Shown piece after piece: positions 1 to 64,000 of a stretch of 64,000 nucleotides of DNA. Position 1 is the stretch's first letter. The number at the start of each line of letters is the position of its first letter. Both the position numbers and the translations under genes were made by a program. The stretch comes from Allorhodopirellula heiligendammensis (GTDB lineage Bacteria > Planctomycetota > Planctomycetia > Pirellulales > Pirellulaceae). The notes under the pieces are model-generated. The model ran no database searches and was not told where the DNA came from. It saw nothing but the letters and a program-made list of their open reading frames with translations. Where the stretch lies: NCBI RefSeq assembly GCF_007860105.1, contig NZ_SJPU01000002.1, positions 394,837-458,836 of the forward strand, in the 5' to 3' direction.

Positions 1-660
1 CGCCATGTTGCGGCCGATCATCGCTGCTTCGATGAGAATCGTGCCGCTGCCACAGAACGGATCAACGAGCGGCCGATCCCGCTTCCAATAGCTCAGCATC
101 ACCATGGCTGCAGCGAGGGTTTCTTTGAGCGGTGCGGCCGTGACGGCGGAGCGGTATCCACGGCGGTGCAGGCTACGCCCCGTCGTGTCGATCGTGATGG
201 TGGCAGTATCTTTTAGTAATGCGATATCGACCGGGTACGATGCCCCCGTTTCAGGCAGGGTTTCGGTAGCATGATCGCGACGCATCGCATCGACAATCGC
301 TCGTTTGACCGCGCGCTGGCACGCCGGCACGCTCGTCAGGGTCGACTTCACACTGCGGCCAGTGACCGTGAATTCACCATCGACGGGAATCCAATCACCC
401 CAGCTAATCGCTTTGGTCGTTTCAAACAGGGCGTCAAAGTCAGCGGCAGCGAATTCCGCAACGCGGATCAGTACTCGATCAGCACAGCGTAACCATAGAT
501 TGGCCTTGGCAACTGTCTCCAGGTTACCGCGGAAATGCACTCGTCCGGATTCACCGATGGTGGCGTCGATCCCCAGCCCAGAGAGTTCGCGTCGTACGAT
601 CGCTTCGAGCCCAAAGGCACACGCAGCGATGAGATCCAATTCTTGTTGTTGAGAGTGCAT
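1..660 (-). CDS. RlmL-type 23S rRNA guanine-N2 methyltransferase, C-terminus cut off by window edge
   Basis: Partial gene read leftwards off the start of the window; 220 codons are visible. The N-terminal half fits the ferredoxin-like plus THUMP RNA-binding region of the COG0116 family (a run around residues 40-60 with WLRCADRVLIRV). The Rossmann methylase domain begins near residue 195 with DPFCGSGTILIEAA at about 200-213, the SAM-binding signature of RlmL-like N2-guanine methylases. The catalytic NPPYG motif would lie beyond the edge. Known members methylate G2445 of 23S rRNA; the exact site here is inference. The chosen ATG at 660 is the first in-frame one and has no clear Shine-Dalgarno. 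It follows tsf on the same strand but is separated from it by a strong terminator, so it is probably transcribed on its own. Confidence 0.85.
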   Translation of the reverse strand, partial: MHSQQQELDLIAACAFGLEAIVRRELSGLGIDATIGESGRVHFRGNLETVAKANLWLRCADRVLIRVAEFAAADFDALFETTKAISWGDWIPVDGEFTVTGRSVKSTLTSVPACQRAVKRAIVDAMRRDHATETLPETGASYPVDIALLKDTATITIDTTGRSLHRRGYRSAVTAAPLKETLAAAMVMLSYWKRDRPLVDPFCGSGTILIEAAMIGRNMA

Positions 661-808
661 GAGGAACTCATTGTCCAAAGCAGGTGTAGGTACAGGTGAA
701 TGCCGTCGGTATAACTCGATTGGGCAGTAGACGTTAGCCCCGGGATCCCCTCCGTCAACGCCAAGCGATCATAACAAGGCTCGTGCAGGTAATTATCGTG
801 GACAGACC

Positions 809-842
809 AAAAAAAACGGCTCCAGTGAAACCAGAGCCGTTT
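809..842 (-). terminator. Rho-independent terminator of tsf
   Basis: On the minus strand a perfect 9-bp stem (positions 834-842 paired with 814-822, AAACGGCTC/GAGCCGTTT) with an 11-nt loop is followed by a run of eight T. It lies 36 bases after the tsf stop codon, exactly where the rpsB-tsf transcript should end. Confidence 0.9.
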
Positions 843-877
843 ACATGAATATCGACGATGACGAGTAGCCGGGGTAC

Positions 878-1855
878 TCAGTTCACGGCAACGCGTTTGA
901 ACTCGATGATCTCAGCTTCGGGGCTGAGCGACTTAACAGCCACTTCAACCGTCTTCGTATCGTCAAGAGCGTAAAACTGGCTCAGCAGGCAGCGTTCTTG
1001 ATCCAATGCAGTGTTATCGGCAATGAAACGCTCGAGCTTGCCAGGAACAATCTTGTCCCAGATCTTTTCCGGTTTGCCTTCGGCTTTCAGTTCGGCCTTG
1101 ATCGCTTCCTCAGTCGCGGCCAGGACGGCAGGCGTCAGTTGGCGACGGCTGGCGTACTGGGGCACGTTCTTGACCGGTTTGCCAAGGTTTTCCTTCTCAT
1201 TGAGTTCGTTCTCAGCAATGATTTGGGCCTTGAGAGCTTCGGTTTCCTTCTCAACAAACTCGGCATCGAATTCGTCAGGGTGTAGGATCGAAGGCTTCAT
1301 CGCGGCAATGTGCATCGCTACGCCACGGAAGAACTGAGGTGCTTCGTCCTTACCGCCATCTTTGTAGGATACCAGCACGCCGATCTTGCTTCCGGCGTGA
1401 ATGTACGAAGCGATGTTTTCGCCTTCGACGACTTGGACATCGGAAACTTCGATCTTCTCACCGGTACGGCCTGTTTCGGTAACGAGATGCTCCTTCACAG
1501 TCGTGCCTTCGATCTCCAACGAATTGACTTCGTCGACACTCGCGGCACCGTTGTCCATCGCCAAGCGAGCGATGCGTTCGGTCAATGCGATGAAACTTTC
1601 GTTTTTAGCAACAAAGTCAGTTTCGCAGCTCAGGGCCAGCAGGAGTCCTTTTTTACCTTCGGCAATGACCACGACAACACCTTCGTTGGCATCGCGATCG
1701 GCACGCTTTTCAGCGACTTTCTTGCCCTTTTTGCGAAGGTAATCGAGGGCACCTTCCATATCGCCACCCGATTCCTCGAGTGCCTTTTTGCAATCCATCA
1801 TGCCGGCGCCCGTTGACTTTCTCAACTCGCTTACGTCTTTGGCAGAAATGCTCAT
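878..1855 (-). CDS. tsf: Translation elongation factor Ts
   Basis: Nucleotide-exchange factor that recycles EF-Tu-GDP to EF-Tu-GTP in the cytoplasm. The 325-residue protein opens with the UBA-like N-terminal domain and the family signature around residues 10-25 (RKSTGAGMMDCKKALEE). The EF-Tu-contacting TDFVAKN motif follows near residue 80, and the two dimerisation subdomains come after that. It is somewhat longer than the 283-residue E. coli protein, with a C-terminal extension that carries further EF-Ts-like sequence. The ATG at 1855 is preceded by a good Shine-Dalgarno (AGGAAG), one of the clearest in the window. It lies downstream of rpsB in the usual bacterial order, but 385 bases apart, which is a wide gap for this pair. 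A strong intrinsic terminator follows. Confidence 0.97.
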   Translation of the reverse strand: MSISAKDVSELRKSTGAGMMDCKKALEESGGDMEGALDYLRKKGKKVAEKRADRDANEGVVVVIAEGKKGLLLALSCETDFVAKNESFIALTERIARLAMDNGAASVDEVNSLEIEGTTVKEHLVTETGRTGEKIEVSDVQVVEGENIASYIHAGSKIGVLVSYKDGGKDEAPQFFRGVAMHIAAMKPSILHPDEFDAEFVEKETEALKAQIIAENELNEKENLGKPVKNVPQYASRRQLTPAVLAATEEAIKAELKAEGKPEKIWDKIVPGKLERFIADNTALDQERCLLSQFYALDDTKTVEVAVKSLSPEAEIIEFKRVAVN

Positions 1856-2240
1856 CTTTGCTTCCTAAGTTTACAAGTGTCAGATATCTATGTATTTGTT
1901 TGTGTGTCAGTCGGCTACCGCTGGAGGGGCGCCGATCCGGTTAGCCGCGTCGCGCCATCGGTCCGCTGGGACGAATCGTCTGCAACGACACTGATGATCT
2001 AGACTGGAACCCAAACGCCCGGAATATCTCTAGCAGTTGCCGTGGGTCCGAGCTCAGTCATTTTTTTCATCAAACGAGCTGCCGTTGCGGCAGCATGCTG
2101 GTGGGAAATGTTCGGTACCTCACGGCACTCGGCTCGATGACGAAATCCCACCTCTCGCACATTTTTGATGACGCTGGGCGGTATACCGTGCCACCTTCGC
2201 AAGTGACACGGTTGAGCGGACGTCTAACCTTTGAGACGTA
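1856..2240. other. rpsB-tsf spacer with a short hairpin and a dispersed 20-nt motif
   Basis: There is no convincing gene in these 385 bases. Directly after the rpsB stop lies a 6-bp hairpin (ACGTCT at 2220-2225 with AGACGT at 2234-2239) without a T tract, so it is not a standard terminator. At 1960-1979 is a 20-nt motif that recurs with one mismatch at 38035-38054. The tsf ribosome binding site is at the left end. The length would allow a separate tsf promoter, but I could not identify one confidently. Confidence 0.5.
1861..1866 (-). promoter_or_regulatory. Ribosome binding site of tsf
   Basis: AGGAAG on the minus strand, five bases before the ATG at 1855. It fixes the tsf start and stands out because most genes here lack a recognisable Shine-Dalgarno. 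Confidence 0.75.
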
Positions 2241-3047
2241 TTACTCGCTAGCAGGTTCGCTGGCGGCGGCTTCAGCGACAGGCTCAGCTGCTGCAGGGGC
2301 TTCGGTGGCAGCAGGAGCTTCGCTCTGAGCGGCTGGCGCGCCAGCGTCAGATGCTTGAGTCTGGACTGCACCCTTGCCTGCGATGACCGCATCGGCGAGT
2401 TCACGCATGATCATCTCAACGCTACGGATGCCGTCATCGTTGCCAGGAATCGGCAGATCGATTTGGCTGGGATCGCTGTCCGTATCGATCAGGGCAACAG
2501 TCGTGATGCCCAATCGTTTTGCTTCGCGAACAGCATTCCGCTCTTTGCCGGGGTCGACGATGAACATCACCTCGGGCAGACGGTTCATCGTCCGCAAACC
2601 GTTCAGGTTGCGATACATTTTGCGGTATTCACGGTTGAGCGACGACTGCATTTTTTTGCTGTAGGCGTTGATCTTTTCGCCACTGCGCAGATCTTCGAGC
2701 TCTTCCAAACGGCCCAGACGACTGCGAATGGTGCGGAAGTTCGTCAACGTTCCACCGAGCCAGCGTTCGCTGACAAATGGCATCCCGCAACGCAGCGACT
2801 GCTCTTCGACGGCTTCGCCTGCTTGACGTTTGGTACCGACGAACAGAATCAAGCTACCGCCAGCGGCCACTTGCGACAAATACTTCTTGGCACGCAGCAA
2901 TCCACGGAGCGTTTCGCGGATGTCGAGGATGTGGATCTGGTTTTTCTTACCGAAGATGTACGGAGCCATCTTGGGGTTCCAGAGACTGGTACGGTGTCCA
3001 AAGTGGACGCCCGACTCGATCATCTCTTTAACAATTTCGTTTGCCAT
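2241..3047 (-). CDS. rpsB: 30S ribosomal protein S2
   Basis: Component of the small ribosomal subunit that helps anchor S1. The 268-residue protein starts with the conserved [20 protein letters not shown] region, in which GVHFGH is diagnostic, followed by [10 protein letters not shown] and, further on, the FVGTKRQA and [10 protein letters not shown] motifs. The reading frame is open upstream to 3194, but the family start (MxxxxVKEMLEAGVHFGH) places the initiator at 3047. The last 40 or so residues are a low-complexity Ala/Glu/Pro tail not needed for the core fold; alanine-rich S2 tails occur in planctomycetes and some other phyla. It is the first gene of the rpsB-tsf unit. Confidence 0.97.
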
Positions 3048-3340
3048 CAGCTTGATTTGCCCGCATTGACGCGGCGCATTCTCCAGGTTGTTTCTTTCAC
3101 ATCGGGTTCGAGAATGGACGCGAACGGAGGCAACCGCACACGAGATTCCAGAGCCTTGCGGCCCTTCGCCCCACCAAATGGACATGAAAGACAAAAGTAA
3201 GTTGGCTGGAATCGACGTCGTTCCAGCTCGAGGGAACGCGAAATGCTAGAAAACCGATGGGTTTTACACAACCCCAACGCATTTCGAAAAATGAGACGAG
3301 CCCCCAGGCTGCTGCTGAGACGCAAAAGTTCGAGAAAGCC

Positions 3341-4759
3341 TCAAAAACCCAGTTGATCCGAAAGCAGCCGCTCGGTCTCAGTGCGGTGGTACATCGCGTG
3401 AATCAGATCGATGTCCTCCTGTCGCTGCTTCGTCTTTCGGCGAGCGAACATGCGAGCCTGAGTGCTCACCATCACTTCGGGGGGCAACAGCGAGGTTTGG
3501 CCAAACAGCCGAGCATAATTGACGTAGCTGGGCACATTTCCCGTGACGAACCCGTACATCATGCTGCACACGCCGATCACCTTGCCTGTGAAGATGCCCG
3601 TGTTGATAGCGCTTTTTGAGTAATCTCCCATGATACAACCGAGGAACTGCATCCCGGTGGCAATTTTCTCTTCACCATATTGGATATTGATTTTGCCATA
3701 GGTGTTTTTTAGGTCGCTGTTGCACGTTCCGGCCCCGAGATTGATCCAGCTACCGAGATAGCTGTGGCCGAGAAAACCGTGGTGCTGCTTGTTAGTGAAT
3801 GGCTCGATCACAGACGCCTCGACCTCTCCACCTATCTTAGCGGTGTGCCCCAACGAGACACCATCTTTGATGGAGGAGTGCTCGATCACACGTGTGTTGG
3901 CGCCTGCATACATGGGACCTTCGAGATAACAAAATGGGCCGACCTGGACGTTATCATCGAGAACAATCGCCCCGCCGGCTGTCTGGATCGATTCGTACTC
4001 ACCGAGGGAGACCCCTGCGCCGACAAACACGCCATCTTCGAGTTGGCTGTAGTTCCCCACGGAAATTCGATATTCGATCGATCCACTGATGCATTTCATG
4101 TGCGCCGAGACAACGTCGTGCGGCCATCTTAATTCATGGAGCCGCAGTGACGAACGACTGGCTGTCGTTGCCGCATGCCGGCACAGGGCGGCGTAGGCAG
4201 GGGTGGGGGCGCTCTCACGCGACGCTTTTCGACGTCCTCCCTCCAGCTTCATTGCCGCGTCGACTTGTTCCGCCACGACTTTGGCTGCGCGTCCAAGCGA
4301 CTTAGCAACCTCGGCGGCGGGCAACCACGCAGCCAGCACCACGCCGGCGCTGGTGGGTTCTGCGTCTCCATCCGGTTCCATTTCAGTCTCACCGCCGTCA
4401 CCGGAGGACATGATGACTGCGAATCGCTGCTCGTGGACCAGCTGACGGAGGCTCTGCAGGTTGCCGACGGACGGCACCAAACGTGCATTGACCAACAACA
4501 CATCGGAAATGTCGGCTGCCGACGGATCCGGAGATACAATCGAATGTGGCACGAGGTCCAGCCCGTAGTCAGCGACCTGGATCGCCTGCAGGTAGCTGCG
4601 GACGTCACCGACTATCCTAGCATCGTTGCTCTGGCGTTGCAGCTCATGGAGCCAGTCCACCAAGCGATAGCCAGCACAGGTGATCGCATACGCCGGTCGG
4701 GCGTGGATGATAGGAGCCAGCTTCTCAACACGTTCGTCTTCAAAACAGTAAATCAGCAT
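3341..4759 (-). CDS. GlmU-like putative sugar-1-phosphate nucleotidyltransferase / acetyltransferase
   Basis: The 472-residue protein has an N-terminal nucleotidyltransferase-like part (about 1-170) that starts with a form of the PLTxxRPxYxLxCG motif of the alternative bacterial GlmU family. From about 240 to 415 it has a left-handed beta-helix of hexapeptide repeats. The strongest block is GGEVEASVIEPFTNKQHHGFL (split near residues 310-330), followed by GHSYLGSWINLGAGT and SDLKNTYG, typical of that family. Such proteins are predicted to make UDP-N-acetylglucosamine or a similar nucleotide sugar for cell-envelope glycans. The N-terminal domain is weakly conserved and has an acidic stretch at about 122-137, so nucleotidyltransferase activity is less certain than the acyltransferase fold. 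It stands alone between rpsB and the glnS unit. Confidence 0.8.
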   Translation of the reverse strand: MLIYCFEDERVEKLAPIIHARPAYAITCAGYRLVDWLHELQRQSNDARIVGDVRSYLQAIQVADYGLDLVPHSIVSPDPSAADISDVLLVNARLVPSVGNLQSLRQLVHEQRFAVIMSSGDGGETEMEPDGDAEPTSAGVVLAAWLPAAEVAKSLGRAAKVVAEQVDAAMKLEGGRRKASRESAPTPAYAALCRHAATTASRSSLRLHELRWPHDVVSAHMKCISGSIEYRISVGNYSQLEDGVFVGAGVSLGEYESIQTAGGAIVLDDNVQVGPFCYLEGPMYAGANTRVIEHSSIKDGVSLGHTAKIGGEVEASVIEPFTNKQHHGFLGHSYLGSWINLGAGTCNSDLKNTYGKINIQYGEEKIATGMQFLGCIMGDYSKSAINTGIFTGKVIGVCSMMYGFVTGNVPSYVNYARLFGQTSLLPPEVMVSTQARMFARRKTKQRQEDIDLIHAMYHRTETERLLSDQLGF

Positions 4760-4975
4760 GGGGCTATTTCGGACGGGGTAGACGGGTTTGCAAAAGTCGA
4801 TCGCCCAGCAGTTTAACGCGGTGAACCGAATCTGTGTTAACCGCGCATCGTTTGACGTCGCTGGGCGAGCGGGTCTGCAAGAACTCTGTTTCAGCGTACT
4901 GTCGGGTCACCAACAGCAGACCATGAGCACACGTTAGGCCCAATGCGTTGACTTACCTAGCGTGACCCAAGACAG

Positions 4976-5533
4976 CTACCCCTCTCGCTGCGATAGCCAT
5001 AGCTCAATCGCTTTGCGGTTGGACGGGAACGCCATGTTCCCCAGGATATCAGCACCGGGAACGCACCAGCGATACTCGCACAGCTCACTGGGAGCGAGGA
5101 TAACGGGTTGAGTCGATTTCACGCGGCACAGATAGAATAGGTCCAGCACATCGGCGGTCGCCCCGGTATGCGTATAACGATTCGGACCGGTCGTGAGTAG
5201 CTCCGACTGCACCAGGGTCAGCTGAGTTTCCTCGAGCACCTCCCGCCGGAGTGCTTGTTCGGCGGTCTCACCTTGGTCAACGAAACCGCCGGGCAAACCC
5301 CATTGATGCATGCCGGGATCCCGTGCCCGGCGTACCAGTAACAACCGGCCTTCCTCATCCAAAATCAATGCACCGACGGCTGCGACTGGACCAAAATAAA
5401 TTGCCAGGCCGCAGCTACCACAGCGGAACGGGATCGATCCCGGCGTGAGGTTGGGCGCCGCGCAGCGGGGGCAGAAAGCAAACGCATCTTCGATTCGCTG
5501 AGCCGGTGGACCGGCAGCAGGGGGCAGGTCCAT
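4976..5533 (-). CDS. Nudix hydrolase with N-terminal zinc ribbon
   Basis: Hydrolyses nucleoside diphosphates linked to another group, judging from the Nudix box at residues 83-105 (G, five residues, E, seven residues, REVLEE). The penultimate glycine of the box is replaced by glutamine. The N-terminus has four cysteines as CxxC pairs at 21/24 and 38/41, forming a zinc ribbon as in NudC-type NADH pyrophosphatases and ADP-ribose pyrophosphatase-like proteins. At 185 residues it lacks the extra N-terminal domain of NudC, so the substrate is uncertain. Its ATG overlaps the stop of the LarA-like gene (TAATG), so it is translated as the last gene of the glnS unit. Confidence 0.85.
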
Positions 5534-6921
5534 TAACCTTCCTCGGTCGCGGCTTCCGATCGGGCGATCGAGCTGGCTTGAAATTGGGCGGCGCGAAGCA
5601 TGCCAGCCGCCTGGCAGGTTTGGCCGAGTCGGTGCAGTTCATCAACGGAGTTAATAATCCCCAGACCGAGCGATTCAACGTCGGAATCCTCGAGCTCACT
5701 ATGCAGGAACACGCGGTTACTTTCGATGAGTTGGCCCAGCTTCCGCGCCCAAGCTCGGTCCGTACTCCAATCGGCGAAGTCATTCGCAGAGGCGGAACTG
5801 GAATCATGCTCGATGATCCCATCGCGAGTCTCTTCGTGAGAATCATCACACCCGATTCCATCGGAATCAGCGTCGTTCCTGCGATCGCTCAGTTCTTGCT
5901 GCCACATGGGGCTGGGCCGTTCTCGCAACTGCGACCAAACCACGATGGCCGCGTCACCCTCGGTGTGACCGCTGGCGGCGACGGCGGCGCGTGCGACGTT
6001 GGACCAAGTCTGAACATTGGCATCGCCGTCGAGCGCGGCAACGACCATCTCTGCCTGTGGGCAGGTTTCATTCCGACCGCTGCCATCTTGCTCGTCGGCA
6101 TGAAGTGTATCGAGCTCGGCGCGAATGGCTTCGGGCGTGCCTGTCAGAATACGCGCGACGCTACCTGCGGCGTCTGACGATACCATCATCAGCAACTGCA
6201 CCCCAAGGAGCCAACTGACCTCTTCGGCCATCCTTTCTGAATCGGCGATGGAAACGGTAGTTTGATAACGCTGCATCGTCGATGCGTCCGCGAAGATGGG
6301 GAACACAGCGGCTTTGTCAGCCCGATCGGCCGCGTCGCGGGCGCGTGCGGCAACAATTGGGATCGTGAAATCTGCATCCACCAAGTCTCTCGCGAGGTAG
6401 ATTGCTTCGGCGTCTGCGTCGGCCGCCACATACCTCATTTCGCGTCGATCACGTGGGCAATGTCGCATCACTGAGATGAGAGCGTCCCCGCCCGGAGCAG
6501 AGCCAGATTCGATATCTTCGGGTGCCACGTTTTGGAATCTCTGGGTCAACGACTGGTAGCATGTATCGGACGCCTCCGCCCAGAGGACGATGCTGACCCG
6601 CCCCGCTTCGCAAGACTTCAACAGGTCCAACACACCCGCGATGACCTCGGCGACACGCGGCACGTTTGGGTCGACCGCCAAGGCCACATGGTCGCCCGCT
6701 AAGATTGCATCGCCGATGGCTGGGTAATCAAGTGGTGTTTGCAAAGAGATCTCGGCTAAACGCCGGGTCGCCTCGAACGAGTCATCCCGAGGCGAACTGC
6801 GATGTTGGATCGGGCCGGTGATCGCAATGGGGCACAATTCCCATGGCTCCCCCGCAACAGCGTGCCGATAATCCTCCGCGGCGACGACAGGCAACGAGAT
6901 CTTTGGCTCTGGTGAACTCAT
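5533..6921 (-). CDS. Divergent LarA-like (DUF2088-type) protein of unknown function
   Basis: The 462-residue protein resembles the N-terminal half of lactate racemase LarA. It has a strand-turn segment ending in DPNVPR (residues 84-89), where active LarA has DxTRP. Later it has a [15 protein letters not shown] segment, where LarA has a similar stretch leading to its cofactor-binding H and K. The LarA histidines and the lysine that carries the nickel-pincer cofactor are not seen in the equivalent places ([15 protein letters not shown] instead of an H...GG.K pattern). I therefore read it as a LarA-fold protein without that chemistry. The start at 6921 overlaps the glnS stop (ATGA); the frame is open 14 codons further up. 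The C-terminal 130 residues are polar and unassigned. Function unknown; the family assignment is inference from motif layout. Confidence 0.5.
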
Positions 6922-8708
6922 TTCTTGCCCTTGGGTTGGTCCTTGCTGGCAATCTTCGCCCACGTGTCTCGCAAGCCGACGATGCGGTTGAACACCAACG
7001 CCTCGGGGCGCGAGTCAGTGTCGACGATGTAGTACCCGAGCCGTTCAAACTGCACGCGGTCGCCCACGGCCGCCGTCGCCAATTCCGGCTCGACCATTGC
7101 AGTGGTCACCGAGAGAGAATCAGGATTGAGATAATCAAGGAAGGTTTTGCCTTCGGCGGTGCTGTCTGGATTTTCAGCCGTGAACAGACGGTCGTAGTTC
7201 CGCACCGTGACCTCCGCGGCATGGCCGCAGCTGACCCAGTGAATCGTGCCTTTGACCTTGCGTCCCGACGTATCTTGACCACTCTTCGTTTGGGGATCGT
7301 AGGTACATAGAATTTCAGTGATCGTGCCATCGGCATCTTTAACGACGTCGTGACAGTCAACGATGTAACCCGCCCGCAGTCGAACGGCGCCGCCCTTCTT
7401 CAGGCGGAAGAATTTCTTGGGGGCGTCTTCTTGGAAATCCTCTCGCTCGATCCATAGGCTGCCCGAGAACGGAATTTCGCGGCTGCCCGCTGACTCGTCA
7501 CCAGGGTTATTGACTGCGGACATCATCTCGACCGCAGAGTCGTTCTCATCCCAGTTCGTGATCGTGAGTTTGACCGGATCGAGCACGGCCATCCGCCGCG
7601 GCGCGACCTCGTTGAGATGTTCACGCACTGCGTTTTCGAGTCTCACCACGTCGATCGTGCTATTGAACTTGGCTACCCCGATATCAGCACAAAATGCCCG
7701 GATCGACTCCGGAGTATACCCCCGCCGGCGCAAGCCAACCAATGTCGGCATCCGTGGATCATCCCATCCGGAAACGTGTTTGTCTCGCACAAGCTGCAGC
7801 AGTTTACGTTTGCTCATCACGGTGTAAGTGATGTTCAACCGGGCGAACTCGATCTGGCGAGGATGATGAATCTCAAGTTTGTCGCAGTACCAATCGTACA
7901 GCGGTCGGTGGTGCTCGAATTCGAGCGTGCAGATCGAGAACGTGATTTTCTCGATCGAGTCGCTTTGGCCGTGAGCCCAGTCATACATCGGATAGATGCA
8001 CCAGGCGTCGCCGGTACGGTGGTGGCTGACATTGGCGATGCGGTACATGACCGGGTCGCGCAAGTTAATATTGGGTGCCGCCATGTCGATTTTTGCACGC
8101 AGCGTTTTCTCGCCATCTTTAAACTCACCCGCTTTCATCCGCCGCAGCAAATCCAGATTTTCCTCTGGCGTATTGCTGCGTCCGGGGCTGTCCCGCCCCG
8201 GCTCGGTTAGTGTGCCGCGGTACTCACGGGTTTGCTCCGCAGTCAAATCGCATACGTAGGCATTACCATCGAGGACGAGTTTTTCTGCCCACGCGTAGAG
8301 TTGGTCGAAATAATCGCTTGCAAAGTGCAGATTATCCCACTCAAAGCCCAACCACCGGACATCGTCTTGGATCGAATCGACGTATTCGGTGTCCTCTTTG
8401 ATCGGGTTGGTATCGTCAAAGCGAAGGTTGCAGGTGCCACCAAATTCCTGGGCCAAACCGAAATTCAGGCAAATTGATTTCGCGTGTCCAATGTGCAGAT
8501 ACCCGTTCGGTTCCGGTGGGAATCGCGTACATACGGAATCGAACCGTCCCGCCGCGAGATCCGCGTCAATCGCTTGGCGTATAAAATGTCGCCGTGCAGT
8601 TCCAGGGTTGTTGCTAGATTCATCACCGCCGTTGTCGTCGGCGGGGTTCACATCGTCGGTACGAAAATTTGCGGTCACGGCGGAGGTCAGCAGGTGAATC
8701 GGGAACAA
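6918..8708 (-). CDS. glnS: Glutaminyl-tRNA synthetase
   Basis: Class I synthetase that charges tRNA-Gln with glutamine in the cytoplasm. [17 protein letters not shown] (HIGH motif) lies near residue 65 and VMSKRKL (KMSKS variant) near residue 300. The GlnRS anticodon-binding beta-barrels follow, with [19 protein letters not shown] near the end. 596 residues is close to the E. coli length (554) plus an N-terminal extension of about 40 polar residues. No ATG exists upstream of the HIGH motif: the farthest start is TTG at 8708, and GTG at 8678 is an alternative. It is the first gene of a tightly coupled trio, ending in an ATGA overlap with the LarA-like gene. Presence of GlnRS implies direct glutaminylation rather than only the Gat transamidation route. 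Confidence 0.95.
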
Positions 8709-8962
8709 GTCAAATGAAGTGCTTCAGATTGTGACCGCTTGGAGCCGATTCGGATAGGTTCCTAGCTGGACAGCTCCACATTGTTGGGATGACAACGTAA
8801 TTCGTCCATCCAAATTATCCGTTTTGGCGTTAACGGCCTGCTATTTAGCAGCTGTCGCAGTGCAACGGAGCACATCCTAACCAGAAATGCCAGCAGGGCA
8901 TGAGATCGACTGCGTCGCTTGCGCGTCGGGTAAGAAATTCAAGCCAAAGGAGCGATGCCCAG

Positions 8963-10216
8963 CTAGAAATCAGCCCCGATCACTTCGTGTGAGGCACGCG
9001 TGCCGAGCGCCCCCCATACACCGTAGGGGCTGGTCGAGCCAGCCACCGTTGGACTATTGGCGCCGCCACTGAGCAGATCGCAGTACACGCAGGGCACACT
9101 GGGGTCCCCGGCGTCGATCGACTCCGTAATGAATTTCACGGCCCCGTCAGCCATCAGCACATGCACGCCGCCAGGATGACGGCTGCTCGGTGGGGCGACA
9201 CCGTAGGTATCCGAACTTCCGACTAAACAAAGATGCGAGTTCGGTCCTCGAATCGTATTGAACTGCGACTGCAGCGTATGGAAGGCGGCCCAGCGGAAAC
9301 CACGCTGCGAAACCGGAGCGTATGTCGTCACCACGGACAAGTCCCAAAACCCAGGGCGGTTGGGAGCAAAGAAACCGAGGTCGCGGCACTGGTTTGGGTT
9401 ATCAGCCACGGACTGGGCCGCACTTTTGCCACCACTGGCTTTGGATGGGGCACTCGTCCCGATAGTCCGATTACTGCCATCACTCAGCCCCGTCATGACC
9501 TCGCCCAACGCAATTGTGTTGGAGAGCCCGTCCAAGCAATCTCGAAACCGCGTTGAGTATCTGGGCACAAACAAACCACGCATCCCGCAGCGGACACGAT
9601 TCATCGCGTGTCGATCGGATTGATAGAGCCAGCGGCCGCCCGTTGAGGGCCCCGTCCACACCGTCGCACCGTTTTCAGCATCGTAAAAACTGTCACCCGT
9701 GCAGGCGGCATAATTCGTTCGCCCGAGAGCTGGCAAACCCACACCTGGGTCACTCGGGCAGCGGAGTGTTGGGATCTCGGTCAACCATGGCGGATACTTC
9801 AGCACCAAGGGTCGTGGACCGAACGCCGGCCACCGATCACCATCGGACTCGATCATCGGATTGCTGATCTTTTGCCACAGGCTTTGCTGCTCCAGAAACG
9901 GCAGCAGACCCACGAGATACGATAACTCCAGTCGCGTGAAACCGGTGCCATTATTATTGTCCGCGGCTGAAGTGAGTCGCGATCGCTCGTTGGTCGGCCC
10001 GGTCCCGTGCATGGGAAGTTGGCGGTACGCGGCATGGTAGTTATGCAGGGACAGTCCCAGTTGTTTGACTTGGTTGCTGCAACTCATCCGCCGGGCTGCT
10101 TCGCGAGCCGATTGGACAGCCGGCAGTAGCAAACCAACTAGCACTCCGATGATCGCGATCACAACTAACAACTCAACCAGTGTGAAGGCATCGGGGCGAC
10201 GGCGTGCGGCACTCAT
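8963..10216 (-). CDS. DUF1559 pseudopilin-like secreted protein
   Basis: A 417-residue member of the very large planctomycete DUF1559 family. It begins with a type IV prepilin-like leader and hydrophobic helix (FTLVELLVVIAIIGVLVGLL at residues 11-30), the site for prepilin peptidase cleavage and N-methylation. AARRMSCSNQVKQLGLSLHNYH follows, invariant in the family. Near the C-terminus it has the H-x9-DG motif (HVLMADGAVKF). Family members are thought to be exported and envelope-associated; their role is not known. It directly follows and overlaps a small lipoprotein gene by ATGA, so the two are co-translated. Paralogues are numerous in such genomes, but this is the only one in the window. 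Confidence 0.93.
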   Translation of the reverse strand: MSAARRRPDAFTLVELLVVIAIIGVLVGLLLPAVQSAREAARRMSCSNQVKQLGLSLHNYHAAYRQLPMHGTGPTNERSRLTSAADNNNGTGFTRLELSYLVGLLPFLEQQSLWQKISNPMIESDGDRWPAFGPRPLVLKYPPWLTEIPTLRCPSDPGVGLPALGRTNYAACTGDSFYDAENGATVWTGPSTGGRWLYQSDRHAMNRVRCGMRGLFVPRYSTRFRDCLDGLSNTIALGEVMTGLSDGSNRTIGTSAPSKASGGKSAAQSVADNPNQCRDLGFFAPNRPGFWDLSVVTTYAPVSQRGFRWAAFHTLQSQFNTIRGPNSHLCLVGSSDTYGVAPPSSRHPGGVHVLMADGAVKFITESIDAGDPSVPCVYCDLLSGGANSPTVAGSTSPYGVWGALGTRASHEVIGADF

Positions 10217-10416
10217 CGCCCGCGTTCCTCATGCTCTGCCTCGGACGCTTCGTCTTCAGCACGAATCTGAGCCTCCACATCTTCGTAACTCAATTCGTCC
10301 GTCTCCCCGACGACGCCGCCACGGTGACCGCATCCCGTGCTGGCGGAAAAAAACGATGCGACGACGACCAGCGACGCAATCACCAACAGAACTCGATCGG
10401 TTAATAACTTGTTCAC
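10213..10416 (-). CDS. Small predicted lipoprotein coupled to the DUF1559 gene
   Basis: A 67-residue protein with a hydrophobic signal segment (residues 9-24) ending in a lipobox-like STGC, followed by a short acidic tail rich in Glu and Asp. It overlaps the DUF1559 start by ATGA. Small secreted proteins upstream of DUF1559 genes are common in planctomycetes, so the pairing supports a real gene. The first in-frame start is GTG at 10416, without a well-spaced Shine-Dalgarno; the start is therefore uncertain. Function unknown; a partner or anchor for the pseudopilin-like protein is a guess. Confidence 0.65.
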   Translation of the reverse strand: MNKLLTDRVLLVIASLVVVASFFSASTGCGHRGGVVGETDELSYEDVEAQIRAEDEASEAEHEERGR

Positions 10417-10763
10417 CTTTCAATCCCAAAAGCGAGGTTGCAACCCTCTCTTTGTAGGGGACACCGCACACCCGAGCAAGGAAAATCCGAGTGAAATTAT
10501 TCGAACACGATCGTACGTTCAGCTGCAGATTTTGCTAGCAAATCACCGCAGTGCCTCTCGCAGTACTGGCCGATGCCGCCTATTGGTCAGAATCTGCAAT
10601 GATTAAGGGTGAACGACAGAACCTCTCGACAATGATCATAAGACGCGGCTCCTGCACTCTTAAAATTGCCGGTGCATCTTGACGCTGGCGAATTTCAAAC
10701 ACGACCACTGATTTGGCGAATGGTGAATTCGCTTGAACGCAATACTGACCAATAGGGGACGTG
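10417..10763. other. Intergenic region with a widely spaced 12-bp inverted repeat
   Basis: No gene is supported in these 347 bases between divergent genes. A perfect 12-bp inverted repeat is present: CCTATTGGTCAG at 10579-10590 and its complement at 10745-10756. The right copy sits immediately before the methyltransferase start and overlaps its ribosome binding site (AGGGGA). The 154-base spacing makes a simple hairpin unlikely. It could be a pair of protein-binding half sites or chance. Confidence 0.4.
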
Positions 10764-11546
10764 ATGTCGACGAACGACTGGCTGTCAATTCGAGAATCGA
10801 TTGACAGTCGATTCCGCAGTGCCGGGCTCGCTCGGCCTTTCATGAAGTCTGCGAAGGAGGCTAGCCTGATTGTTGATCTCGGCAGCGGCACCGGGGCGAA
10901 TTTCCGTTATTTGTCGAACTTCGATCACTCGACAGCACAATGGCTGGGGATCGACCGTGATCGTGAACTCCTGGGGATAGCTAGAAACCGGCTCCCGAGG
11001 GAACGGATCCAATTGCTGGAAGGTGATCTGGCTAAAGAGTTTGGATGGATTCCAATCCACGAGAAGATCGCAATCACGGCGTCAGCCTTTTTGGATATCA
11101 CGTCCATGGATTGGCTTCAACAGTTTGCCGACCGCGGGTCTCGATCTCCAATTCTGATTTCCATGACGGCGGCGGGGGGGCCGATCTGGGCCCCAGCTGA
11201 TGACTTCGATGTGGCGATCGAGTTGTGCTTGGAATCGCACCGGGCTAGCGACCACGGATTTGGTCCCGCAGTCGGTGCGAATGCATCGAACTTTTTAGCG
11301 CAGGAACTCACTGCTCGTGGCTGTGACGTCACTCTCGCCACCACCGATTGGTGCTTGCAGGCCCGCGATGCCGAGATCATTCAAACGCTCATCGACGGGG
11401 TTTGTCGCCGCGCGTCGTCGACTCTCCCAGAGGAGCAAATTGAGCGCTGGATGCGATTACGATACGACCAAAATCGGCATGGATGCTTGCACGTGACCGT
11501 TCCGCATCTTGACCTGCTGTCCTTGCCCGGCACGCTGAAGCCCTAA
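10764..11546 (+). CDS. Class I SAM-dependent methyltransferase
   Basis: A 260-residue protein with a seven-strand Rossmann methylase core: motif I is VDLGSGTG at residues 37-44, an acidic residue follows the next strand (LGIDRDREL), and a GDL segment matches motif II. The substrate is not evident. The ATG at 10764 is chosen over the GTG one codon earlier because AGGGGA lies about eight bases upstream. It converges on the ATP-grasp gene and is close to fae and mtd. A methyl-transfer role in pterin or C1 metabolism would fit that neighbourhood, but nothing in the sequence proves it. Confidence 0.75.
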   Translation: MSTNDWLSIRESIDSRFRSAGLARPFMKSAKEASLIVDLGSGTGANFRYLSNFDHSTAQWLGIDRDRELLGIARNRLPRERIQLLEGDLAKEFGWIPIHEKIAITASAFLDITSMDWLQQFADRGSRSPILISMTAAGGPIWAPADDFDVAIELCLESHRASDHGFGPAVGANASNFLAQELTARGCDVTLATTDWCLQARDAEIIQTLIDGVCRRASSTLPEEQIERWMRLRYDQNRHGCLHVTVPHLDLLSLPGTLKP

Positions 11547-11705
11547 CAGGTCGGACAGCTCATGCCTCTTTACGGGTTCATTAGAAGTTTCGCTGCGGTG
11601 ATCCCTGGTATGCGGGACTTGCGCGTTTCCTCTCCAAACCCAGTGTCGTCCAACATAGCCGGACGCACCTGGAATTTCCGCTCCCCGCTGCACGAAACCG
11701 GCGAC

Positions 11706-13082
11706 TCAAGTCGATCGATGCCTTCCGGTTAACGGTTCGACGCTGGCCTGAATCTGGTCGATACAGTGGCGGAGAGTCTTTGCCAGAGCTGGATGTTCCA
11801 TTTTCGCATCAACCAGTAATGTGGCAACCGGTTGCCCTCGTTGCACCGGAGTTCCGTCGACAGGGACGTCGGCTAACCGCAGTCGGGGAGACATTCCTGA
11901 GTCGCTCGGATACTCCGCGGCACGGTGCCAATCGCGGGCGAGCTTCGACAGATGTATTCGTCCGGTGGCACGACTGTATACAATTCGTTTGACATGGGTG
12001 GAGGAAGGTTCAGATGGGGCTATCGCGCCGGCATTTGTGCTTGGCCGCGAGCCATCACCTCGCGCCAACACAGCGGAGAGATGCCATTGCATGAGCGAAT
12101 CGGTGACGAGGCCTTGTCGGTTGTGCTGCCGCGCTCGTTCGAGCACTTCGCAAGAGGCGCTGGGCCGCTCATTGATTTCGAGCAACCACCATTGGTTTTG
12201 CCGGTCTTGGATCCAGTCGAGATTGAACAGCCCTCGAAGTCCACGACGCTCTGCCGCCTGTTCGCAGATCAATTGCATGGCTGACCATGGAACGACGTTT
12301 GTGGGACGAAGAGTACGGGATCCGGCATAGACGAAGGGCAAGCGACCGCAGCGGTGGTACATCGAACGCGTCACGCCCAGGAGCGATACTCCTCGATCTT
12401 CCGCTAGCGCTACCAGCCCCACCGGTCGACCGGGGATCCAACGCTGTAGGAACGCATTGTCCGGTATTTTCCGATTGGACGCAGGGTATTGGAACTGAAT
12501 CCCCAGCCCACCGGTCGACGCCACCTCTTTGACGAGCCAGCGGCCAGTTTCGCGCCGGCGGCGTCGATCCGTCGCCGCAATGGTCTCGGGTACCCGAAAT
12601 CCTGCGTTCCTAGCGAGGACGGCGAGCTCGTCATGGGTGAGAGCATTTTGCTCACAGGAGTTGGACTGCGCCGTCCTGAGCCCACCCCCCCAGACGACCG
12701 TGGCCCCTTCCTGCGTCGCGAACCGAGCCACGGAATCACTGAGCTGGCGTGGATCGTCCTGTTCGGCGGAAGTGATTCGTTGGAATCGAGTGCAGGCAGC
12801 GCGAGCGTCAAGATCCCCAAACAAGTCCATCCCGAGCACGCGGTAGCCGCCTGCGGCAGCAGACTGGGCCGCCCACCGGACCGAAGCTCCAACCAGTAAA
12901 ATGCTGGGCAAATCATCGTTTCGGGGGGCGGTTGGCGAGACCTGGTTGGCGAGGCCTGCCGGGTTTGTTACCGTTTCGCTCTGCAAGACCCACCCACCGT
13001 TCGATTGGGATTCCACGTGTGGGGCAAGGACCTCGGGTTCCCCACCGGTCGTTTCCCAAAAAACTCTTTTAATTTGAGGCAT
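11706..13082 (-). CDS. ATP-grasp ligase, probably of the H4MPT cofactor gene set
   Basis: An ATP-grasp fold protein. Near residue 182 is WLVKEVASTGGLGI (nucleotide-binding lysine and glycine-rich loop), then LQRWIPGRPV near 212, and FNLDWI (286) with LLEINERPS (about 300-308), the Mg-binding Asp/Glu/Asn set. ATP-grasp proteins ligate an amine to a carboxylate. A member of this type is linked to bacterial tetrahydromethanopterin gene clusters, and here it abuts fae; its exact step is unknown. The frame stays open far upstream to 13679, but that part is only the antisense of fae. The ATG at 13082 would sit six bases from the fae ATG. A TTG at 12911, just before the first Rossmann strand (PSILLVGAS), is a plausible alternative that frees space for the fae promoter. 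Confidence 0.75.
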   Translation of the reverse strand: MPQIKRVFWETTGGEPEVLAPHVESQSNGGWVLQSETVTNPAGLANQVSPTAPRNDDLPSILLVGASVRWAAQSAAAGGYRVLGMDLFGDLDARAACTRFQRITSAEQDDPRQLSDSVARFATQEGATVVWGGGLRTAQSNSCEQNALTHDELAVLARNAGFRVPETIAATDRRRRRETGRWLVKEVASTGGLGIQFQYPASNRKIPDNAFLQRWIPGRPVGLVALAEDRGVSLLGVTRSMYHRCGRLPFVYAGSRTLRPTNVVPWSAMQLICEQAAERRGLRGLFNLDWIQDRQNQWWLLEINERPSASCEVLERARQHNRQGLVTDSLMQWHLSAVLARGDGSRPSTNAGAIAPSEPSSTHVKRIVYSRATGRIHLSKLARDWHRAAEYPSDSGMSPRLRLADVPVDGTPVQRGQPVATLLVDAKMEHPALAKTLRHCIDQIQASVEPLTGRHRST

Positions 13083-13088
13083 CCTGTC

Positions 13089-13586
13089 ATGCATTTTCAC
13101 ATTGGTGAAGCCCTGGTCGGCGACGGTAACGAAGTCGCCCACATCGACCTGATGATCGGTAGCAAGAACGGTCCTGTCGGAACCGCCTTCGCCAACGCTC
13201 TGGCCAACCAGAGCGAAGGTCACACGAACCTGTTGGCCGTGCTCGAGCCCAACGTCGCCGTCAAGCCTTCCACCGTCATGATCACCAAGGTGACGATCAA
13301 GGGCATGAAGCAAGCCGTGCAAATGTTCGGCCCTGCTCAGGCCGCTGTCGCTCAAGCAGTCGCCGACGCGGTTAGCCAAGGCGTCATTCCTAAAGATGCC
13401 GCTGAAGATCTCGTTTGCGTTTGCGGCGTGTTCATTCACCCCGCCGCCGAAGACGACGAAAAGATCTACAAGTACAACTACGAAGCCACGCTTGAGTCGA
13501 TCAAGAGCGCGATGGGCAGCAAGCCGAGTGTCGACGACATGTTGGCCAAGAAGGACAGTGCCAAGCACCCCTTCCGCGGTTTCTAG
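13089..13586 (+). CDS. fae: Formaldehyde-activating enzyme
   Basis: Catalyses condensation of formaldehyde with tetrahydromethanopterin to methylene-H4MPT, the entry step of H4MPT-linked C1 oxidation in the cytoplasm. The 165-residue protein matches the family in length and sequence. The N-terminus is MHFHIGEALVGDGNEVAHIDL (residues 1-21, quoted to the catalytic region), in which His18 corresponds to the catalytic His17 of Methylorubrum Fae. The MIGSKNGPVG, KPSTVMI and QAVADAVSQGVIP segments follow. The ATG at 13089 is chosen because it begins the conserved domain and has GAGG about ten bases upstream; the frame is open to 13005 without family similarity. Codon use is strongly biased to C-ending codons, suggesting high expression. 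An intrinsic terminator follows before mtd. Confidence 0.96.
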   Translation: MHFHIGEALVGDGNEVAHIDLMIGSKNGPVGTAFANALANQSEGHTNLLAVLEPNVAVKPSTVMITKVTIKGMKQAVQMFGPAQAAVAQAVADAVSQGVIPKDAAEDLVCVCGVFIHPAAEDDEKIYKYNYEATLESIKSAMGSKPSVDDMLAKKDSAKHPFRGF

Positions 13587-13760
13587 TATCCCGTCGATTG
13601 AGTTGGCAACGGCCCTCCGCAACTCCGAACCAAGTGCCGCAAGACGCCACGCTACTCTGAACCGAGTGCTGGGAGGCACCGGGCTAGCCGGTTTACGTGT
13701 CTCGGCTAACTAGATCATTTAGCCATCCATCAAACCGATGGTTTCATTCTTTGAGATTTC

Positions 13761-13794
13761 AACCTCTCTCGATTAACTCGAGGGAGGTTTTTTT
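13761..13794 (+). terminator. Intrinsic terminator between fae and the methylene-H4MPT dehydrogenase gene
   Basis: A 12-bp stem with one G-U type pair (13761-13772 with 13778-13789) and a 5-nt loop is followed by eight T. It ends only 19 bases before the next ATG. This should end most fae transcripts and lower expression of the downstream gene. Confidence 0.88.
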
Positions 13795-13812
13795 ATACAG
13801 GCAGATCCGCTG

Positions 13813-14709
13813 ATGTCAAAAAAGATCCTTCTGCAGTTGGACGTCGATTCCCATCCAAGTTCGTTTGACTCGGTCGTCGCGGTTGACGCGGGTGTTGACC
13901 ATCTTTTCCGATATCCCAACGTCGAGGCTTCCGGCGTCGAGTCGCTCGTTCACGGGGCGATGTTTACTCGGGGCGGAGACGATTTGGCCAATACGGCGAT
14001 CTTCATCGGCGGCAACGATGTGCGGGCTGCGGAGGAGCTATTCGCTGCGGTGCAAAGTGCATTCTTTGGCCCCGTCCGAGTTTCAGTGATGCTCGACGCG
14101 TCAGGATGCAATACCACCGCTGCCGCCGCGGTGGCGTCGCTGACCAAACATGTCTCGCTAGCGGAATCCACCAGCGTTGTGCTCGGCGGAACCGGGCCGG
14201 TTGGCCGCCGCGTCGCCCATCTGCTCGCTCGGCAAGGAGCACATGTAATCCTGGCGAGTCGCTCGCTCGATCGCGCGGAAACGGCCTGTCGTGAAATCGC
14301 ATCAACTCTCGGCAGTTCGTCGGCGGGAAAACCGCGCCTGGAAGCGGCCGCGCCCGAAACGCCGGAGGCCAAAATGCAAGTCCTTAGCCGCGCTGATACG
14401 ATCGTCGCCTGTGGTGCCGCCGGGGTCGAACTGCTGTCCAGCAGCGAGCTGAACGCACTGGAAAATCTCCGCGTCGCCATTGATCTCAATGCCGTGCCAC
14501 CGGCGGGCATTGGCGGCATCGAAGCCTTCGACAAAGCCAAGCGGTTGCGAGGGGACGACGAACACTCGCCACTCGTCTACGGACCCATCGGCGTGGGCGG
14601 GCTGAAAATGCGGACACACAAGGCAGCCATCGCTCAACTTTTCCAAACCAATGACGCCGTCCTCGACGCTGATCAGATCTACGAACTGACCCTGGAACAA
14701 CTCTCCTGA
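13813..14709 (+). CDS. NAD(P)-dependent methylene-tetrahydromethanopterin dehydrogenase (MtdB/MtdC type)
   Basis: Oxidises methylene-H4MPT to methenyl-H4MPT, the step after Fae. The 298-residue length equals that of Methylorubrum MtdB (about 297). An N-terminal MSKKILLQLDVD strand leads into a substrate domain with FIGGNDV. A Rossmann domain with VVLGGTGPVGRRVA (glycine motif at 125-131) is followed by ASRSLDRA, where the residues after the second strand fit NADP or NAD use. I cannot separate MtdB from MtdC by eye, so no symbol is given. It lies 226 bases after fae, with a terminator in between, so it depends on read-through or a very short promoter. It converges on larC. Confidence 0.9.
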   Translation: MSKKILLQLDVDSHPSSFDSVVAVDAGVDHLFRYPNVEASGVESLVHGAMFTRGGDDLANTAIFIGGNDVRAAEELFAAVQSAFFGPVRVSVMLDASGCNTTAAAAVASLTKHVSLAESTSVVLGGTGPVGRRVAHLLARQGAHVILASRSLDRAETACREIASTLGSSSAGKPRLEAAAPETPEAKMQVLSRADTIVACGAAGVELLSSSELNALENLRVAIDLNAVPPAGIGGIEAFDKAKRLRGDDEHSPLVYGPIGVGGLKMRTHKAAIAQLFQTNDAVLDADQIYELTLEQLS

Positions 14710-14816
14710 TCGCGGCTCATTGTCTTCAGTTGTGCACGCGGCGATGCTTCGCTGACACGCGCCTCCCGACAGGATGAAACTGACGGCCCATCCTATGAAT
14801 CACATCGCCCTATCGA

Positions 14817-16016
14817 TCACATCGCCGAACCGGCCCGCCAGCTCTGTTCCGCGTCTTGGTGAATCTCGCGAGTTGACTTGCCACTGAGGTTGGCCAAGCG
14901 GCGAGCGTCAGCGTCTTCGAGCGAGAAACGCTGAGCACCGTTCGGCAGCGTGACGACCTTGCCCCGTGCCAATCCATAGCTGGTGGTAATTTCAACCGCT
15001 TTTCTGGCGAGTTTCGAGCGATCGAGGACTTGCCGGCGGACACCGATCGTAGAGGTATGCTCGAACAACAAATTCTGCATCACGGGGGCATCCGCTTCAT
15101 GGCACAACACCGAGATGATGCATGCCAAACGGCCTTTTTTCATCACACATGGTGTCTGCCAAGCGTCCAGGGCACCCGCGGCGATCAACCTTTCGGCCAC
15201 GTCGGCTAACTGTTCAGCGGTCGCATCGTCGACATTCGTTTCCAGCAGCGTAACCTGATCCGTCTCGATATGCTCAGCTCCCGCTTCGCGAGCATGCGTT
15301 TGGCCCAGGGTTAACCTCAACACGTTAGCCTGCCCCGGCAGATCGCGAGTTCCGGCGCCATAGCCAACCCGCATTGGGATCATTGCGGAGGGAGGTCCGA
15401 ACGAGCTGGCAAGCGTTTTGATGATCGCGGCACCGGTGGGTGTGGTCAATTCGGATTCAATCTCACTGAACGCCAGCGGGATGCCGGTGAGTATCTCAGC
15501 CGTCGCCGGCGCGGGGATTGCGACGCGGCCGTGATCGATGACGATCGAACCAGTGCCGGTGGGGATCAGCGAAGACGTGACTTGGTCAACATGCAGCGAG
15601 TCAATCGCGATTGAGACCCCCACGATGTCAGCAATGGAATCGACGGCGCCGACTTCGTGGAAGTGCACTTTTTTCAGGTCGCAGCCATGTACTTTCGCCT
15701 CGGCCTCGCCAATGCAGCGAAAAATCTGTATCGCGAGTGTTTTAGCGGATTCCGAAATCCCGCCGGCCGCTGCGATCATATCCTCGATATGATGCAGGTG
15801 GCGGTGAGCGTGCTGTTCGGGATGCTCGACGCGGATGTATGTCGCTCGAAATCCGCATTTCCGGACCTCATCGACGTGCAGTTTCAAATCCGCCACATTG
15901 AGCGATGCCAAGCCGTCGCGAATGAGTTGCGGTGACACCCCGATGTCGATTAGAGCCGCCAGGGTCATATCACCACTGATGCCGCTGAGGCAATCAAAAT
16001 GTAAATTGGTTTTCAT
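14817..16016 (-). CDS. larC: Nickel-pincer cofactor biosynthesis protein LarC
   Basis: CTP-dependent nickel insertase that puts Ni into the pyridinium-dithiocarboxylate mononucleotide to make the lactate racemase cofactor. The 399-residue protein has FDCLSGISGDM at residues 7-17, a histidine-rich stretch at 65-76 (several H within HPEQHAHRHLHH) and HFHEVGAVDSIAD at about 118-130. The C-terminal domain (LLETNVDDATAEQLAD and so on) is the LarC2 part. It is a single intact frame; some lactobacilli need a programmed frameshift to join these two parts. The ATG at 16016 starts the conserved domain; the open frame reaches 16109 without family similarity. No larB, larE or canonical larA is in the window. 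Its coding start is 48 bases from the divergent membrane protein. Confidence 0.93.
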   Translation of the reverse strand: MKTNLHFDCLSGISGDMTLAALIDIGVSPQLIRDGLASLNVADLKLHVDEVRKCGFRATYIRVEHPEQHAHRHLHHIEDMIAAAGGISESAKTLAIQIFRCIGEAEAKVHGCDLKKVHFHEVGAVDSIADIVGVSIAIDSLHVDQVTSSLIPTGTGSIVIDHGRVAIPAPATAEILTGIPLAFSEIESELTTPTGAAIIKTLASSFGPPSAMIPMRVGYGAGTRDLPGQANVLRLTLGQTHAREAGAEHIETDQVTLLETNVDDATAEQLADVAERLIAAGALDAWQTPCVMKKGRLACIISVLCHEADAPVMQNLLFEHTSTIGVRRQVLDRSKLARKAVEITTSYGLARGKVVTLPNGAQRFSLEDADARRLANLSGKSTREIHQDAEQSWRAGSAM

Positions 16017-16064
16017 GAGAGAGAGTACACCAAATCGGCGGCCGCAACGGAATGCCGCGGCCCC

Positions 16065-17264
16065 ATGAATCTTGCCGGAAAAGAAACGCAACGTCTCCAT
16101 TGGCTTCACATTCGAGTCGCCCTCTGGACCGCTCCGCTCATGTTTGGACTCGCTGTCGCGTTCCTCGTCTGCCAGGCGGTTTTGATCGTGATGTGGGTCG
16201 ATGTGCCCGCGCTACGGGAGCGAACCGTGGCAGCAGCCCAGGAATTGCCCACCGACGGTGCTTTTTCGACTGACGACTCCGCGGATCTCCAGCAGGAAGT
16301 CCCCATCAACTCAGCCCGCCAAGACAGCGCGGCGGCAACGCCAACGGATCAATCGGCAGAGCTCGAGTCGCTGCAGCAAGCCGTACTCGGCCCTGTCTCG
16401 CCCTCTCAAATCTTGATTGAACGAGCGGCGATCGGGTGCATGTATTTGATTTGGCCGCTGGTGATTGTCGAATCGATCTATCACATGGTAATTCGACCCA
16501 AAACGAGGGGGTTTGCCAAAATGCATGCTTATTCGCTGCTGTTTTGCCTGTGTCCGTCGCTGCGGATGTGCGCGCGGAGCGCGGAAATGGGCGGTCGGCT
16601 GTGGCTACCAAAGTGGTCGTGGCAGCGTGCTGATCGCCGGTTGAGGCGACGTCTCGAGCAATCCTTCAGCGTGCCCATGATCGGTATCGCATTGTTGATC
16701 GTGCCCGTGTTGGTGGTGGAGTTTTTGCTGAAGGAACAAGTCGCGAAGTATGCTTGGCTGCGCGTGCTGCTACATATTGGAACGGGCGTCATTTGGTTCG
16801 CATTCGCTGCCGAATTTATTCTGATGATCTCGATTGCCGAGAAAAAATTCGACTATCTGCGCCGCCATTGGGTGGATCTGGCCATTATCGTGCTGCCTTT
16901 TTTCTCATTTTTGCGGTCATTGCAAGCCATGCGCGGTACCCGTTTGGCGCGTCTGGCGAAAATTCCGCAACTGACCAAGCTCGCCCGTGCCTACCGGCTG
17001 CGTGGCACCGTCCTGCGCGCTTTCCGGGCCCTCGTGATCCTCGATGTGTCGGCTCGCTTATTCCAATCGACGCCCGAAAAGCGACTGGCTCAACTACGCC
17101 GAAAATTGGTTGCCACCCAGCGTGAATCTCGCATGATCCGCTTGATGATCGTGCGAATCGAGCGTCAGATCCCGCCACCCACCCCCCCGAATGATACTTC
17201 CACGACAGCGCCGTCCCTTGAGATGGACCAATCCCAGACCGACCCAACGGCAAAGGATTCGTGA
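16065..17264 (+). CDS. Membrane protein with a voltage-sensor-like four-helix domain, no pore seen
   Basis: A 399-residue protein. The N-terminal part has two likely membrane helices (about 21-43 and 120-142) flanking a polar, Gln/Asp-rich linker. The second half looks like an S1-S4 voltage-sensing domain: a helix at 203-222; one at 238-258 with an embedded Glu; one at 268-283 of the form HWVDLAIIVLPFF, where the buried Asp is typical of S3; then a basic helix with Arg or Lys about every third residue (RSLQAMRGTRLARLAKI, 284-300). What follows is a basic, helical cytoplasmic tail; I see no S5, selectivity filter or S6. It is divergent from larC. Related proteins may be annotated as ion transporters, but a channel function is not shown by this sequence. 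Confidence 0.6.
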   Translation: MNLAGKETQRLHWLHIRVALWTAPLMFGLAVAFLVCQAVLIVMWVDVPALRERTVAAAQELPTDGAFSTDDSADLQQEVPINSARQDSAAATPTDQSAELESLQQAVLGPVSPSQILIERAAIGCMYLIWPLVIVESIYHMVIRPKTRGFAKMHAYSLLFCLCPSLRMCARSAEMGGRLWLPKWSWQRADRRLRRRLEQSFSVPMIGIALLIVPVLVVEFLLKEQVAKYAWLRVLLHIGTGVIWFAFAAEFILMISIAEKKFDYLRRHWVDLAIIVLPFFSFLRSLQAMRGTRLARLAKIPQLTKLARAYRLRGTVLRAFRALVILDVSARLFQSTPEKRLAQLRRKLVATQRESRMIRLMIVRIERQIPPPTPPNDTSTTAPSLEMDQSQTDPTAKDS

Positions 17265-17482
17265 AGATTACCAGGAAAATGAACAATCGACTTGTTTTCT
17301 TGAAACTATGCGCCGGTTGTGCGGGTAATGGTTGATGGAGCGGCGTGGTTCAGCCATGAACGCGCGTCCGAGCCTCTGCTTTGGATGGGTCAACCGTTCA
17401 CAAGCCAGGGCACTCGTGGCGTGGCAATTGCACGGCGGTAGCCGCTCGATTCCCTCTTTCAGTCAGTACAACACAGATAAGG

Positions 17483-19228
17483 ATGTTTTTCGTGAGACGA
17501 CTTTTCACTCCCTCTCGTTTTGCTCGCACCGCCGCAGTTGCGGTCGTAGCATTGTCCACCTTTGCGATGACACTGTCACCGCTGGGCAATCTTTTGGCCC
17601 AAGACAAACAGCCCGCTGGTCAGTCGGGGTCCGCCGTGCCCGCCGCTACCGACCCGGTCGTGGTGGTGACGATTGGCAGCGTAAATCAATTGACTCAGGA
17701 TCTGAATTACCTCAGTGGCGCGATCGGACAGCCTCAGTTCGGCGGCATGTTCGCGATGATGGCGGGCAGTCTCACCCAGGGTATCGATACGAACCAGCCC
17801 GTGGGCGTGCTGGTGCCATTGATCGACGGTTCACCGGAGCCAATCGCGCTCATTCCCACCTCGGACGTCAAGGTATTGCTCAAGCGTCACGAAGATAAAA
17901 CCGGCCCCGCCGACGAACTCGCCGACGGCACTCTCGTATTAGCCATCGGCGCCAACACCGTTTTCATTCGTCAAGTTGGGAACTGGGCCGTCTTGGCTCG
18001 CAACCGCAACGTACTCGACCGCGCCCCAGCGGATCCCTCGGCCGCTTTGGGACAGTTGGGTTCGGATTACGATCTCGGCGTGCGTTTGGACATGCAACAG
18101 CTTCCCGAAGCGGTTCGCGACAGCGTGATTGCCCAACTGCGTCAGGGATTCGATCAAGCAATTAGCCGCCAAGGCGGTGAGGACGCAGAATCCTCGCGGG
18201 AATACGCGCAGCGTTCGATGGATCAACTTGAGCAGATGATCAAGCAAACCGACGAACTGATGGTGGGGATCGACATTGATTCGAAGGGGAAACGCATCGT
18301 CGTGGACCTTTCGTTCACGGCGCTTCCTGGCACCAAACTCGCTAAAATGTATGCCAGCCAACAGCCGATTCCATCGGCGTACTCGATGGTCGTACGCGAT
18401 GACGCAGCAGCCTACTACCACGCTGCCACCTCGATCAGTCCAGAGACGGTGCAGGAGGCACGTGCCGGCGTAGACAGTATGCTGAAGATGTTCGCTCAAG
18501 CGGTCCAAAAGTCTGACAAGTTGGACAAAGCCGAAGCGGATGACGCAACCGAGGTGGTCAACCGCATCGCTGACTTGGTGTTGGAATCCTACAAAGAAGG
18601 GAAGCTCGATTCAGGGGCTCTGCTGCTCACCGACGCCGGTTCGATGAAGTTCGTCATGGGTGGTTTCGTCTCCGACGGAAATGAAGCCGCAGCGATTCTC
18701 AAAGATATTGCTGGCAAGGTAAAAGGTCATGGCGATGCACCTGACTTCGAATTTGATCGGGACACCTACCATGGCGTGAATCTACACTTGGTCTCCGCTA
18801 AAGTTCCTGCCAAGGACGATGAGGTCCGTAAGATTTTCGGCGATACGGTTCGCGTCCATGTCGGCACCGCCGACAAGGCTGTGTATGTCGCGCTGGGTGA
18901 CCAGAGTCTGCCACTGCTCAAAGAGATGATCGACGCTGCGGCAAGTCCCGCCTCATCCGCCAGTGCTGACTTGGTCAGCGTTGAAGTGAACTTGATGCCG
19001 ATTTTGCAGTACGCTCAGTCGGTCGAGGCCAATGACGATATCGCCGCCATGATCGACGCGCTCAGCCGCGCCGATGATGCCGGTACGCTCCATGCGACAA
19101 GTAGTCCGGTCGCCAATGGCCAGAAAACCCGTGTTGTGTTGGGCGACGGGTTGCTACGGGCAATCGGTGGAGCAGTCCGCCAAGCCCAAGCGAAGCAGCT
19201 ACAACAGCAGAACACCGGCGGATTCTAA
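17483..19228 (+). CDS. Large secreted protein of unknown function
   Basis: A 581-residue protein with a basic N-terminus and a hydrophobic signal segment (about 12-36) that ends near LLAQ, so it is exported. The mature part is hydrophilic, without recognised motifs or membrane segments. It contains a helical region rich in Gln/Asp/Glu (about 225-270) and ends in QAKQLQQQN. I do not recognise the family, though secreted proteins of this size and composition are common in planctomycetes. The ATG at 17483 is preceded by AAGG directly adjacent to it; the frame is open back to 17381, but that part has no signal-peptide character. It stands alone between the voltage-sensor-like gene and the DUF1592 gene. 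Confidence 0.7.
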   Translation: MFFVRRLFTPSRFARTAAVAVVALSTFAMTLSPLGNLLAQDKQPAGQSGSAVPAATDPVVVVTIGSVNQLTQDLNYLSGAIGQPQFGGMFAMMAGSLTQGIDTNQPVGVLVPLIDGSPEPIALIPTSDVKVLLKRHEDKTGPADELADGTLVLAIGANTVFIRQVGNWAVLARNRNVLDRAPADPSAALGQLGSDYDLGVRLDMQQLPEAVRDSVIAQLRQGFDQAISRQGGEDAESSREYAQRSMDQLEQMIKQTDELMVGIDIDSKGKRIVVDLSFTALPGTKLAKMYASQQPIPSAYSMVVRDDAAAYYHAATSISPETVQEARAGVDSMLKMFAQAVQKSDKLDKAEADDATEVVNRIADLVLESYKEGKLDSGALLLTDAGSMKFVMGGFVSDGNEAAAILKDIAGKVKGHGDAPDFEFDRDTYHGVNLHLVSAKVPAKDDEVRKIFGDTVRVHVGTADKAVYVALGDQSLPLLKEMIDAAASPASSASADLVSVEVNLMPILQYAQSVEANDDIAAMIDALSRADDAGTLHATSSPVANGQKTRVVLGDGLLRAIGGAVRQAQAKQLQQQNTGGF

Positions 19229-19559
19229 GTAGCCGCAGGTTCTACCACGAATCGGTCATGCCTAGCTCGGGACAATTGGCCCGAACTGGGCGGCCGATCT
19301 CTGCGGCACAGCTCATCAAACCACGTCGGTAACGTCCCGCGGGTTGAATCAGCGTATCGATGCCGCAATGCCCACGGCAGGGCCGATACTCCGTCAAGCG
19401 ACAGCCATTTGCGAAATGTGCAGCTCGGCGACGCCGGAAAAAATGCTCTTTTTGGTCCTGCATTTGGAGGCGAACTGCAGCGAATCATCGGGTACAATGC
19501 ACGTCCCTCCCGTTGCCCAGCCAACAGCTCACCCCGCCTGCTCCCCCGCCCAGTCTGCC
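19229..19559. other. Upstream region of the DUF1592 gene with a TACAAT element
   Basis: No gene is supported here. TACAAT at 19493-19498 looks like a sigma-70 -10 box about 62 bases before the preferred start. No good -35 was found at the right distance. The frame of the DUF1592 gene is open through this stretch back to 19344. Confidence 0.4.
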
Positions 19560-21500
19560 ATGTGTGCACATTTACTGTGTCCGCGACTCTCCTGCTTGCT
19601 TGCTGCGACCGCGATCTGCCTCGTGCCGTGTCTGTCAGCCTACGCGGAGTCCGCCGCTGACCACGAAGCCTTCAGCCCCGAGGCGGGCGTGGAATTTTTT
19701 CAAAACTACTGCATCGATTGCCACGAGGGCGACGCTGGGGAAGGGGGGCTGGATCTCAGTTCATTTGAGTCCTCGAAACAGATTCCTTTGGAAATCGAGA
19801 AGTGGAATCGAATTGCTGACCGGGTTGCTGAGCAGCAAATGCCACCGATCGATAGTGACACGCCACCGATGGAACTGCGCGATGCGGTCGTCCAATGGAT
19901 TCGTGGAACGATTCATGCTGCGGTCTGCGACGACGGCGTCACGCCGGGCAGACCGATGCTGCGGCGGCTCAATCGGACCGAGTATGCCAACACGATTCGA
20001 GATTTGCTGGGGATCCAGTTCAACGCGGGACACGGGCTGCCCGAGGATGGTGCTGGTGGCGAAGGCTTCGACAACGCCGCCGAGACGCTGTTCATTTCCC
20101 CCATCCACGCGGAAAAATACTTGGATGCGGCGCGTGCCGCCCTTACTCACGCGATGAGCGATCCGCAAGATCGAAAAACGATCCTGGTCGCTCAGCCCTC
20201 GGCCGAAACGACTCCGCAAGCAGCAGCGGAAAAGGTCCTCGAGAATTTCCTGCCCCGTGCGTTCCGGCGCCCCGTGACGTCCGACGAAATCCAGCAATAT
20301 GTTGAACTCTTTCAATCGGCCTACGTGGATGACCAATCCTACGAGCTAGCAATTCAGTTTGCGATTGAAGCGGCCCTGGTCTCGCCTAAGTTCCTATTTC
20401 TGTGGGAGCAACCACACACTGGACCTGAGCCGATTCTCATTTCACACTACGAAATGGCATCGCGACTTTCCTATTTCTTATGGGCCTCCATGCCCGATGC
20501 AGAATTGACCCGTCTGGCCAGTCAAGGCAAATTGCACGACGAAGAGGTACTGGCAGAACAAGTCGCACGGATGGTGAAAAGTCGCATTGACGATCGGGGT
20601 CATCGACGCGATGCGAAGGTTCGTGCGTTTGCTGAAAGTTTCGTCGAGCAGTGGTTGGGGACCCGGGCCATGGGCCGGGAGTTCAAACCGAACGAAGCAG
20701 TGGTCGGGAAACTTGACTCCGAACTCCTCGGAGGCATGCAGTATGAACCGGTGTTCTTCATGGAAGATCTCCTCGCTGACAATCGCTCGCTGCTGAACTG
20801 GATTGATTCTGACTTCACGTATGCCAACAACCGCTTGGCTCGACATTATAAAATCGAGGGCACGTTTCGCGAGCAGCCTCGCCGTGTTGACCTGCCGGCG
20901 GGAAGTCATCGTGGTGGTGCATTGGGAATGAGCGCCGTGCTTGCGGTTTCATCGTTTTCTCACCGGACCAGCCCGGTTCTCCGTGGCAAATGGATCATGG
21001 AAACGCTGCTGGGTACGGCACCGCCTCCACCACCACCCAACGTCCCCGACTTGGACGAGGCCGGGGAACCGAGCGGCGAAAAGCTGTCACTACGTCAACG
21101 CCTGGAATTACACCGTGCCGATCCGACCTGCGCCTCGTGTCATGCGGTGATGGACCCACTTGGTTTTGGACTGGAAAACTACGATGTGTTGGGGCGATGG
21201 CGAACGGAGGTCGATGGCATCGAGATTGACAGTACGGGCACGCTGCCCGATGGCACTACCTTCGCAGGCGCAGCGGGTTTAAAAGAACAGTTAATGCAGC
21301 GAAAAGACGCATTCATTCGGCACCTAACCAGCAAGATGCTAGGATATGCGCTGGCTCGACAGTTGACCAATGAAGACCAATGTGTTGTCGAAGCCATCAG
21401 CCAGAAACTCGCCGAGGACGACTACCGGGCCCAAACCTTGGTCCTCGAAATCATCAAGAGCGTGCCGTTCCAATTCAAGAGCGGCCAGTTAGTTCACTGA
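19560..21500 (+). CDS. DUF1592-type secreted cytochrome-like protein (DUF1587/1592/1588/1585 architecture)
   Basis: A secreted protein of the planctomycete set in which haem-binding-like motifs flank several DUF domains. A signal peptide (1-29, ending in LSAYA) is followed by a CxxCH site at residues 51-55 (planctomycete cytochrome C region). RRLNRTEYANTIRDLLGI is typical of DUF1587. A DUF1595/DUF1592 middle comes next, then the DUF1588 block with a proline run and a second CASCH at 524-528. The DUF1585 end finishes at QFKSGQLVH. The role is unknown; a periplasmic redox or polysaccharide-related function is a common suggestion. ATG 19560 gives the best signal peptide; ATG 19497 is possible but overlaps a TACAAT promoter-like element. 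The DUF1552 partner follows after an inverted repeat. Confidence 0.9.
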   Translation: MCAHLLCPRLSCLLAATAICLVPCLSAYAESAADHEAFSPEAGVEFFQNYCIDCHEGDAGEGGLDLSSFESSKQIPLEIEKWNRIADRVAEQQMPPIDSDTPPMELRDAVVQWIRGTIHAAVCDDGVTPGRPMLRRLNRTEYANTIRDLLGIQFNAGHGLPEDGAGGEGFDNAAETLFISPIHAEKYLDAARAALTHAMSDPQDRKTILVAQPSAETTPQAAAEKVLENFLPRAFRRPVTSDEIQQYVELFQSAYVDDQSYELAIQFAIEAALVSPKFLFLWEQPHTGPEPILISHYEMASRLSYFLWASMPDAELTRLASQGKLHDEEVLAEQVARMVKSRIDDRGHRRDAKVRAFAESFVEQWLGTRAMGREFKPNEAVVGKLDSELLGGMQYEPVFFMEDLLADNRSLLNWIDSDFTYANNRLARHYKIEGTFREQPRRVDLPAGSHRGGALGMSAVLAVSSFSHRTSPVLRGKWIMETLLGTAPPPPPPNVPDLDEAGEPSGEKLSLRQRLELHRADPTCASCHAVMDPLGFGLENYDVLGRWRTEVDGIEIDSTGTLPDGTTFAGAAGLKEQLMQRKDAFIRHLTSKMLGYALARQLTNEDQCVVEAISQKLAEDDYRAQTLVLEIIKSVPFQFKSGQLVH

Positions 21501-21577
21501 GTAGGCGAGTCTCTCCGAGACTCGTATCTGAGTCTTGTGTGGATCGCGTCGGAGTCTCGGAGAGACTCGCCTACTCA
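21498..21577. repeat. Perfect 26-bp inverted repeat between the DUF1592 and DUF1552 genes
   Basis: The arms at 21498-21523 and 21552-21577 are exact complements, with a 28-base loop. Each arm is itself nearly palindromic around GAGTCTCTCCGAGACTC. The left arm includes the TGA stop of the upstream gene. There is no T tract, so it is not a canonical terminator. It resembles a REP/BIME-type element. Such a stem could protect the upstream transcript or reduce read-through into DUF1552. Confidence 0.9.
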
Positions 21578-21615
21578 CAGCCGACAAAAGTGTCTTTCCA
21601 CTCAGGTAAAAAACG

Positions 21616-23007
21616 ATGGCAAGTAAAGTTCGCATGACGTTTCTTGATAAGCAAAATCTACGGCGCGCGTCGCTTTCGCGACGGACGTTGCTGCGGGGAA
21701 CCGGTGCGGCCCTGGCACTGCCCTGGCTGGAAGCGATGATGCCACGGCGAGCCGCAGCCGCAGACTCTCAGAGCAGCGACCAATCGCCTATCCGCATGGC
21801 CGCACTCTTCGTTCCCAATGGGGTTCGTCAAGACAAATGGACCCCCGAGGGAACGGGACGCGACTTTCAGCTTTCATCCACGCTTGAGCCGCTCGCCGAC
21901 GTGCAGGATCAGCTGTTGGTGCTTTCAAATCTGTGGAATCAAGCCAGTAATGTTGGCGACGGGCACTATGTCAAAACTTCGGGATTCCTAACCTGCACGA
22001 CGATCAACAAATCGCTTGGCATCGACCTGAACTGCAATGGTCAATCGATGGATCAAGTCGCAGCGGCCCATGCCGAGAACTTGACACCACTGCCCTCCCT
22101 TGAGCTCGGAATCGACCCCGTGACGACAGGCGTCGATACCAACGTGGGATACACTCGCGTGTATGGATCTCATATCGCCTGGAAAGGTCCCACCACACCC
22201 CTTGCCCGTGAACTCAACCCACATCTTGTCTATGAACGCTTGCTGCGTTCGTCGAGACCCACCAGCCGTTCAAGTCGGCGTGATGCGTTGCTGTTGGACC
22301 AGGTCATCGATGACGCCCATGAACTTTCTCAAAGTCTTGGTGTAGCTGATCGGCGACGAATGGATGAATATTTGCAGTCAGTACGCAGTATCGAAAAACG
22401 GCTCTCGCGCCAGAAGCAGACCGGCGCGATGGCGTGGAGTCCACGCGTGCCGTTTGATTCGCTCGAGGCGCCTCCGCAGGATACTCCTGATCAGTTTCCC
22501 GAACATGTGCGATTGATGCTCGACATGATGGCGTTAGCCTTTCAGACCGATACCACACGGATCTGTACCTTCATGTTTGGCAATGCCGTCAGCGGCCGCA
22601 GTTTCGCGTTTCTAGACGGCGTATCAGGCGGTCACCACGATACGTCACATCACCAGAACTCCGCTGAGAAACTCGCCCAGTACGAGCTCATCACACGCTG
22701 GCACGTTCAGCAGTACGCCTATCTGCTGAATAAACTACGCAGCATGAAAGAGGGCGAAGGAACGGTACTAGACAATTCCATGATCTTGTTTGGCTCCGGT
22801 CTCCGAGATGGTAATAGCCATAGCCCCCATAACCTGCCGATTCTGCTGGGCGGAAGTGGCGGCGGACGCATCGCCACTGGCCAGCACTTATCCGCCAGCC
22901 CCGATACCCCGCTATCGAACCTTTACCTGGCCATGCTCAACGCATTTGGCCATCCGACAAAACAATTCGCCGACAGCACCGGAGTGTTGCCCGGTGTGCT
23001 GGCATAG
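21616..23007 (+). CDS. DUF1552 Tat-exported protein
   Basis: A 463-residue protein of the DUF1552 family, the standard partner of DUF1592 proteins in planctomycetes and some other groups. Near the N-terminus it has a twin-arginine signal (SRRTLLRG, residues 21-28) with a hydrophobic stretch ending in AAAAD, so it is folded before export. RMAALFVPNGV, NPHLVYERL and GNSHSPHNLPILLGGSGGG are family segments. The fold is related to sulfatase-like or DUF1501 proteins, but no catalytic residues are established. AGG lies about ten bases before the ATG. It is 115 bases after the DUF1592 stop, with the inverted repeat between them, and probably shares its transcript. Confidence 0.92.
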   Translation: MASKVRMTFLDKQNLRRASLSRRTLLRGTGAALALPWLEAMMPRRAAAADSQSSDQSPIRMAALFVPNGVRQDKWTPEGTGRDFQLSSTLEPLADVQDQLLVLSNLWNQASNVGDGHYVKTSGFLTCTTINKSLGIDLNCNGQSMDQVAAAHAENLTPLPSLELGIDPVTTGVDTNVGYTRVYGSHIAWKGPTTPLARELNPHLVYERLLRSSRPTSRSSRRDALLLDQVIDDAHELSQSLGVADRRRMDEYLQSVRSIEKRLSRQKQTGAMAWSPRVPFDSLEAPPQDTPDQFPEHVRLMLDMMALAFQTDTTRICTFMFGNAVSGRSFAFLDGVSGGHHDTSHHQNSAEKLAQYELITRWHVQQYAYLLNKLRSMKEGEGTVLDNSMILFGSGLRDGNSHSPHNLPILLGGSGGGRIATGQHLSASPDTPLSNLYLAMLNAFGHPTKQFADSTGVLPGVLA

Positions 23008-23364
23008 TCAATGATGCCAGTGTTTCCTCCCCGGGTGTCGCCCCGGGGAGCGGCGTCGATTCACGGCACAAGTTTCCCTCCAGATTAGGCACCGGTAGGA
23101 ATGTCGGTGCTACGCCGCTTCCACGTCGCAGCCAACTGACTGCGGCCTCGAGATCAAGTGTCTCGCTCAATGGCTTCCGCAATCTGCATCGATGAGATGG
23201 GCGTGTGAATCTTCTGTGAAGCAAATCCAAATATGATTTCGAATTGATAGACTTCCGGCTGCACAACAGAAACTCTGCAGATCGGCTCCTGCAGATCGCT
23301 TGCAGAGGGCTGTTGCTTCCCAAATCTTATGTGTGCAACGCATCTATCAAAGGTTCGCATCGAA
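23008..23364. other. Intergenic region with a GC-rich hairpin
   Basis: No gene is supported. At 23027-23050 is a 9-bp hairpin (CTCCCCGGG with CCCGGGGAG, 6-nt loop), 19 bases after the DUF1552 stop. A second small stem (GCACC/GGTGC) lies near 23087-23108. Neither has a T tract. The phoD frame is open from 23329. Confidence 0.5.
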
Positions 23365-24954
23365 ATGTCATCGCGCCAAGAAATCAACAAATCCCTGCGC
23401 TACGAAGGCGGGATCTCCCGTCGTTGGCTGCTCGCTTACGCCACCACGCTCAGCTCCGTTCCACTGCTCGGTCGCACCAGCTGGGCGAACAGTTCGCCCA
23501 CGTTTTCGAGTGACCCGTTCACCATGGGCGTTGCCTCGGGTGACCCGGATTCCACCAGCGTGGTGCTGTGGACGCGACTGGCTCCACACCCGCTCGAACC
23601 CGATGGGGGGATGCCCAATGAAGCAGTCCAAGTCACGTGGGAACTGTCAGGTGACGAGTCATTTCAAAATGTCATCGCTACAGGCACGACCGCTGCTACT
23701 GCCCAACTGGGTCATTCCGTGCATGTAGAGGTCGACGGGCTGAAGCCGGATCGCTGGTACTGGTATCGATTCCACGCCGGCGACGCGACAAGCCCAGTCG
23801 GCCGGACGAGAACCTTCCCGCTCGCCGATGTCTTGCCCGACCAACTCACTTTTGCTGTCACGTCCTGTCAAAATTTCGAGCAGGGCCTGTACACCGGCTA
23901 CGAACAGATGGCACGCGACAATGTCGATCTCGTGTACCACCTCGGTGACTACATTTACGAATACGAAGCAGGACGAAACGGAAAGGTTCGTACCCACCAA
24001 GGTAGAGAAATCCAATCACTCGCGGACTATCGTATTCGCCATGCGCAATACCGTTCAGACCCATTGCTGCACGGCATGCACGCACTGTGTCCCTGGATCG
24101 TGACGTGGGATGATCACGAGACTGACAACAACTATGCGGATGCCATCAGCGAACAGGAGTATGTCGACCCGGCTGATTTTTTGGTGCGACGGGCCAACGC
24201 ATATCAAGCTTACTACGAGATGATGCCACTGCGTCGTAGCTGTCTGCCGCGCGGTGCCGAAATGCAACTATATCGGCGATCGCAGTACGGAAAACTCGCT
24301 GACTTCTTGGTACTCGACACCCGCCAATACCGAAGCGACCAACCCAACGGCGATAAAAAATCCACACTCAACGCGGACGCATTGGCAAAAACTCAATCCA
24401 TGCTGGGGAGCACCCAGCGTAACTGGATGTACCAACAGCTCATCAGCTCCCAATCGACATGGAATGTGCTGGCTCAACAGGTGATGATGGGCTTGGTTGA
24501 CCGCAAAGGTGACCCGACTGCGCCGGAGTACTCGATGGATCAGTGGCCGGGATATGCATACGAACGAATGCAACTAATGCAGTTTTTAGCCGAACGGAAA
24601 ATCAGTAATCCGGTCGTACTCACTGGCGACATTCATACATCCTGGGTGAATGAATTACGCGTCGACGACCGTCGCGAATCTGACCCGCTCGTCGCGACGG
24701 AGTTCGTCGCGACATCACTGACCAGTGGCGGCAATGGCCCGAAAGAGCTCAAGCACCTCGACCAATTGCTCGCAGCCAACCAGTGTGTGAAATACCATAA
24801 CGCCGAGCGAGGTTACATCCGCTGCCAAGTAACGCCGCAAACGTGGCGTGCGGACTACATGATTACTGATGACGTCCTGAAACCTGGCGGTAAAACCGTC
24901 GCTCAAGAGTCATTTGTTGTCGAGAGTGGCTGCCCTGCGGTTCAGACAGCATAA
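23365..24954 (+). CDS. PhoD-like alkaline phosphatase
   Basis: A secreted phosphodiesterase/phosphomonoesterase that releases phosphate from organic esters in the periplasm. A twin-arginine signal (SRRWLLAYA, near residue 20) is followed by the PhoD N-terminal domain (FTMGVASGDPDSTSVVLWTRL). The metallophosphatase core follows with VTSCQN, YHLGDYIYEYE, WDDHETDNN and TGDIHTSWV, which hold the Ca/Fe-binding Asp, Asn and His residues of the PhoD family. 529 residues is normal for the family. ATG 23365 is preferred because the signal starts there; ATG 23329 is possible. No pho-box was recognised. Confidence 0.93.
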   Translation: MSSRQEINKSLRYEGGISRRWLLAYATTLSSVPLLGRTSWANSSPTFSSDPFTMGVASGDPDSTSVVLWTRLAPHPLEPDGGMPNEAVQVTWELSGDESFQNVIATGTTAATAQLGHSVHVEVDGLKPDRWYWYRFHAGDATSPVGRTRTFPLADVLPDQLTFAVTSCQNFEQGLYTGYEQMARDNVDLVYHLGDYIYEYEAGRNGKVRTHQGREIQSLADYRIRHAQYRSDPLLHGMHALCPWIVTWDDHETDNNYADAISEQEYVDPADFLVRRANAYQAYYEMMPLRRSCLPRGAEMQLYRRSQYGKLADFLVLDTRQYRSDQPNGDKKSTLNADALAKTQSMLGSTQRNWMYQQLISSQSTWNVLAQQVMMGLVDRKGDPTAPEYSMDQWPGYAYERMQLMQFLAERKISNPVVLTGDIHTSWVNELRVDDRRESDPLVATEFVATSLTSGGNGPKELKHLDQLLAANQCVKYHNAERGYIRCQVTPQTWRADYMITDDVLKPGGKTVAQESFVVESGCPAVQTA

Positions 24955-24993
24955 CCAACTGCTGCGACCTCCATACCGCTTCACTCGATGTGG

Positions 24994-25029
24994 TCTGGGT
25001 TTCCGAGCTTGTCAGTTCGGAAACCCAGA
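24994..25029. terminator. Strong 13-bp hairpin between convergent phoD and CNNM genes
   Basis: A perfect stem (24994-25006 with 25017-25029, TCTGGGTTTCCGA and its complement) has a 10-nt loop, 40 bases after the phoD stop. It lacks an adjacent T tract on either strand, so it may act as a transcript end-protecting structure or a weak bidirectional terminator. Confidence 0.5.
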
Positions 25030-25190
25030 GGCTTGGTCGATCATTCTCTTGATCTGTCAAGCCGACAAAGCGGCCATAGGGGAATGGATTGGATGGAAAG
25101 TACTTCGAAACAATTCGCCGTAGATGCATCGCAGAAGTTTCAACGTGATTCATTGAGAAGGAAGCCACGGGTCATCGATGCTTTCAATAT

Positions 25191-26240
25191 TCACGACTGA
25201 ATTCCCTGCTTCGTCAAGCGTTCTTTCCATCGCTCGCGGGCCAACTTCTGCATGTCGACAGTCTCGTCCTGCTCGTCGACGATTTCGAGCCCGAGCAATG
25301 TTTCCAGCACGTCCTCCAACGTGACAATTCCTTCGACACCACCAAACCGATCGGTCACGATCGCGATGTGGGCACGGGCGTCTAGCAGTGCATCAAAGAC
25401 ACTCGTGAGGCTATCATCCTCGTGAACAGACAGAATTTCGCGTGAAAACGATTCCAGGGCCCGATCTAAATCGCCGGCTGCTATCGCCGTCAGGAGATCG
25501 CTACGCAGCACAAAGCCAGTCATTGCGTCCCGACGCTGGTGATAAAGCGGGATCCGAGAGACCGGCAGCGCTGAAACTTCGTCCATCACGTCGGAGAGCG
25601 TTTTGGATTGCTCCAGCGAAATCACGACCGTTGCTGGCGTCATGACATCTTCCACGGTGATGGATTCGAGTCGCAGCAGATTCTTTAGAATGCGCGACTC
25701 ACTCTCCTTCAGGAGACCTTCGTTCGTCCCGAGCTGAGCCACCGCCTCGATCTCGGCCCGCGTGACCAGTGTCTGTTTTTCGTTACCGGCGAGCCAGCGT
25801 GTCAGAATCTCCGATAGCCAAACCAGCGGGAACATCAGCACGATCAGCCAGCGAACGAATACCGCAACGACGCCCGCGAGCCGTCGCCAGTGCAATGCAC
25901 CAATCGTTTTGGGGATGATTTCGCTGAGCACCAGTATCAACAGCGTCAATACCGCACTGATCACCCCGACATACTTGTCACCGAACATATGCGCTGCTTG
26001 CGCACCCACTCCCGCCGCTCCAACGGTGTGCGCGATCGTGTTCAGACTCAAAATCGCTGCGAGGGGTCGGTCAATATTCTCCTTCAATGAAATGATTCGC
26101 TGGGCCGATTGTGACTCGTCCTTGCGACGTTCGGCGATGTAGCTCGGCGTGATCGAAAGCAGAACGGCTTCGGCGATCGAACAGAGAAATGAGAAACCAA
26201 TCGCAATGGATAGGTAGGTGAGGAGGAGAACATAATCCAT
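25191..26240 (-). CDS. CNNM/CorC-type membrane protein with CBS pair
   Basis: An integral membrane protein of the HlyC/CorC/CNNM family, implicated in Mg or other divalent-cation efflux. The DUF21/CNNM transmembrane domain occupies about 1-175 (helices near 3-25, 60-80, 85-110 and 118-140), with the SEIIPKTIGA motif typical of the family. A CBS pair follows (VEDVMTPATVV through VEGIVTLEDVLETLLG), which binds adenine nucleotides. The usual C-terminal transporter-associated domain is absent; the protein ends soon after the second CBS. ATG 26240 is used (GGAAAAG upstream); a GTG ten codons earlier is possible. It is the last gene of a three-gene minus-strand group, 36 bases after the exonuclease gene. 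Confidence 0.9.
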   Translation of the reverse strand: MDYVLLLTYLSIAIGFSFLCSIAEAVLLSITPSYIAERRKDESQSAQRIISLKENIDRPLAAILSLNTIAHTVGAAGVGAQAAHMFGDKYVGVISAVLTLLILVLSEIIPKTIGALHWRRLAGVVAVFVRWLIVLMFPLVWLSEILTRWLAGNEKQTLVTRAEIEAVAQLGTNEGLLKESESRILKNLLRLESITVEDVMTPATVVISLEQSKTLSDVMDEVSALPVSRIPLYHQRRDAMTGFVLRSDLLTAIAAGDLDRALESFSREILSVHEDDSLTSVFDALLDARAHIAIVTDRFGGVEGIVTLEDVLETLLGLEIVDEQDETVDMQKLARERWKERLTKQGIQS

Positions 26241-26276
26241 ACTGCTTTTCCAGAAAGGGGCGTGCGTCACATGGAG

Positions 26277-27146
26277 TCAAGCTTGATCGACCGGGTGCGT
26301 GGCAGAGGCGAGGGCTTCATCCTCATCTGGCCGCCACGGGTTGGTCCATTCTGACCAATGGTCCATGTAGTCCGCACAGGCTTGGCAGCTCTCGGCTTGG
26401 CCTTCAATCCACTCTTTGGCTTGATCGACGAGCTCGGTTTCTTGAGCCAAGCTGGCGCGGCCCGTCAGCACCATGCTCCGTAAGAAAACGAAATAGGTGT
26501 CGAGGACATCGCAACGACAATAGTCGCTGATCGCCTTGAGATCGCCGCGATCATAGTAGGATTGAACCTGGTCACCGCTGAGCCCCATCTTGCCGGGCTT
26601 GCCAAGCGTTTGGGCGGCGAGATTCAAGCCGCCGTTAAAACGGGCGGCGGAAAAGTTGGTCAGCAGTTCTTGCAGGTCCAAGTGGGAAGCGGTGCTGAAA
26701 CGATTCCGGCGAGACTTGTAACCACTATCGTCGAACCATTTAGGAATTGACAGCCCGAATCGAAACGCAGCCAACTCCATCAGCGGAATATCAAACGAAC
26801 GCCCATTGAAGGTCACCCATTGCGGCATGTGATAGGCTTCCCAGCCCTGCCAGAAATGCTTCGTCATCACATGGGGTCGAAAATGCGGCTCGTCGAGCGA
26901 TTTGATGTCGAGTAGCCGAAAGTCCGCCGTCACTTTCGCGATCACGACCGAGATCGGGACCATGAAAGTGTGCGGGATAAACGTGGATCCAGTTTGTTCG
27001 AACCGTTCGGCCTGGTAACGCGCGATTGCCTCGTCAGCGGACAGTTTCTCGCCGCTGTACCGGACAGCGGCGATCAACTCTCCATCGGCAATACTTTCGA
27101 CGTCGAAAATTAAATGCGCGACGGCGTCACGATTCGTCTGGGTCAT
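26277..27146 (-). CDS. Predicted 3'-5' exonuclease, PolB-like (DNA_pol_B_exo2 family)
   Basis: A 289-residue DnaQ-fold nuclease. Exo I is FDVESIAD with the metal-binding Asp15 and Glu17, Exo II is VTFNGRSFDIPLM, and Exo III is YCRCDVLDTY with its Tyr and Asp. The SGDQVQSYYDRGDLKAI region before Exo III is typical of PF10108. Such proteins are proofreading-like DNA exonucleases of uncertain cellular role. The last 60 residues add a small tail with a CxxC pair. The start ATG overlaps the stop of the oxidoreductase gene (ATGA), so the two are co-translated, although their functions look unrelated. Confidence 0.9.
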   Translation of the reverse strand: MTQTNRDAVAHLIFDVESIADGELIAAVRYSGEKLSADEAIARYQAERFEQTGSTFIPHTFMVPISVVIAKVTADFRLLDIKSLDEPHFRPHVMTKHFWQGWEAYHMPQWVTFNGRSFDIPLMELAAFRFGLSIPKWFDDSGYKSRRNRFSTASHLDLQELLTNFSAARFNGGLNLAAQTLGKPGKMGLSGDQVQSYYDRGDLKAISDYCRCDVLDTYFVFLRSMVLTGRASLAQETELVDQAKEWIEGQAESCQACADYMDHWSEWTNPWRPDEDEALASATHPVDQA

Positions 27147-28501
27147 ACGAGTTTCGTTTTGCCAGGAATGGCACAGCCTTGCGACGGTGGCACACCATTG
27201 GAAGCCATGTCCTGCGGGAAGAGATCAAGCGTCGATTTATCCGTGACAAAATCCCAGGTAACTTTCTGGCCAGTGTAGGCAGCCAATCGTCCCAGCACGG
27301 CGGTCAAGGAACTGTCTGCAGTCTGCTTCAGTTCGACAATCGGTTTTCCATCGCGAATGGAGTCGATCAGGTCTTTATGCTCTTGCTTGTAGGCATCGGA
27401 AATGCTTCCCGCGACCGACCAGACTTCTTTGCCCTTGCGATCGACGATTCGTGATCCGCCACTCATTGCAGCGATGTGCATGTTTGCTTCGGTTCCGTAG
27501 ATCACACTCCCGTTGTCACCTTGGGTGCCGGGGATCTGTCGGCACATGAAGGACACGACCCGTTCGCCAGGATAAACATAGTCGACTGACATGCTATCCC
27601 ACATTTCACTGCCTTCAGGGCGGGTGAACTGACCACCGGAGCCATATGCGGATTCCGGGGGCGAGCCCATCACCCAGTTGAGTGCGTCGATGTTATGGAC
27701 GGCTTGCTCGGCGATTTGATCGCCTGAGAGCCACACGAAATGCATCCAGTTGTAGAGTTGATATTCCAGTTCGCTCATGCCTGGTTTACGGTTCTTAAAC
27801 CAGATCGAGTTGGAACAGTAGCGGGTTGTCGCACTGACGATATCACCGATCGCACCTTCGCGGATTTTCTCCACGGCCTCGATATAGTTGGTCTGTCGAC
27901 GATACTGAGTTCCCGTCACGATCGCGGTGCCATTGGCGACGGCTCGCTCGTGAGCGTCCAGACAAACGTGGTAGCCGGCGGGATCAACGCACGATGGCTT
28001 CTCAGCAAAGATGTGCTTTCCAGCGTCCACTGCTTCGGAGATGTGATACGGACGGAAGCCGGGAGGCGTTGCCAGCAGGACGACGTCCACATCGGGGTCA
28101 GCGAGCACGCGTTTGTAGGCATCCAATCCCGCATACATTTTGGCATCCGGAACATTTACTTTGTCGGCATGTCGACTGGTCATCCCGCGACGAGTTTGGT
28201 CGCACTTCTGAATATCGAGGTCAGCCAGCGCCACCAACACGACACCGTCGTTGATAGTCAACGAATCATTGATTGCACCGGTGCCGCGACCACCACATCC
28301 AACCAATGCGATCCGGATTGGATTGCTCGAGTCAGCGTTGGCCGATGTACTACTTTTCGTTTCAGCGGCGGACACGCCAGCTGGAATTGCTAATGTCGAT
28401 GCAGCGATCGCCGAGGTCGCTACTCGGTTTCGTAGAAAATCACGGCGATTTTCATTTGAGCTCGTTGGCAGCGAATCAGGATTGCTTTGTTGATTTGTCA
28501 T
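27143..28501 (-). CDS. Tat-exported Gfo/Idh/MocA oxidoreductase
   Basis: A 452-residue NAD(P)-dependent dehydrogenase of sugar or polyol derivatives. It is exported, since the N-terminus has a twin-arginine motif (NRRDFLRNR, residues 18-26) and a hydrophobic stretch ending in AGVSAA. The Rossmann domain begins with IRIALVGCGGRGTG (62-75), and the catalytic-lysine motif is EKP in HIFAEKPSC. The long C-terminal domain has MHFVWLSGDQIAEQAVHNID, common in the planctomycete Tat-type subgroup, which probably acts on polysaccharide breakdown products. ATG 28501 is preferred over the upstream open frame to 28588, which lacks signal character. It is first in a three-gene group and is divergent from the SGNH hydrolase. 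Confidence 0.92.
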   Translation of the reverse strand: MTNQQSNPDSLPTSSNENRRDFLRNRVATSAIAASTLAIPAGVSAAETKSSTSANADSSNPIRIALVGCGGRGTGAINDSLTINDGVVLVALADLDIQKCDQTRRGMTSRHADKVNVPDAKMYAGLDAYKRVLADPDVDVVLLATPPGFRPYHISEAVDAGKHIFAEKPSCVDPAGYHVCLDAHERAVANGTAIVTGTQYRRQTNYIEAVEKIREGAIGDIVSATTRYCSNSIWFKNRKPGMSELEYQLYNWMHFVWLSGDQIAEQAVHNIDALNWVMGSPPESAYGSGGQFTRPEGSEMWDSMSVDYVYPGERVVSFMCRQIPGTQGDNGSVIYGTEANMHIAAMSGGSRIVDRKGKEVWSVAGSISDAYKQEHKDLIDSIRDGKPIVELKQTADSSLTAVLGRLAAYTGQKVTWDFVTDKSTLDLFPQDMASNGVPPSQGCAIPGKTKLV

Positions 28502-28701
28502 AAACTTACACGTTTGAGCGAAGGAAGGACGTGAGGCGGGATGAGTGGCCGAGGCAAACGTTGTCGAAATGAAACGTCCGCTCCACATTGGCCACCCGTA
28601 CGAAGCAGTCTGTTATTCTACACCAAACGAAATTCGCGCGGGTGCATCAGTCGAGCCCGTAAATACCCGCTTTTCACATCCATCATTCCAGCTGTTCCAC
28701 C

Positions 28702-29616
28702 ATGACGCCACGATCTATCCTAGGCTTCGCCATACCAGTTACCCTACCGCAGGGTTCATCGGCGAGTTCTCTGCCACTGTCCGCCCAGGCTCGATTGACA
28801 ACACTATGTACGGCCTTGATCTTGTTGTCGTCCAGTGCCGCATCGAACGCCCTAGCGCAAGAAAAAAAAATCCCTTCTTCCTCACGGAATGCCACCGAAG
28901 TGGAGTTGGAGGGAATACTTTCGCCGCAAGATCGAGCAAAAGCCATTGCTAGGTGGGAGCAAGAAATTACCGGACTGGAACAGCTCGACCGCTCACAGAG
29001 CGATCCCGAAGATGCCGTCATGCTGCTGGGCAGCAGCAGCATCCGACTGTGGGAGGATGCCGCTGAGATGCTCGCACCTTATCCCATTATTCGGCGAGGA
29101 TATGGGGGGGCTCGATTCAGCGATCTAGTCGTATTCGCGAAACGCCTGGTTACCCCCCATCAATACAAGGCCTTGGTGGTGTTTGTGGCCAACGACATTA
29201 CCGGGTCAGACGCGGACCGTTCGGTCGACGCGGTTCGGAAGATGGTCCTTCACGTGATCGAGGTCTCGCATCAGCATCAACCCGATGCACCAGTGCTCTT
29301 GGTCGAGGTCACTCCCACACCTTCACGGTGGCGCGTCTGGCCGCAGATTCGCGATCTCAACGCGATGCTGCGAGACGTTGCGTTGACGCACCCCGGTGTA
29401 TCCTTCATCAGCACAGCGGAGTATTATCTCGACAGCCAGGATCAATCTCGACCGGAGTTATTCCGCCAAGACAAGCTTCACCAAAATGAGCCTGGGTATC
29501 AGCTCTGGGCAGAGCTGATTCGTCGTCGCCTTGATGAAGTGCTTGGCAACACTGCATCAGTGAACACGTCATCCGCACGCGAAGTGAGTGCAACGCGTGT
29601 CAACGTGGAGCAGTAG
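28702..29616 (+). CDS. Secreted SGNH/GDSL-type hydrolase
   Basis: A 304-residue esterase-like protein. A long N-terminal region with a hydrophobic stretch (about 33-50, ending in ASNALAQ) suggests export. The SGNH blocks are visible: GSSSI at 110-114 (catalytic Ser within), GYGG at about 133-136, AND at 163-165 in place of the usual GxND, and DKLHQNEPGY near residue 258 holding the catalytic Asp and His. This places it among carbohydrate-esterase-like SGNH proteins that deacetylate glycans; the substrate is unknown. The ATG at 28702 is the only upstream ATG; a later non-ATG start would shorten the leader. It is divergent from the oxidoreductase gene. Confidence 0.85.
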   Translation: MTPRSILGFAIPVTLPQGSSASSLPLSAQARLTTLCTALILLSSSAASNALAQEKKIPSSSRNATEVELEGILSPQDRAKAIARWEQEITGLEQLDRSQSDPEDAVMLLGSSSIRLWEDAAEMLAPYPIIRRGYGGARFSDLVVFAKRLVTPHQYKALVVFVANDITGSDADRSVDAVRKMVLHVIEVSHQHQPDAPVLLVEVTPTPSRWRVWPQIRDLNAMLRDVALTHPGVSFISTAEYYLDSQDQSRPELFRQDKLHQNEPGYQLWAELIRRRLDEVLGNTASVNTSSAREVSATRVNVEQ

Positions 29617-29633
29617 GTCTCATGTGCACGTGG

Positions 29634-32600
29634 CTAAACGGCGGCGGTCACTGCAGTGGGTAACTCATCATGATCCGGTTCGCTCGCCATCAGTGTGGCG
29701 AGAACTTGGTACATCACCGGAGCGAGTACCAGAACCACCAGCGTACTGAAGGCGAGACCGAACGTCAGGCTTGTGGCCATCGGTGACACAACCTGCGCTT
29801 CCTTGGACCGCTCCAGCAGAATCGGCATCATTCCGGCACAGGTTGTCACCGACGTCAGCAACACAGCTCGAAAACGGCGTCGGCATCCATCGATAATTGC
29901 ATCGTGTTGGGGTAGCCCTTCGGCGACGCGATGGTTAATGAAATCGATCAACACAATGGAATCATTGACCACCACACCGGCCAACGCCACGATGCCGAAG
30001 ATACTGAACAGGGTGAGTTCAATATCCATCACGACATGTCCCAAGATTGCCCCGATAAACCCGAACGGAATGATCATGAGGATGAGCACCGCCTGCCAAC
30101 ACGAGTTGAACTGAATTGTCAGCAGTAAAAACATTGCTCCCAATACGACAAAGAATCCGAGCGATAGACTGTGAACGGTTTCATCGGTCTGTTCCTGCTG
30201 CCCCCCCCACTCAAACTCCACACCGGGGAACTCTTCGGCGAGGAGGGGAACGAAGTTCTTCTTTAGATCGGAAACCACGTTAAAAGCGTTGCCGCGGGTT
30301 TCGTCCACGTCGGCGACGACGCCCACGCTGCGCATTTGATTGATACGGCGAATTTCAGAATACCCCCGTTGCACGTCGACTTCGGCGACCTCGCTCAGAG
30401 GTCGTTCGGTCCGGTCGATCCCGCGGATGCGGATATCATTAAAGCTGACCAATGTATTTCGTTCGTCACGGGGATAGCGCACGCGGAGCGGCACCTCGTG
30501 GCGGCCTCGCTGCAGTCGCATTACTTCCTCACCGTAGTACGACGCGCGGACCGTTCCGGCCACATCGGCCAGCGAAACCCCCATCGCTTCGGCATCGTCG
30601 CGAACCTTGATGCGATACTCCCATTTTCCTTGCCGAGTGTCCGTTGCGATGTCGGAAACATAGGGGTACTCGGCCAGTTTCGCCTTGCAACGCTCGATCG
30701 CTGCATCGAGTTGGTCGTGGTGCTCGCCCGTCGCCATCAAACGCATCTCGAGTGGCAGGGAAGCAGGACCTCGTGGAGTGGCGCCAAACGCGACAGCTTC
30801 CGCACCCGGGAAACTTCCCGACTCCTTTCGCCACATGCGGACAATCTCGTCACTGCTAACAGTTCGCTCACCAATATCGTTGAGCTGAATGAACAATCCA
30901 CCCACATGACTGGCGGGAGCGATGCCGACCTCGTCACCGGATGATCCGACGGTACGCTGAACCGCTTGTACGAAACCTCCTGGATCCTCCGTCATTTTCT
31001 CGTCAATCGAGCGTTGATTGACACGCCAAATGGCTTCTTCAAGTCGCTGCGTGGCAGCGTCGGTAATCTCCACGGGGGTGCCGTCGGGGTAGGTAACCGA
31101 CACTGTGATGAACCCAAAGTCAATTTTAGGCAACAACAAGAACGGCACCATTCCCGACCTCACGACCCCCACCGACAAAATCAGCATACCCGCCAAGGTA
31201 GCGATCACGATCGCCGAATTACCGAGCGACCAGCGAAGCACCGGTGTGTAGATGCTGTCGATCACCCACGCGAGTAAGCTTGACATCGCCGCGTTCGCCT
31301 TCTGCAACAACCAACTGAGCGGTCGCAGTGGCAAAAACAAGTAACCCAAGGCATCTAAAAAACGACTGCGGCGATGCGAGAGGTGGGCTGGCAGGATGGT
31401 CAGGCTCTCAATCATTGAAATCAGCAACATCGCACCGACGCACATGGGCAGCACCACCGTCAGCCGCTTGATGCGACCCTCCATGTACATGATCGGCGCG
31501 AATGCGATCACCGTGGTCGTGACGGCAGTGATCACCGACGGCATCACTTCGTAGGCACCGTCGATGGCCGCTTGGCGGTAACTCTTGCCCATCTCGCGAT
31601 GAACGTAAATATTCTCACCGACCACAATCGCATCATCGACCACGATTCCTAACGCAATCAGAAACGCGAACATGGACGTCATGTTGAGAGTTTGGTTGCC
31701 GTAATACATGTAAATGCAGGCGCCCAGCAGCGATACTGGAATCCCCAGCATCACCCACCATGCCAACCGCATTTCCAAAAACAACGCCAACACGATAAAC
31801 ACCAGCACCAACCCCATCCAGGCGTTCTTGCTGAGCAATTGCAAGCGACTCTCGACGCTCGTCGAGCGGTCACGAAGTGTCGTCATCGAGTAACCGGGCG
31901 GCAGATTCGCACTCTCTCGCACGACGAAGTCTTTGACCTCCTGCGAGACTTCGATGATGTCGTCGGCGCTGGTCGTCTCCACTGACACGAGCACCGCGGG
32001 ACGCCCATTGATTTCGTTGATGGTGCCGTCGACCGCAAACTCATCGCGGACAATGCCTAGATCGCCCACCGTCAACACCGCGCCACCGGGTTCACTGACC
32101 AGTGGGATCTCCGCGATGCCTTCGCCAACGTCACTTTTGTCACTGCCCCGTAGCAATATTTCTTGTGAGCGTCCTTTGAGCGTTCCAGCAGGCAGTTCGA
32201 CGTTATTACTGCGCACAATGTCGGCGACGCTTTTAAGCGACAGGTTGTACTTGCGCAGCGTTTGCTCGGGAATTTCAACATCAATTTGATAGTCGGGTGT
32301 CCCGACCAAATCCGCCACCGAGACCGAGGGAAGTGCGAGCACGTCCGTCCGAACTCGCTCGGCAACACGTCGGAGCGAGAGGGCAGCTTCCGCCTGGGCT
32401 AAGGCCGACTCGCTGGAGCTGACCGGCTCACGGAGTTTCGAGTCATCAGTCTGGTCGGCAACAAACGAATCGGTTCGACGCAGTGTTCCACGATGATCGT
32501 GCTGAGACCGATCGTGCTGAGATCGATTGATCTTGGGGCCCATCACTGCGATTCGAATCGCCGTAGTGAAGTTCGTGTTGAGCCGAATGTCTGGTTTTTC

Positions 32601-32978
32601 AGCCAACTCGGGGAAACTGGGAATTTGCCCGATGAGCGTGGTGACCTCGGTCAGGATACGTTGCGCGTCGGCTTGGTTGGCATCGGGGTCGAGTTCCAAC
32701 ATCACCGTACCGATGCCTTCGCGCGCCGACGACGTCATCTCGTCGATCCCATCAACGGTGTGGATAGACTCCTCTATCTTCTCGAGAATCCCCTCTTCAA
32801 TCTCATCCGGGCTCGCCCCCGGGTAGGTCACAGAAATGTTCAGTACGTAGAGCTCGAAGTCGGGCCAAAAATCGCGACGGAGTTGGGACAGACTGTATGC
32901 CCCTAACAACAATACCCCGAGCATCACGACGTTCATCGCTTGCCAATTTTTGACCGACCATGCAATCAGCGATTTCAT
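29634..32978 (-). CDS. RND efflux transporter permease (AcrB/MMPL-like)
   Basis: A 1114-residue inner-membrane proton-driven pump subunit with the standard twofold layout: a helix near 12-30, a large porter loop, six helices, then a second copy. DFWPDFELYVLNISVTYPGASPDEIEEGI begins at about 36 (quoted in part: PGASPDEIEEG is the signature). LALGIVVDDAIVVGEN and its second-half counterpart IVALAGVVVNDSIVLID carry the Asp residues used in proton relay. Around residues 145-200 there is a roughly 50-residue polar insert with a repeated SQHDR/SQHDH unit. The start overlaps the adaptor stop by ATGA. Substrate unknown. Confidence 0.95.
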   Translation of the reverse strand: MKSLIAWSVKNWQAMNVVMLGVLLLGAYSLSQLRRDFWPDFELYVLNISVTYPGASPDEIEEGILEKIEESIHTVDGIDEMTSSAREGIGTVMLELDPDANQADAQRILTEVTTLIGQIPSFPELAEKPDIRLNTNFTTAIRIAVMGPKINRSQHDRSQHDHRGTLRRTDSFVADQTDDSKLREPVSSSESALAQAEAALSLRRVAERVRTDVLALPSVSVADLVGTPDYQIDVEIPEQTLRKYNLSLKSVADIVRSNNVELPAGTLKGRSQEILLRGSDKSDVGEGIAEIPLVSEPGGAVLTVGDLGIVRDEFAVDGTINEINGRPAVLVSVETTSADDIIEVSQEVKDFVVRESANLPPGYSMTTLRDRSTSVESRLQLLSKNAWMGLVLVFIVLALFLEMRLAWWVMLGIPVSLLGACIYMYYGNQTLNMTSMFAFLIALGIVVDDAIVVGENIYVHREMGKSYRQAAIDGAYEVMPSVITAVTTTVIAFAPIMYMEGRIKRLTVVLPMCVGAMLLISMIESLTILPAHLSHRRSRFLDALGYLFLPLRPLSWLLQKANAAMSSLLAWVIDSIYTPVLRWSLGNSAIVIATLAGMLILSVGVVRSGMVPFLLLPKIDFGFITVSVTYPDGTPVEITDAATQRLEEAIWRVNQRSIDEKMTEDPGGFVQAVQRTVGSSGDEVGIAPASHVGGLFIQLNDIGERTVSSDEIVRMWRKESGSFPGAEAVAFGATPRGPASLPLEMRLMATGEHHDQLDAAIERCKAKLAEYPYVSDIATDTRQGKWEYRIKVRDDAEAMGVSLADVAGTVRASYYGEEVMRLQRGRHEVPLRVRYPRDERNTLVSFNDIRIRGIDRTERPLSEVAEVDVQRGYSEIRRINQMRSVGVVADVDETRGNAFNVVSDLKKNFVPLLAEEFPGVEFEWGGQQEQTDETVHSLSLGFFVVLGAMFLLLTIQFNSCWQAVLILMIIPFGFIGAILGHVVMDIELTLFSIFGIVALAGVVVNDSIVLIDFINHRVAEGLPQHDAIIDGCRRRFRAVLLTSVTTCAGMMPILLERSKEAQVVSPMATSLTFGLAFSTLVVLVLAPVMYQVLATLMASEPDHDELPTAVTAAV

Positions 32979-34678
32979 TGCGCCGTCTCCATTGCAGGCT
33001 CGGCCTTCACAGCAGAGGTGAGCACACCCGACCGACCAGTAACCTCATTGATGCCGTCGTCCGACTGGGGATCAACGCTTTCGTAACCGCTGTCCTCAGA
33101 CTGTGAATTTCCCGTCGCTTCGGCGAGCGTGGCCACCTCTGTTCCCAGCCGAGGGTCCGAGCTGCCAATTGCCGCGGGCTCTTCGCTCTGCATGGGCGTT
33201 GCTGCGATTGCCATCCCGTCGAGTGGATCACTTACCGGGGAGACGATAATCTCGGCCATCGCTAAGGAAACACCTTGGCTTTTCTCAGGATCCATGGCAA
33301 TCACGATCGACTCGGGCAACCGGCTGACGATCGTGACGGGTAGGACTCGGAGACGTCCATCGACGCTCAACCACACGCGATTGCCAGGCCGGATAGCAGT
33401 CTCGGCTACCTCATAGAGCGTTTGATCGGGCTGCGTGTCCATGACAACTGAAACGAACATGCCGCGAGTCAATTGCTGGCGACGCCCGGTTGAAACGAGA
33501 GACTGCGGCGTGTTGACACGAAATAAACATGGATAGGTTCGAGTTTGCGGATCAATCCCGGCACCATCAATGCGTTGCAGGACGGCGGGCCAATGATGGG
33601 TTTCTGAGCCGAACTTATATGAAATCGTGGCGGGGATGGGTGGTACGCGATCGTCTTCACTGGTTCCCATTGGCAACGGTGACTCACCAGCATCCCCGGG
33701 AGCTACCCTGGCCAGCTCTAATGCCGATGGCTCGATAAAGCGTGTGATACCTCCGCTGCTCCAAACCCAAATCATTTGATCCGCGGTTAGGTTACAGCGC
33801 ACTTCGACCGCCGAAGTATCTTCGATCGTGATGAAGGATGTGCCAGCGGGGACGTAGGAGTCCTCTTCAACCGTCGATGCGACCACCCGTCCGCGGATGG
33901 GCGTCTTGACGACACAACGCGATAGATCGAGTTGAGCCCGTTGCAGCAGGACGTCGGTCATCGCTCGCTTTTCGAGCAACAACAGACGCTGCGACTCCAG
34001 TTCACGCAGCCGATTACCCAACTCAACAAACGATGCTTTCGCCGTCAGCTCCGCTCGCTTGACGGCATCGAGCTCCGTTGCTGATGCGGCCTGCCGTTTC
34101 GCCAAGATATCCACCCGATCGCGTTCACTTTTGGCAAGGTCAAACTGCTGCTGAGCGAGCTTGGAAAGTTCATGAGTGTTTCCAATACTCACTTCAACGG
34201 AGGCGACTTCAGCGGCTTCTTGTGAGGCCTGTGCCCGCAAACGCTTGACCTCCAGTTCGTACTCAATTGGATCGAGACGAATTAAAACTTCTCCAGCTTC
34301 CACCATCCGGCCGGTGCGAAGATTGCGTGACTGTTCGACGATCCGGCCGGAGACTTCCGTCGCTAGGCGAATTTCTCTCAGCGGCACGGCCACACCGTTG
34401 ACATCGATCGGAACAGGGCCGCTGTGAATTCGCAATTCTTGCGTCGTCACGGTCGTCTTGCCTGACTTCGCTGACTTGGCTCGCTCAGGACGTTCGCGCT
34501 CACCCAAGAACGTGTATCCAAAAACGCAGAGCGCTAAAATCCCACTGGAGACAATCACGTTGACAAGCCGGCCCAACGTCCCGCGGCGTGGTTCGGCTGG
34601 CGTTTCCTCCGGCAATTGGACCGAGGACGATGAGCTTTCGTGTTGATGTGAGCTGGGAGGACCCGGGGTGGCATTCAT
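32975..34678 (-). CDS. RND efflux periplasmic adaptor (HlyD/MFP family)
   Basis: A 567-residue membrane-fusion protein that links the RND pump to an outer-membrane channel. It has an N-terminal anchor helix (about 42-60) preceded by a Ser/Pro/Gln-rich cytoplasmic segment. The lipoyl half-motif RLATEVSGRIVEQSRNLR-type region comes near 105, followed by a long coiled-coil hairpin rich in Gln, Glu and Arg (about 150-235). The second lipoyl half is VKTPIRGRVVAST, and a beta-barrel follows. The C-terminal 100 residues are an acidic Ser/Pro-rich extension not typical of AcrA. The ATG at 34678 is two codons inside a longer frame that starts with TTG. It overlaps the pump gene (ATGA), so adaptor and pump are co-translated. 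Confidence 0.92.
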   Translation of the reverse strand: MNATPGPPSSHQHESSSSSVQLPEETPAEPRRGTLGRLVNVIVSSGILALCVFGYTFLGERERPERAKSAKSGKTTVTTQELRIHSGPVPIDVNGVAVPLREIRLATEVSGRIVEQSRNLRTGRMVEAGEVLIRLDPIEYELEVKRLRAQASQEAAEVASVEVSIGNTHELSKLAQQQFDLAKSERDRVDILAKRQAASATELDAVKRAELTAKASFVELGNRLRELESQRLLLLEKRAMTDVLLQRAQLDLSRCVVKTPIRGRVVASTVEEDSYVPAGTSFITIEDTSAVEVRCNLTADQMIWVWSSGGITRFIEPSALELARVAPGDAGESPLPMGTSEDDRVPPIPATISYKFGSETHHWPAVLQRIDGAGIDPQTRTYPCLFRVNTPQSLVSTGRRQQLTRGMFVSVVMDTQPDQTLYEVAETAIRPGNRVWLSVDGRLRVLPVTIVSRLPESIVIAMDPEKSQGVSLAMAEIIVSPVSDPLDGMAIAATPMQSEEPAAIGSSDPRLGTEVATLAEATGNSQSEDSGYESVDPQSDDGINEVTGRSGVLTSAVKAEPAMETAQ

Positions 34679-34884
34679 ATGCAATGTCTTTTGGGCGGGT
34701 TGGGGTGGGATTGGTAATGCGTAGACGACGCACCGGCGGGGTCACAAAAAATGACAAATAAAAACCTGACGGAGAAATTCTCAGCCCGCGGATACTTTGC
34801 AGGCCAGCGAGCTCGCTCCGCACCATTTCGAAAACGGTCAATAGCGTGGGTCGAGACGTGTGAACGATTGGACAGTGGACGTTG

Positions 34885-37095
34885 CTATTGGATAACGGAT
34901 TGAGCTTTTGCTCGTTGCTGTTGATAGCGAGGATCGATGGGCGATCTCTCTCCACGGATCATCTCTGCTGCCTGACGATGGTTGGCGATGAACTCGATCC
35001 AGTCAAACCAAGGGATGGGAGGGGTCCCCTGCATTTTCTCCAGTGATTCGTCGAGCCAGTCATCAAGTGCCGCCTGGGATTTTTCCAACGTGATGTAAGC
35101 ATCCTCGTCTCGGCCGACATGCGAGTACGCCATCGCCAACAAGGGATAGCTGATCCCCAGACCGGCCCACGTAACATCTTCGCTGAGGGATTGCTCGAGT
35201 CGCTCGATCGCCTGGTCGTATTGCTCCGCTGCCAAGTGTGCCCATCCGGCTAGATACAATTTGACACCACGCGGAATTCGGCGACTACGGTTACTCAGAC
35301 CTGAGGGGATCGAACCGCGGCTATCTTCGATCAACTCCTCAGCCGTCGCAGCAATCATGCGGGCAGATTCCATGGACGGCTTTCCCATGAGCTCGCCACG
35401 CAATTTGGTACCCGTGGCACCACTATTGGAGTTCCTCAGGTCGTCGACCAGTTCCCGATAAGAGGCGAGATCGCCGGTGTAAAGAAATAGCTGCGGAACG
35501 CCCAGGTACTCTGCTCCATCGACGGCAGAACCGCGTTGCAATGCTCGGGCATAGTCGGCGGCGGACATCTCCCACAATCCAAGCTTGGCATAGAACGACC
35601 CCCGTTCCATCCAGACATGAAAATACTCGGGCTGGATTTGAGTCGCGGCGGTGTATGACGAGTTGGCCTCCGCCCAACTGCCGGCTTCCGCGTTGGCACG
35701 CCCCCTTGCGAGCAAACTGTTGGCATGTTTGAGCCGGTTGGTAAATTCCTCCAGGTCCTTGCGAGTTTGATTAGCTTGTTGCATCGCATCAATGGCCACT
35801 CGAGCCTGCCAGACACTGATTGCCGATCCCAGCAGTAAGGCGGCAGCGACCAGCGAAATGGTGGTGAGGACAACGCGGTTGCGACGGGCGAACTTTGAAA
35901 AACGATACCTCGCTGTCGGCGGGCGGGCCTCCACTGGCTGCTCGTTCAAATGTCGCTCGACGTCCTCCGCCATGGCGGCGGCGCTAACGTAGCGGCGATT
36001 GCGATCCTTATCGAGCGCCTTCATGACGATCCAGTCCAGGTCTCCGCGAATGGTAGACTCAAGCTGGGCAGGCTCCATACGTCGGTTTGCCGATAGCGTG
36101 CTCGCCCGGTCGCCGTTGAGAGTACTGAGCAACTTGCTCGGCCGGAGCGGCTCTTCCTCGCGAATGATCCGACGCAGTTCGTCAAAACCCACTTGATTCA
36201 GGCGGTCAATCGCCAGCGGGGTGGAGCCGGTGAGCAGTTCGTACAACAGCACGCCGAGTGAATAAATATCGCTGCGAGTATCCACGTCGCCGACGGTCAT
36301 CTCGGCTTGCTCGGGACTCATGTAAGCGGGCGTCCCTACCATCGATGCCAGTCGCGTGTAGATCGTGGTGTTGCTCAGACGCTGACCAATTGCTTTGACG
36401 ACGCCGAAATCAATCACCTTCGCGATCGGTCGGCTGTCCTGCTGCGTCACCAGCACATTGGTAGGCTTTAAATCGCGATGAATGATGCCTTTCTGGTGAG
36501 CATGCTGAACGGCATTGCAAACTGAAATGAACAGGTGCAGCCGATCCTCGGTGTTGAGCCGATGATTGTCACAGAATTGATTCAGTGGAACACCGCGAAC
36601 CAGCTCCATCACAAAGTACGATTGCCCACTATCGGTCACACCCGCATCAAACACGCGGGCGATGTTCTCATGATCCATCATCGCGAGCGCCTGTCGCTCG
36701 ACCTCAAACCTCGCCATGATCTCCTTGGATTCCATGCCAGGTTTAATAATTTTCAACGCCACACGTCGGCGCACCGGACTGAGCTGATCAGCGACAAAGA
36801 CAAGACCAAACCCGCCCTCACCGATCTGCTCTCGGAGTTTGTACGCACCGAGCATCGTGCCGGGAGCAAATCGGTCGTCGGTCGCTTTCGGATCGTTTTC
36901 CAAAGGTGTGGGCAGGAGAGCAACCGCCGCAGGATTGTCGATGGGATTGAAATCTCGATCGTGTTCTCGCAACAACTCAGATACCGCTGCTAAGAGCTTC
37001 TTGTCCCCTCGACAGGCCTTCCGCAGGTATGCCTGACGCACATTGACATTGTCGAGGTCTATGGCGTGGAAGAAGATGGATTTTTCGCTTTGCAT
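34885..37095 (-). CDS. Serine/threonine protein kinase with C-terminal TPR-like region
   Basis: A 736-residue membrane-anchored kinase. An N-terminal helical segment (1-75) precedes the kinase domain: GEGGFG at 92-97, the ATP-binding Lys115 in VALKII, HRDLKPTN at 206-213, DFG at 229-231 and TPAYMSPEQ near 255-263. A single membrane helix at about 408-428 leads to a region with tetratricopeptide-like helices (for example SWAEANSSYTAATQIQPEY). All catalytic residues are present. It lies downstream of an ECF sigma factor on the same strand, a pairing seen repeatedly in planctomycetes in which the kinase is thought to control the sigma factor. The targets are unknown. Confidence 0.93.
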   Translation of the reverse strand: MQSEKSIFFHAIDLDNVNVRQAYLRKACRGDKKLLAAVSELLREHDRDFNPIDNPAAVALLPTPLENDPKATDDRFAPGTMLGAYKLREQIGEGGFGLVFVADQLSPVRRRVALKIIKPGMESKEIMARFEVERQALAMMDHENIARVFDAGVTDSGQSYFVMELVRGVPLNQFCDNHRLNTEDRLHLFISVCNAVQHAHQKGIIHRDLKPTNVLVTQQDSRPIAKVIDFGVVKAIGQRLSNTTIYTRLASMVGTPAYMSPEQAEMTVGDVDTRSDIYSLGVLLYELLTGSTPLAIDRLNQVGFDELRRIIREEEPLRPSKLLSTLNGDRASTLSANRRMEPAQLESTIRGDLDWIVMKALDKDRNRRYVSAAAMAEDVERHLNEQPVEARPPTARYRFSKFARRNRVVLTTISLVAAALLLGSAISVWQARVAIDAMQQANQTRKDLEEFTNRLKHANSLLARGRANAEAGSWAEANSSYTAATQIQPEYFHVWMERGSFYAKLGLWEMSAADYARALQRGSAVDGAEYLGVPQLFLYTGDLASYRELVDDLRNSNSGATGTKLRGELMGKPSMESARMIAATAEELIEDSRGSIPSGLSNRSRRIPRGVKLYLAGWAHLAAEQYDQAIERLEQSLSEDVTWAGLGISYPLLAMAYSHVGRDEDAYITLEKSQAALDDWLDESLEKMQGTPPIPWFDWIEFIANHRQAAEMIRGERSPIDPRYQQQRAKAQSVIQ

Positions 37096-37403
37096 GATTA
37101 AACCCGTCGAGATCGCTGCTGATCGCGTCTCCGATCAGTTGCTGACATTGTCCACAGCCGGTTTGCCGGTCTCTCGAATGCTCCCCTGATTGGACACTGT
37201 CATTCCGATGAACTAGCGACGTATTTCACTAGTCGCAATAGCCGTTTGGGCGCTAGCCCCGGTTCTTGTTCTTTTCGCGAAAGCTGAGCTTAGCGTTCAC
37301 ACGGCGAATCAAACTGGCGCGGTCCAGCGATGATGGAGTCGTTCGCAAGTAAACCCGTCAAGAGATTGATGCGTAAACCAATTCGCCGATGGGCCAGGAA
37401 AAA
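37096..37403. other. Spacer between the ECF sigma factor and kinase genes
   Basis: There are 308 bases between these same-strand genes. I see no gene and no strong hairpin with a T tract. The length allows a separate kinase promoter, which would be a candidate target of the adjacent sigma factor. Confidence 0.4.
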
Positions 37404-37976
37404 TCAAGATTTTCCTTCGAGGTTGATCTCGCGTCCCAACCATGCGCGGGCAAAGGCCCAGTTACGTTTGACCGTGCGGGCCGAGATCCCTAGGGCGGCG
37501 GCAGATTCGTCGACGCTCAATCCAGCGAAATATCGCAATTCTACTAACTTCGCAAGCTCGGGCTCGTCGACGGCGAGTTTCCCAAGCGCAGCATCTAAAT
37601 CAAGCAACTCATCCACGTTGGCAGCATCGACGACAGCATCCGCGTCCGCGATCGAACAGGATTTTCGATCCCCACCCCGCTTAAGACTCTTTCGCCGCCG
37701 CGCACTCTCGATCAGAATCCGTCGCATCGCTTCGGCGGCGGCACCGAAAAAATGCCCTCGGCTATCCCAGTTGGCGGCCTCATTGTTGGAACCGACAACT
37801 CGCATGTAGGCTTCATGCACCAGAGCGGTCGGCTGCAGGGTGTGCCCAGCGGGTTCCTGCCGCATGCGATGTCCCGCGAGTCGGCGCAGCTCCGCATAAA
37901 CCAGAGGCAACAGATCATTTGCCGCGGCAGCGTCCCCGTCGTCGATGCGGTTTAATATTTGGGTGATTTCGGACAT
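37404..37976 (-). CDS. ECF-family RNA polymerase sigma factor
   Basis: A 190-residue alternative sigma factor. Region 2 has LLPLVYAELRRLAGHRM and HTLQPTALVHEAYMRV. Region 4 is ELAKLVELRYFAGLSVDESAAALGISARTVKRNW, seen at about 130-170 (key part: a helix-turn-helix of the AALGISARTVKR type). The HTLQPTALVHEAY block marks the planctomycete ECF group often linked to TPR Ser/Thr kinases. ATG 37976 is used, with AGG five to eight bases upstream; the frame continues four codons to a GTG. It is probably regulated by, or together with, the kinase downstream. No anti-sigma factor is seen. Confidence 0.93.
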   Translation of the reverse strand: MSEITQILNRIDDGDAAAANDLLPLVYAELRRLAGHRMRQEPAGHTLQPTALVHEAYMRVVGSNNEAANWDSRGHFFGAAAEAMRRILIESARRRKSLKRGGDRKSCSIADADAVVDAANVDELLDLDAALGKLAVDEPELAKLVELRYFAGLSVDESAAALGISARTVKRNWAFARAWLGREINLEGKS

Positions 37977-38326
37977 GAATACCTGCACAGAGGCCGACCG
38001 GCAATACTTTGTCGCGCCGCATTATCCATACGCTGGTCCGCTGGGATGAATCGTAAGTAAGTTCAGCGTTTGGCTGGGAGTACGCCTATTTGGGAGCACG
38101 CCTATTGTAGCTGGACTCGTTCGATTGCGGCAATTTCCTGTAAGTTTGGAGCGAAACGGAGGCAGAGACTCCCGCCCCAGAGGTACGACACGGTACCGTC
38201 GCGAGTCCAGCATCCTGCTCATTCTCCTGACACGACGATTTTGAGGCGGAAGCTCGCGATTGCTCAACGTCTAGTACAATGTCACGTTCCCACCTGCTCC
38301 ATCTGTCTTTCCAGCCTGCGACCGCT
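37977..38326. other. Divergent promoter region with a 16-bp tandem repeat and a dispersed motif
   Basis: No gene in 350 bases. At 38075-38106 a 16-bp unit is repeated twice in tandem with one mismatch (TGGGAGTACGCCTATT and TGGGAGCACGCCTATT). At 38035-38054 a 20-nt motif matches 1960-1979 at 19 positions. TACAAT at 38275-38280, about 47 bases before the propeller gene start, looks like a -10 box without a good -35. Confidence 0.5.
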
Positions 38327-39643
38327 ATGAATCGCCTAACCCAACTCACGACCTTCGCGTCCGTCTTAACTGCGTTACTGATCAGTTCTTTTGAGTATAG
38401 CCAAGCGCAATGGCCCGACCGCCACGGGCCGACCCATGACGGCGTCGTGGCCGAGGCTGACGCGGAAATTCTTCCGATACATTGGACGGATAGCGAGAAC
38501 GTCGCGTGGAAGGCGCCGCTGCATGGTCAAGGGCATTCGTCCCCGGTGATCGCGGAGGGGCGAGTGTGGCTCACCGCAGCAACCGCCGATGGGACGCGGC
38601 AGTCTGTCATCGCGATCGATGAGCAGACCGGTGAAATCCTCCATGATCGCGTCCTATTCGAAAACGAGGATGTCGAGCCGCTCGGCGGAGCGGTCGGATT
38701 CAACAATTACGCTGCACCAAGCTGTGTGCTGGCGCCAGGCGCCGTGTATGTTCACTTCGGCAGCTATGGGACGGCCAAACTCGATTCACGGACCGCCGAG
38801 GTGATCTGGCAGCGACGAGATTTGCCCTGCCAACACTTTCGAGGCCCCGGTTCCTCGCCCGTGCTGTACGACAATAAATTGGTGCTGACTTTCGATGGTG
38901 TCGACCAGCAATACACGACGGCGCTCGATGCCCAGACGGGAGAAACCTTGTGGCGGACTGATCGCAGTACGGACTATGAAGATCTCGGCGACGATGGCAA
39001 ACCGTTACGTGACGGTGACATGCGAAAAGCATACTGCACGCCTGCCATCATTGAAGTCGGCGATCAAGTGCAGGTGCTTTCTGTTGGCGCTCGAGCCATG
39101 CAAAGCTATGACCTTGAGACCGGCCAAGAACTCTGGACGCTTCGACACGATAGCTACAACGCTGGCATTCGGCCGCTGTGGTTGCCAGAAAAAAAGCTGG
39201 TGATCATCAACACCGGTTCCCGCGGCGCCCAGCTCGTCGCTGTCCGAATGGATGAGTCCACGCAGGGGGATATCACCGACTCGCACGTGGTCTGGGTACG
39301 TGAGCGGGGAAATCCGCGTTTTGCGTTGCCGATCGAGCATGATGGTTTGATCTATCAAGTCACCGACAATGGCGTGTTGGCTTGCATTGATGTGGACACA
39401 GGTGAAGAACTCTGGAAGGAACGACTCTCGGGCGATTATCTGGCATCGCCCATTCTTGCCGGAGACCACCTGTACTTCTTCAACCAGAGCGGGCTTGGCA
39501 GCATCGTGAATGCTCAACGAGAGCCAGATATCATCGCCGTCAACGATGTTCCTGAAATGTCCACGACGGCATGCCCCGCTGTCTCCCATGGCGCGATCTT
39601 CGTCCGTGGCAAAGAATTCTTATTCAAAATCCAATCGCCATAA
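38327..39643 (+). CDS. Secreted PQQ-like beta-propeller protein
   Basis: A 438-residue exported protein. A signal peptide (1-28, ending in YSQAQ) is followed by WPDRHGPTHDG and repeated blades with the PQQ_2 pattern: AIDEQTGEILHD, ALDAQTGETLW, SYDLETGQELW and CIDVDTGEELWKE. Tryptophan follows DxxTGxxxW in each. Such WD/PQQ-like propellers are very frequent in planctomycetes; most lack the quinone-binding residues of true dehydrogenases and probably serve binding or scaffolding roles. ATG 38327 gives a clean signal peptide. The frame is open from 38279, but that start overlaps a TACAAT element. Confidence 0.9.
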   Translation: MNRLTQLTTFASVLTALLISSFEYSQAQWPDRHGPTHDGVVAEADAEILPIHWTDSENVAWKAPLHGQGHSSPVIAEGRVWLTAATADGTRQSVIAIDEQTGEILHDRVLFENEDVEPLGGAVGFNNYAAPSCVLAPGAVYVHFGSYGTAKLDSRTAEVIWQRRDLPCQHFRGPGSSPVLYDNKLVLTFDGVDQQYTTALDAQTGETLWRTDRSTDYEDLGDDGKPLRDGDMRKAYCTPAIIEVGDQVQVLSVGARAMQSYDLETGQELWTLRHDSYNAGIRPLWLPEKKLVIINTGSRGAQLVAVRMDESTQGDITDSHVVWVRERGNPRFALPIEHDGLIYQVTDNGVLACIDVDTGEELWKERLSGDYLASPILAGDHLYFFNQSGLGSIVNAQREPDIIAVNDVPEMSTTACPAVSHGAIFVRGKEFLFKIQSP

Positions 39644-39785
39644 CCGCTAGATCATGCCGGGGCGCACGCTCCCGGCGGATGAGCCTAATATAGCCTCCAC
39701 CGCAGGAACCACTGCGGTGCCCGGTGAAAGGCACCACTTGATTCGAATGAGCCGACCTGGCGTGACCGAGCAAGTGACATCCGTA

Positions 39786-40046
39786 TCAGCTCGCAGCGGA
39801 CTGAACGATTGCGACCCGTGCAATGTAAAGTAAGAGGATGGCGGCACAGAACAGCCAGACGGCTCGCCGTTGCACCGCGCGAAACTCGTCGCTGCGGTTA
39901 GCCGTTGAAAACAACAATGCGACCGAGGTGAAAAAGGGGTCGGAGCGTTCGGTGCGTGTTGCCTCCTCAGTCCGTTTGAGCGTAACGAGGGATCGAACGC
40001 CAGCGACAAACAATCCGGTAGCGAGCAAGGTGAGTATTGTCGACAT
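39786..40046 (-). CDS. Small two-helix membrane protein of unknown function
   Basis: An 86-residue protein with two hydrophobic helices (about 2-22 and 60-78) separated by a charged Arg/Glu/Ser-rich loop. I do not recognise the family. ATG 40046 starts directly at the first helix; the frame extends to a GTG at 40085, giving 99 residues. It faces the propeller gene convergently and has no partners. Coding status is probable from the two clean helices but not certain. Confidence 0.5.
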   Translation of the reverse strand: MSTILTLLATGLFVAGVRSLVTLKRTEEATRTERSDPFFTSVALLFSTANRSDEFRAVQRRAVWLFCAAILLLYIARVAIVQSAAS

Positions 40047-40085
40047 CACGAATGGGTAGCGTTTGACCACAGATGATTTTGTCAC

Positions 40086-40707
40086 CGTTCTATATCGCAG
40101 AGAACGGCAGGGAACTACGAATTATTTTAACAGCGCGAAACTCGAACCACACGAAAATCTATCGTCCATCTTTTCGTGTCCTTCGTGTATTTCGTGGTTG
40201 AATCAACACCAGTCACTGCAGCGAGCAGGTCATCACGCATCCGACAGCTTAAAACGCAAAGCCCTGTTGCGATTCTCTATCGACGTCGCTCCGAACGGAT
40301 CCGTGTCAAAGGCGTGTGAGCGAGCCCTCCATCCAGCTGGAAGTCTGAACCACGAAATACACGAAGGACACGAAAGTTAAGCGTCCATCTTTTTCGTGTA
40401 TTTCGTGGTTGAGTCAACACCCGTCGCAGCATAGAGCCGGCCATCACGCATCCGACAGCTTGATCCGAACACCATGCTATTTATGACTCTCAATTTCTCA
40501 TTTGATCCGGCGTTGTTACTCTTGAGCGGTAAATGACGAGCGTTGGATTTAAAGGTCGCCTACGAGGAACGACGCTCAATCGGCGTGCGTAAGTTGGCAT
40601 CTTGGTTTAGAATGAGCCCCTGCTACGCCATGGAGTCGAGTTGGATTCTCCATGCATCGTACAACAGATCCTGCTGATTTCCCGCCTAGTTTTCAATTGA
40701 ATTTGCC
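40086..40707. repeat. Repeat-rich spacer with two copies of a hairpin element
   Basis: Copy 1 is at 40144-40250 and copy 2 at 40347-40461; both end with the same CATCACGCATCCGACAGCTT segment. In copy 2 an 18-bp perfect stem (40348-40365 with 40393-40410, AACCACGAAATACACGAA) would form a long hairpin. In copy 1 the left arm is degenerate while the right arm is kept (about 40181-40199). Related TTTCGTGTATTTCGTGG elements occur dispersed in many bacterial genomes. Open frames across this stretch are products of the repeat and not genes. Nothing else was seen in the remaining roughly 250 bases before the peroxidase gene. Confidence 0.85.
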
Positions 40708-42009
40708 ATGAATATCACTCGCATCCGTCGGCGACCCAAGTCGCTGACGCCCCGCTGTTTCGCAGCAAATATCGCCGTTTTGGTTGGTCTGAGCGGCCTG
40801 TGCACGGACGTCGTCACCGCAGACGAACCCCCACCTGCGGCCGTGCCGACGGAGGAAGTCAGCTTGGGCGATCCGACGCTAACCGAGGGGATCCCTGGCG
40901 AAGGGCCCCTGACGATGGAGCAGGTGAAGCAGTGGCTGGCTCAGCCCAAGAATCACGCGGCTTTGGACGTCAAGCTACCGCGTGGCCTCGATGCCGCCGC
41001 CGGCAACATCTATATTCCTGAAGATAACCCGATCACCCGGGCCAAAATCGAGCTCGGCCGGCAACTCTACTTTGATCCTCGATTGTCGTCCGATAGTACT
41101 GTCTCGTGCGCTTCCTGCCACGCCCCCGAATTGGGCTGGGCGTTCGACACTCAGTTTGGGGTGGGCGTCGGTGACCAGACTGGCAACCGCAACTCACCGG
41201 TTTCGTTCAATCGTATTTTGAGCACGCACCAGTTCCATGATGGGCGGGCCGGGTCGCTCGAAGAGCAGGCGGTGGGTCCGATCGCCAACCCGATTGAAAT
41301 GGCCAGTACGCATGAGGCCTGTATCGAAACGCTGTCGGGACTCCCTGTCTACCGTACCCAGTTCGAACGGATCTTTCCGGACGGGCTCACGATCGACAAT
41401 GTTGGCAAAGCGATCGCGACCTTTGAACGCACGATTGTCACCGGCCCAGCTCCCTACGATTATTACGTTCCCCTCGCCACTTTCGAGAAGACGTTCGCCG
41501 ACGACCTGGAGTATCTCGACGAAGAACCGGAACTGGCCGAACAGTACGCTCAACTCAAGGCCGAAGCAGCCAAGAATCCGATGACCGAGTCATCCATTCG
41601 CGGCATGGAACTCACGTTCGGCAAAGCGAACTGCACAGCCTGCCACGCGGGTGCCAATTTCACCGACGAACAATTCCACAACATTGGAGTCGGGATGGAA
41701 TCTGACGAGCCGGACCTAGGTCGATTTGTCGTCACGCAGGAAGAAAAGGATCGCGGGGCATTTAAGACGCCGACCATGCGGAACGTTGCTACGTCGGGGC
41801 CTTACATGCACGACGGCAGCCAGAAGACGCTCAAGGAAGTCGTCGAGTGGTACGACAAGGGCGGTCATCCAAACCAGTGGCTCAGCGACAAGATGAAGCC
41901 CCTGAATCTGACTGAGGCTGAGAAAGCCGACTTGGTCGAATTTATGGTCCAGGGATTGACCAGCGACTTCCCGGTAATCGAAATTGGTCGCTTGCCCGCC
42001 GATCAGTAG
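40708..42009 (+). CDS. Di-haem cytochrome c peroxidase (MauG/CcpA family)
   Basis: A periplasmic enzyme that reduces hydrogen peroxide with electrons from cytochrome c. The 433-residue protein has a signal segment ending near VVTADE (about residue 40) and two c-type haem sites, C134-A-S-C-H138 and C309-T-A-C-H313. The family segments ELGRQLYFDPRLS, SPVSFNR, FHDGRAGSLEEQA and FKTPTMRNVATSGPYMHDGS are present. An N-terminal extension of about 60 residues, rich in Pro and Glu, precedes the catalytic part. The electron-transfer partner is not in the window. No Shine-Dalgarno is evident, and no regulation was recognised. Confidence 0.93.
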   Translation: MNITRIRRRPKSLTPRCFAANIAVLVGLSGLCTDVVTADEPPPAAVPTEEVSLGDPTLTEGIPGEGPLTMEQVKQWLAQPKNHAALDVKLPRGLDAAAGNIYIPEDNPITRAKIELGRQLYFDPRLSSDSTVSCASCHAPELGWAFDTQFGVGVGDQTGNRNSPVSFNRILSTHQFHDGRAGSLEEQAVGPIANPIEMASTHEACIETLSGLPVYRTQFERIFPDGLTIDNVGKAIATFERTIVTGPAPYDYYVPLATFEKTFADDLEYLDEEPELAEQYAQLKAEAAKNPMTESSIRGMELTFGKANCTACHAGANFTDEQFHNIGVGMESDEPDLGRFVVTQEEKDRGAFKTPTMRNVATSGPYMHDGSQKTLKEVVEWYDKGGHPNQWLSDKMKPLNLTEAEKADLVEFMVQGLTSDFPVIEIGRLPADQ

Positions 42010-42021
42010 CTCAAGCCGTGT

Positions 42022-42110
42022 GCCGTCAGGCAGCGACGCCTGCCCGGCCGCTGATGCGGCTCGGCTTACCAGTCGCGAGCCGGCTCGTGCCGCTACGCTT
42101 GATACAGTAC
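42022..42110. repeat. GC-rich REP-like repeat between the peroxidase and dus genes
   Basis: Several short stems overlap here, such as AGGC/GCCT around 42029-42042 and GCCG/CGGC around 42045-42060. The segment GATGCGGCTCGGCTTAC at 42053-42069 and GTCGCGAGCCG at 42073-42083 recur in the repeat field at 62.85-62.96 kb. Confidence 0.65.
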
Positions 42111-42128
42111 TCGTCTATTTGAAATGCC

Positions 42129-43151
42129 ATGCCCGCCACCGCCATCGCCCCGCTGAAAATCGGTAATCTGACCATCGATCCGCCGATTCTGCAGGCGCCG
42201 ATGGCGGGGTTCACCAATGCCGCGTTTCGACAGATTGTTCGCCAGTTCGGTGGTGCGGGCTTGCTCGCGACCGAAATGGTCAACGCCCGCGGGTTCGTCT
42301 GGATGGACGAACACGAAGCGGAGCATCCCGATCGATTGTGGGGGGTGGCGGACGAACCGCGGCCGCTGGCAGTTCAGATTTGGGACAATGATCCAGCAAC
42401 GATGGCGAAAGTGGGTGCTCGCTTGGTCGAGGAGTATCAAGTCAGCGTGGTCGACATTAACTTTGGTTGTCCCGTCCGCCAAGTGACTCAAAAGGCCCAT
42501 AGCGGCAGTTACCTGCTTCGCGAACCGCAGCGGATGCATGCAATCATTTCTCAACTCGTTGAAGTTTGCGCGCCGACTCCTGTCACGGCCAAGATTCGAC
42601 TGGGATGCCACCCCAACAATATCAATTGCGATGAGATCGCCCGCGTCGTCGAGGAGGCCGGAGCGGCGGCCTTGACGGTACATGGCCGAACGGCGGCCGA
42701 CATGTTTCGCGGCCACGCCGACTGGGACCGAATCAGCGAGATCAAGGCGCACCTGAAGCACATCCCGCTGATTGGGAACGGGGATCTCGACAGCCCCGCC
42801 AAGGTCGTCACCGCCTTTGAAAAGTACAATGTGGACGCCGTCATGATCGCCCGCGCTTGCCTGGGCCGACCATGGCTGTTTTCCCAAGCCGCCGCAGCAC
42901 TGCGTGGAGAGCCGGTACCGCCAGAACCTACCATGGTTGAGCAGCGTGACGTGATGTTGAATCACTACCGGCTCGTTCTGGAGCGTTTCGGGGAGGAGAA
43001 GGCCACGATCTTGATGCGGAAGTACGCCTGCTGCTACGCCCAAGGCAAACGCGGGGCCCGGCATTTCCGCACGCATGTAGCCAAGGTCTCGACGGCGGTA
43101 GAGTTCTATGCTGTCGTGGAGGAACATTTTCCGCTCAGCCCGGCGGATTGA
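42129..43151 (+). CDS. dus: tRNA-dihydrouridine synthase
   Basis: An FMN enzyme that reduces specific uridines in tRNA D-loops. The 340-residue TIM-barrel protein has APMAGFTNAAFR at 23-34 and the catalytic-cysteine segment VVDINFGCP at about 107-115 (Cys114). ALTVHGRTAADMFRGHADW and a GNGDL phosphate-binding segment follow, then IARACLGRPWLF. This set fits the DusB-like branch, but the target uridine cannot be told by eye. The C-terminal domain is shorter than in E. coli DusB. The ATG at 42129 has no clear Shine-Dalgarno. The PseG-PseH fusion gene starts 27 bases after its stop. Confidence 0.95.
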   Translation: MPATAIAPLKIGNLTIDPPILQAPMAGFTNAAFRQIVRQFGGAGLLATEMVNARGFVWMDEHEAEHPDRLWGVADEPRPLAVQIWDNDPATMAKVGARLVEEYQVSVVDINFGCPVRQVTQKAHSGSYLLREPQRMHAIISQLVEVCAPTPVTAKIRLGCHPNNINCDEIARVVEEAGAAALTVHGRTAADMFRGHADWDRISEIKAHLKHIPLIGNGDLDSPAKVVTAFEKYNVDAVMIARACLGRPWLFSQAAAALRGEPVPPEPTMVEQRDVMLNHYRLVLERFGEEKATILMRKYACCYAQGKRGARHFRTHVAKVSTAVEFYAVVEEHFPLSPAD

Positions 43152-43178
43152 AAAATAGCCGCACCCCCGCCCACTCCC

Positions 43179-44636
43179 GTGCTCCTCATCCGCGCCGATG
43201 CCTCTGTGCAGATTGGCACCGGGCACGTGATGCGCATGATTGCACTGGCCCAGGCGTGGCGGCGACGTGGCGGCGAGGCCCATCTGCTGGCCCGTTCGCT
43301 GCCGCCCTCCTTAGCAAAGCGTTTAGAGACCGAGTCGATTGGCGTGCATCACGTGGCGGCGGCAGTCGCGGCAGACGACATCGACCAACAGGCAACCATC
43401 AACATCGCGAACCAGATTGGGGCTCGATGGGTCGTTGCGGATGGCTATGATTTCTCGCCGGAGTTTCAAGCCGCGATTCGTGACACCTCGCTGCGTTTAG
43501 CCATCGTGACCGATTTTGATTACTGCCATCGTTGGTCGGCTGACGTGATCATCAATCAAAATCCACACGCCATGCGAGAACCCTACGCGTGTCGGGTCGC
43601 CGACTGCCAGCGACTCTTCGGGACCCGGTTTGCACTGCTGAGGCAGGAATTCTTGGCGAGTAATATCGCCTCAGCAGCCCTCCAGCAACCGCGTCGGCCG
43701 CGGCTACTGGTGACCCTCGGAGGTAGTGATGCCGACAATGTTACCGGCAGCATCCTGTCCCTGATCAACCAGATGGCTAGCGCGTCGATCGATATACGCG
43801 TGCTGGTCGGCCCGGCCAACCCACATCTGGATCGACTCCGCGAACAGGCGGCTCGCCCCAGCCACCACGTGGAAGTACTCACGGGCGTCAGCGACATGCC
43901 TGCACAATATGTGTGGGCGGATGCCGCTATCACCGCGGGGGGCAGTTCGTGCTGGGAATGGATGTATTTTGGATTACCAGCAGCGATCATCGTGATCGCA
44001 GAGAACCAACAGCCCATTTACGATGAGCTTGTCGGTCAACGGATCGCCGTGGGTCTGGGGACCCCACGGCAAATCGACCGCGATGCACTCCAGCGTTTCG
44101 CACAATCAATTTCCTCGGGTGGCCGTGATTTCGATCGCTTCCGTGATTGGGTGGATGGCTATGGAGCGGATCGATGCGCTGCTGCGATGGATTCGGGCGT
44201 CTGGCTGCGGCAGGCGACGTCTGCCGACTGCCGGATGTATTTTGACTGGGCGAATGACCCGCTCGTGAGAACGAACTCGTTGCAGTCCGCCGAGATCTCG
44301 TGGAGTGAGCATTCTGAATGGTTTCGCGAGCAGCTCGGCCGTGACGACCGACGACTGTTTGTCGCGATGCGTTCAGATCGCCCGGTGGGCCAAATACGCA
44401 TGTCACTGACGGCCGACAGTGAATGGCAGATCGGGTTTTCGGTCGATGCCGCGGCACGGGGTGGTGGTATAGGTACCGAGATACTGCGGTTGGGTATTGC
44501 CGCCATGCAGATCGACACAGACCCGCGATTTGTGGCCACCGTCAAACTGGCCAATGCGGCTTCCGCAAAGTGTTTTGAGCGACTGGGATGGCAACGTACG
44601 CGGCATCACGAGACCTACCAATTTCGGAACGCATGA
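43179..44636 (+). CDS. PseG-PseH fusion: UDP-sugar hydrolase plus GNAT acetyltransferase
   Basis: A 485-residue bifunctional protein. Residues 1-335 match PseG, the UDP-2,4-diacetamido-2,4,6-trideoxy-L-altrose hydrolase: RADASVQIGTGHVMRM with the catalytic His16, the VTLGGSDADN loop and the GGSSCWEWMYFGLP motif of the GT-B-like fold. Residues 346-485 are a GNAT domain (WLRQATSADCRMYFDW, then GIGTEILRLGI, the acetyl-CoA loop, and FERLGWQR), as in PseH. In pseudaminic acid synthesis PseH acts before PseG, so the fusion joins neighbouring steps. No other pse genes are in the window. The start is GTG at 43179. It overlaps pabB by ATGA. Confidence 0.85.
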   Translation: MLLIRADASVQIGTGHVMRMIALAQAWRRRGGEAHLLARSLPPSLAKRLETESIGVHHVAAAVAADDIDQQATINIANQIGARWVVADGYDFSPEFQAAIRDTSLRLAIVTDFDYCHRWSADVIINQNPHAMREPYACRVADCQRLFGTRFALLRQEFLASNIASAALQQPRRPRLLVTLGGSDADNVTGSILSLINQMASASIDIRVLVGPANPHLDRLREQAARPSHHVEVLTGVSDMPAQYVWADAAITAGGSSCWEWMYFGLPAAIIVIAENQQPIYDELVGQRIAVGLGTPRQIDRDALQRFAQSISSGGRDFDRFRDWVDGYGADRCAAAMDSGVWLRQATSADCRMYFDWANDPLVRTNSLQSAEISWSEHSEWFREQLGRDDRRLFVAMRSDRPVGQIRMSLTADSEWQIGFSVDAAARGGGIGTEILRLGIAAMQIDTDPRFVATVKLANAASAKCFERLGWQRTRHHETYQFRNA

Positions 44637-46105
44637 CGATGTCAACACCCCCCCGAACAATCCCCGTGGTCCGGCGACTTGACGAGCTCACAAGCGTCGA
44701 GTTGACGTTGCCGTTCGAACGACTCCGACAGTTACCCAACTGCGTGTGGCTGGATTCGGCGTCGGATCACCAGAGCGATCGCGGGCGTTATTCGTTTCTG
44801 TCTGCGGACCCGGTCGCGTGGTGCGTTGCCGATATGAGCTCGCCGGATCCGTGGCCGGTACTGCAGCAGTGGTGCCGCAGCCTGCAGCACTGTCGATTGG
44901 CTACTGAAACCCTGCCCCCGTTCTGCGGTGGCCTCGTCGCATTGATTGGGTATGAAGCAGCGTGGTGGCTCGAGCCGTCATTGCGTCCGACCAGTGATCG
45001 AGCAACATCCAACATTCCGGGGATGGCCATCGGTCTTTATGACTGGACGATTGCCGTTGATCATCAACTCAATCAGGTATGGTTGCTCAGTACCGGGTTG
45101 AGCGAAACGTTCACACTCGATGCTGGGCGTGCGGAGAAACGTGCGGACCAAGTGATGCTATGGCTCACCCAAGAGTCGCCGGTGCACGCATGCTCTGACG
45201 CAGGCGGCGATGTCGCAATTCAACCGGAATCACATGCATCCGATGGCGAAACAAGACTGCAGAGCAATTTCACCGACACTCAGTTTGCTGCAGGCGTGCA
45301 AGAGATCATTGACGGCATCTGCCAAGGTGACATGTTCCAAGTCAATCTGGCGCAAACGTTAACTCATCCTGCGACCTGTTCAGCCGGCACGCTGTACGAA
45401 CGTTTGCGGCGTATGAATCCTGCTCCCTATGCAGCGTACTTTGACTGTGGTGATTATCAGGTTATCAGCTCATCGCCGGAAGGCTTTCTGCAGGTACGCA
45501 ACCTCCATGACGACAAGCGGATGGTGGTCACTCGTCCGATTAAAGGAACCGTACGCCGCACCGGAGACGCGGCCACCGACGCGAGACTCGGAGAGGACCT
45601 TCTCGCCAGTGAAAAGGATCGCGCCGAGAACATCATGATTGTGGATCTGATGCGCAATGACCTATCGCGTGTATGCAAGGATGAGAGTGTCGAAGTGACG
45701 GGGCTGTGCGAGCTGGAACAGTACCAGCGGGTTCAACATCTCGTTTCGACAGTCCGCGGGGTGCTCGGCCCGGATGCGAGTATTTCTGATTTGCTCGCCG
45801 CATGTTTTCCAGGTGGCAGCATCACAGGAGCTCCCAAGGTGGAGGCCATGCGAACCATTGCGAGGTTGGAGGGATGTCCGCGAGGTGCCTACTGTGGTTC
45901 TCTCGGGTACGTCAGCCTCAGCGGCGACGCGGATTTTAATATTTTGATTCGCACCGTGACCCAAAAATCGACCGAGAACCACGCCGCCGTTTGGGAGTTT
46001 CCTGTTGGCGGCGGGATCACGGCCCGCAGCAACCCACGTCAGGAAACAGAAGAAACGTGGGTCAAAGCCGCCAGCCTCCTCGAAGCAATCGAGCTGGCAG
46101 ACTAG
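44633..46105 (+). CDS. pabB: Aminodeoxychorismate synthase component I
   Basis: Converts chorismate, with ammonia from a PabA glutaminase, to aminodeoxychorismate for folate synthesis. The 490-residue protein has the chorismate-binding C-terminal domain with PIKGTVRR, the IVDLMRNDLSRVC segment, PGGSITGAPK and GSLGYVSLSGDADFNILIRT, and the PVGGGI end motif. The presence of PIKG and the absence of an attached glutaminase fit PabB rather than TrpE, but that split is by inspection. ATG 44633 overlaps the PseG-PseH stop; ATG 44639 is an equally likely start two codons on. A para-aminobenzoate role also fits the folate and pterin chemistry of a C1-metabolising cell. No pabA is seen here. Confidence 0.9.
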   Translation: MTMSTPPRTIPVVRRLDELTSVELTLPFERLRQLPNCVWLDSASDHQSDRGRYSFLSADPVAWCVADMSSPDPWPVLQQWCRSLQHCRLATETLPPFCGGLVALIGYEAAWWLEPSLRPTSDRATSNIPGMAIGLYDWTIAVDHQLNQVWLLSTGLSETFTLDAGRAEKRADQVMLWLTQESPVHACSDAGGDVAIQPESHASDGETRLQSNFTDTQFAAGVQEIIDGICQGDMFQVNLAQTLTHPATCSAGTLYERLRRMNPAPYAAYFDCGDYQVISSSPEGFLQVRNLHDDKRMVVTRPIKGTVRRTGDAATDARLGEDLLASEKDRAENIMIVDLMRNDLSRVCKDESVEVTGLCELEQYQRVQHLVSTVRGVLGPDASISDLLAACFPGGSITGAPKVEAMRTIARLEGCPRGAYCGSLGYVSLSGDADFNILIRTVTQKSTENHAAVWEFPVGGGITARSNPRQETEETWVKAASLLEAIELAD

Positions 46106-46160
46106 ATTGACGATGACTCTCGGAGACCAATCTCGACGCCTCTTTTTTCGGCCGTGCGCT

Positions 46161-46781
46161 ATGAATCCTGACCAGCCCGAACCTGATCCCACGCAACCGT
46201 CCCCCGATGAGAATCCGGCCCTACGAGCACGGGTTCCCGATCACGTCGCGGGCGGTTGTTTCAGCACCGGGGCGATCGTCATGACGGGCCCGACTGAGTT
46301 CATCATTGACTTCCTGCAGACGGTAGGACGCCCCCACCGCGTCGCCGCGCGAGTCGTGATTCCGCACCCGGTCATGCCGCAGTTCGTGGAGGCGTTGCAA
46401 AAGAATCTAGACATCTATCGCAGCCGCTTTGGGGAGCCAGCGGCACCTCCGGTGCAGCCCAATCCGGAGCAACGACGCCCCACTCCTCAGGAGCTCTACG
46501 ACGATCTGAAACTTCCAGATGAGGCACTGTCGGGGGCCTATGCGACCGGCGTGATGATCGGTCACGGTGCGACCGAATTCGGATTGGATTTTTTAACGAG
46601 TTTTTTCCCGCAGTCCGCGGTGAGCGCCAGGGTGTATTTGGCTGCCGGCCAAGTACCTCGGCTACTCGATTCGCTCAAGGGCGCGGTGCGTCAACTGCAA
46701 GAGCGTCGCAACCCGCCGCCGGAGCCGTTAACGGACGATGGGCCCGGAGGTCCAACGGACCCGCCGGAGGATATCGCATAA
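46161..46781 (+). CDS. DUF3467 protein, possibly duplicated domain
   Basis: A 206-residue protein with the DUF3467 pattern in which GCFSTGAIVMTGPTEFIIDFLQ is followed by a basic Arg/Val segment. A related pattern recurs near the C-terminus (SGAYATGVMIGHGATEFGLDFLTSFFP, same GxxxTGxxxxxGxTEFxxDF arrangement). The N-terminal 35 residues are acidic and Pro-rich. The fold and function are unknown. The ATG at 46161 is chosen because the conserved part starts soon after; the frame is open to 46005, antisense to nothing and overlapping the pabB end. It converges on the lipoprotein gene, whose terminator lies just after its stop. Confidence 0.75.
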   Translation: MNPDQPEPDPTQPSPDENPALRARVPDHVAGGCFSTGAIVMTGPTEFIIDFLQTVGRPHRVAARVVIPHPVMPQFVEALQKNLDIYRSRFGEPAAPPVQPNPEQRRPTPQELYDDLKLPDEALSGAYATGVMIGHGATEFGLDFLTSFFPQSAVSARVYLAAGQVPRLLDSLKGAVRQLQERRNPPPEPLTDDGPGGPTDPPEDIA

Positions 46782-46797
46782 AACGCCCCATCAGTAA

Positions 46798-46833
46798 ACA
46801 AAAAATGCTTGACAGCGATACCGCCGTCAAGCA
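46798..46833 (-). terminator. Rho-independent terminator of the lipoprotein gene
   Basis: On the minus strand an 8-bp stem (TGCTTGAC, 46826-46833 with 46806-46813) with a 12-nt loop is followed by a run of five T. It lies 48 bases after the lipoprotein stop, between the convergent genes. Confidence 0.85.
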
Positions 46834-46880
46834 CTTGGTTTGCGTTGAGACACCCGCGATTGAATCGCACGTGAAACGGA

Positions 46881-47177
46881 CTAGTTGTCGATTTCTTCCA
46901 GGGCGTCAGCTTTGTTCTCGCCCACTTCTTCCAATCGGTCAGCCTTCTTCTCGCCAACGTTCTCGATGGCATCAGCCTTGTTTTCAGCTGAATCGGACAT
47001 ATTGTCGGCGCCTTCGCGAACGTTCTCAGCAGTGTTTTGCGAGGCGTCACGGATTTGATCGGCTTGGGTTTGGGTGGTATCTCGAACTTCGTCTGCCCGC
47101 TTGTCCATTGCCGACTCTTCACAGCCGACGAAGGCGAATGTACTGACGGCCAAAACCAGAGTTGCTAGCATCTTCAT
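46881..47177 (-). CDS. Small lipoprotein with 11-residue repeats
   Basis: A 98-residue protein. The signal peptide MKMLATLVLAVSTFAFVGC (1-19) ends in a lipobox with Cys19. The mature part is made of about seven 11-residue units of the type KADxxxxxGEx, for example KADAIENVGEK, KADRLEEVGEN and KADALEEIDN at the end. Earlier ones are RADEVRDTTQT, QADQIRDASQN and TAENVREGADN. It is highly charged (Lys, Glu, Asp) and has no aromatic residues after the signal. This hendecad pattern resembles amphipathic helices of LEA-like proteins. ATG 47177 has AAGGAAAA upstream; ATG 47171 is possible. It is transcribed alone with its own terminator. Function unknown; a membrane-anchored, envelope-protective helix is inference. 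Confidence 0.85.
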   Translation of the reverse strand: MKMLATLVLAVSTFAFVGCEESAMDKRADEVRDTTQTQADQIRDASQNTAENVREGADNMSDSAENKADAIENVGEKKADRLEEVGENKADALEEIDN

Positions 47178-47543
47178 CTTAATTTTCCTTGTATTTTGAA
47201 ATTGGGCGACGTCGCGGAATGTTGCGGGTCGATCGTGAGTGGGGAGAAGCAAGAGCTGTGCCAAGAAACCAAGAAAGTTGATTTGGATTGATCCTGAATC
47301 GTCGTAGGAACTGTGTAATTTGCTGGATTCGGTGTAAATTTTCAAAATTTTGAAAGTGGCCGCGCAGCTCAAAGGGCCCGGTGACTGAACCACACCCCCG
47401 CAACGAAATGAACACGGTTGTCGCTTTCTAACACCCATTTCTTGGAAACGCTGCCTTTGGCGTCAAATCGATCAACATGACGCTTTGGCGGGCAAAATCA
47501 TCCGGCGACGGTAATGAGATGTCGCGTCCTGGAGAGGTAGCGT
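47178..47543. other. Upstream region of the lipoprotein gene
   Basis: There are 366 bases between two minus-strand genes, with no supported gene although the lipoprotein frame is open to 47438. The stretch directly before the gene (47178-47200) contains its Shine-Dalgarno (AAGGA). I saw no strong hairpin and could not name a promoter with confidence. Confidence 0.4.
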
Positions 47544-48233
47544 TCACAATAAGGCTGCCAGCACCTCGTCAGTCTGTGAGAAATCAGCGAAAGTCTTGGT
47601 CGGATTTTCTGCGGTAAGAGATTCGATCGAGAACTCGCCGGTCGCCACCGCGATCGTTTTCGCTCCGATGGCGTGGCCGCAGCGAATATCAGCAGGAGTG
47701 TCTCCCACCACCACGACCTCAGTCACTGAATTACCGTACCGACGAGCGATGATCTCAGCGGTGCGGCGAGCTAAATCATCACGTTCGACGTGGAGACTGC
47801 CACCAGAAATCCAAGCGAACCACTGTCGGAGATCAAAATGTGCGAGTTTCTGTGTTGCCGTTTCGGGCAAATTCCCGGTCATTACTGCGAGTTCCAGTGC
47901 ATCGCGACGGAATAAGTCGGTGAGGAGAGCCCGAATGCCTGGTAAGACGACCCCGCCCTGACGAGCGAGGTGGCCGCCCATTAAACTAACGTATCGGTCC
48001 CGCAACCTGCGGCAGTGCTCCTCGGTCACTTCCAGGCCATTTCGCTGCAGCAACTCCATCAACAAACTACGATCGGTGCGGCCCGAAAACACCACATCGC
48101 TGTCCGGATGGGCAACCCCGAACTCGTCCAGCATCGCCTGGGAGAGTGCCCCCCTGCCGACCCCTTTGGTCGATAGCAATGTTCCATCGATATCGAATAG
48201 AAAAACGCGCACGTCGATTTTGGCCTGCGTCAC
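47544..48233 (-). CDS. HAD-family phosphatase (phosphoglycolate phosphatase-like)
   Basis: A 229-residue hydrolase of the haloacid dehalogenase superfamily. The nucleophile motif is FLFDIDGTLLS (Asp14), the motif II Thr lies in AVMTGN, and motif III/IV is VVVVGDTPADIRCG. A cap domain lies between them. The arrangement fits phosphoglycolate phosphatase and related small-molecule phosphatases; the substrate cannot be read from sequence. The start is GTG at 48233, 26 bases from the divergent ubiE ATG, so the two share a very compact promoter region. Confidence 0.9.
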   Translation of the reverse strand: MTQAKIDVRVFLFDIDGTLLSTKGVGRGALSQAMLDEFGVAHPDSDVVFSGRTDRSLLMELLQRNGLEVTEEHCRRLRDRYVSLMGGHLARQGGVVLPGIRALLTDLFRRDALELAVMTGNLPETATQKLAHFDLRQWFAWISGGSLHVERDDLARRTAEIIARRYGNSVTEVVVVGDTPADIRCGHAIGAKTIAVATGEFSIESLTAENPTKTFADFSQTDEVLAALL

Positions 48234-48259
48234 CTGAGAGAAGAAACTGAAACACGCCT

Positions 48260-49105
48260 ATGAGTGTCCATCCGCCCAGTGTCCCAGAGCCTCGTTCGAG
48301 CGACCAGCCCCAGCTCGATAAGAGTGGTCAGCGGGTCCGTGAAATGTTTCGGCAAATCGCACCTCGCTACGATACGATGAACCATCTGCTATCGCTGAAC
48401 ATTGATCGTCGGTGGCGGCGAAAGGCGGTCGATCGCTTGCGCATCGATTCGCAATCGCCGATTCTGGATATCTGCTGCGGCACAGGTGACCTGGCGATTG
48501 CGATCGCGGAACGTGCTGGTGGCGGGGTCCAGGTCATCGGCAGCGATTTCTGTCACGCGATGTTGGAGATCGCGCGTGATAAAGAAGCCGCACGGGTCCA
48601 AAACGCCGCTGGTGGCAACGGGCGGGCCACCATCCCCTTCTTTGAAGCCGATTCGATGGCGTTGCCCTTCGCCGATGATCATTTTCAATGCGTGAGCGTG
48701 GCATTCGGCTTGCGAAACATTGCCGATACGGATCAGGGATTGCGGGAAATGGTCCGAGTCTGCCAACCGGGCGGGCAGGTCATGGTGTTGGAGTTCTCCC
48801 AGCCATCTCTGCCAATTCTCAAACAACTCTACGGTTTTTACTTTCGCTCGGTACTGCCCCGTGTCGGCCAAATGTTGGCGAGAAACGACAAGTCCGCCTA
48901 CGCCTATCTCCCCGCTTCGGTCGGCCAATTTCCGTGCGGCGAGCGGCTCGCCGAGCGGATGCGTGACGCGGGCCTGCAGGACGTTTGCTTCCAATCGTTA
49001 ACACTCGGCGTGGCCACGATCTATGTCGGCAACAAGCCCGGTGCAGTGGCACCCGCTCACGGTGACGCGGCGAACCGCCAAATGCCTGAGGCGGCCCACG
49101 CATGA
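48260..49105 (+). CDS. ubiE: Demethylmenaquinone methyltransferase
   Basis: Methylates demethylmenaquinone at the last step of menaquinone synthesis, on the inner face of the membrane. The 281-residue class I methylase has the UbiE signature [20 protein letters not shown] near residue 26 (quoted to 20 residues). [24 protein letters not shown] and [16 protein letters not shown], characteristic of the family, follow. A short variable tail follows the core. As this organism appears to use the futalosine route (mqnE nearby), the product is probably menaquinone rather than ubiquinone. It is the first gene of a coupled operon and overlaps ubiX by ATGA. The symbol menG is also used. Confidence 0.93.
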
Positions 49106-49788
49106 CTGATCCCGTGATGCGACCGCGCCGCATTGTCGTTGCGATCACCGGTGCCAGTGGCGCACCCTACGCGGTGCGACTGTTGCAGGCACTCCGTGTT
49201 GCTGGGGTCGAAATCCACCTGACCATGAGCCCCAGCGGTGCGGCGGTGATCGCTCAAGAACTCGGTCTCAAACTCGATCTTCGCCATCCCGATCTCGATG
49301 GTTTGATCACCTGCGTGCCAACCTGGTCGACCGCATTGCCGATGGAGTTCGACTCACCATTGGGAGAGCTTGGCAACGAGTATTTCCACTACCACCAGCA
49401 CGACGATTTTTTCACACCGATCGCCAGTGGCTCATTTGTGACCGATGCCATGGTGATCTGCCCATGCAGCGGCAGCACACTCTCAGGTATCGCTCGCGCG
49501 GCTGCGGCAAATTTGATTCAACGCGCAGCAGAGGTTCATCTGAAAGAGCATCGCAAGCTCATTGTGGTGCCTCGCGAGACCCCTTTGAGCGTACTGCAAT
49601 TGGAAAACATGCAGCGACTCGCCGCTGCCGGCGCGGTGGTTCTCCCTGCGATGCCAGGTTGGTATCACGGTGTCACACGGCTTGAGGACTTGGTTGACTT
49701 CGTGGTCGCCCGCATCCTCGACCAGATCGGTGTGGAAAATAAGCTGATCTCACGCTGGAAAGACACGTCGAGTGAGGCGATCCGATGA
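49102..49788 (+). CDS. ubiX: Flavin prenyltransferase UbiX
   Basis: Prenylates FMN to make the cofactor of UbiD-type decarboxylases. The 228-residue protein has the family N-terminus [18 protein letters not shown] near residue 12, [21 protein letters not shown] with the flavin-binding serines, and [15 protein letters not shown], then [10 protein letters not shown]. In futalosine pathway clusters it supports the decarboxylase acting on the prenylated naphthoate; that decarboxylase is not in the window. It is co-translated with ubiE upstream and the prenyltransferase downstream through ATGA overlaps on both sides. Confidence 0.95.
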
Positions 49789-50702
49789 GCATCCAATCCA
49801 AGCTGTCTGAGTGGCTCGGCCTCATCCGTTTCTCGCACACCATTTTTGCCCTCCCGTTCGCAATTCTGGCTGCTTTCTTGGCATGGGCGACACCGCTCTC
49901 GGTATCGTCGAACGCCACGCCCGCGATCCGAATGACCGACGTGATCGGCGTGTTAATGTGCATGGTCTTTGCGCGCAGCGCCGCGATGGCCTTCAATCGC
50001 TTAGTCGATCACAAAATGGATGCGGAGAATCCGCGGACGGCATCACGGCATCTACCTGCCGGGCGATTGTCACGGCGCGGCGTGCTGATCTTTACAGTCA
50101 CTTGCTCGCTCGGATTCATCGCCTCGACGCTGCTGTTCCTACCGAACCGTCTGCCCTTCTACGGATCGATTCCGGTACTCGCGTTTCTACTCGGTTATTC
50201 ACTTGCCAAACGTTTCACGGCATCGGCTCATCTGTGGCTAGGCGTTGCACTGAGCCTATCGCCTCTATGCGTATGGGTCGCAATTCGCGGACCACATTTT
50301 TCGTGGGAATTCGTCCACATCCCATTGTTGTTGGCCGGTGCGATTGCGTTCTGGGTCGCGGGGTTTGACATTCTGTACGCGTGTCAGGACGCTGAGTTTG
50401 ATCGAGCCGCCGGACTGCATAGTGTGCCGAGTCGATTTGGAGTTGCTGGTGCGATGCGGATCGCGATGGTGATGCACGTGATCATGCTCGGATTCCTCGC
50501 CGCACTTGTCTACACCGGACATGCCGCCGGCCTGGGGTGGCTGTTCGCCGCCGCAGTTGGGTTGACAGCGATCTTGGTGATGGTCCAGCATTGGCTGGTC
50601 CGTCCAGACGACCTTAGCCGCGTCAATGCCGCGTTTTTCCAAACCAACGCCATCATCAGTATCGTTCTTTTGATGGCCGGAGCCATCGACACATTCATTT
50701 AG
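49785..50702 (+). CDS. UbiA-family prenyltransferase, menaquinone pathway (MqnP-like)
   Basis: An integral membrane enzyme that attaches a polyprenyl chain to an aromatic acid. The 305-residue protein has about eight hydrophobic helices. The first aspartate-rich motif is NRLVDHKMDAENPRTASR at about 71-88. The second is in the GFDILYACQDAEFDRAAGLHS stretch (Asp residues near 209-216; quoted part: YACQDAEFD). Its placement between ubiX and mqnE supports the MqnP role of prenylating a dihydroxynaphthoate precursor; ubiA-like proteins with other substrates look alike, so the specific role is inference from context. The start overlaps ubiX by ATGA. Confidence 0.88.
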   Translation: MSIQSKLSEWLGLIRFSHTIFALPFAILAAFLAWATPLSVSSNATPAIRMTDVIGVLMCMVFARSAAMAFNRLVDHKMDAENPRTASRHLPAGRLSRRGVLIFTVTCSLGFIASTLLFLPNRLPFYGSIPVLAFLLGYSLAKRFTASAHLWLGVALSLSPLCVWVAIRGPHFSWEFVHIPLLLAGAIAFWVAGFDILYACQDAEFDRAAGLHSVPSRFGVAGAMRIAMVMHVIMLGFLAALVYTGHAAGLGWLFAAAVGLTAILVMVQHWLVRPDDLSRVNAAFFQTNAIISIVLLMAGAIDTFI

Positions 50703-50791
50703 TAAGAGTTCTGAAAACGAAGGCCCCGTCAGACATGCTCTGCCTTCCTGTTCCCTGAACCTTGCATCCCTCCCTTTTTTCAATCCCTATT

Positions 50792-51949
50792 ATGCTTTCT
50801 TCAGAACTGAACGCTCGGTTTCGTGAAATTCGCGACAAGGTCGAAGCCAACGAACGATTGTCACTCGACGACGGTTTGTTTTTATACGAGCCCGAGGTAT
50901 CGCTCCAAGCCGTGGGGGAGTTGGCCAATTTTGTGCGTGAGCGGCTCAATGGAAATGTCGCGTATTACAACATCAACACACATCTCAACCCGACCAACGT
51001 CTGCGTGTACCGTTGTCGGTTCTGTGCCTTCCGCAAAGACTTGCGTGACGAGAGTGGGTACGCGATGACGGACGAGCAGGTGCTCGAGCGGGGCCGTGAA
51101 GCGACCGCCAATGGTTGCACGGAGATGCACATTGTCGGTGGGCTCCATCATCAGCGCAAATATGAGTGGTATCGTGATTTGATTTCGCTGCTGAAAACAA
51201 ATTTCCCCCAGATCCACTTGAAAGCATGGACTGCCGTGGAAATCGATTGGTTCCGGTTCCAGACGAAAAAATCGTTCCGCTGGGTACTCGAAGACATGCG
51301 GGCGGCGGGACAGGGCAGCATGCCAGGCGGTGGCGCGGAAATTTTTCATCCCGAGGTCCGCGATCAACTCTGCGAGCACAAAGCCAATACGCCCTCGTGG
51401 ATCGAAATCCATAAAACCGCTCATGAAATCGGCATGAAAACCAACTGCACAATGCTGTATGGGCATGTTGAGAAAGCATACCACCGGATCGACCATCTGA
51501 TGCGACTGCGTGAACTCCAAGACAAAACGGGAGGCTTTCAAGTCTGCATTCCGCTGGCATTTCACCCAGAAAACACCCAGCTATCCGATATTAAAAAGCC
51601 ATCGGGGCTGATGGACTTGCGGACCGTGGCGATTAGCCGATTGATGCTGGACAACATCCGACACATCAAGGCCTACTGGATTATGCTCGGAATCGAGACG
51701 GCGCAGACGGCGTTGGCCTACGGTGCGGACGACCTCGACGGTACCGTTCGTCACGAATTGATCTACCACGACGCCGGTGCAACCACTCCGGAATTTCTCT
51801 CCGTCGACCAGATCCAGCAATTGATCCGCGAAGCGGGCCGGGAACCAATCGAGCGGGACACGACTTACAACCGTGTGATCCGCGACGCCGACGATTTCAC
51901 GAAGTGGCATTCCGGCGAAAGCGTCGATGCCGAACTGGCTGCCGTTTGA
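50792..51949 (+). CDS. mqnE: Aminofutalosine synthase
   Basis: Radical SAM enzyme that converts the chorismate-derived enolpyruvyl benzoate and SAM to aminofutalosine, in the futalosine route to menaquinone. The 385-residue protein has the iron-sulphur motif CVYRCRFC (Cys71, Cys75, Cys78), preceded by NINTHLNPTNV, and GGLHHQ, KAWTAVEIDWF and the MPGGGAEIF segment of the MqnE/MqnC group. The absence of the MqnC-specific pattern and the HIVGGLH motif favour MqnE. ATG 50792 is used because the frame upstream begins with TTG at 50762. It lies 89 bases after the prenyltransferase stop; mqnA, mqnB, mqnC and mqnD are not in the window. Confidence 0.93.
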   Translation: MLSSELNARFREIRDKVEANERLSLDDGLFLYEPEVSLQAVGELANFVRERLNGNVAYYNINTHLNPTNVCVYRCRFCAFRKDLRDESGYAMTDEQVLERGREATANGCTEMHIVGGLHHQRKYEWYRDLISLLKTNFPQIHLKAWTAVEIDWFRFQTKKSFRWVLEDMRAAGQGSMPGGGAEIFHPEVRDQLCEHKANTPSWIEIHKTAHEIGMKTNCTMLYGHVEKAYHRIDHLMRLRELQDKTGGFQVCIPLAFHPENTQLSDIKKPSGLMDLRTVAISRLMLDNIRHIKAYWIMLGIETAQTALAYGADDLDGTVRHELIYHDAGATTPEFLSVDQIQQLIREAGREPIERDTTYNRVIRDADDFTKWHSGESVDAELAAV

Positions 51950-52180
51950 CCCAAATGGCAGCGGTTTTCAGTCGGTATTAGTGGGCCCAAACGAGAGGGC
52001 CCTCCGCCCTGGTGGAGACGGAGACGCCATGCCAGGAACGACGACGAAACCTGAACTGGCGTGCCATCTCGCTTGGTTGCTGTCCCCTACCGGGACTCAA
52101 ATTCCTTGCCAACGTCGCCTTGCCAACGTTCTCGCCCAAGAACTCGTTTCGACAAGCCAATGCACGTCAGATGTGAAACC

Positions 52181-52720
52181 CTACTGAGAAACCAATGCCG
52201 AAGCGTGCCGAATAATCGGTAGCACGCATTGCTCCATCGCGGTCGTCACGGCACCGGTCGAACCCGGCAGCGCGAACAGGACCACTTGGTTGATGCGGCC
52301 TGCGGTGGCGCGGCTGAGCATCCCCTTGGGACCAATCTCCGCGATCGAAAGGGCTCGAAAATGCTCGCCGAAACCGGGTAAGCGGACCTCCAGCAATGAA
52401 TCGATTACATCGACGGCCATGTCACGTGGAGCGATGCCGGTACCGCCCGTTGTGATGATCGCGTGGAGTGACGTATCGGCGGTGAGCTCGCGGATTCTCT
52501 TGCGCAACGGCTCGGCGTCGTCGCTCATGATCAAACGCTCGGCAACGACATGCCCAGCATCTCCAAGCAGCTTGGCGACCCGGTCGCCGCTGCGGTCATC
52601 CGCGCTCGTTCGGGTATCACTCAGTGTGATCACGGCTACCCGCAATGCAGATTCGGTATTGACATTGCCGCAGCCACAATCGGGCGAATCACACGTGTGA
52701 GTTGATGGATGAATGGTCAT
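52181..52720 (-). CDS. Molybdenum cofactor biosynthesis protein of the MoaB/Mog family
   Basis: A protein of the molybdopterin adenylyltransferase fold. The 179-residue sequence has RVAVITLSDTR near residue 27, TTGGTGIAPRD (the phosphate-binding loop) near 90, and the GPKGMLSRATAGR segment, then LPGSTGAVTTAM. These define the MoaB/Mog family, in which Mog adenylates molybdopterin before metal insertion. MoaB and Mog cannot be separated by inspection. The first 20 residues contain a Cys-rich stretch (CDSPDCGCG) not usual for the family, which could bind metal. It stands alone, with the Rieske gene upstream on the same strand 56 bases away. Confidence 0.9.
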   Translation of the reverse strand: MTIHPSTHTCDSPDCGCGNVNTESALRVAVITLSDTRTSADDRSGDRVAKLLGDAGHVVAERLIMSDDAEPLRKRIRELTADTSLHAIITTGGTGIAPRDMAVDVIDSLLEVRLPGFGEHFRALSIAEIGPKGMLSRATAGRINQVVLFALPGSTGAVTTAMEQCVLPIIRHASALVSQ

Positions 52721-52776
52721 GAGGAAGGGATTCCAAAGATGGATGGTGAGACGTCGGTCAGCCGGGAGGCCTGTTC

Positions 52777-53196
52777 CTACGTTAGTCGAATCTCAATCCG
52801 GTCAGCGAGTTGCCGGATTAGAAAAGACTCCTGCAGTGGCTGGCGGTTGATGAGTTGAATCCCGGTGGCAAGATCATATTGCCAGCCGTGCCATGGACAG
52901 GTCACGCAGCCGTCCCGGACGACACCATCGGCTAAAGGGCCGCCTTGGTGGGAGCACATCCCATCGATGGCGTACCAGGATCCCGCGTGGCGAAAAACTG
53001 CGATCACCCGATCGGCGAGTAACACTTCGATGGCAAAGTCCTCACCGGCATCGATTTGCTGGCGGGAAATCGTCTTGACCTTCCCATCGCTGGCCGGTCG
53101 ATCGTCGGTGATTCTCGCGGCGAGCAGCCAGTCACCTTCGTCCGCATTCGCCGGTGTTTCAGGGGGCTCGTTGGTATTGGCTTGAGAATCAGACAT
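52777..53196 (-). CDS. Rieske [2Fe-2S] ferredoxin-like protein
   Basis: A 139-residue soluble Rieske protein that carries one electron. The cluster ligands are C81-S-H83 within MCSHQGGPLADG and C100-PW-H103 within CPWHGWQYD. The first 40 residues are polar and acidic with no signal peptide. Stand-alone Rieske proteins of this kind are similar to the small subunit of nitrite reductase (NirD) or to ring-hydroxylating-oxygenase ferredoxins. No partner enzyme is in the window, so the role is open. It is followed 56 bases later by the MoaB/Mog gene on the same strand, and its coding start is 96 bases from the M16 peptidase gene. Confidence 0.92.
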   Translation of the reverse strand: MSDSQANTNEPPETPANADEGDWLLAARITDDRPASDGKVKTISRQQIDAGEDFAIEVLLADRVIAVFRHAGSWYAIDGMCSHQGGPLADGVVRDGCVTCPWHGWQYDLATGIQLINRQPLQESFLIRQLADRIEIRLT

Positions 53197-53292
53197 ACCG
53201 GCATCTTACTCAGGGTGATGGTCGAGGCGGTAGTCGGGGCGTTACAATTCGAACCAAACGATCAGTCTGCCACACAAAAGGATTTCAACCAG

Positions 53293-56154
53293 ATGAACCG
53301 GCAATCTTCGCCAACTCGATTTTGGCAATCGCTTTTTCACGTCGGTCGTGCCTCGGCACTGCGGCTCATTCCCATCGTCGCGTGCGTCTATCTCGCCGCT
53401 ACCTCACCGGCACATGCCGCTGATCCTCCCCCGCCAGACGCTCAGTCTGACTCAAAAACAAACCAAGAAACCACTCAGGATGATAACGTGGCCGAATCCG
53501 CCAGCCTGCCCAAACTGCTTCGCAGCGTGGAGGGAATCTCCCAATACGAACTCGACAATGGCGTGCAGATTCTACTGTTCCCCGACGAGAGCAAAGAGGT
53601 CGTGACGGTCAACATGACCGTATTCGTCGGCTCGCGTCACGAGGGGTACGGCGAAGCTGGGATGGCGCACTTGCTCGAACACATGTTGTTCAAAGGCACG
53701 CCAACTCATCCAACGGTGCCGAAATCCCTGACGGAACGTGGCGCTCGCTTTAACGGCACGACTTGGATGGATCGAACGAATTACTACGAGACGCTTCCTG
53801 CGAGCGAAGACAATCTCGAGTTTGCCGTCAATTTGGAAGCCGACCGGTTGGTCAACAGCTTCATCCGCGGCGAGGATCTGGCGAGTGAAATGACGGTCGT
53901 TCGCAACGAATTCGAGCGTGGAGAAAACTCGCCCACCCGCGTGCTGATGCAGCGCATGGAGTCGGCTGCTTACGATTGGCACAATTACGGCAAGTCGACG
54001 ATTGGCAATCAAAGCGACATTGAGCGAGTGCCAGTGATCAAGCTACGGGAGTTCTATCGCAAGTTCTACCGACCTGACAACGTGATGGTGATCGTGGCTG
54101 GAAAGTTTGATCCCGACCATGCGCTGTCCACCATTCAAGCTGCGTTCGGGCCGCTCGTCGTGCCGAACAAACCGATCAATGAAACCTACACTGTCGAACC
54201 GCCCAAAGACGGCGAACGCACCGTCGTCCTCCGCCGCGTGGGCGACGTTCAAGCCGTGGGTGCCAACTATCATATTCCCGCCGGCAGTCACCCTGACTAC
54301 GCCGCTGTCAAAGCGCTCACCGTCGTGCTCGGCGATGAACCCAGCGGTCGGCTGTACAAAGCCATGGTGGAAACGAAAATCGCCAGCAGCGTGTATGCAA
54401 TGGCCTATGGATTCCGCGAACCCGGTCTGTTGATGGCGTTGGCGGAGGTGCCCAAAGACAATTCGCTCGAGCAAGCACGTGTCAAACTAATCGAAGTCCT
54501 CGAGGACTCGTGGGATGAGAACCCGATCACGGAGGCTGAGGTCGAGCGAGCGAAGTCGCAGATTCTCAAGCAACGCGACATGGCCAGTGCCGACACCGAC
54601 CGCATCGCTGTCACTCTCAGCGATTGGGCCGCCCAGGGTGATTGGCGGTTGTACTTTCTGTATCGCGACCAAGTTGAGGCGCTGACAGTCGAACAGGTCC
54701 GTGCTGCGGCAAAGAAATATCTCGTCCGAAACAACCGCACCGTTGGCCTGTTCATCCCCAGCGAGGAATCCGAGCGTGTCAGCATCCCGGAATCACCGGA
54801 CTTGAACGTCGTCCTGAAAGACTACCGTGGCCGCGAAGCTGTGGCCGCAGGCGAAAGCTTTGATCCCGATCCGAATGTGATCGAGAAACGAGTGCTTCGC
54901 GGTGATTTGGTCGGCGGAATTAAATATGCGTTGCTACCGAAGAAAACGCGCGGCGATTCGGTCTCGTTGAAAATGACCATCCGCTTCGGCACGCCCACCT
55001 CGCTGAAGGACAAAATGGGCGCTGTTGAACTGCTGGGTCTCTTGATGGCGCGAGGCACGACCAAACTGACGTATCAAGAACTGCAGGACGAGTACACGCG
55101 GCTCAAAGCCGACGTCTCCATCTACACGCTGATGGGGTTGCTTAACGTCGATGTGAAAACGAAACAAGAGAACCTGCCGAAAGTTATTGAGCTGATTGGC
55201 GACGTGATCAAGACGCCACTGCTCGATGAGCATGAGTTCGAACTGATCCGACAACAGGCCGTCACGAGCCTACAGCAGAGCAAAACGGAGCCGAACGCTT
55301 TAGCGCCACGCAAGGTCCAACAACTCTTATCGCCGTATCCCAAAGATGATATTCGCTATGTGATGACGATCGATGAAGAGATTGCAATGTACGAAGCAGC
55401 GACGACCGAACAGGTCCGCAATCTGCACGCAGAGTATCTCGGCAATCAAGCGGGGGAACTCGCAGTCGTAGGCAATTTCGAACCTGCGGAGATCATCAAG
55501 TCAGTCAAAACGCAACTCGAAGGCTGGACGACCGACCAGCCCTACGTGCGGATCGATCGACCGGCTCATCCTGATGTTCCTGGTCAAGTCGTCACGATCA
55601 ACACGCCCGACAAATCCAACGCGCTGCTCTACAGCAGTGAGCAATATGCCTTGTCTGATCTCGATCCCGAATACGCAGCATTGACGCTCGGCAACTTCGT
55701 GCTCGGCGGCGGCTCGCTCAGCAGTCGCTTGGCAGACCGCGTGCGACAACAGGAAGGGCTGTCCTACGGCGTGCGCAGCGGGCTGTCACCGCGTCCCAAG
55801 GACGATCGCGTCGACTTGACGCTGTACGCGATCACAAACCCGGACAATAAAGACAAGCTGATGAAAGTCATTCGCGAGGAAGTCGACCGGTTGATCGCCG
55901 ACGGCGTGACACCGCAAGAATTGGAAGCAGCCAAGCAATCATACCTGCAAGCTGCTCGCATCTCTCGCACCGGCGATGCGTCATTAGCGTCGATGCTCTT
56001 GATGTCCATGTTCACCGACCGCACGATGTCGGCGGTGGCCGAACAAGAACAGCAAGTTCGCGACGCCACGATTGACCAAGTCAACGCGGCGATCAAGAAG
56101 TACATCGACCCCGACAAACTCGTGACCGCTATCGCTGGGGATTTCAAGGAATAA
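53293..56154 (+). CDS. M16 family zinc peptidase with two M16 domains
   Basis: An exported insulinase-type peptidase of 953 residues. A signal segment (about 22-43, ending in SPAHAAD) is followed by an M16 core with the inverted zinc motif H126-LLE-H130 (GMAHLLEHMLFKG). The distal Glu-containing stretch MTVVRNEFERGENSP lies about 75 residues on. A second M16 domain begins near 550. There the equivalent of the zinc motif is missing (GAVELLGLLMARG), as in the non-catalytic partner of two-subunit M16 proteins, so both halves come in one chain. ATG 53293 is preferred (AAAGGA about 15 bases upstream) over an open frame that reaches 53056. A hairpin terminator follows. Confidence 0.95.
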   Translation: MNRQSSPTRFWQSLFHVGRASALRLIPIVACVYLAATSPAHAADPPPPDAQSDSKTNQETTQDDNVAESASLPKLLRSVEGISQYELDNGVQILLFPDESKEVVTVNMTVFVGSRHEGYGEAGMAHLLEHMLFKGTPTHPTVPKSLTERGARFNGTTWMDRTNYYETLPASEDNLEFAVNLEADRLVNSFIRGEDLASEMTVVRNEFERGENSPTRVLMQRMESAAYDWHNYGKSTIGNQSDIERVPVIKLREFYRKFYRPDNVMVIVAGKFDPDHALSTIQAAFGPLVVPNKPINETYTVEPPKDGERTVVLRRVGDVQAVGANYHIPAGSHPDYAAVKALTVVLGDEPSGRLYKAMVETKIASSVYAMAYGFREPGLLMALAEVPKDNSLEQARVKLIEVLEDSWDENPITEAEVERAKSQILKQRDMASADTDRIAVTLSDWAAQGDWRLYFLYRDQVEALTVEQVRAAAKKYLVRNNRTVGLFIPSEESERVSIPESPDLNVVLKDYRGREAVAAGESFDPDPNVIEKRVLRGDLVGGIKYALLPKKTRGDSVSLKMTIRFGTPTSLKDKMGAVELLGLLMARGTTKLTYQELQDEYTRLKADVSIYTLMGLLNVDVKTKQENLPKVIELIGDVIKTPLLDEHEFELIRQQAVTSLQQSKTEPNALAPRKVQQLLSPYPKDDIRYVMTIDEEIAMYEAATTEQVRNLHAEYLGNQAGELAVVGNFEPAEIIKSVKTQLEGWTTDQPYVRIDRPAHPDVPGQVVTINTPDKSNALLYSSEQYALSDLDPEYAALTLGNFVLGGGSLSSRLADRVRQQEGLSYGVRSGLSPRPKDDRVDLTLYAITNPDNKDKLMKVIREEVDRLIADGVTPQELEAAKQSYLQAARISRTGDASLASMLLMSMFTDRTMSAVAEQEQQVRDATIDQVNAAIKKYIDPDKLVTAIAGDFKE

Positions 56155-56177
56155 GGAATCTCAGCGATTAGGATTGA

Positions 56178-56222
56178 GGGTTCAGAAAGAGACGTTTGCA
56201 GTCTACTTTTCTGAACCCTTTT
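56178..56222 (+). terminator. Terminator of the M16 peptidase gene
   Basis: An 11-bp stem (GGGTTCAGAAA at 56178-56188 with its complement at 56208-56218) encloses a short inner stem (AGAC/GTCT) and is followed by TTTT. It overlaps the last codons of the convergent sulfatase gene. Confidence 0.75.
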
Positions 56223-57579
56223 CCGCTTTGCTCGCTTTTTCCCGCTGGGACCGCGGTTTGGATGCCTTTGTCCCGGTACCTACCCCTGCTTGAATGAACT
56301 GCTGATCGAGCTCGGTCGGCCGTGCGTTTTCGAACTGATCGAGGACCGCTTGCAATTCGCTTCTGGCACGCTCAGCATCGGGGCTCAAGCGGCGGCCCTT
56401 GAGATTCAGTTCTTCAAAAGGATCGTCTTCGAGGTTAAAGAAATCCCCTGTCCGGTAGAGCTTGAAACGATGGTTGAAAACGCATTCCCGCACAGTCGAA
56501 TCTCGACGTTGACGCGGCGAATACCACGTATAAAGCCATTCTCGGGATTGACTGGGTTCGCCCTTCAACTGTGGTAGGAAGCTAACCCCGTCGACGTCGC
56601 CGGGGACATCCACACCCGCCGCATCACAGATCGTCGGTAGGAAATCCGTACTGCTGATGAGACTTTGGTTCACCTTGGCCGTTTGGATCGCAGCCGGCCA
56701 ACTCGCGATCAAGGGGACGTGCGTGCCGCGTGCGTTGGTCAACCCCTTTCCACCCCGGTAGGGCTTGCCTTGGAACTGCGTCGTGATCGAAACGTGCGTG
56801 CCGTTATCGCCAAGAAATAGTATCAGTGTATTGTCACGAATGCCCAATTCCTCCAGTTTTGCAACTACATTTCCAACCATCTCGTCGGTAAATGCCGTCA
56901 TGTCAGCGAAGTGTTTGACATCTTTCTGCACAGCTTCACTGCTGATGGTGGGATCCCAATCCGAACTGTCAGGGGTCGGCTGAAAGGGCGAGTGTGTGAG
57001 AATCATCGGATAGTACAGAAAAAATGGCTGATCCCGATGGCGGCTGATGAACTCCAGTGCGAAATCATTGACGAGCTGTGGCCCATACTCACCTTCACTA
57101 AAATCCTTAGCTACACCGTTGTATTCGAGGCCAGGGTTGGCGTATCTCGGAGGCCGCCGAGTTTGCTGCCAGAGGCACGACTCATCAAAACCAAAATGCT
57201 GTGGCGAATCCGCCTCACTGCCGAGTTGCCATTTGCCACAGATACCAGTGGCGTAGCCGGCTCGCTTCACCAAGTGAGCAAACGTGGTTTCTGAACGTGG
57301 CAACACCCCGAACTGCAAATAGTTGCGAATGTTGTATTTCCCAGTCATCATTTGAACGCGCGTGGGAGTACAAAGCGGCTGCACGTGACAGTTCTCGAAC
57401 CTGATCCCCGCGGCAGCAAGCCGATCGATATGCGGGGTCTCATACGACTCGCCGCCGTTCGCAGTGACGCACTCAAATCCAAAGTCATCGACCATAATCA
57501 GAATGACATTGGGCGGGGCCGCGGGGACCTGATTGGCAGCAACCATCAACGCGAAAACAATAACAATACGTTTTATCAT
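56203..57579 (-). CDS. Secreted type I sulfatase
   Basis: Hydrolyses sulfate esters, probably of sulfated polysaccharides, in the periplasm or outside the cell. The 458-residue protein has a signal segment ending in VPAAP, MVDDFGF with two metal-binding Asp (about 31-32), and the sulfatase signature C70-T-P-T-R in VQPLCTPTR, where Cys becomes formylglycine. GKWQLG, LILFLGDNGTH and GGKGLTNARGTHVPLI follow. The C-terminus is a basic and acidic Lys/Glu-rich tail of about 30 residues. The ATG at 57579 begins at the signal peptide; a TTG at 57624 is upstream. Planctomycetes of this group carry many sulfatases. The formylglycine-generating enzyme is not in the window. Confidence 0.95.
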   Translation of the reverse strand: MIKRIVIVFALMVAANQVPAAPPNVILIMVDDFGFECVTANGGESYETPHIDRLAAAGIRFENCHVQPLCTPTRVQMMTGKYNIRNYLQFGVLPRSETTFAHLVKRAGYATGICGKWQLGSEADSPQHFGFDESCLWQQTRRPPRYANPGLEYNGVAKDFSEGEYGPQLVNDFALEFISRHRDQPFFLYYPMILTHSPFQPTPDSSDWDPTISSEAVQKDVKHFADMTAFTDEMVGNVVAKLEELGIRDNTLILFLGDNGTHVSITTQFQGKPYRGGKGLTNARGTHVPLIASWPAAIQTAKVNQSLISSTDFLPTICDAAGVDVPGDVDGVSFLPQLKGEPSQSREWLYTWYSPRQRRDSTVRECVFNHRFKLYRTGDFFNLEDDPFEELNLKGRRLSPDAERARSELQAVLDQFENARPTELDQQFIQAGVGTGTKASKPRSQREKASKAEKGSEK

Positions 57580-57583
57580 CTCT

Positions 57584-58417
57584 TCATTTACCAAAGGGTT
57601 GGCGGACGGTGAAGTGGGAACCAATCGGGTTGCTATCGGGAGGAAATTTTTCGGCTCGCCACGTGACGGTTCCGCGGTACGAGCCTGTCAACGAGCCCGA
57701 CGAAGCTCTAACGAAAGCATACTCCCAATGCATTGTCTGGTTGTCACGAATGGCCTCGATTAGCAGCAGCACTTCTGGATCGTTTCCTTGGACAAACGCG
57801 AAAACCGCTCCATCAACGACACCTCGCGCCTTCTCGGGCGACGGTACCTGATACCGATAAAGGGGAGTGGGCATGCGCCGCAGCTCCTGGCGATCCGAAT
57901 CGTCGCTGTTGAAGCCCACCAGTGTGGCCGAGAATAAACTTGCGAAATGCTTGATCTGACGAAGTCGCACCGCGGGGTTGGGCGAGGGTGGATCGGTACC
58001 TTCGATCTGATGGAAGACGGCAGCGGACTCCGCCGGCTGCCACTGCACTCCAGTGTCATAGCTCAGTCGCAAATTGGCTTGACGCGACAACACATCCAGC
58101 TCATGGCAGACATTCCCGTCCCACGGATAGATGTTCACGGCGGCAACAGGACGTCCCTCGTCAATGCAGAATGCCAATAAGCCATCGACCACTGGAGCGT
58201 TTTCGCCTACACGTTCGGCATTGAAAAACGAGAGTACAGTGACAACTCGAATCGGGCTCCGCCCGTCCACCGCGTCCACCCTGAGAGCATCGAAAGAACT
58301 CCGTGACGCAACGATCTGAGCGCTGATCGCATTTGCGCCTGTCTGGCCAGGTGCTAGCCCCACGAACACGAGGTTCCCAAGGAGCATCGTAATTAAAAAC
58401 ATGTCTCGCATTTTCAT
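57584..58417 (-). CDS. Secreted protein of an unnamed planctomycete family (paralogue 1)
   Basis: A 277-residue protein with a signal peptide (1-24, ending in APGQ). The mature part has an Asp-rich hinge of the form DGAVFAFVQGNDPEVLLLIEA near residue 200 (key part: FAFVQGNDPE) and a PTPLYRY segment just before. The divergent gene at 58504 encodes a protein with the same layout, including FAFVSSAGTDPEALLLIE. I do not recognise a named domain; a WxPxExxVxF segment (WQPAESAAVFH) and PPSPNPAVRLRQ fit a family seen repeatedly in planctomycete genomes. It is followed by the sulfatase gene on the same strand, only four bases apart, so the two are probably co-transcribed. Confidence 0.75.
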   Translation of the reverse strand: MKMRDMFLITMLLGNLVFVGLAPGQTGANAISAQIVASRSSFDALRVDAVDGRSPIRVVTVLSFFNAERVGENAPVVDGLLAFCIDEGRPVAAVNIYPWDGNVCHELDVLSRQANLRLSYDTGVQWQPAESAAVFHQIEGTDPPSPNPAVRLRQIKHFASLFSATLVGFNSDDSDRQELRRMPTPLYRYQVPSPEKARGVVDGAVFAFVQGNDPEVLLLIEAIRDNQTMHWEYAFVRASSGSLTGSYRGTVTWRAEKFPPDSNPIGSHFTVRQPFGK

Positions 58418-58503
58418 CGTTTCTGCCAGCTTGCACCAGCAACCTCCACTCTTGACTTCGCGACTAGCTGAAAAAAAGTGACTACGCCAGCGAGCACTCC
58501 CTC

Positions 58504-59415
58504 ATGAGTTCCGCTACCATAGACACCATGTCTACAACACACTTTAACACCGCTGCCCACGCGGTGCATGCTTCCTTATTGCTCTCACTCGCCTTGTGCA
58601 TCCCTAAACTGTGCTCCGGGCAGGACATTCAGGGCGAGACGAACCAAGTCGCTGCTGAATCGGAATCCAGTCAGGATGGGGTGCGGAGTCGGCACATGCT
58701 CTATCGGTCGATCGCCAGCGGTTTGCAGTTTGTCCCGTCCGCAGATGCGCTCAGACCGTTGAAGCTCAGCGACGCGCCCGTCTTGACCTGGGCTTCATTG
58801 GGGGGATGGTCAGGTGATGTCTTTGTCTGGACTGGCAATGGACAAATTCAAATTGTCGGATGTGTTGGCTCGCAGGAAACCGATGCTGGTCCGAAGGTAT
58901 TCTTAGAGTTCCATTCATTCGCCAGCTCCCCGATTGCCAGTGTGCGGCTGGATCCATCGGCAACATGGAGGGTGCCCATCGAGATGAACCCAGCGATACC
59001 CATTCCCGGAGCTCCAACACCCTCGACTTCCGCCCGCCGCCGACTACTCCAACTTCGCTCGCTAGCGAAGTGGTTCTCCGTGGGCATGCAGCTCACCGAT
59101 GAACGCAAGGAAGCGTCCTTGCGACTTCTACCGCAACCTTTAGCGAGGGAATCAAACGACGACGCTGACGTGATCGACAGCGCCCTGTTCGCGTTTGTCT
59201 CGTCAGCGGGCACCGACCCCGAAGCCCTGCTATTAATCGAAACGGGTAATGTTGATGAAAAACTCACCTTTACCTACCAAGCCGCTCGATTGACCACTCG
59301 CGAAATCTGGATGTCGCTCAAGGGAGTCGAAATCTGGCGAGTGCCAGCTTTCACGAACTACTCCCCCGGCGCAACAATCAACGACGACTACTTTTTCCAC
59401 AATGTCAGCGACTGA
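58504..59415 (+). CDS. Secreted protein of the same family (paralogue 2)
   Basis: A 303-residue exported protein with a signal segment (about 20-39, ending in CSGQ). Shared features with its divergent neighbour are a Trp-rich N-terminal region (WASLGGWSGDVFVWTGNG), a central ATWRVPIEMNPAIPIPGAP, where paralogue 1 has VQWQPAESAAVFHQIEG, a LRSLAKWFSV segment, and the hallmark FAFVSSAGTDPEALLLIET near residue 230. The ATG at 58504 or the ATG at codon 9 may be the start. No domain name can be given. The gene pair likely arose by duplication and divergence; the function is unknown. Confidence 0.75.
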   Translation: MSSATIDTMSTTHFNTAAHAVHASLLLSLALCIPKLCSGQDIQGETNQVAAESESSQDGVRSRHMLYRSIASGLQFVPSADALRPLKLSDAPVLTWASLGGWSGDVFVWTGNGQIQIVGCVGSQETDAGPKVFLEFHSFASSPIASVRLDPSATWRVPIEMNPAIPIPGAPTPSTSARRRLLQLRSLAKWFSVGMQLTDERKEASLRLLPQPLARESNDDADVIDSALFAFVSSAGTDPEALLLIETGNVDEKLTFTYQAARLTTREIWMSLKGVEIWRVPAFTNYSPGATINDDYFFHNVSD

Positions 59416-59763
59416 GACGGACGCATAATTCTCCGCTCCCGATCACGCATCAGGCGAGCCCCTGCAGCACCACTCACCGCAACGGCGAGGCCTCGGGGTG
59501 ATAGGTCACGTACTGCCTAATGTGATCCAAACCGACGTCCGACATTTTCCCATTTCCGTGCCTACTGCATGAGGCTGTGAATCGTGACAGACGGGACGCA
59601 ACCGTCCTGCCGGCAAGCCGTGTAGGCAACGCTCCGCATTCGCCAATGAAACGCGGCCCGTTGGGCACGCGGTTTAATGAGTTGTTCAGGAAGACTTTTT
59701 CCGTCGTACTTTGAAGCAAAAAGAGGGGGCAGAAAAATCTATTCTGCTGTGGGGCCTACTCCA
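59416..59763. other. Intergenic region after paralogue 2
   Basis: There are 348 bases between convergent genes. No gene is supported; an open frame on the minus strand lacks any recognisable feature. No strong hairpin or terminator was found. Confidence 0.4.
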
Positions 59764-60654
59764 TTAGTCGCCGGCGACAATCACGACGACGACCGCGGCG
59801 GTCAGGACGGCCGCTCCGAGAAACCGGGTGAACAGAGTCGACCGGCTCAAGTTCGCCTCGCTCCCTCCCCAGATCCGAGCGGCGAGCCAAGCGAGCCCCA
59901 CGCCCCACAGTCCTCGCAGGGCATACACCACGTTCACTCGCGCTGCATCACCGAACATGCCCACGGCCAACACGATGCAGAATGCCTGCAGCGCCACCAG
60001 GACGGCACCTGGCAATACGAGCCTCAGGATTTCGACGCGTCTTAAGTCCGACCATTGGACCCACGGCACCAGCAGCAGCGAGGCGGCGCCGACGGTCCAG
60101 TAGATGGCAGGCAACAATCGCCCAGGGCCCCACTGCGGCGACCAACGTTGCACCAAAACGTCGAAGGTTGCGAAACAACCGGCTGCTGACAGCGCGAATA
60201 CAAGCGTCAGCCAAAGATGATGACGCTTGCCTTCGCCCGTCCACTGAATCAGTCCGATGCCCAGGGTAGCTAAGCATGCAGCAATCCAAATCGAAACTCG
60301 CAGAGGTGTCGCCTCCACAACCGTCAATAGCAGGGCGACAAAAATGACTTTGATCCCAAACACCGGTGTCGCGACGGAAACGTCTCCCTTCTGGATCGCC
60401 AAAAAGGTGCACGACAGCCCCATGAGATAGAGACCTGCGATCAGAACCGGTTGCCACCACCTGTCGACAGGAGGCACCTCACCTCCGAGCAGCCATAGCA
60501 ACGAGAAAACCCCCGCCGCACAGAGATTAGCCACAAATAAGAAGGTCAGCGGCCCAATCCCTGCCAAGCTCGCACGCTTGGTGAAAATCATGCCACCGAT
60601 AAACAGAAGACTGGCCGATAGCGGTAGCAGGAGATGCATCATGCGGCACAACAT
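59764..60654 (-). CDS. EamA/DMT-family transporter
   Basis: A 296-residue protein with ten predicted hydrophobic helices arranged as two five-helix EamA repeats. The first includes LFVANLCAAGVFSLLWLL and the second ends in AAVVVVIVAGD. The family exports or imports small metabolites such as amino acids, sugars or nucleotides; the substrate is unknown. The ATG at 60654 is used; ATG codons at 60642 and 60639 are equally possible. It has no coupled neighbours. Confidence 0.85.
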   Translation of the reverse strand: MLCRMMHLLLPLSASLLFIGGMIFTKRASLAGIGPLTFLFVANLCAAGVFSLLWLLGGEVPPVDRWWQPVLIAGLYLMGLSCTFLAIQKGDVSVATPVFGIKVIFVALLLTVVEATPLRVSIWIAACLATLGIGLIQWTGEGKRHHLWLTLVFALSAAGCFATFDVLVQRWSPQWGPGRLLPAIYWTVGAASLLLVPWVQWSDLRRVEILRLVLPGAVLVALQAFCIVLAVGMFGDAARVNVVYALRGLWGVGLAWLAARIWGGSEANLSRSTLFTRFLGAAVLTAAVVVVIVAGD

Positions 60655-60767
60655 ATCCGCTGCACCGGTTCGGCGTTAGCCAACGCACACTCCATCAAAC
60701 CGCTTCGGAAAACTCAACTCGTGAAATTTGTGAACGCTAAAATTCAAAAACCACTAAACACTCGCTG

Positions 60768-62567
60768 TTAACCCAACCGGTCGGTTGCGATGTGGTAATG
60801 GGGATCCTCGCTAACGTTAATCTCGACCAAGTCGCCCGCCTTGTCGAGTAATTTGCGGCACTCTTCACTCAGGTGTGTCAGATGCAAACGTTTTCCTGCG
60901 GCTAAATATTTCTCTGAAACCGTGTTGATGGCCTCGATTGCCGATTGGTCATACACCCGCGTGTAGTAGAAATCGATAACGACATCTTCGGGATCTTCCG
61001 CAACATTGAACATGTCTTTAAACGATGAGACGGAGGCAAAGAACAGCGGACCGTGGAGCTGGTAAATTTTGCTGCCGAACTCATTGAATTTCTCATCGGC
61101 GGCGATGTGCGTGGCATGTTGCCAAGCGAATACCAAAGCCGACACAATCACGCCAATAATGACAGCTGAGGCGAGGTCGTGCATGATCACGGTATAACCG
61201 GCGACGAGTACCATCACGAACATATCGCTCCGGGGCATCCGGCGGAACATTTTCAGCGACGCCCACTCAAATGTACCAATCACGACCATGAACATCACAC
61301 CCACCAACGCTGCCATCGGGATCTGCTCGATCCAACGCGCAAAGAACAGCACGAAGGCGAGCAAGCAAACTGCGGCAGTGATGCCTGAGAGTCGTCCACG
61401 ACCGCCCGAATTGACGTTGATCAGCGATTGGCCAATCATCGCACAGCCCCCCATCCCGCCAAAGAAGCCGCACACCAGATTAGCGACGCCTTGCCCGATA
61501 CACTCACGATTACCCTGTCCGCGTGTTTCGGTAATTTCGTCAATGAGCGTCAGCGTCATCAATGACTCGATCAGCCCCACGCCACAGAGGACAATCGCGT
61601 AGGGAAAAATTATTTTTAGAGTTTCGAAATTCAAAGGAGCCAGGTCGTACTCACCCATAAAGAATGGTACGGGCAGCCCACCGCTAATTCCCGTTTCGAC
61701 TTCGGGCAGCGCACCGTCAGGTCTCGCAGCGGCGGGCGGCGTCAGTCGGTCGACACCGGACTGCATCGCTTCGCCAATCGGTGCAGCTTTGGCGCTCACC
61801 AACGTCAATGAGTCCACGTGAGCGTAGGCGTTAGTATCCAACTGCCCCTGAGCCGTCCCGTGGTAGCTCGCGACATCCTCGCGTCGCTCTTGGATGATCG
61901 CCGCCTGGGTGTTCGTCTTGAGCATGTCGCCAACAGTGGCCAACATGTTCTGACCGCTACTCGTTGACATCGATTGGTTGACGGCCACCGATAGGAATGT
62001 GACCGTCAGAATGGCAGCGAGTGATGCGGGCACAGCCGTGGTCAGTTTCGGCAGTAAATAGATGATCGCCATCGTCAGCACGACCATCACCAGCATGATC
62101 ACGAGCGGTGTACCGGTTAAATAGACGAGGTTGCCGCTGTCCGAAAGTGTTTTAAAACTGCCCAACTGAGCCATACCGATCACAATCGCCAGTCCATTGA
62201 CAAATCCTAACATCACGCTGTGGGGTACCATGCGAATGAGCTTACCGAGTCTGCCAATCCCCACGGCGACCTGCAGCAGCCCGCACAATATCACCGCGGG
62301 AAAGAGGTACTCGACCCCATTTTCATGAACCAAGGCAACTACGACCACAGCCATCGCACCTGTCGCACCCGAAATCATACCCGGTCGCCCGCCAACCACT
62401 GCCGTGATCAGCCCGATAAAAAATGCGGAATAGAGACCGATCAGAGGCGAAACCCCCGCGACGAAGGCGAACGCGATCGCTTCGGGGACGAGTGCCAGTG
62501 CCACGGTAATCCCGGACAGCAAATCATTTTTGAAAGAGTTCGATTGATGACGGAAGAAATTCAGCAT
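60768..62567 (-). CDS. SulP-family anion transporter with STAS domain
   Basis: An inner-membrane transporter of sulfate, bicarbonate or related anions. The 599-residue protein begins with [21 protein letters not shown], typical of SulP (quoted part: [15 protein letters not shown]), and [17 protein letters not shown] near 60-75. It ends with a cytoplasmic STAS domain (about 500-599). Between TVGDM (residue 211) and SGGLPVPF (295), where other SulP proteins have only a few residues, lies an insert of about 80 polar residues, likely an external or periplasmic domain. A sigma-70-like promoter is visible upstream. The substrate cannot be fixed; sodium-bicarbonate (BicA-like) use is one possibility. 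Confidence 0.92.
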
Positions 62568-63048
62568 GGCGATTCAGCGCGGATTCTTGAAACTTATAAT
62601 ATTTGAGGCCGATATTAGCCGCCGATAACGATCGGTCAACGTCGACAGACGTATTCCATCATGGGTCTTCAAACGCGTGATATGATCAAACGCCGCGCAG
62701 CGTCGCAGTGGATCCCACTAAGGACAATCTGCGGGCCTGAGGGCACCACCCCGCGAATATTGTCGAGGCGCGCCAGAATCCCATCAGCCCAGGATGTTTT
62801 TTGAGAATATTTGTGCGGGCGATTTTTACGCAAGTGCCAGTCAATTGGCGTGCCCGTCGCGAGCCGACTGCCGTGAGGTCGTGGGTCACCGCCAGCCCGG
62901 AAGCTTACGCGGCTCGGCTCACGAATCCGCCCGACCGCTTACGCCGCTCGGCTTACCTCAATGCCCGGGCGACTTGCGCTGAGTCGCCGAAGACGGTACA
63001 AACACAACACCCAACATCTGACCCTAATTCACTTGCGGAGCCAGCCAT
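62568..63048. repeat. Spacer with GC-rich REP-like repeats upstream of the HemQ gene
   Basis: After the SulP promoter this 481-base stretch has no supported gene. A 20-nt unit occurs twice (62903-62922 and 62937-62956), alike at 18 positions, and shares its core with 42053-42069. GTCGCGAGCCG near 62858 also matches the 42.07 kb repeat. A 7-bp hairpin lies at 62968-62988 (GGCGACT/AGTCGCC). The field resembles mobile REP-like arrays of Rhodopirellula-type genomes. Confidence 0.6.
62612..62639 (-). promoter_or_regulatory. Sigma-70-like promoter of the SulP gene
   Basis: On the minus strand TTGACC (62634-62639) and TAATAT (62612-62617) are separated by 16 bases. The start would fall about 38 bases before the ATG at 62567. 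This is the best promoter-like match I found in the window. Confidence 0.6.
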
Positions 63049-63960
63049 ATGACTGATCAACCCACCCATCCTGCTCCCTCTGGACGCCCTGCATCGACGC
63101 ATGGACCAGCACCCGGCGGTCCCCCACCAGGCGTTCGGCCTCAGGCAGCTCTGCCTGAACCATCGTTGATCCCAGAGCAGGGCTGGCATGTCGGTCATTT
63201 CTTCTACCGTTTTCGCCGTGATCAGCTTGATGCACCCCTTTCACCCGAGGTCTGCCAGCAATTCTGCGACGCACTGGCGCCGAGCGACGACTGCCTTCCT
63301 GAGCGGCTGGCGTCGTATTGGACGAGTGGCCATGAAGCGGATTTTGGCGTCATTGTAATGGACCCGCATCCGGGCAAAGTCGATGCGATTCACCAGGCCC
63401 TACTGGCCCCTGGCATCGGTCGCTGGATCGAGCCCGCCTGGTCGTTTACCTCCGTCAGTGAAGTCAGCGAGTACGTCCCCTCTGTCGAAGCCTACCGGGA
63501 ACGGCTGATCCGCCAGGGAGGCGAACCCGACTCGCCTGAGCTAGCCGCAAAAGTAAGCGCCTACGAACGGCGTTTACCGATGATGAACCGCAATCGCCTG
63601 CAACCCGACATCCCCGACTGGCCAGCTGCCTGCTTCTATCCGATGAACAAAAGCCGCGTGCCGGGAGCGAACTGGTTTACCGAGCCGTTCAGCTTGCGAA
63701 ATCAGATGATGGCCGAACACGCCCAGAGCGGGATGGCGTTCGCAGGCAAAGTCAGCCAATTGATCTCGGTCGGCGTGGGGTTGGATAATTGGGAGTGGAT
63801 GGTGACTCTGTGGGGCCGCAATCCGGAATACTTAAAAGAGATCGTCTACAAGATGCGATTTGATGAGGCGAGTGCGAAATATGGTGAATTTGGCCCCTTC
63901 TTTGTCGGCTACCGCGCCGACGGCCGAGAGATCCTGGACCACTGCCGGATGACCGGTTAA
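63049..63960 (+). CDS. hemQ: Hydrogen peroxide-dependent haem synthase (HemQ / chlorite dismutase family)
   Basis: Decarboxylates coproheme III to haem b in the coproporphyrin-dependent pathway. The 303-residue protein has a Pro-rich N-terminus of about 40 residues, then the family block near FYPMNKSR. A second block has MMAEHAQSG, with the proximal haem-ligating His, AFAGKVSQLISVGVGLDNWEWMVTL, and EIVYKMRFDEASAKYGEFGPFFVG (each quoted in part). In HemQ, unlike true chlorite dismutase, the distal residue is not Arg; I cannot place that residue by eye. A role in haem synthesis fits a cell that also makes the di-haem peroxidase. It starts about 90 bases from the repeat field. Confidence 0.88.
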   Translation: MTDQPTHPAPSGRPASTHGPAPGGPPPGVRPQAALPEPSLIPEQGWHVGHFFYRFRRDQLDAPLSPEVCQQFCDALAPSDDCLPERLASYWTSGHEADFGVIVMDPHPGKVDAIHQALLAPGIGRWIEPAWSFTSVSEVSEYVPSVEAYRERLIRQGGEPDSPELAAKVSAYERRLPMMNRNRLQPDIPDWPAACFYPMNKSRVPGANWFTEPFSLRNQMMAEHAQSGMAFAGKVSQLISVGVGLDNWEWMVTLWGRNPEYLKEIVYKMRFDEASAKYGEFGPFFVGYRADGREILDHCRMTG

Positions 63961-63964
63961 GCCC

Positions 63965-64000
63965 GCCCGTGACGCGGCATCGCGCCCGTGACGTGGCATC
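63965..64000. repeat. Tandem 19-bp repeat at the window end
   Basis: GCCCGTGACGCGGCATC at 63965-63981 recurs at 63984-64000 with one change, at a 19-base period. It lies right after the HemQ stop and continues past the window edge, so its full extent is unknown. Confidence 0.75.

Follow-up and report, generated by a model that had tools for sequence, protein, structure and literature searches.

Voltage sensors with and without a pore

According to the accessible part of a 2023 review (PMC10377628), all known prokaryotic voltage-sensor domains are accompanied by a K+, Na+ or Ca2+ pore, while Hv channels occur in neither bacteria nor archaea and go back to a splitting event in an early eukaryote. 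Voltage-sensing phosphatases (VSPs) are given as pore-less sensors in the available part of PMC13095418, as is TMEM266 by a title cited there. No bacterial pore-less sensor is named in the available parts of PMC13095418, PMC10651576, PMC10584675 and PMC7935092. The initial annotation of the protein described here held that such a bacterial sensor would be new, in agreement with what is accessible of PMC10377628. The family is undescribed among the matches listed in a literature search that covered neither preprints nor most subscription journals, and it is unnamed so far, as far as the literature and databases searched show.

A conserved planctomycete family

The window, i.e. the whole stretch of DNA analyzed here, comprises 64,000 nucleotides of Allorhodopirellula heiligendammensis (G000:C2:394837-458836), and coordinates below are window positions on the plus strand unless otherwise stated. 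The open reading frame at 16065..17264, with its ATG at 16065 and its stop at 17264, is a genuine gene that encodes a pore-less protein of 399 amino acids with a probable voltage-sensor domain, for which relatives were found.

The protein belongs to a conserved planctomycete family, with named relatives in Rhodopirellula, Rubripirellula, Stieleria and other Pirellulaceae-type records. By protein search it matched 18 out of 40 relatives at E<=0.001, namely all 13 genomes of its own genus, two genomes of the taxonomic family strongly and three weakly, the last being other sensor-bearing proteins. With a 15-member profile, matches were found in 107 of the 241 genomes of the taxonomic family (E<=0.001), and with a 28-member profile in 101 of the 397 genomes of the class (E<=0.001), the latter including at least three other proteins or ordinary channels: those of G397 and G494, by reading channels with a pore or pore-like segment, and the place in G029, which is a full Ion_trans match. 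A 37-member profile gave matches in 40 of 392 phylum genomes at E<=1e-5. Strong matches (E<=8.3e-74) accounted for 27 of these, one of them outside the class, and the 13 weak ones are mostly other proteins, i.e. short sensor-only proteins (L188, L189), the large-protein type (L199, L200), a 199-aa reading frame (L203) and eight that by reading resemble channels with pores or pore-like segments, partly with RCK-like tails. The family comparisons rest on 68 sequences, of which 66 are usable (L151 and L179 are truncated), and on 37 representatives with less than 60% identity.

Protein layout and topology

The window protein would be a six-helix inner-membrane protein in which a helix hairpin, a PSLRM..WLP motif and S1-S4 are followed by a basic linker helix and a C-terminal helix presumed to form a coiled coil. 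TM1 (residues 25-43, 16137..16193) has a hydropathy peak of 2.63 and lies within the model helix 3-60, and TM2 (residues 116-139, 16410..16481; hydropathy 1.69-1.78) corresponds to the model helix 113-143. Between them lies a polar, acidic and presumably periplasmic linker (residues 47-112, 16203..16400). The two N-terminal helices and polar linker of the initial annotation are thus present, but the length of the linker is not a general trait: between aligned positions 47 and 116 there are 69 residues in the window protein, against a median of 5.5 in the 68 sequences, which makes it a lineage-specific insertion. TM2 is followed by the conserved, presumably cytoplasmic motif PSLRMCARSxEMxxRLWLPxxxW (residues 164-186, 16554..16622), in which P164, R167, W180 and P182 are invariant across the 37 representatives.

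S1 (residues 203-221, 16671..16727), placed by AlphaFold and sequence comparison, S2 (230-257, 16752..16835), S3 (269-283, 16869..16913) and the S4-like ladder (284-301, 16914..16967) lead into a basic helix resembling an S4-S5 linker (302-333, 16968..17063). This helix carries QLTKxARxYRLRG and RALVILDVSARL, with R311 kept in 64/66 sequences, Tyr or Phe at 310 in 66/66 and R331 in 63/66. The C-terminal helix (337-368, 17073..17168; likewise a helix in the model) shows heptad spacing, with hydrophobic residues at 7 of the 11 a/d positions in the best of the seven heptad frames. It is presumed to be a coiled coil, and the protein may dimerise.

The linker after TM1 holds 3 Lys and Arg and 11 Asp and Glu residues, while Lys and Arg number 14 in the 142-200 loop, 4 in the S2-S3 loop and 9 in the tail after S4. 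By the positive-inside rule these charges place the first linker outside and the other three segments inside, so that S4 would have to cross the membrane back.

As had been proposed from the sequence alone, no S5-pore-S6 follows the fourth helix. The 66 usable sequences extend 60-171 residues beyond R311, and the best 19-residue hydropathy window in this region is <=1.5, i.e. below transmembrane strength. Nor was a TVGYG-like filter found in any of the 68 sequences. By hydropathy and filter alike, the family lacks in cis the S5-P-S6 unit of voltage-gated K+, Na+ and Ca2+ channels.

Conserved residues of S1-S3

Six residues (P214, W244, F247, E250, F251 and P278) are invariant in the 66 usable sequences, P214 lying in S1 and P278 in S3, and E219 in S1 is acidic in 61/66. 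The glutamate that the initial annotation had placed in the domain's second helix is E250 (VIWFAFAAEF), and the aspartate early in the third is D271 (HWVDLAII). The former is part of the pair Phe-x-x-Glu (F247, E250), present in 66/66 sequences and aligned with the channel S2, which constitutes the charge-transfer centre characteristic of the VSD superfamily. The S3 acid at 271, likewise a mark of this superfamily and aligned with the channels by hhalign, is Asp in 64 and Glu in two of the 66. In Shaker, E293 and D316 are the S2 and S3 countercharges, according to the accessible part of PMC7059764; aligned by motif, they would correspond to E250 and D271.

The S2 search pattern for sensors begins [FYW]xx[ED]xxx[RK] in the part of PMC4878010 at hand. 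Position 254, four residues after the S2 glutamate, is Met in 48/66 sequences including the window protein and Lys or Arg in 15/66. The pattern is therefore complete in this Lys/Arg minority only, and is absent from the window protein; it is a search pattern and no strict requirement of the superfamily.

The S4 ladder

The fourth helix had been described as having a basic residue at every third position. The window protein does have basic residues in one three-residue register, at 284, 290, 293, 296, 299, 305, 308 and 311, but with two gaps, as 287 and 302 are Gln; R313 lies outside the register. Within S4 the rungs are R284, Q287, R290, R293, R296 and K299, and five basic residues in 284-299 give the window protein the S4 charge content of a VSD. 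The ladder is in register with the S4 of planctomycete channels.

From D271 to R311, 385 of the 416 Lys and Arg residues in the 66 relatives share one register, as do 209 of 232 in the 37 representatives. The latter count compares with a maximum of 126 in 20,000 shuffles, where p-values are inflated by the relatedness of the sequences and three of the four control segments beat their shuffles too. The register fraction is therefore to be preferred as a measure. It was 0.90 for S4 alone (114 of 126 basic residues in 281-301) and 0.39-0.60 for the four control segments taken from these proteins, with 29 channels as a positive control reaching 0.99 (166/168 S4 basic residues).

The number of charges is far less constant. 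Family members have between one and six S4 charges, with a median of three; the extremes are L161 and L175, with a single charge each and thus short of a VSD-like S4, and L052 with six. R284 is kept in 44/66, five Stieleria-type members have Asp at 296, and acids occur in the S4 segment of several others. Conservation is lower in S4 than in S1-S3 and the linker. Among 28 close relatives, differences in S4 length amount to 3 or 9 residues, so that the register is preserved, and the distance from D271 to R311 falls into one class modulo 3 in 46/66 sequences. As judged from the alignments, the ladder is a conserved pattern rather than a conserved set of residues; in homologues it is kept as a register and not charge by charge. 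We read the variation in charge as genuine variation in the members' possible voltage-sensing strength, and with such variable charge numbers voltage sensitivity, if any, must differ among lineages.

Relationship to the sensors of voltage-gated channels

Residues ~191-311 are very probably homologous to the S1-S4 voltage-sensor domain, and the profile comparisons indicate ancestry shared with the sensors of K+ and Na+ channels. When a sensor profile of the 37 representatives was searched against PDB sequences, all 49 matches (E<=10) were voltage-gated Na+ or K+ channels, many of the chains being near-duplicates of one another; the best had an E value of 7.9e-4, and two were below 1e-3. These matches were obtained because divergent members had been added and the profile trimmed to the sensor. 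In an earlier profile, made from 28 full-length close relatives, coiled-coil noise predominated and Kv3.1 appeared at E 6.3; this profile was discarded.

In hhalign, the 28-member alignment matched 29 planctomycete channels (by reading nearly all of K+ type, with L086 Na+-channel-like) at P 2.2e-7 for the full alignment and 1.2e-7 for the VSD, and the 37 members matched 18 of these channels at P 1.4e-8. Controls with one side reversed gave P 1.3e-4 to 3.9e-4 and the N-terminal part 0.12, while reversing both sides, a control that preserves the true pairing, gave 7.6e-7. The family segment LRSLQAMRGTRLARLAKI is paired with LRSIRAFRLLRLFRMFKL of the planctomycete channels, with the register kept. 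Searches with the window protein itself reach S1-S4 of the true channels L017 and L018 (E 7.8e-5 and 7.7e-4, respectively) and of a large pore-less protein (E 1.3e-6), all E values being for one genome.

Domain models gave a fainter signal. Pfam Ion_trans (PF00520) was found at E<=0.1 in 24 of the 37 sensor-trimmed members (best 1.9e-5), at E<=0.01 in 11 of the 37 when nearly full-length, and in three of 28 untrimmed relatives (best 4.3e-4), where unrelated families were as frequent. The window protein alone matched no Pfam family at E<=10, and in NCBIfam only TIGR04438 and a LapA module, both weakly and far below the cut-offs; the 37 members also had only weak NCBIfam matches. No family in either database covers the window protein or its relatives. 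Against PDB sequences the window protein gave one chance-level chain, MmoD, a weak match in the polar linker. In the opposite direction, at E<=0.01 the Ion_trans model missed the window protein in its own genome and, among the orthologues of the genus, found only that of G007 (0.0038, below the cut-off), and a channel-sensor profile did not recover the window protein from its own genome at E<=10.

Structure models

In the AlphaFold models, S3 and S4 come out as a single helix (269-297), with a pLDDT of about 50-66 in the S4 part. The expected four-helix sensor fold is thus reproduced for S1-S3, which match known sensors, but not for S3 and S4, which are fused at low confidence. Given the match of S1-S3 and the positive-inside rule, we read the fusion as a model failure, probably from the shallow alignment (28 rows). 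A sensor-only model was built without templates and without channel rows. In VIA, Nav, Kv and SLC9C1 sensors made up 44 of its 50 rows, mostly over S1-S3, at Z 5.8-8.7, values that helical bundles can reach without relatedness and that come from a program re-aligning Foldseek candidates only. Of these sensor rows, 38 align 82-104 residues with an rmsd of 2.4-4.9 and six extend further with an rmsd of 15-19. Foldseek had no match at E<=0.001 for the full or the sensor-only model; for the latter, 16 of 29 rows were Kv/Nav (14) or SLC9C1 (2), all at E>=1.5. In the model comparison, then, the sensor likeness is support for a sensor fold rather than proof. For the full model, VIA gave the AtTPC1 sensor at Z 6.4, tied with unrelated helical proteins, and this candidate was set aside.

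Taken with the profile, PDB-sequence and register tests, the S1-S3 fold matches back the original reading of the region as an S1-S4 voltage-sensor-like domain. The fused S3-S4 helix and the uneven charges of the ladder each bear in part on the two objections that the initial annotation had foreseen, namely a fold other than the four-helix sensor and a ladder not kept in homologues.

Comparison with described proteins

The family shares with the sensors of prokaryotic and eukaryotic Kv and Nav channels (Ion_trans, PF00520) the S2 F-x-x-E, the S3 Asp, the three-residue register of S4 and a helix like the S4-S5 linker, in addition to the profile, PDB-sequence and S1-S3 fold matches. It differs in having two extra N-terminal helices and no S5-P-S6, in a position four residues after the S2 glutamate that is mostly Met instead of basic, and, for the window protein, in the absence of an Ion_trans match. 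Membership among the voltage-gated channels fails on the pore.

Hv1 has a coiled coil after its sensor domain and the S4 signature R-x-W-R-x-x-R. The present family resembles Hv1/VSOP in pairing a pore-less sensor with a presumed coiled coil downstream of it, but has an extra N-terminal hairpin. The S1 position seven before E219, which by its spacing we take to be the equivalent of Hv1 Asp112, is Ile, Val or Leu in 66/66 sequences, an assignment that depends on the alignment, and R.WR..R occurs in 0/68. On these two sequence features, membership of the Hv1 family would fail.

VSP/TPTE and TMEM266 are similar in that a sensor without a pore would act on something else, whereas the present family is bacterial and has the extra hairpin. 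No Pfam match to a PTEN-like phosphatase domain was found in the window protein or in the 37 members (in the part aligned to 17-368).

Another planctomycete architecture is found in L116:2419-6597 (+), L117:1717-6270 (-) and L118:1914-5921 (+), with frames of 1336-1518 aa. These match Ion_trans over S1-S4 above the cut-off (27-35 bits, limited to profile positions 3-125), and by reading they lack an obvious pore. Similar proteins occur in L199 and L200, in other parts of the phylum. The basic pre-S1 helix and the stretch from S1 to S3 are common to L116-L118 and the window family (hhalign probability 97.2, P 3.6e-11), whereas a much greater size, different N- and C-terminal regions and the Ion_trans match above the cut-off set L116-L118 apart.

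Outside the class, L188:863-1711 (+) and L189:608-1546 (-) are open frames of 283 and 313 aa, with S1-S3, a shortened S4 and FxxExxxK in S2, by reading without the N-terminal hairpin. L194, L195, L196, L201, L202 and L028 by reading combine a sensor with a pore-like segment, in which the filters are unusual (e.g. LVSLQPTLGEP), and an RCK-like tail. At L193 (G306:C1:4810487-4813681), one of 20 stretches compared, two extra N-terminal family-profile matches (E 9.2e-14 and 3.1e-11) are adjacent on opposite strands, with no sensor-profile match there. In the 13 genomes with weaker phylum matches, no fused effector was found in the remote relatives.

Gene neighborhood

No conserved operon partner was found in 27 loci (Pfam on nine proteins). 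Two genes recurred, the one for nickel insertion and the downstream one of 615 aa, at five loci each, all of Rhodopirellula type; other loci have other neighbors. In the window, the latter is an open frame at 17381-19228 (+) without a Pfam match (E<=0.001), which follows the sensor gene likewise in L029, L031, L032, L033 and L034. On the other side, 14817-16109 (-) encodes a nickel insertion protein (Pfam Ni_insertion, LarC-type). Since the match begins at residue 36, the true start is probably near 16016, and the gene would thus be divergent from the sensor gene. Further upstream, a formaldehyde-activating enzyme (13005-13586, +), a protein whose N-terminal domain is that of methylene-H4MPT dehydrogenase (13813-14709, +) and an ATP-grasp protein (11706-13679, -) belong to a C1 (H4MPT) gene group next to the sensor gene.

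Possible modes of action

We slightly favor a voltage-responsive S1-S4 module whose linker and presumed coiled coil would pass S4 motion to a partner or through the oligomer, and rate a voltage-responsive function as plausible, unproven and a little above an even chance. S4 would run into the conserved basic linker helix (YRLRG) and the presumed coiled coil in place of a pore. Most likely, a change in membrane potential would move S4 past the charge-transfer centre of F247, E250 and D271, and the linker and coiled coil would relay this motion to a partner in the cytoplasm or alter the oligomer. The protein would then work like the sensors of Hv1, TMEM266 or VSPs, though it belongs to none of these groups.

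Some channels keep S1-S4 without much voltage dependence, and the domain could similarly be a degenerate, channel-inherited fold with a structural or a lipid- or protein-binding role, in which sensing is weak or lost. The spread of one to six S4 charges around a median of three, the acids in the S4 of some members, the retention of R284 in only 44/66 and the lower conservation of S4 relative to S1-S3 and the linker all fit this reading. It leaves unexplained why the remaining charges keep a register of 0.90, with S4 lengths of close relatives differing by 3 or 9 residues, and why F247, E250 and the acid at 271 are conserved, as these have no obvious role absent S4 charges; we consider it unlikely, at somewhat over one chance in five. 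Less probable still is that ions pass through the sensor domain itself, in a voltage-gated proton or cation leak through S1-S4 after the manner of Hv1 or omega currents. Hv1, like this family, is pore-less with a coiled coil, here a presumed one. Gating-pore currents usually occur in sensors missing at least one S4 charge, according to the accessible part of PMC10651576, and 287 is Gln in the window protein and 296 Asp in five relatives. Against a leak of this kind, the position equated with Asp112 is aliphatic throughout, the Hv1 S4 signature is missing, and no Hv1 chain occurs among the 49 PDB matches of the 37-member sensor profile.

The least probable account, and a distinctly improbable one, assigns the pore to a different protein, with the present one as its sensor subunit and the helix resembling an S4-S5 linker docking on it. 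The high conservation of this segment despite the missing S5 fits such a split channel, and engineered KCNH channels function when split into a sensor chain and a pore chain (PMC6013512, accessible part). Candidate pores would be the 3-7 Ion_trans_2 matches in each of the 13 own-genus genomes, but these counts include ordinary Kv channels, so that any pairing with the sensor would be putative. Moreover, all five matches of the own genome lie outside the window, and Ion_trans matches limited to S5-S6 occur in only 5 of the 13 genomes.

Implications

With this family, the question of a dedicated bacterial membrane-potential sensor becomes testable in a culturable host. The 37 representatives also put dozens of natural S4 variants on offer for sensor biophysics and the design of voltage indicators. 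Pore-less sensors have so far been described as eukaryotic, and a bacterial family would show that sensor and pore have parted in bacteria too. Tentatively, and at somewhat less than even odds, Planctomycetes may have inherited a family of free-standing voltage sensors, the first bacterial ones, which would turn membrane potential into a signal in the cytoplasm, or into a proton or cation leak, with no channel pore involved. The sensor would then have been tuned differently among lineages, through gains and losses of S4 charges, one ladder turn at a time.
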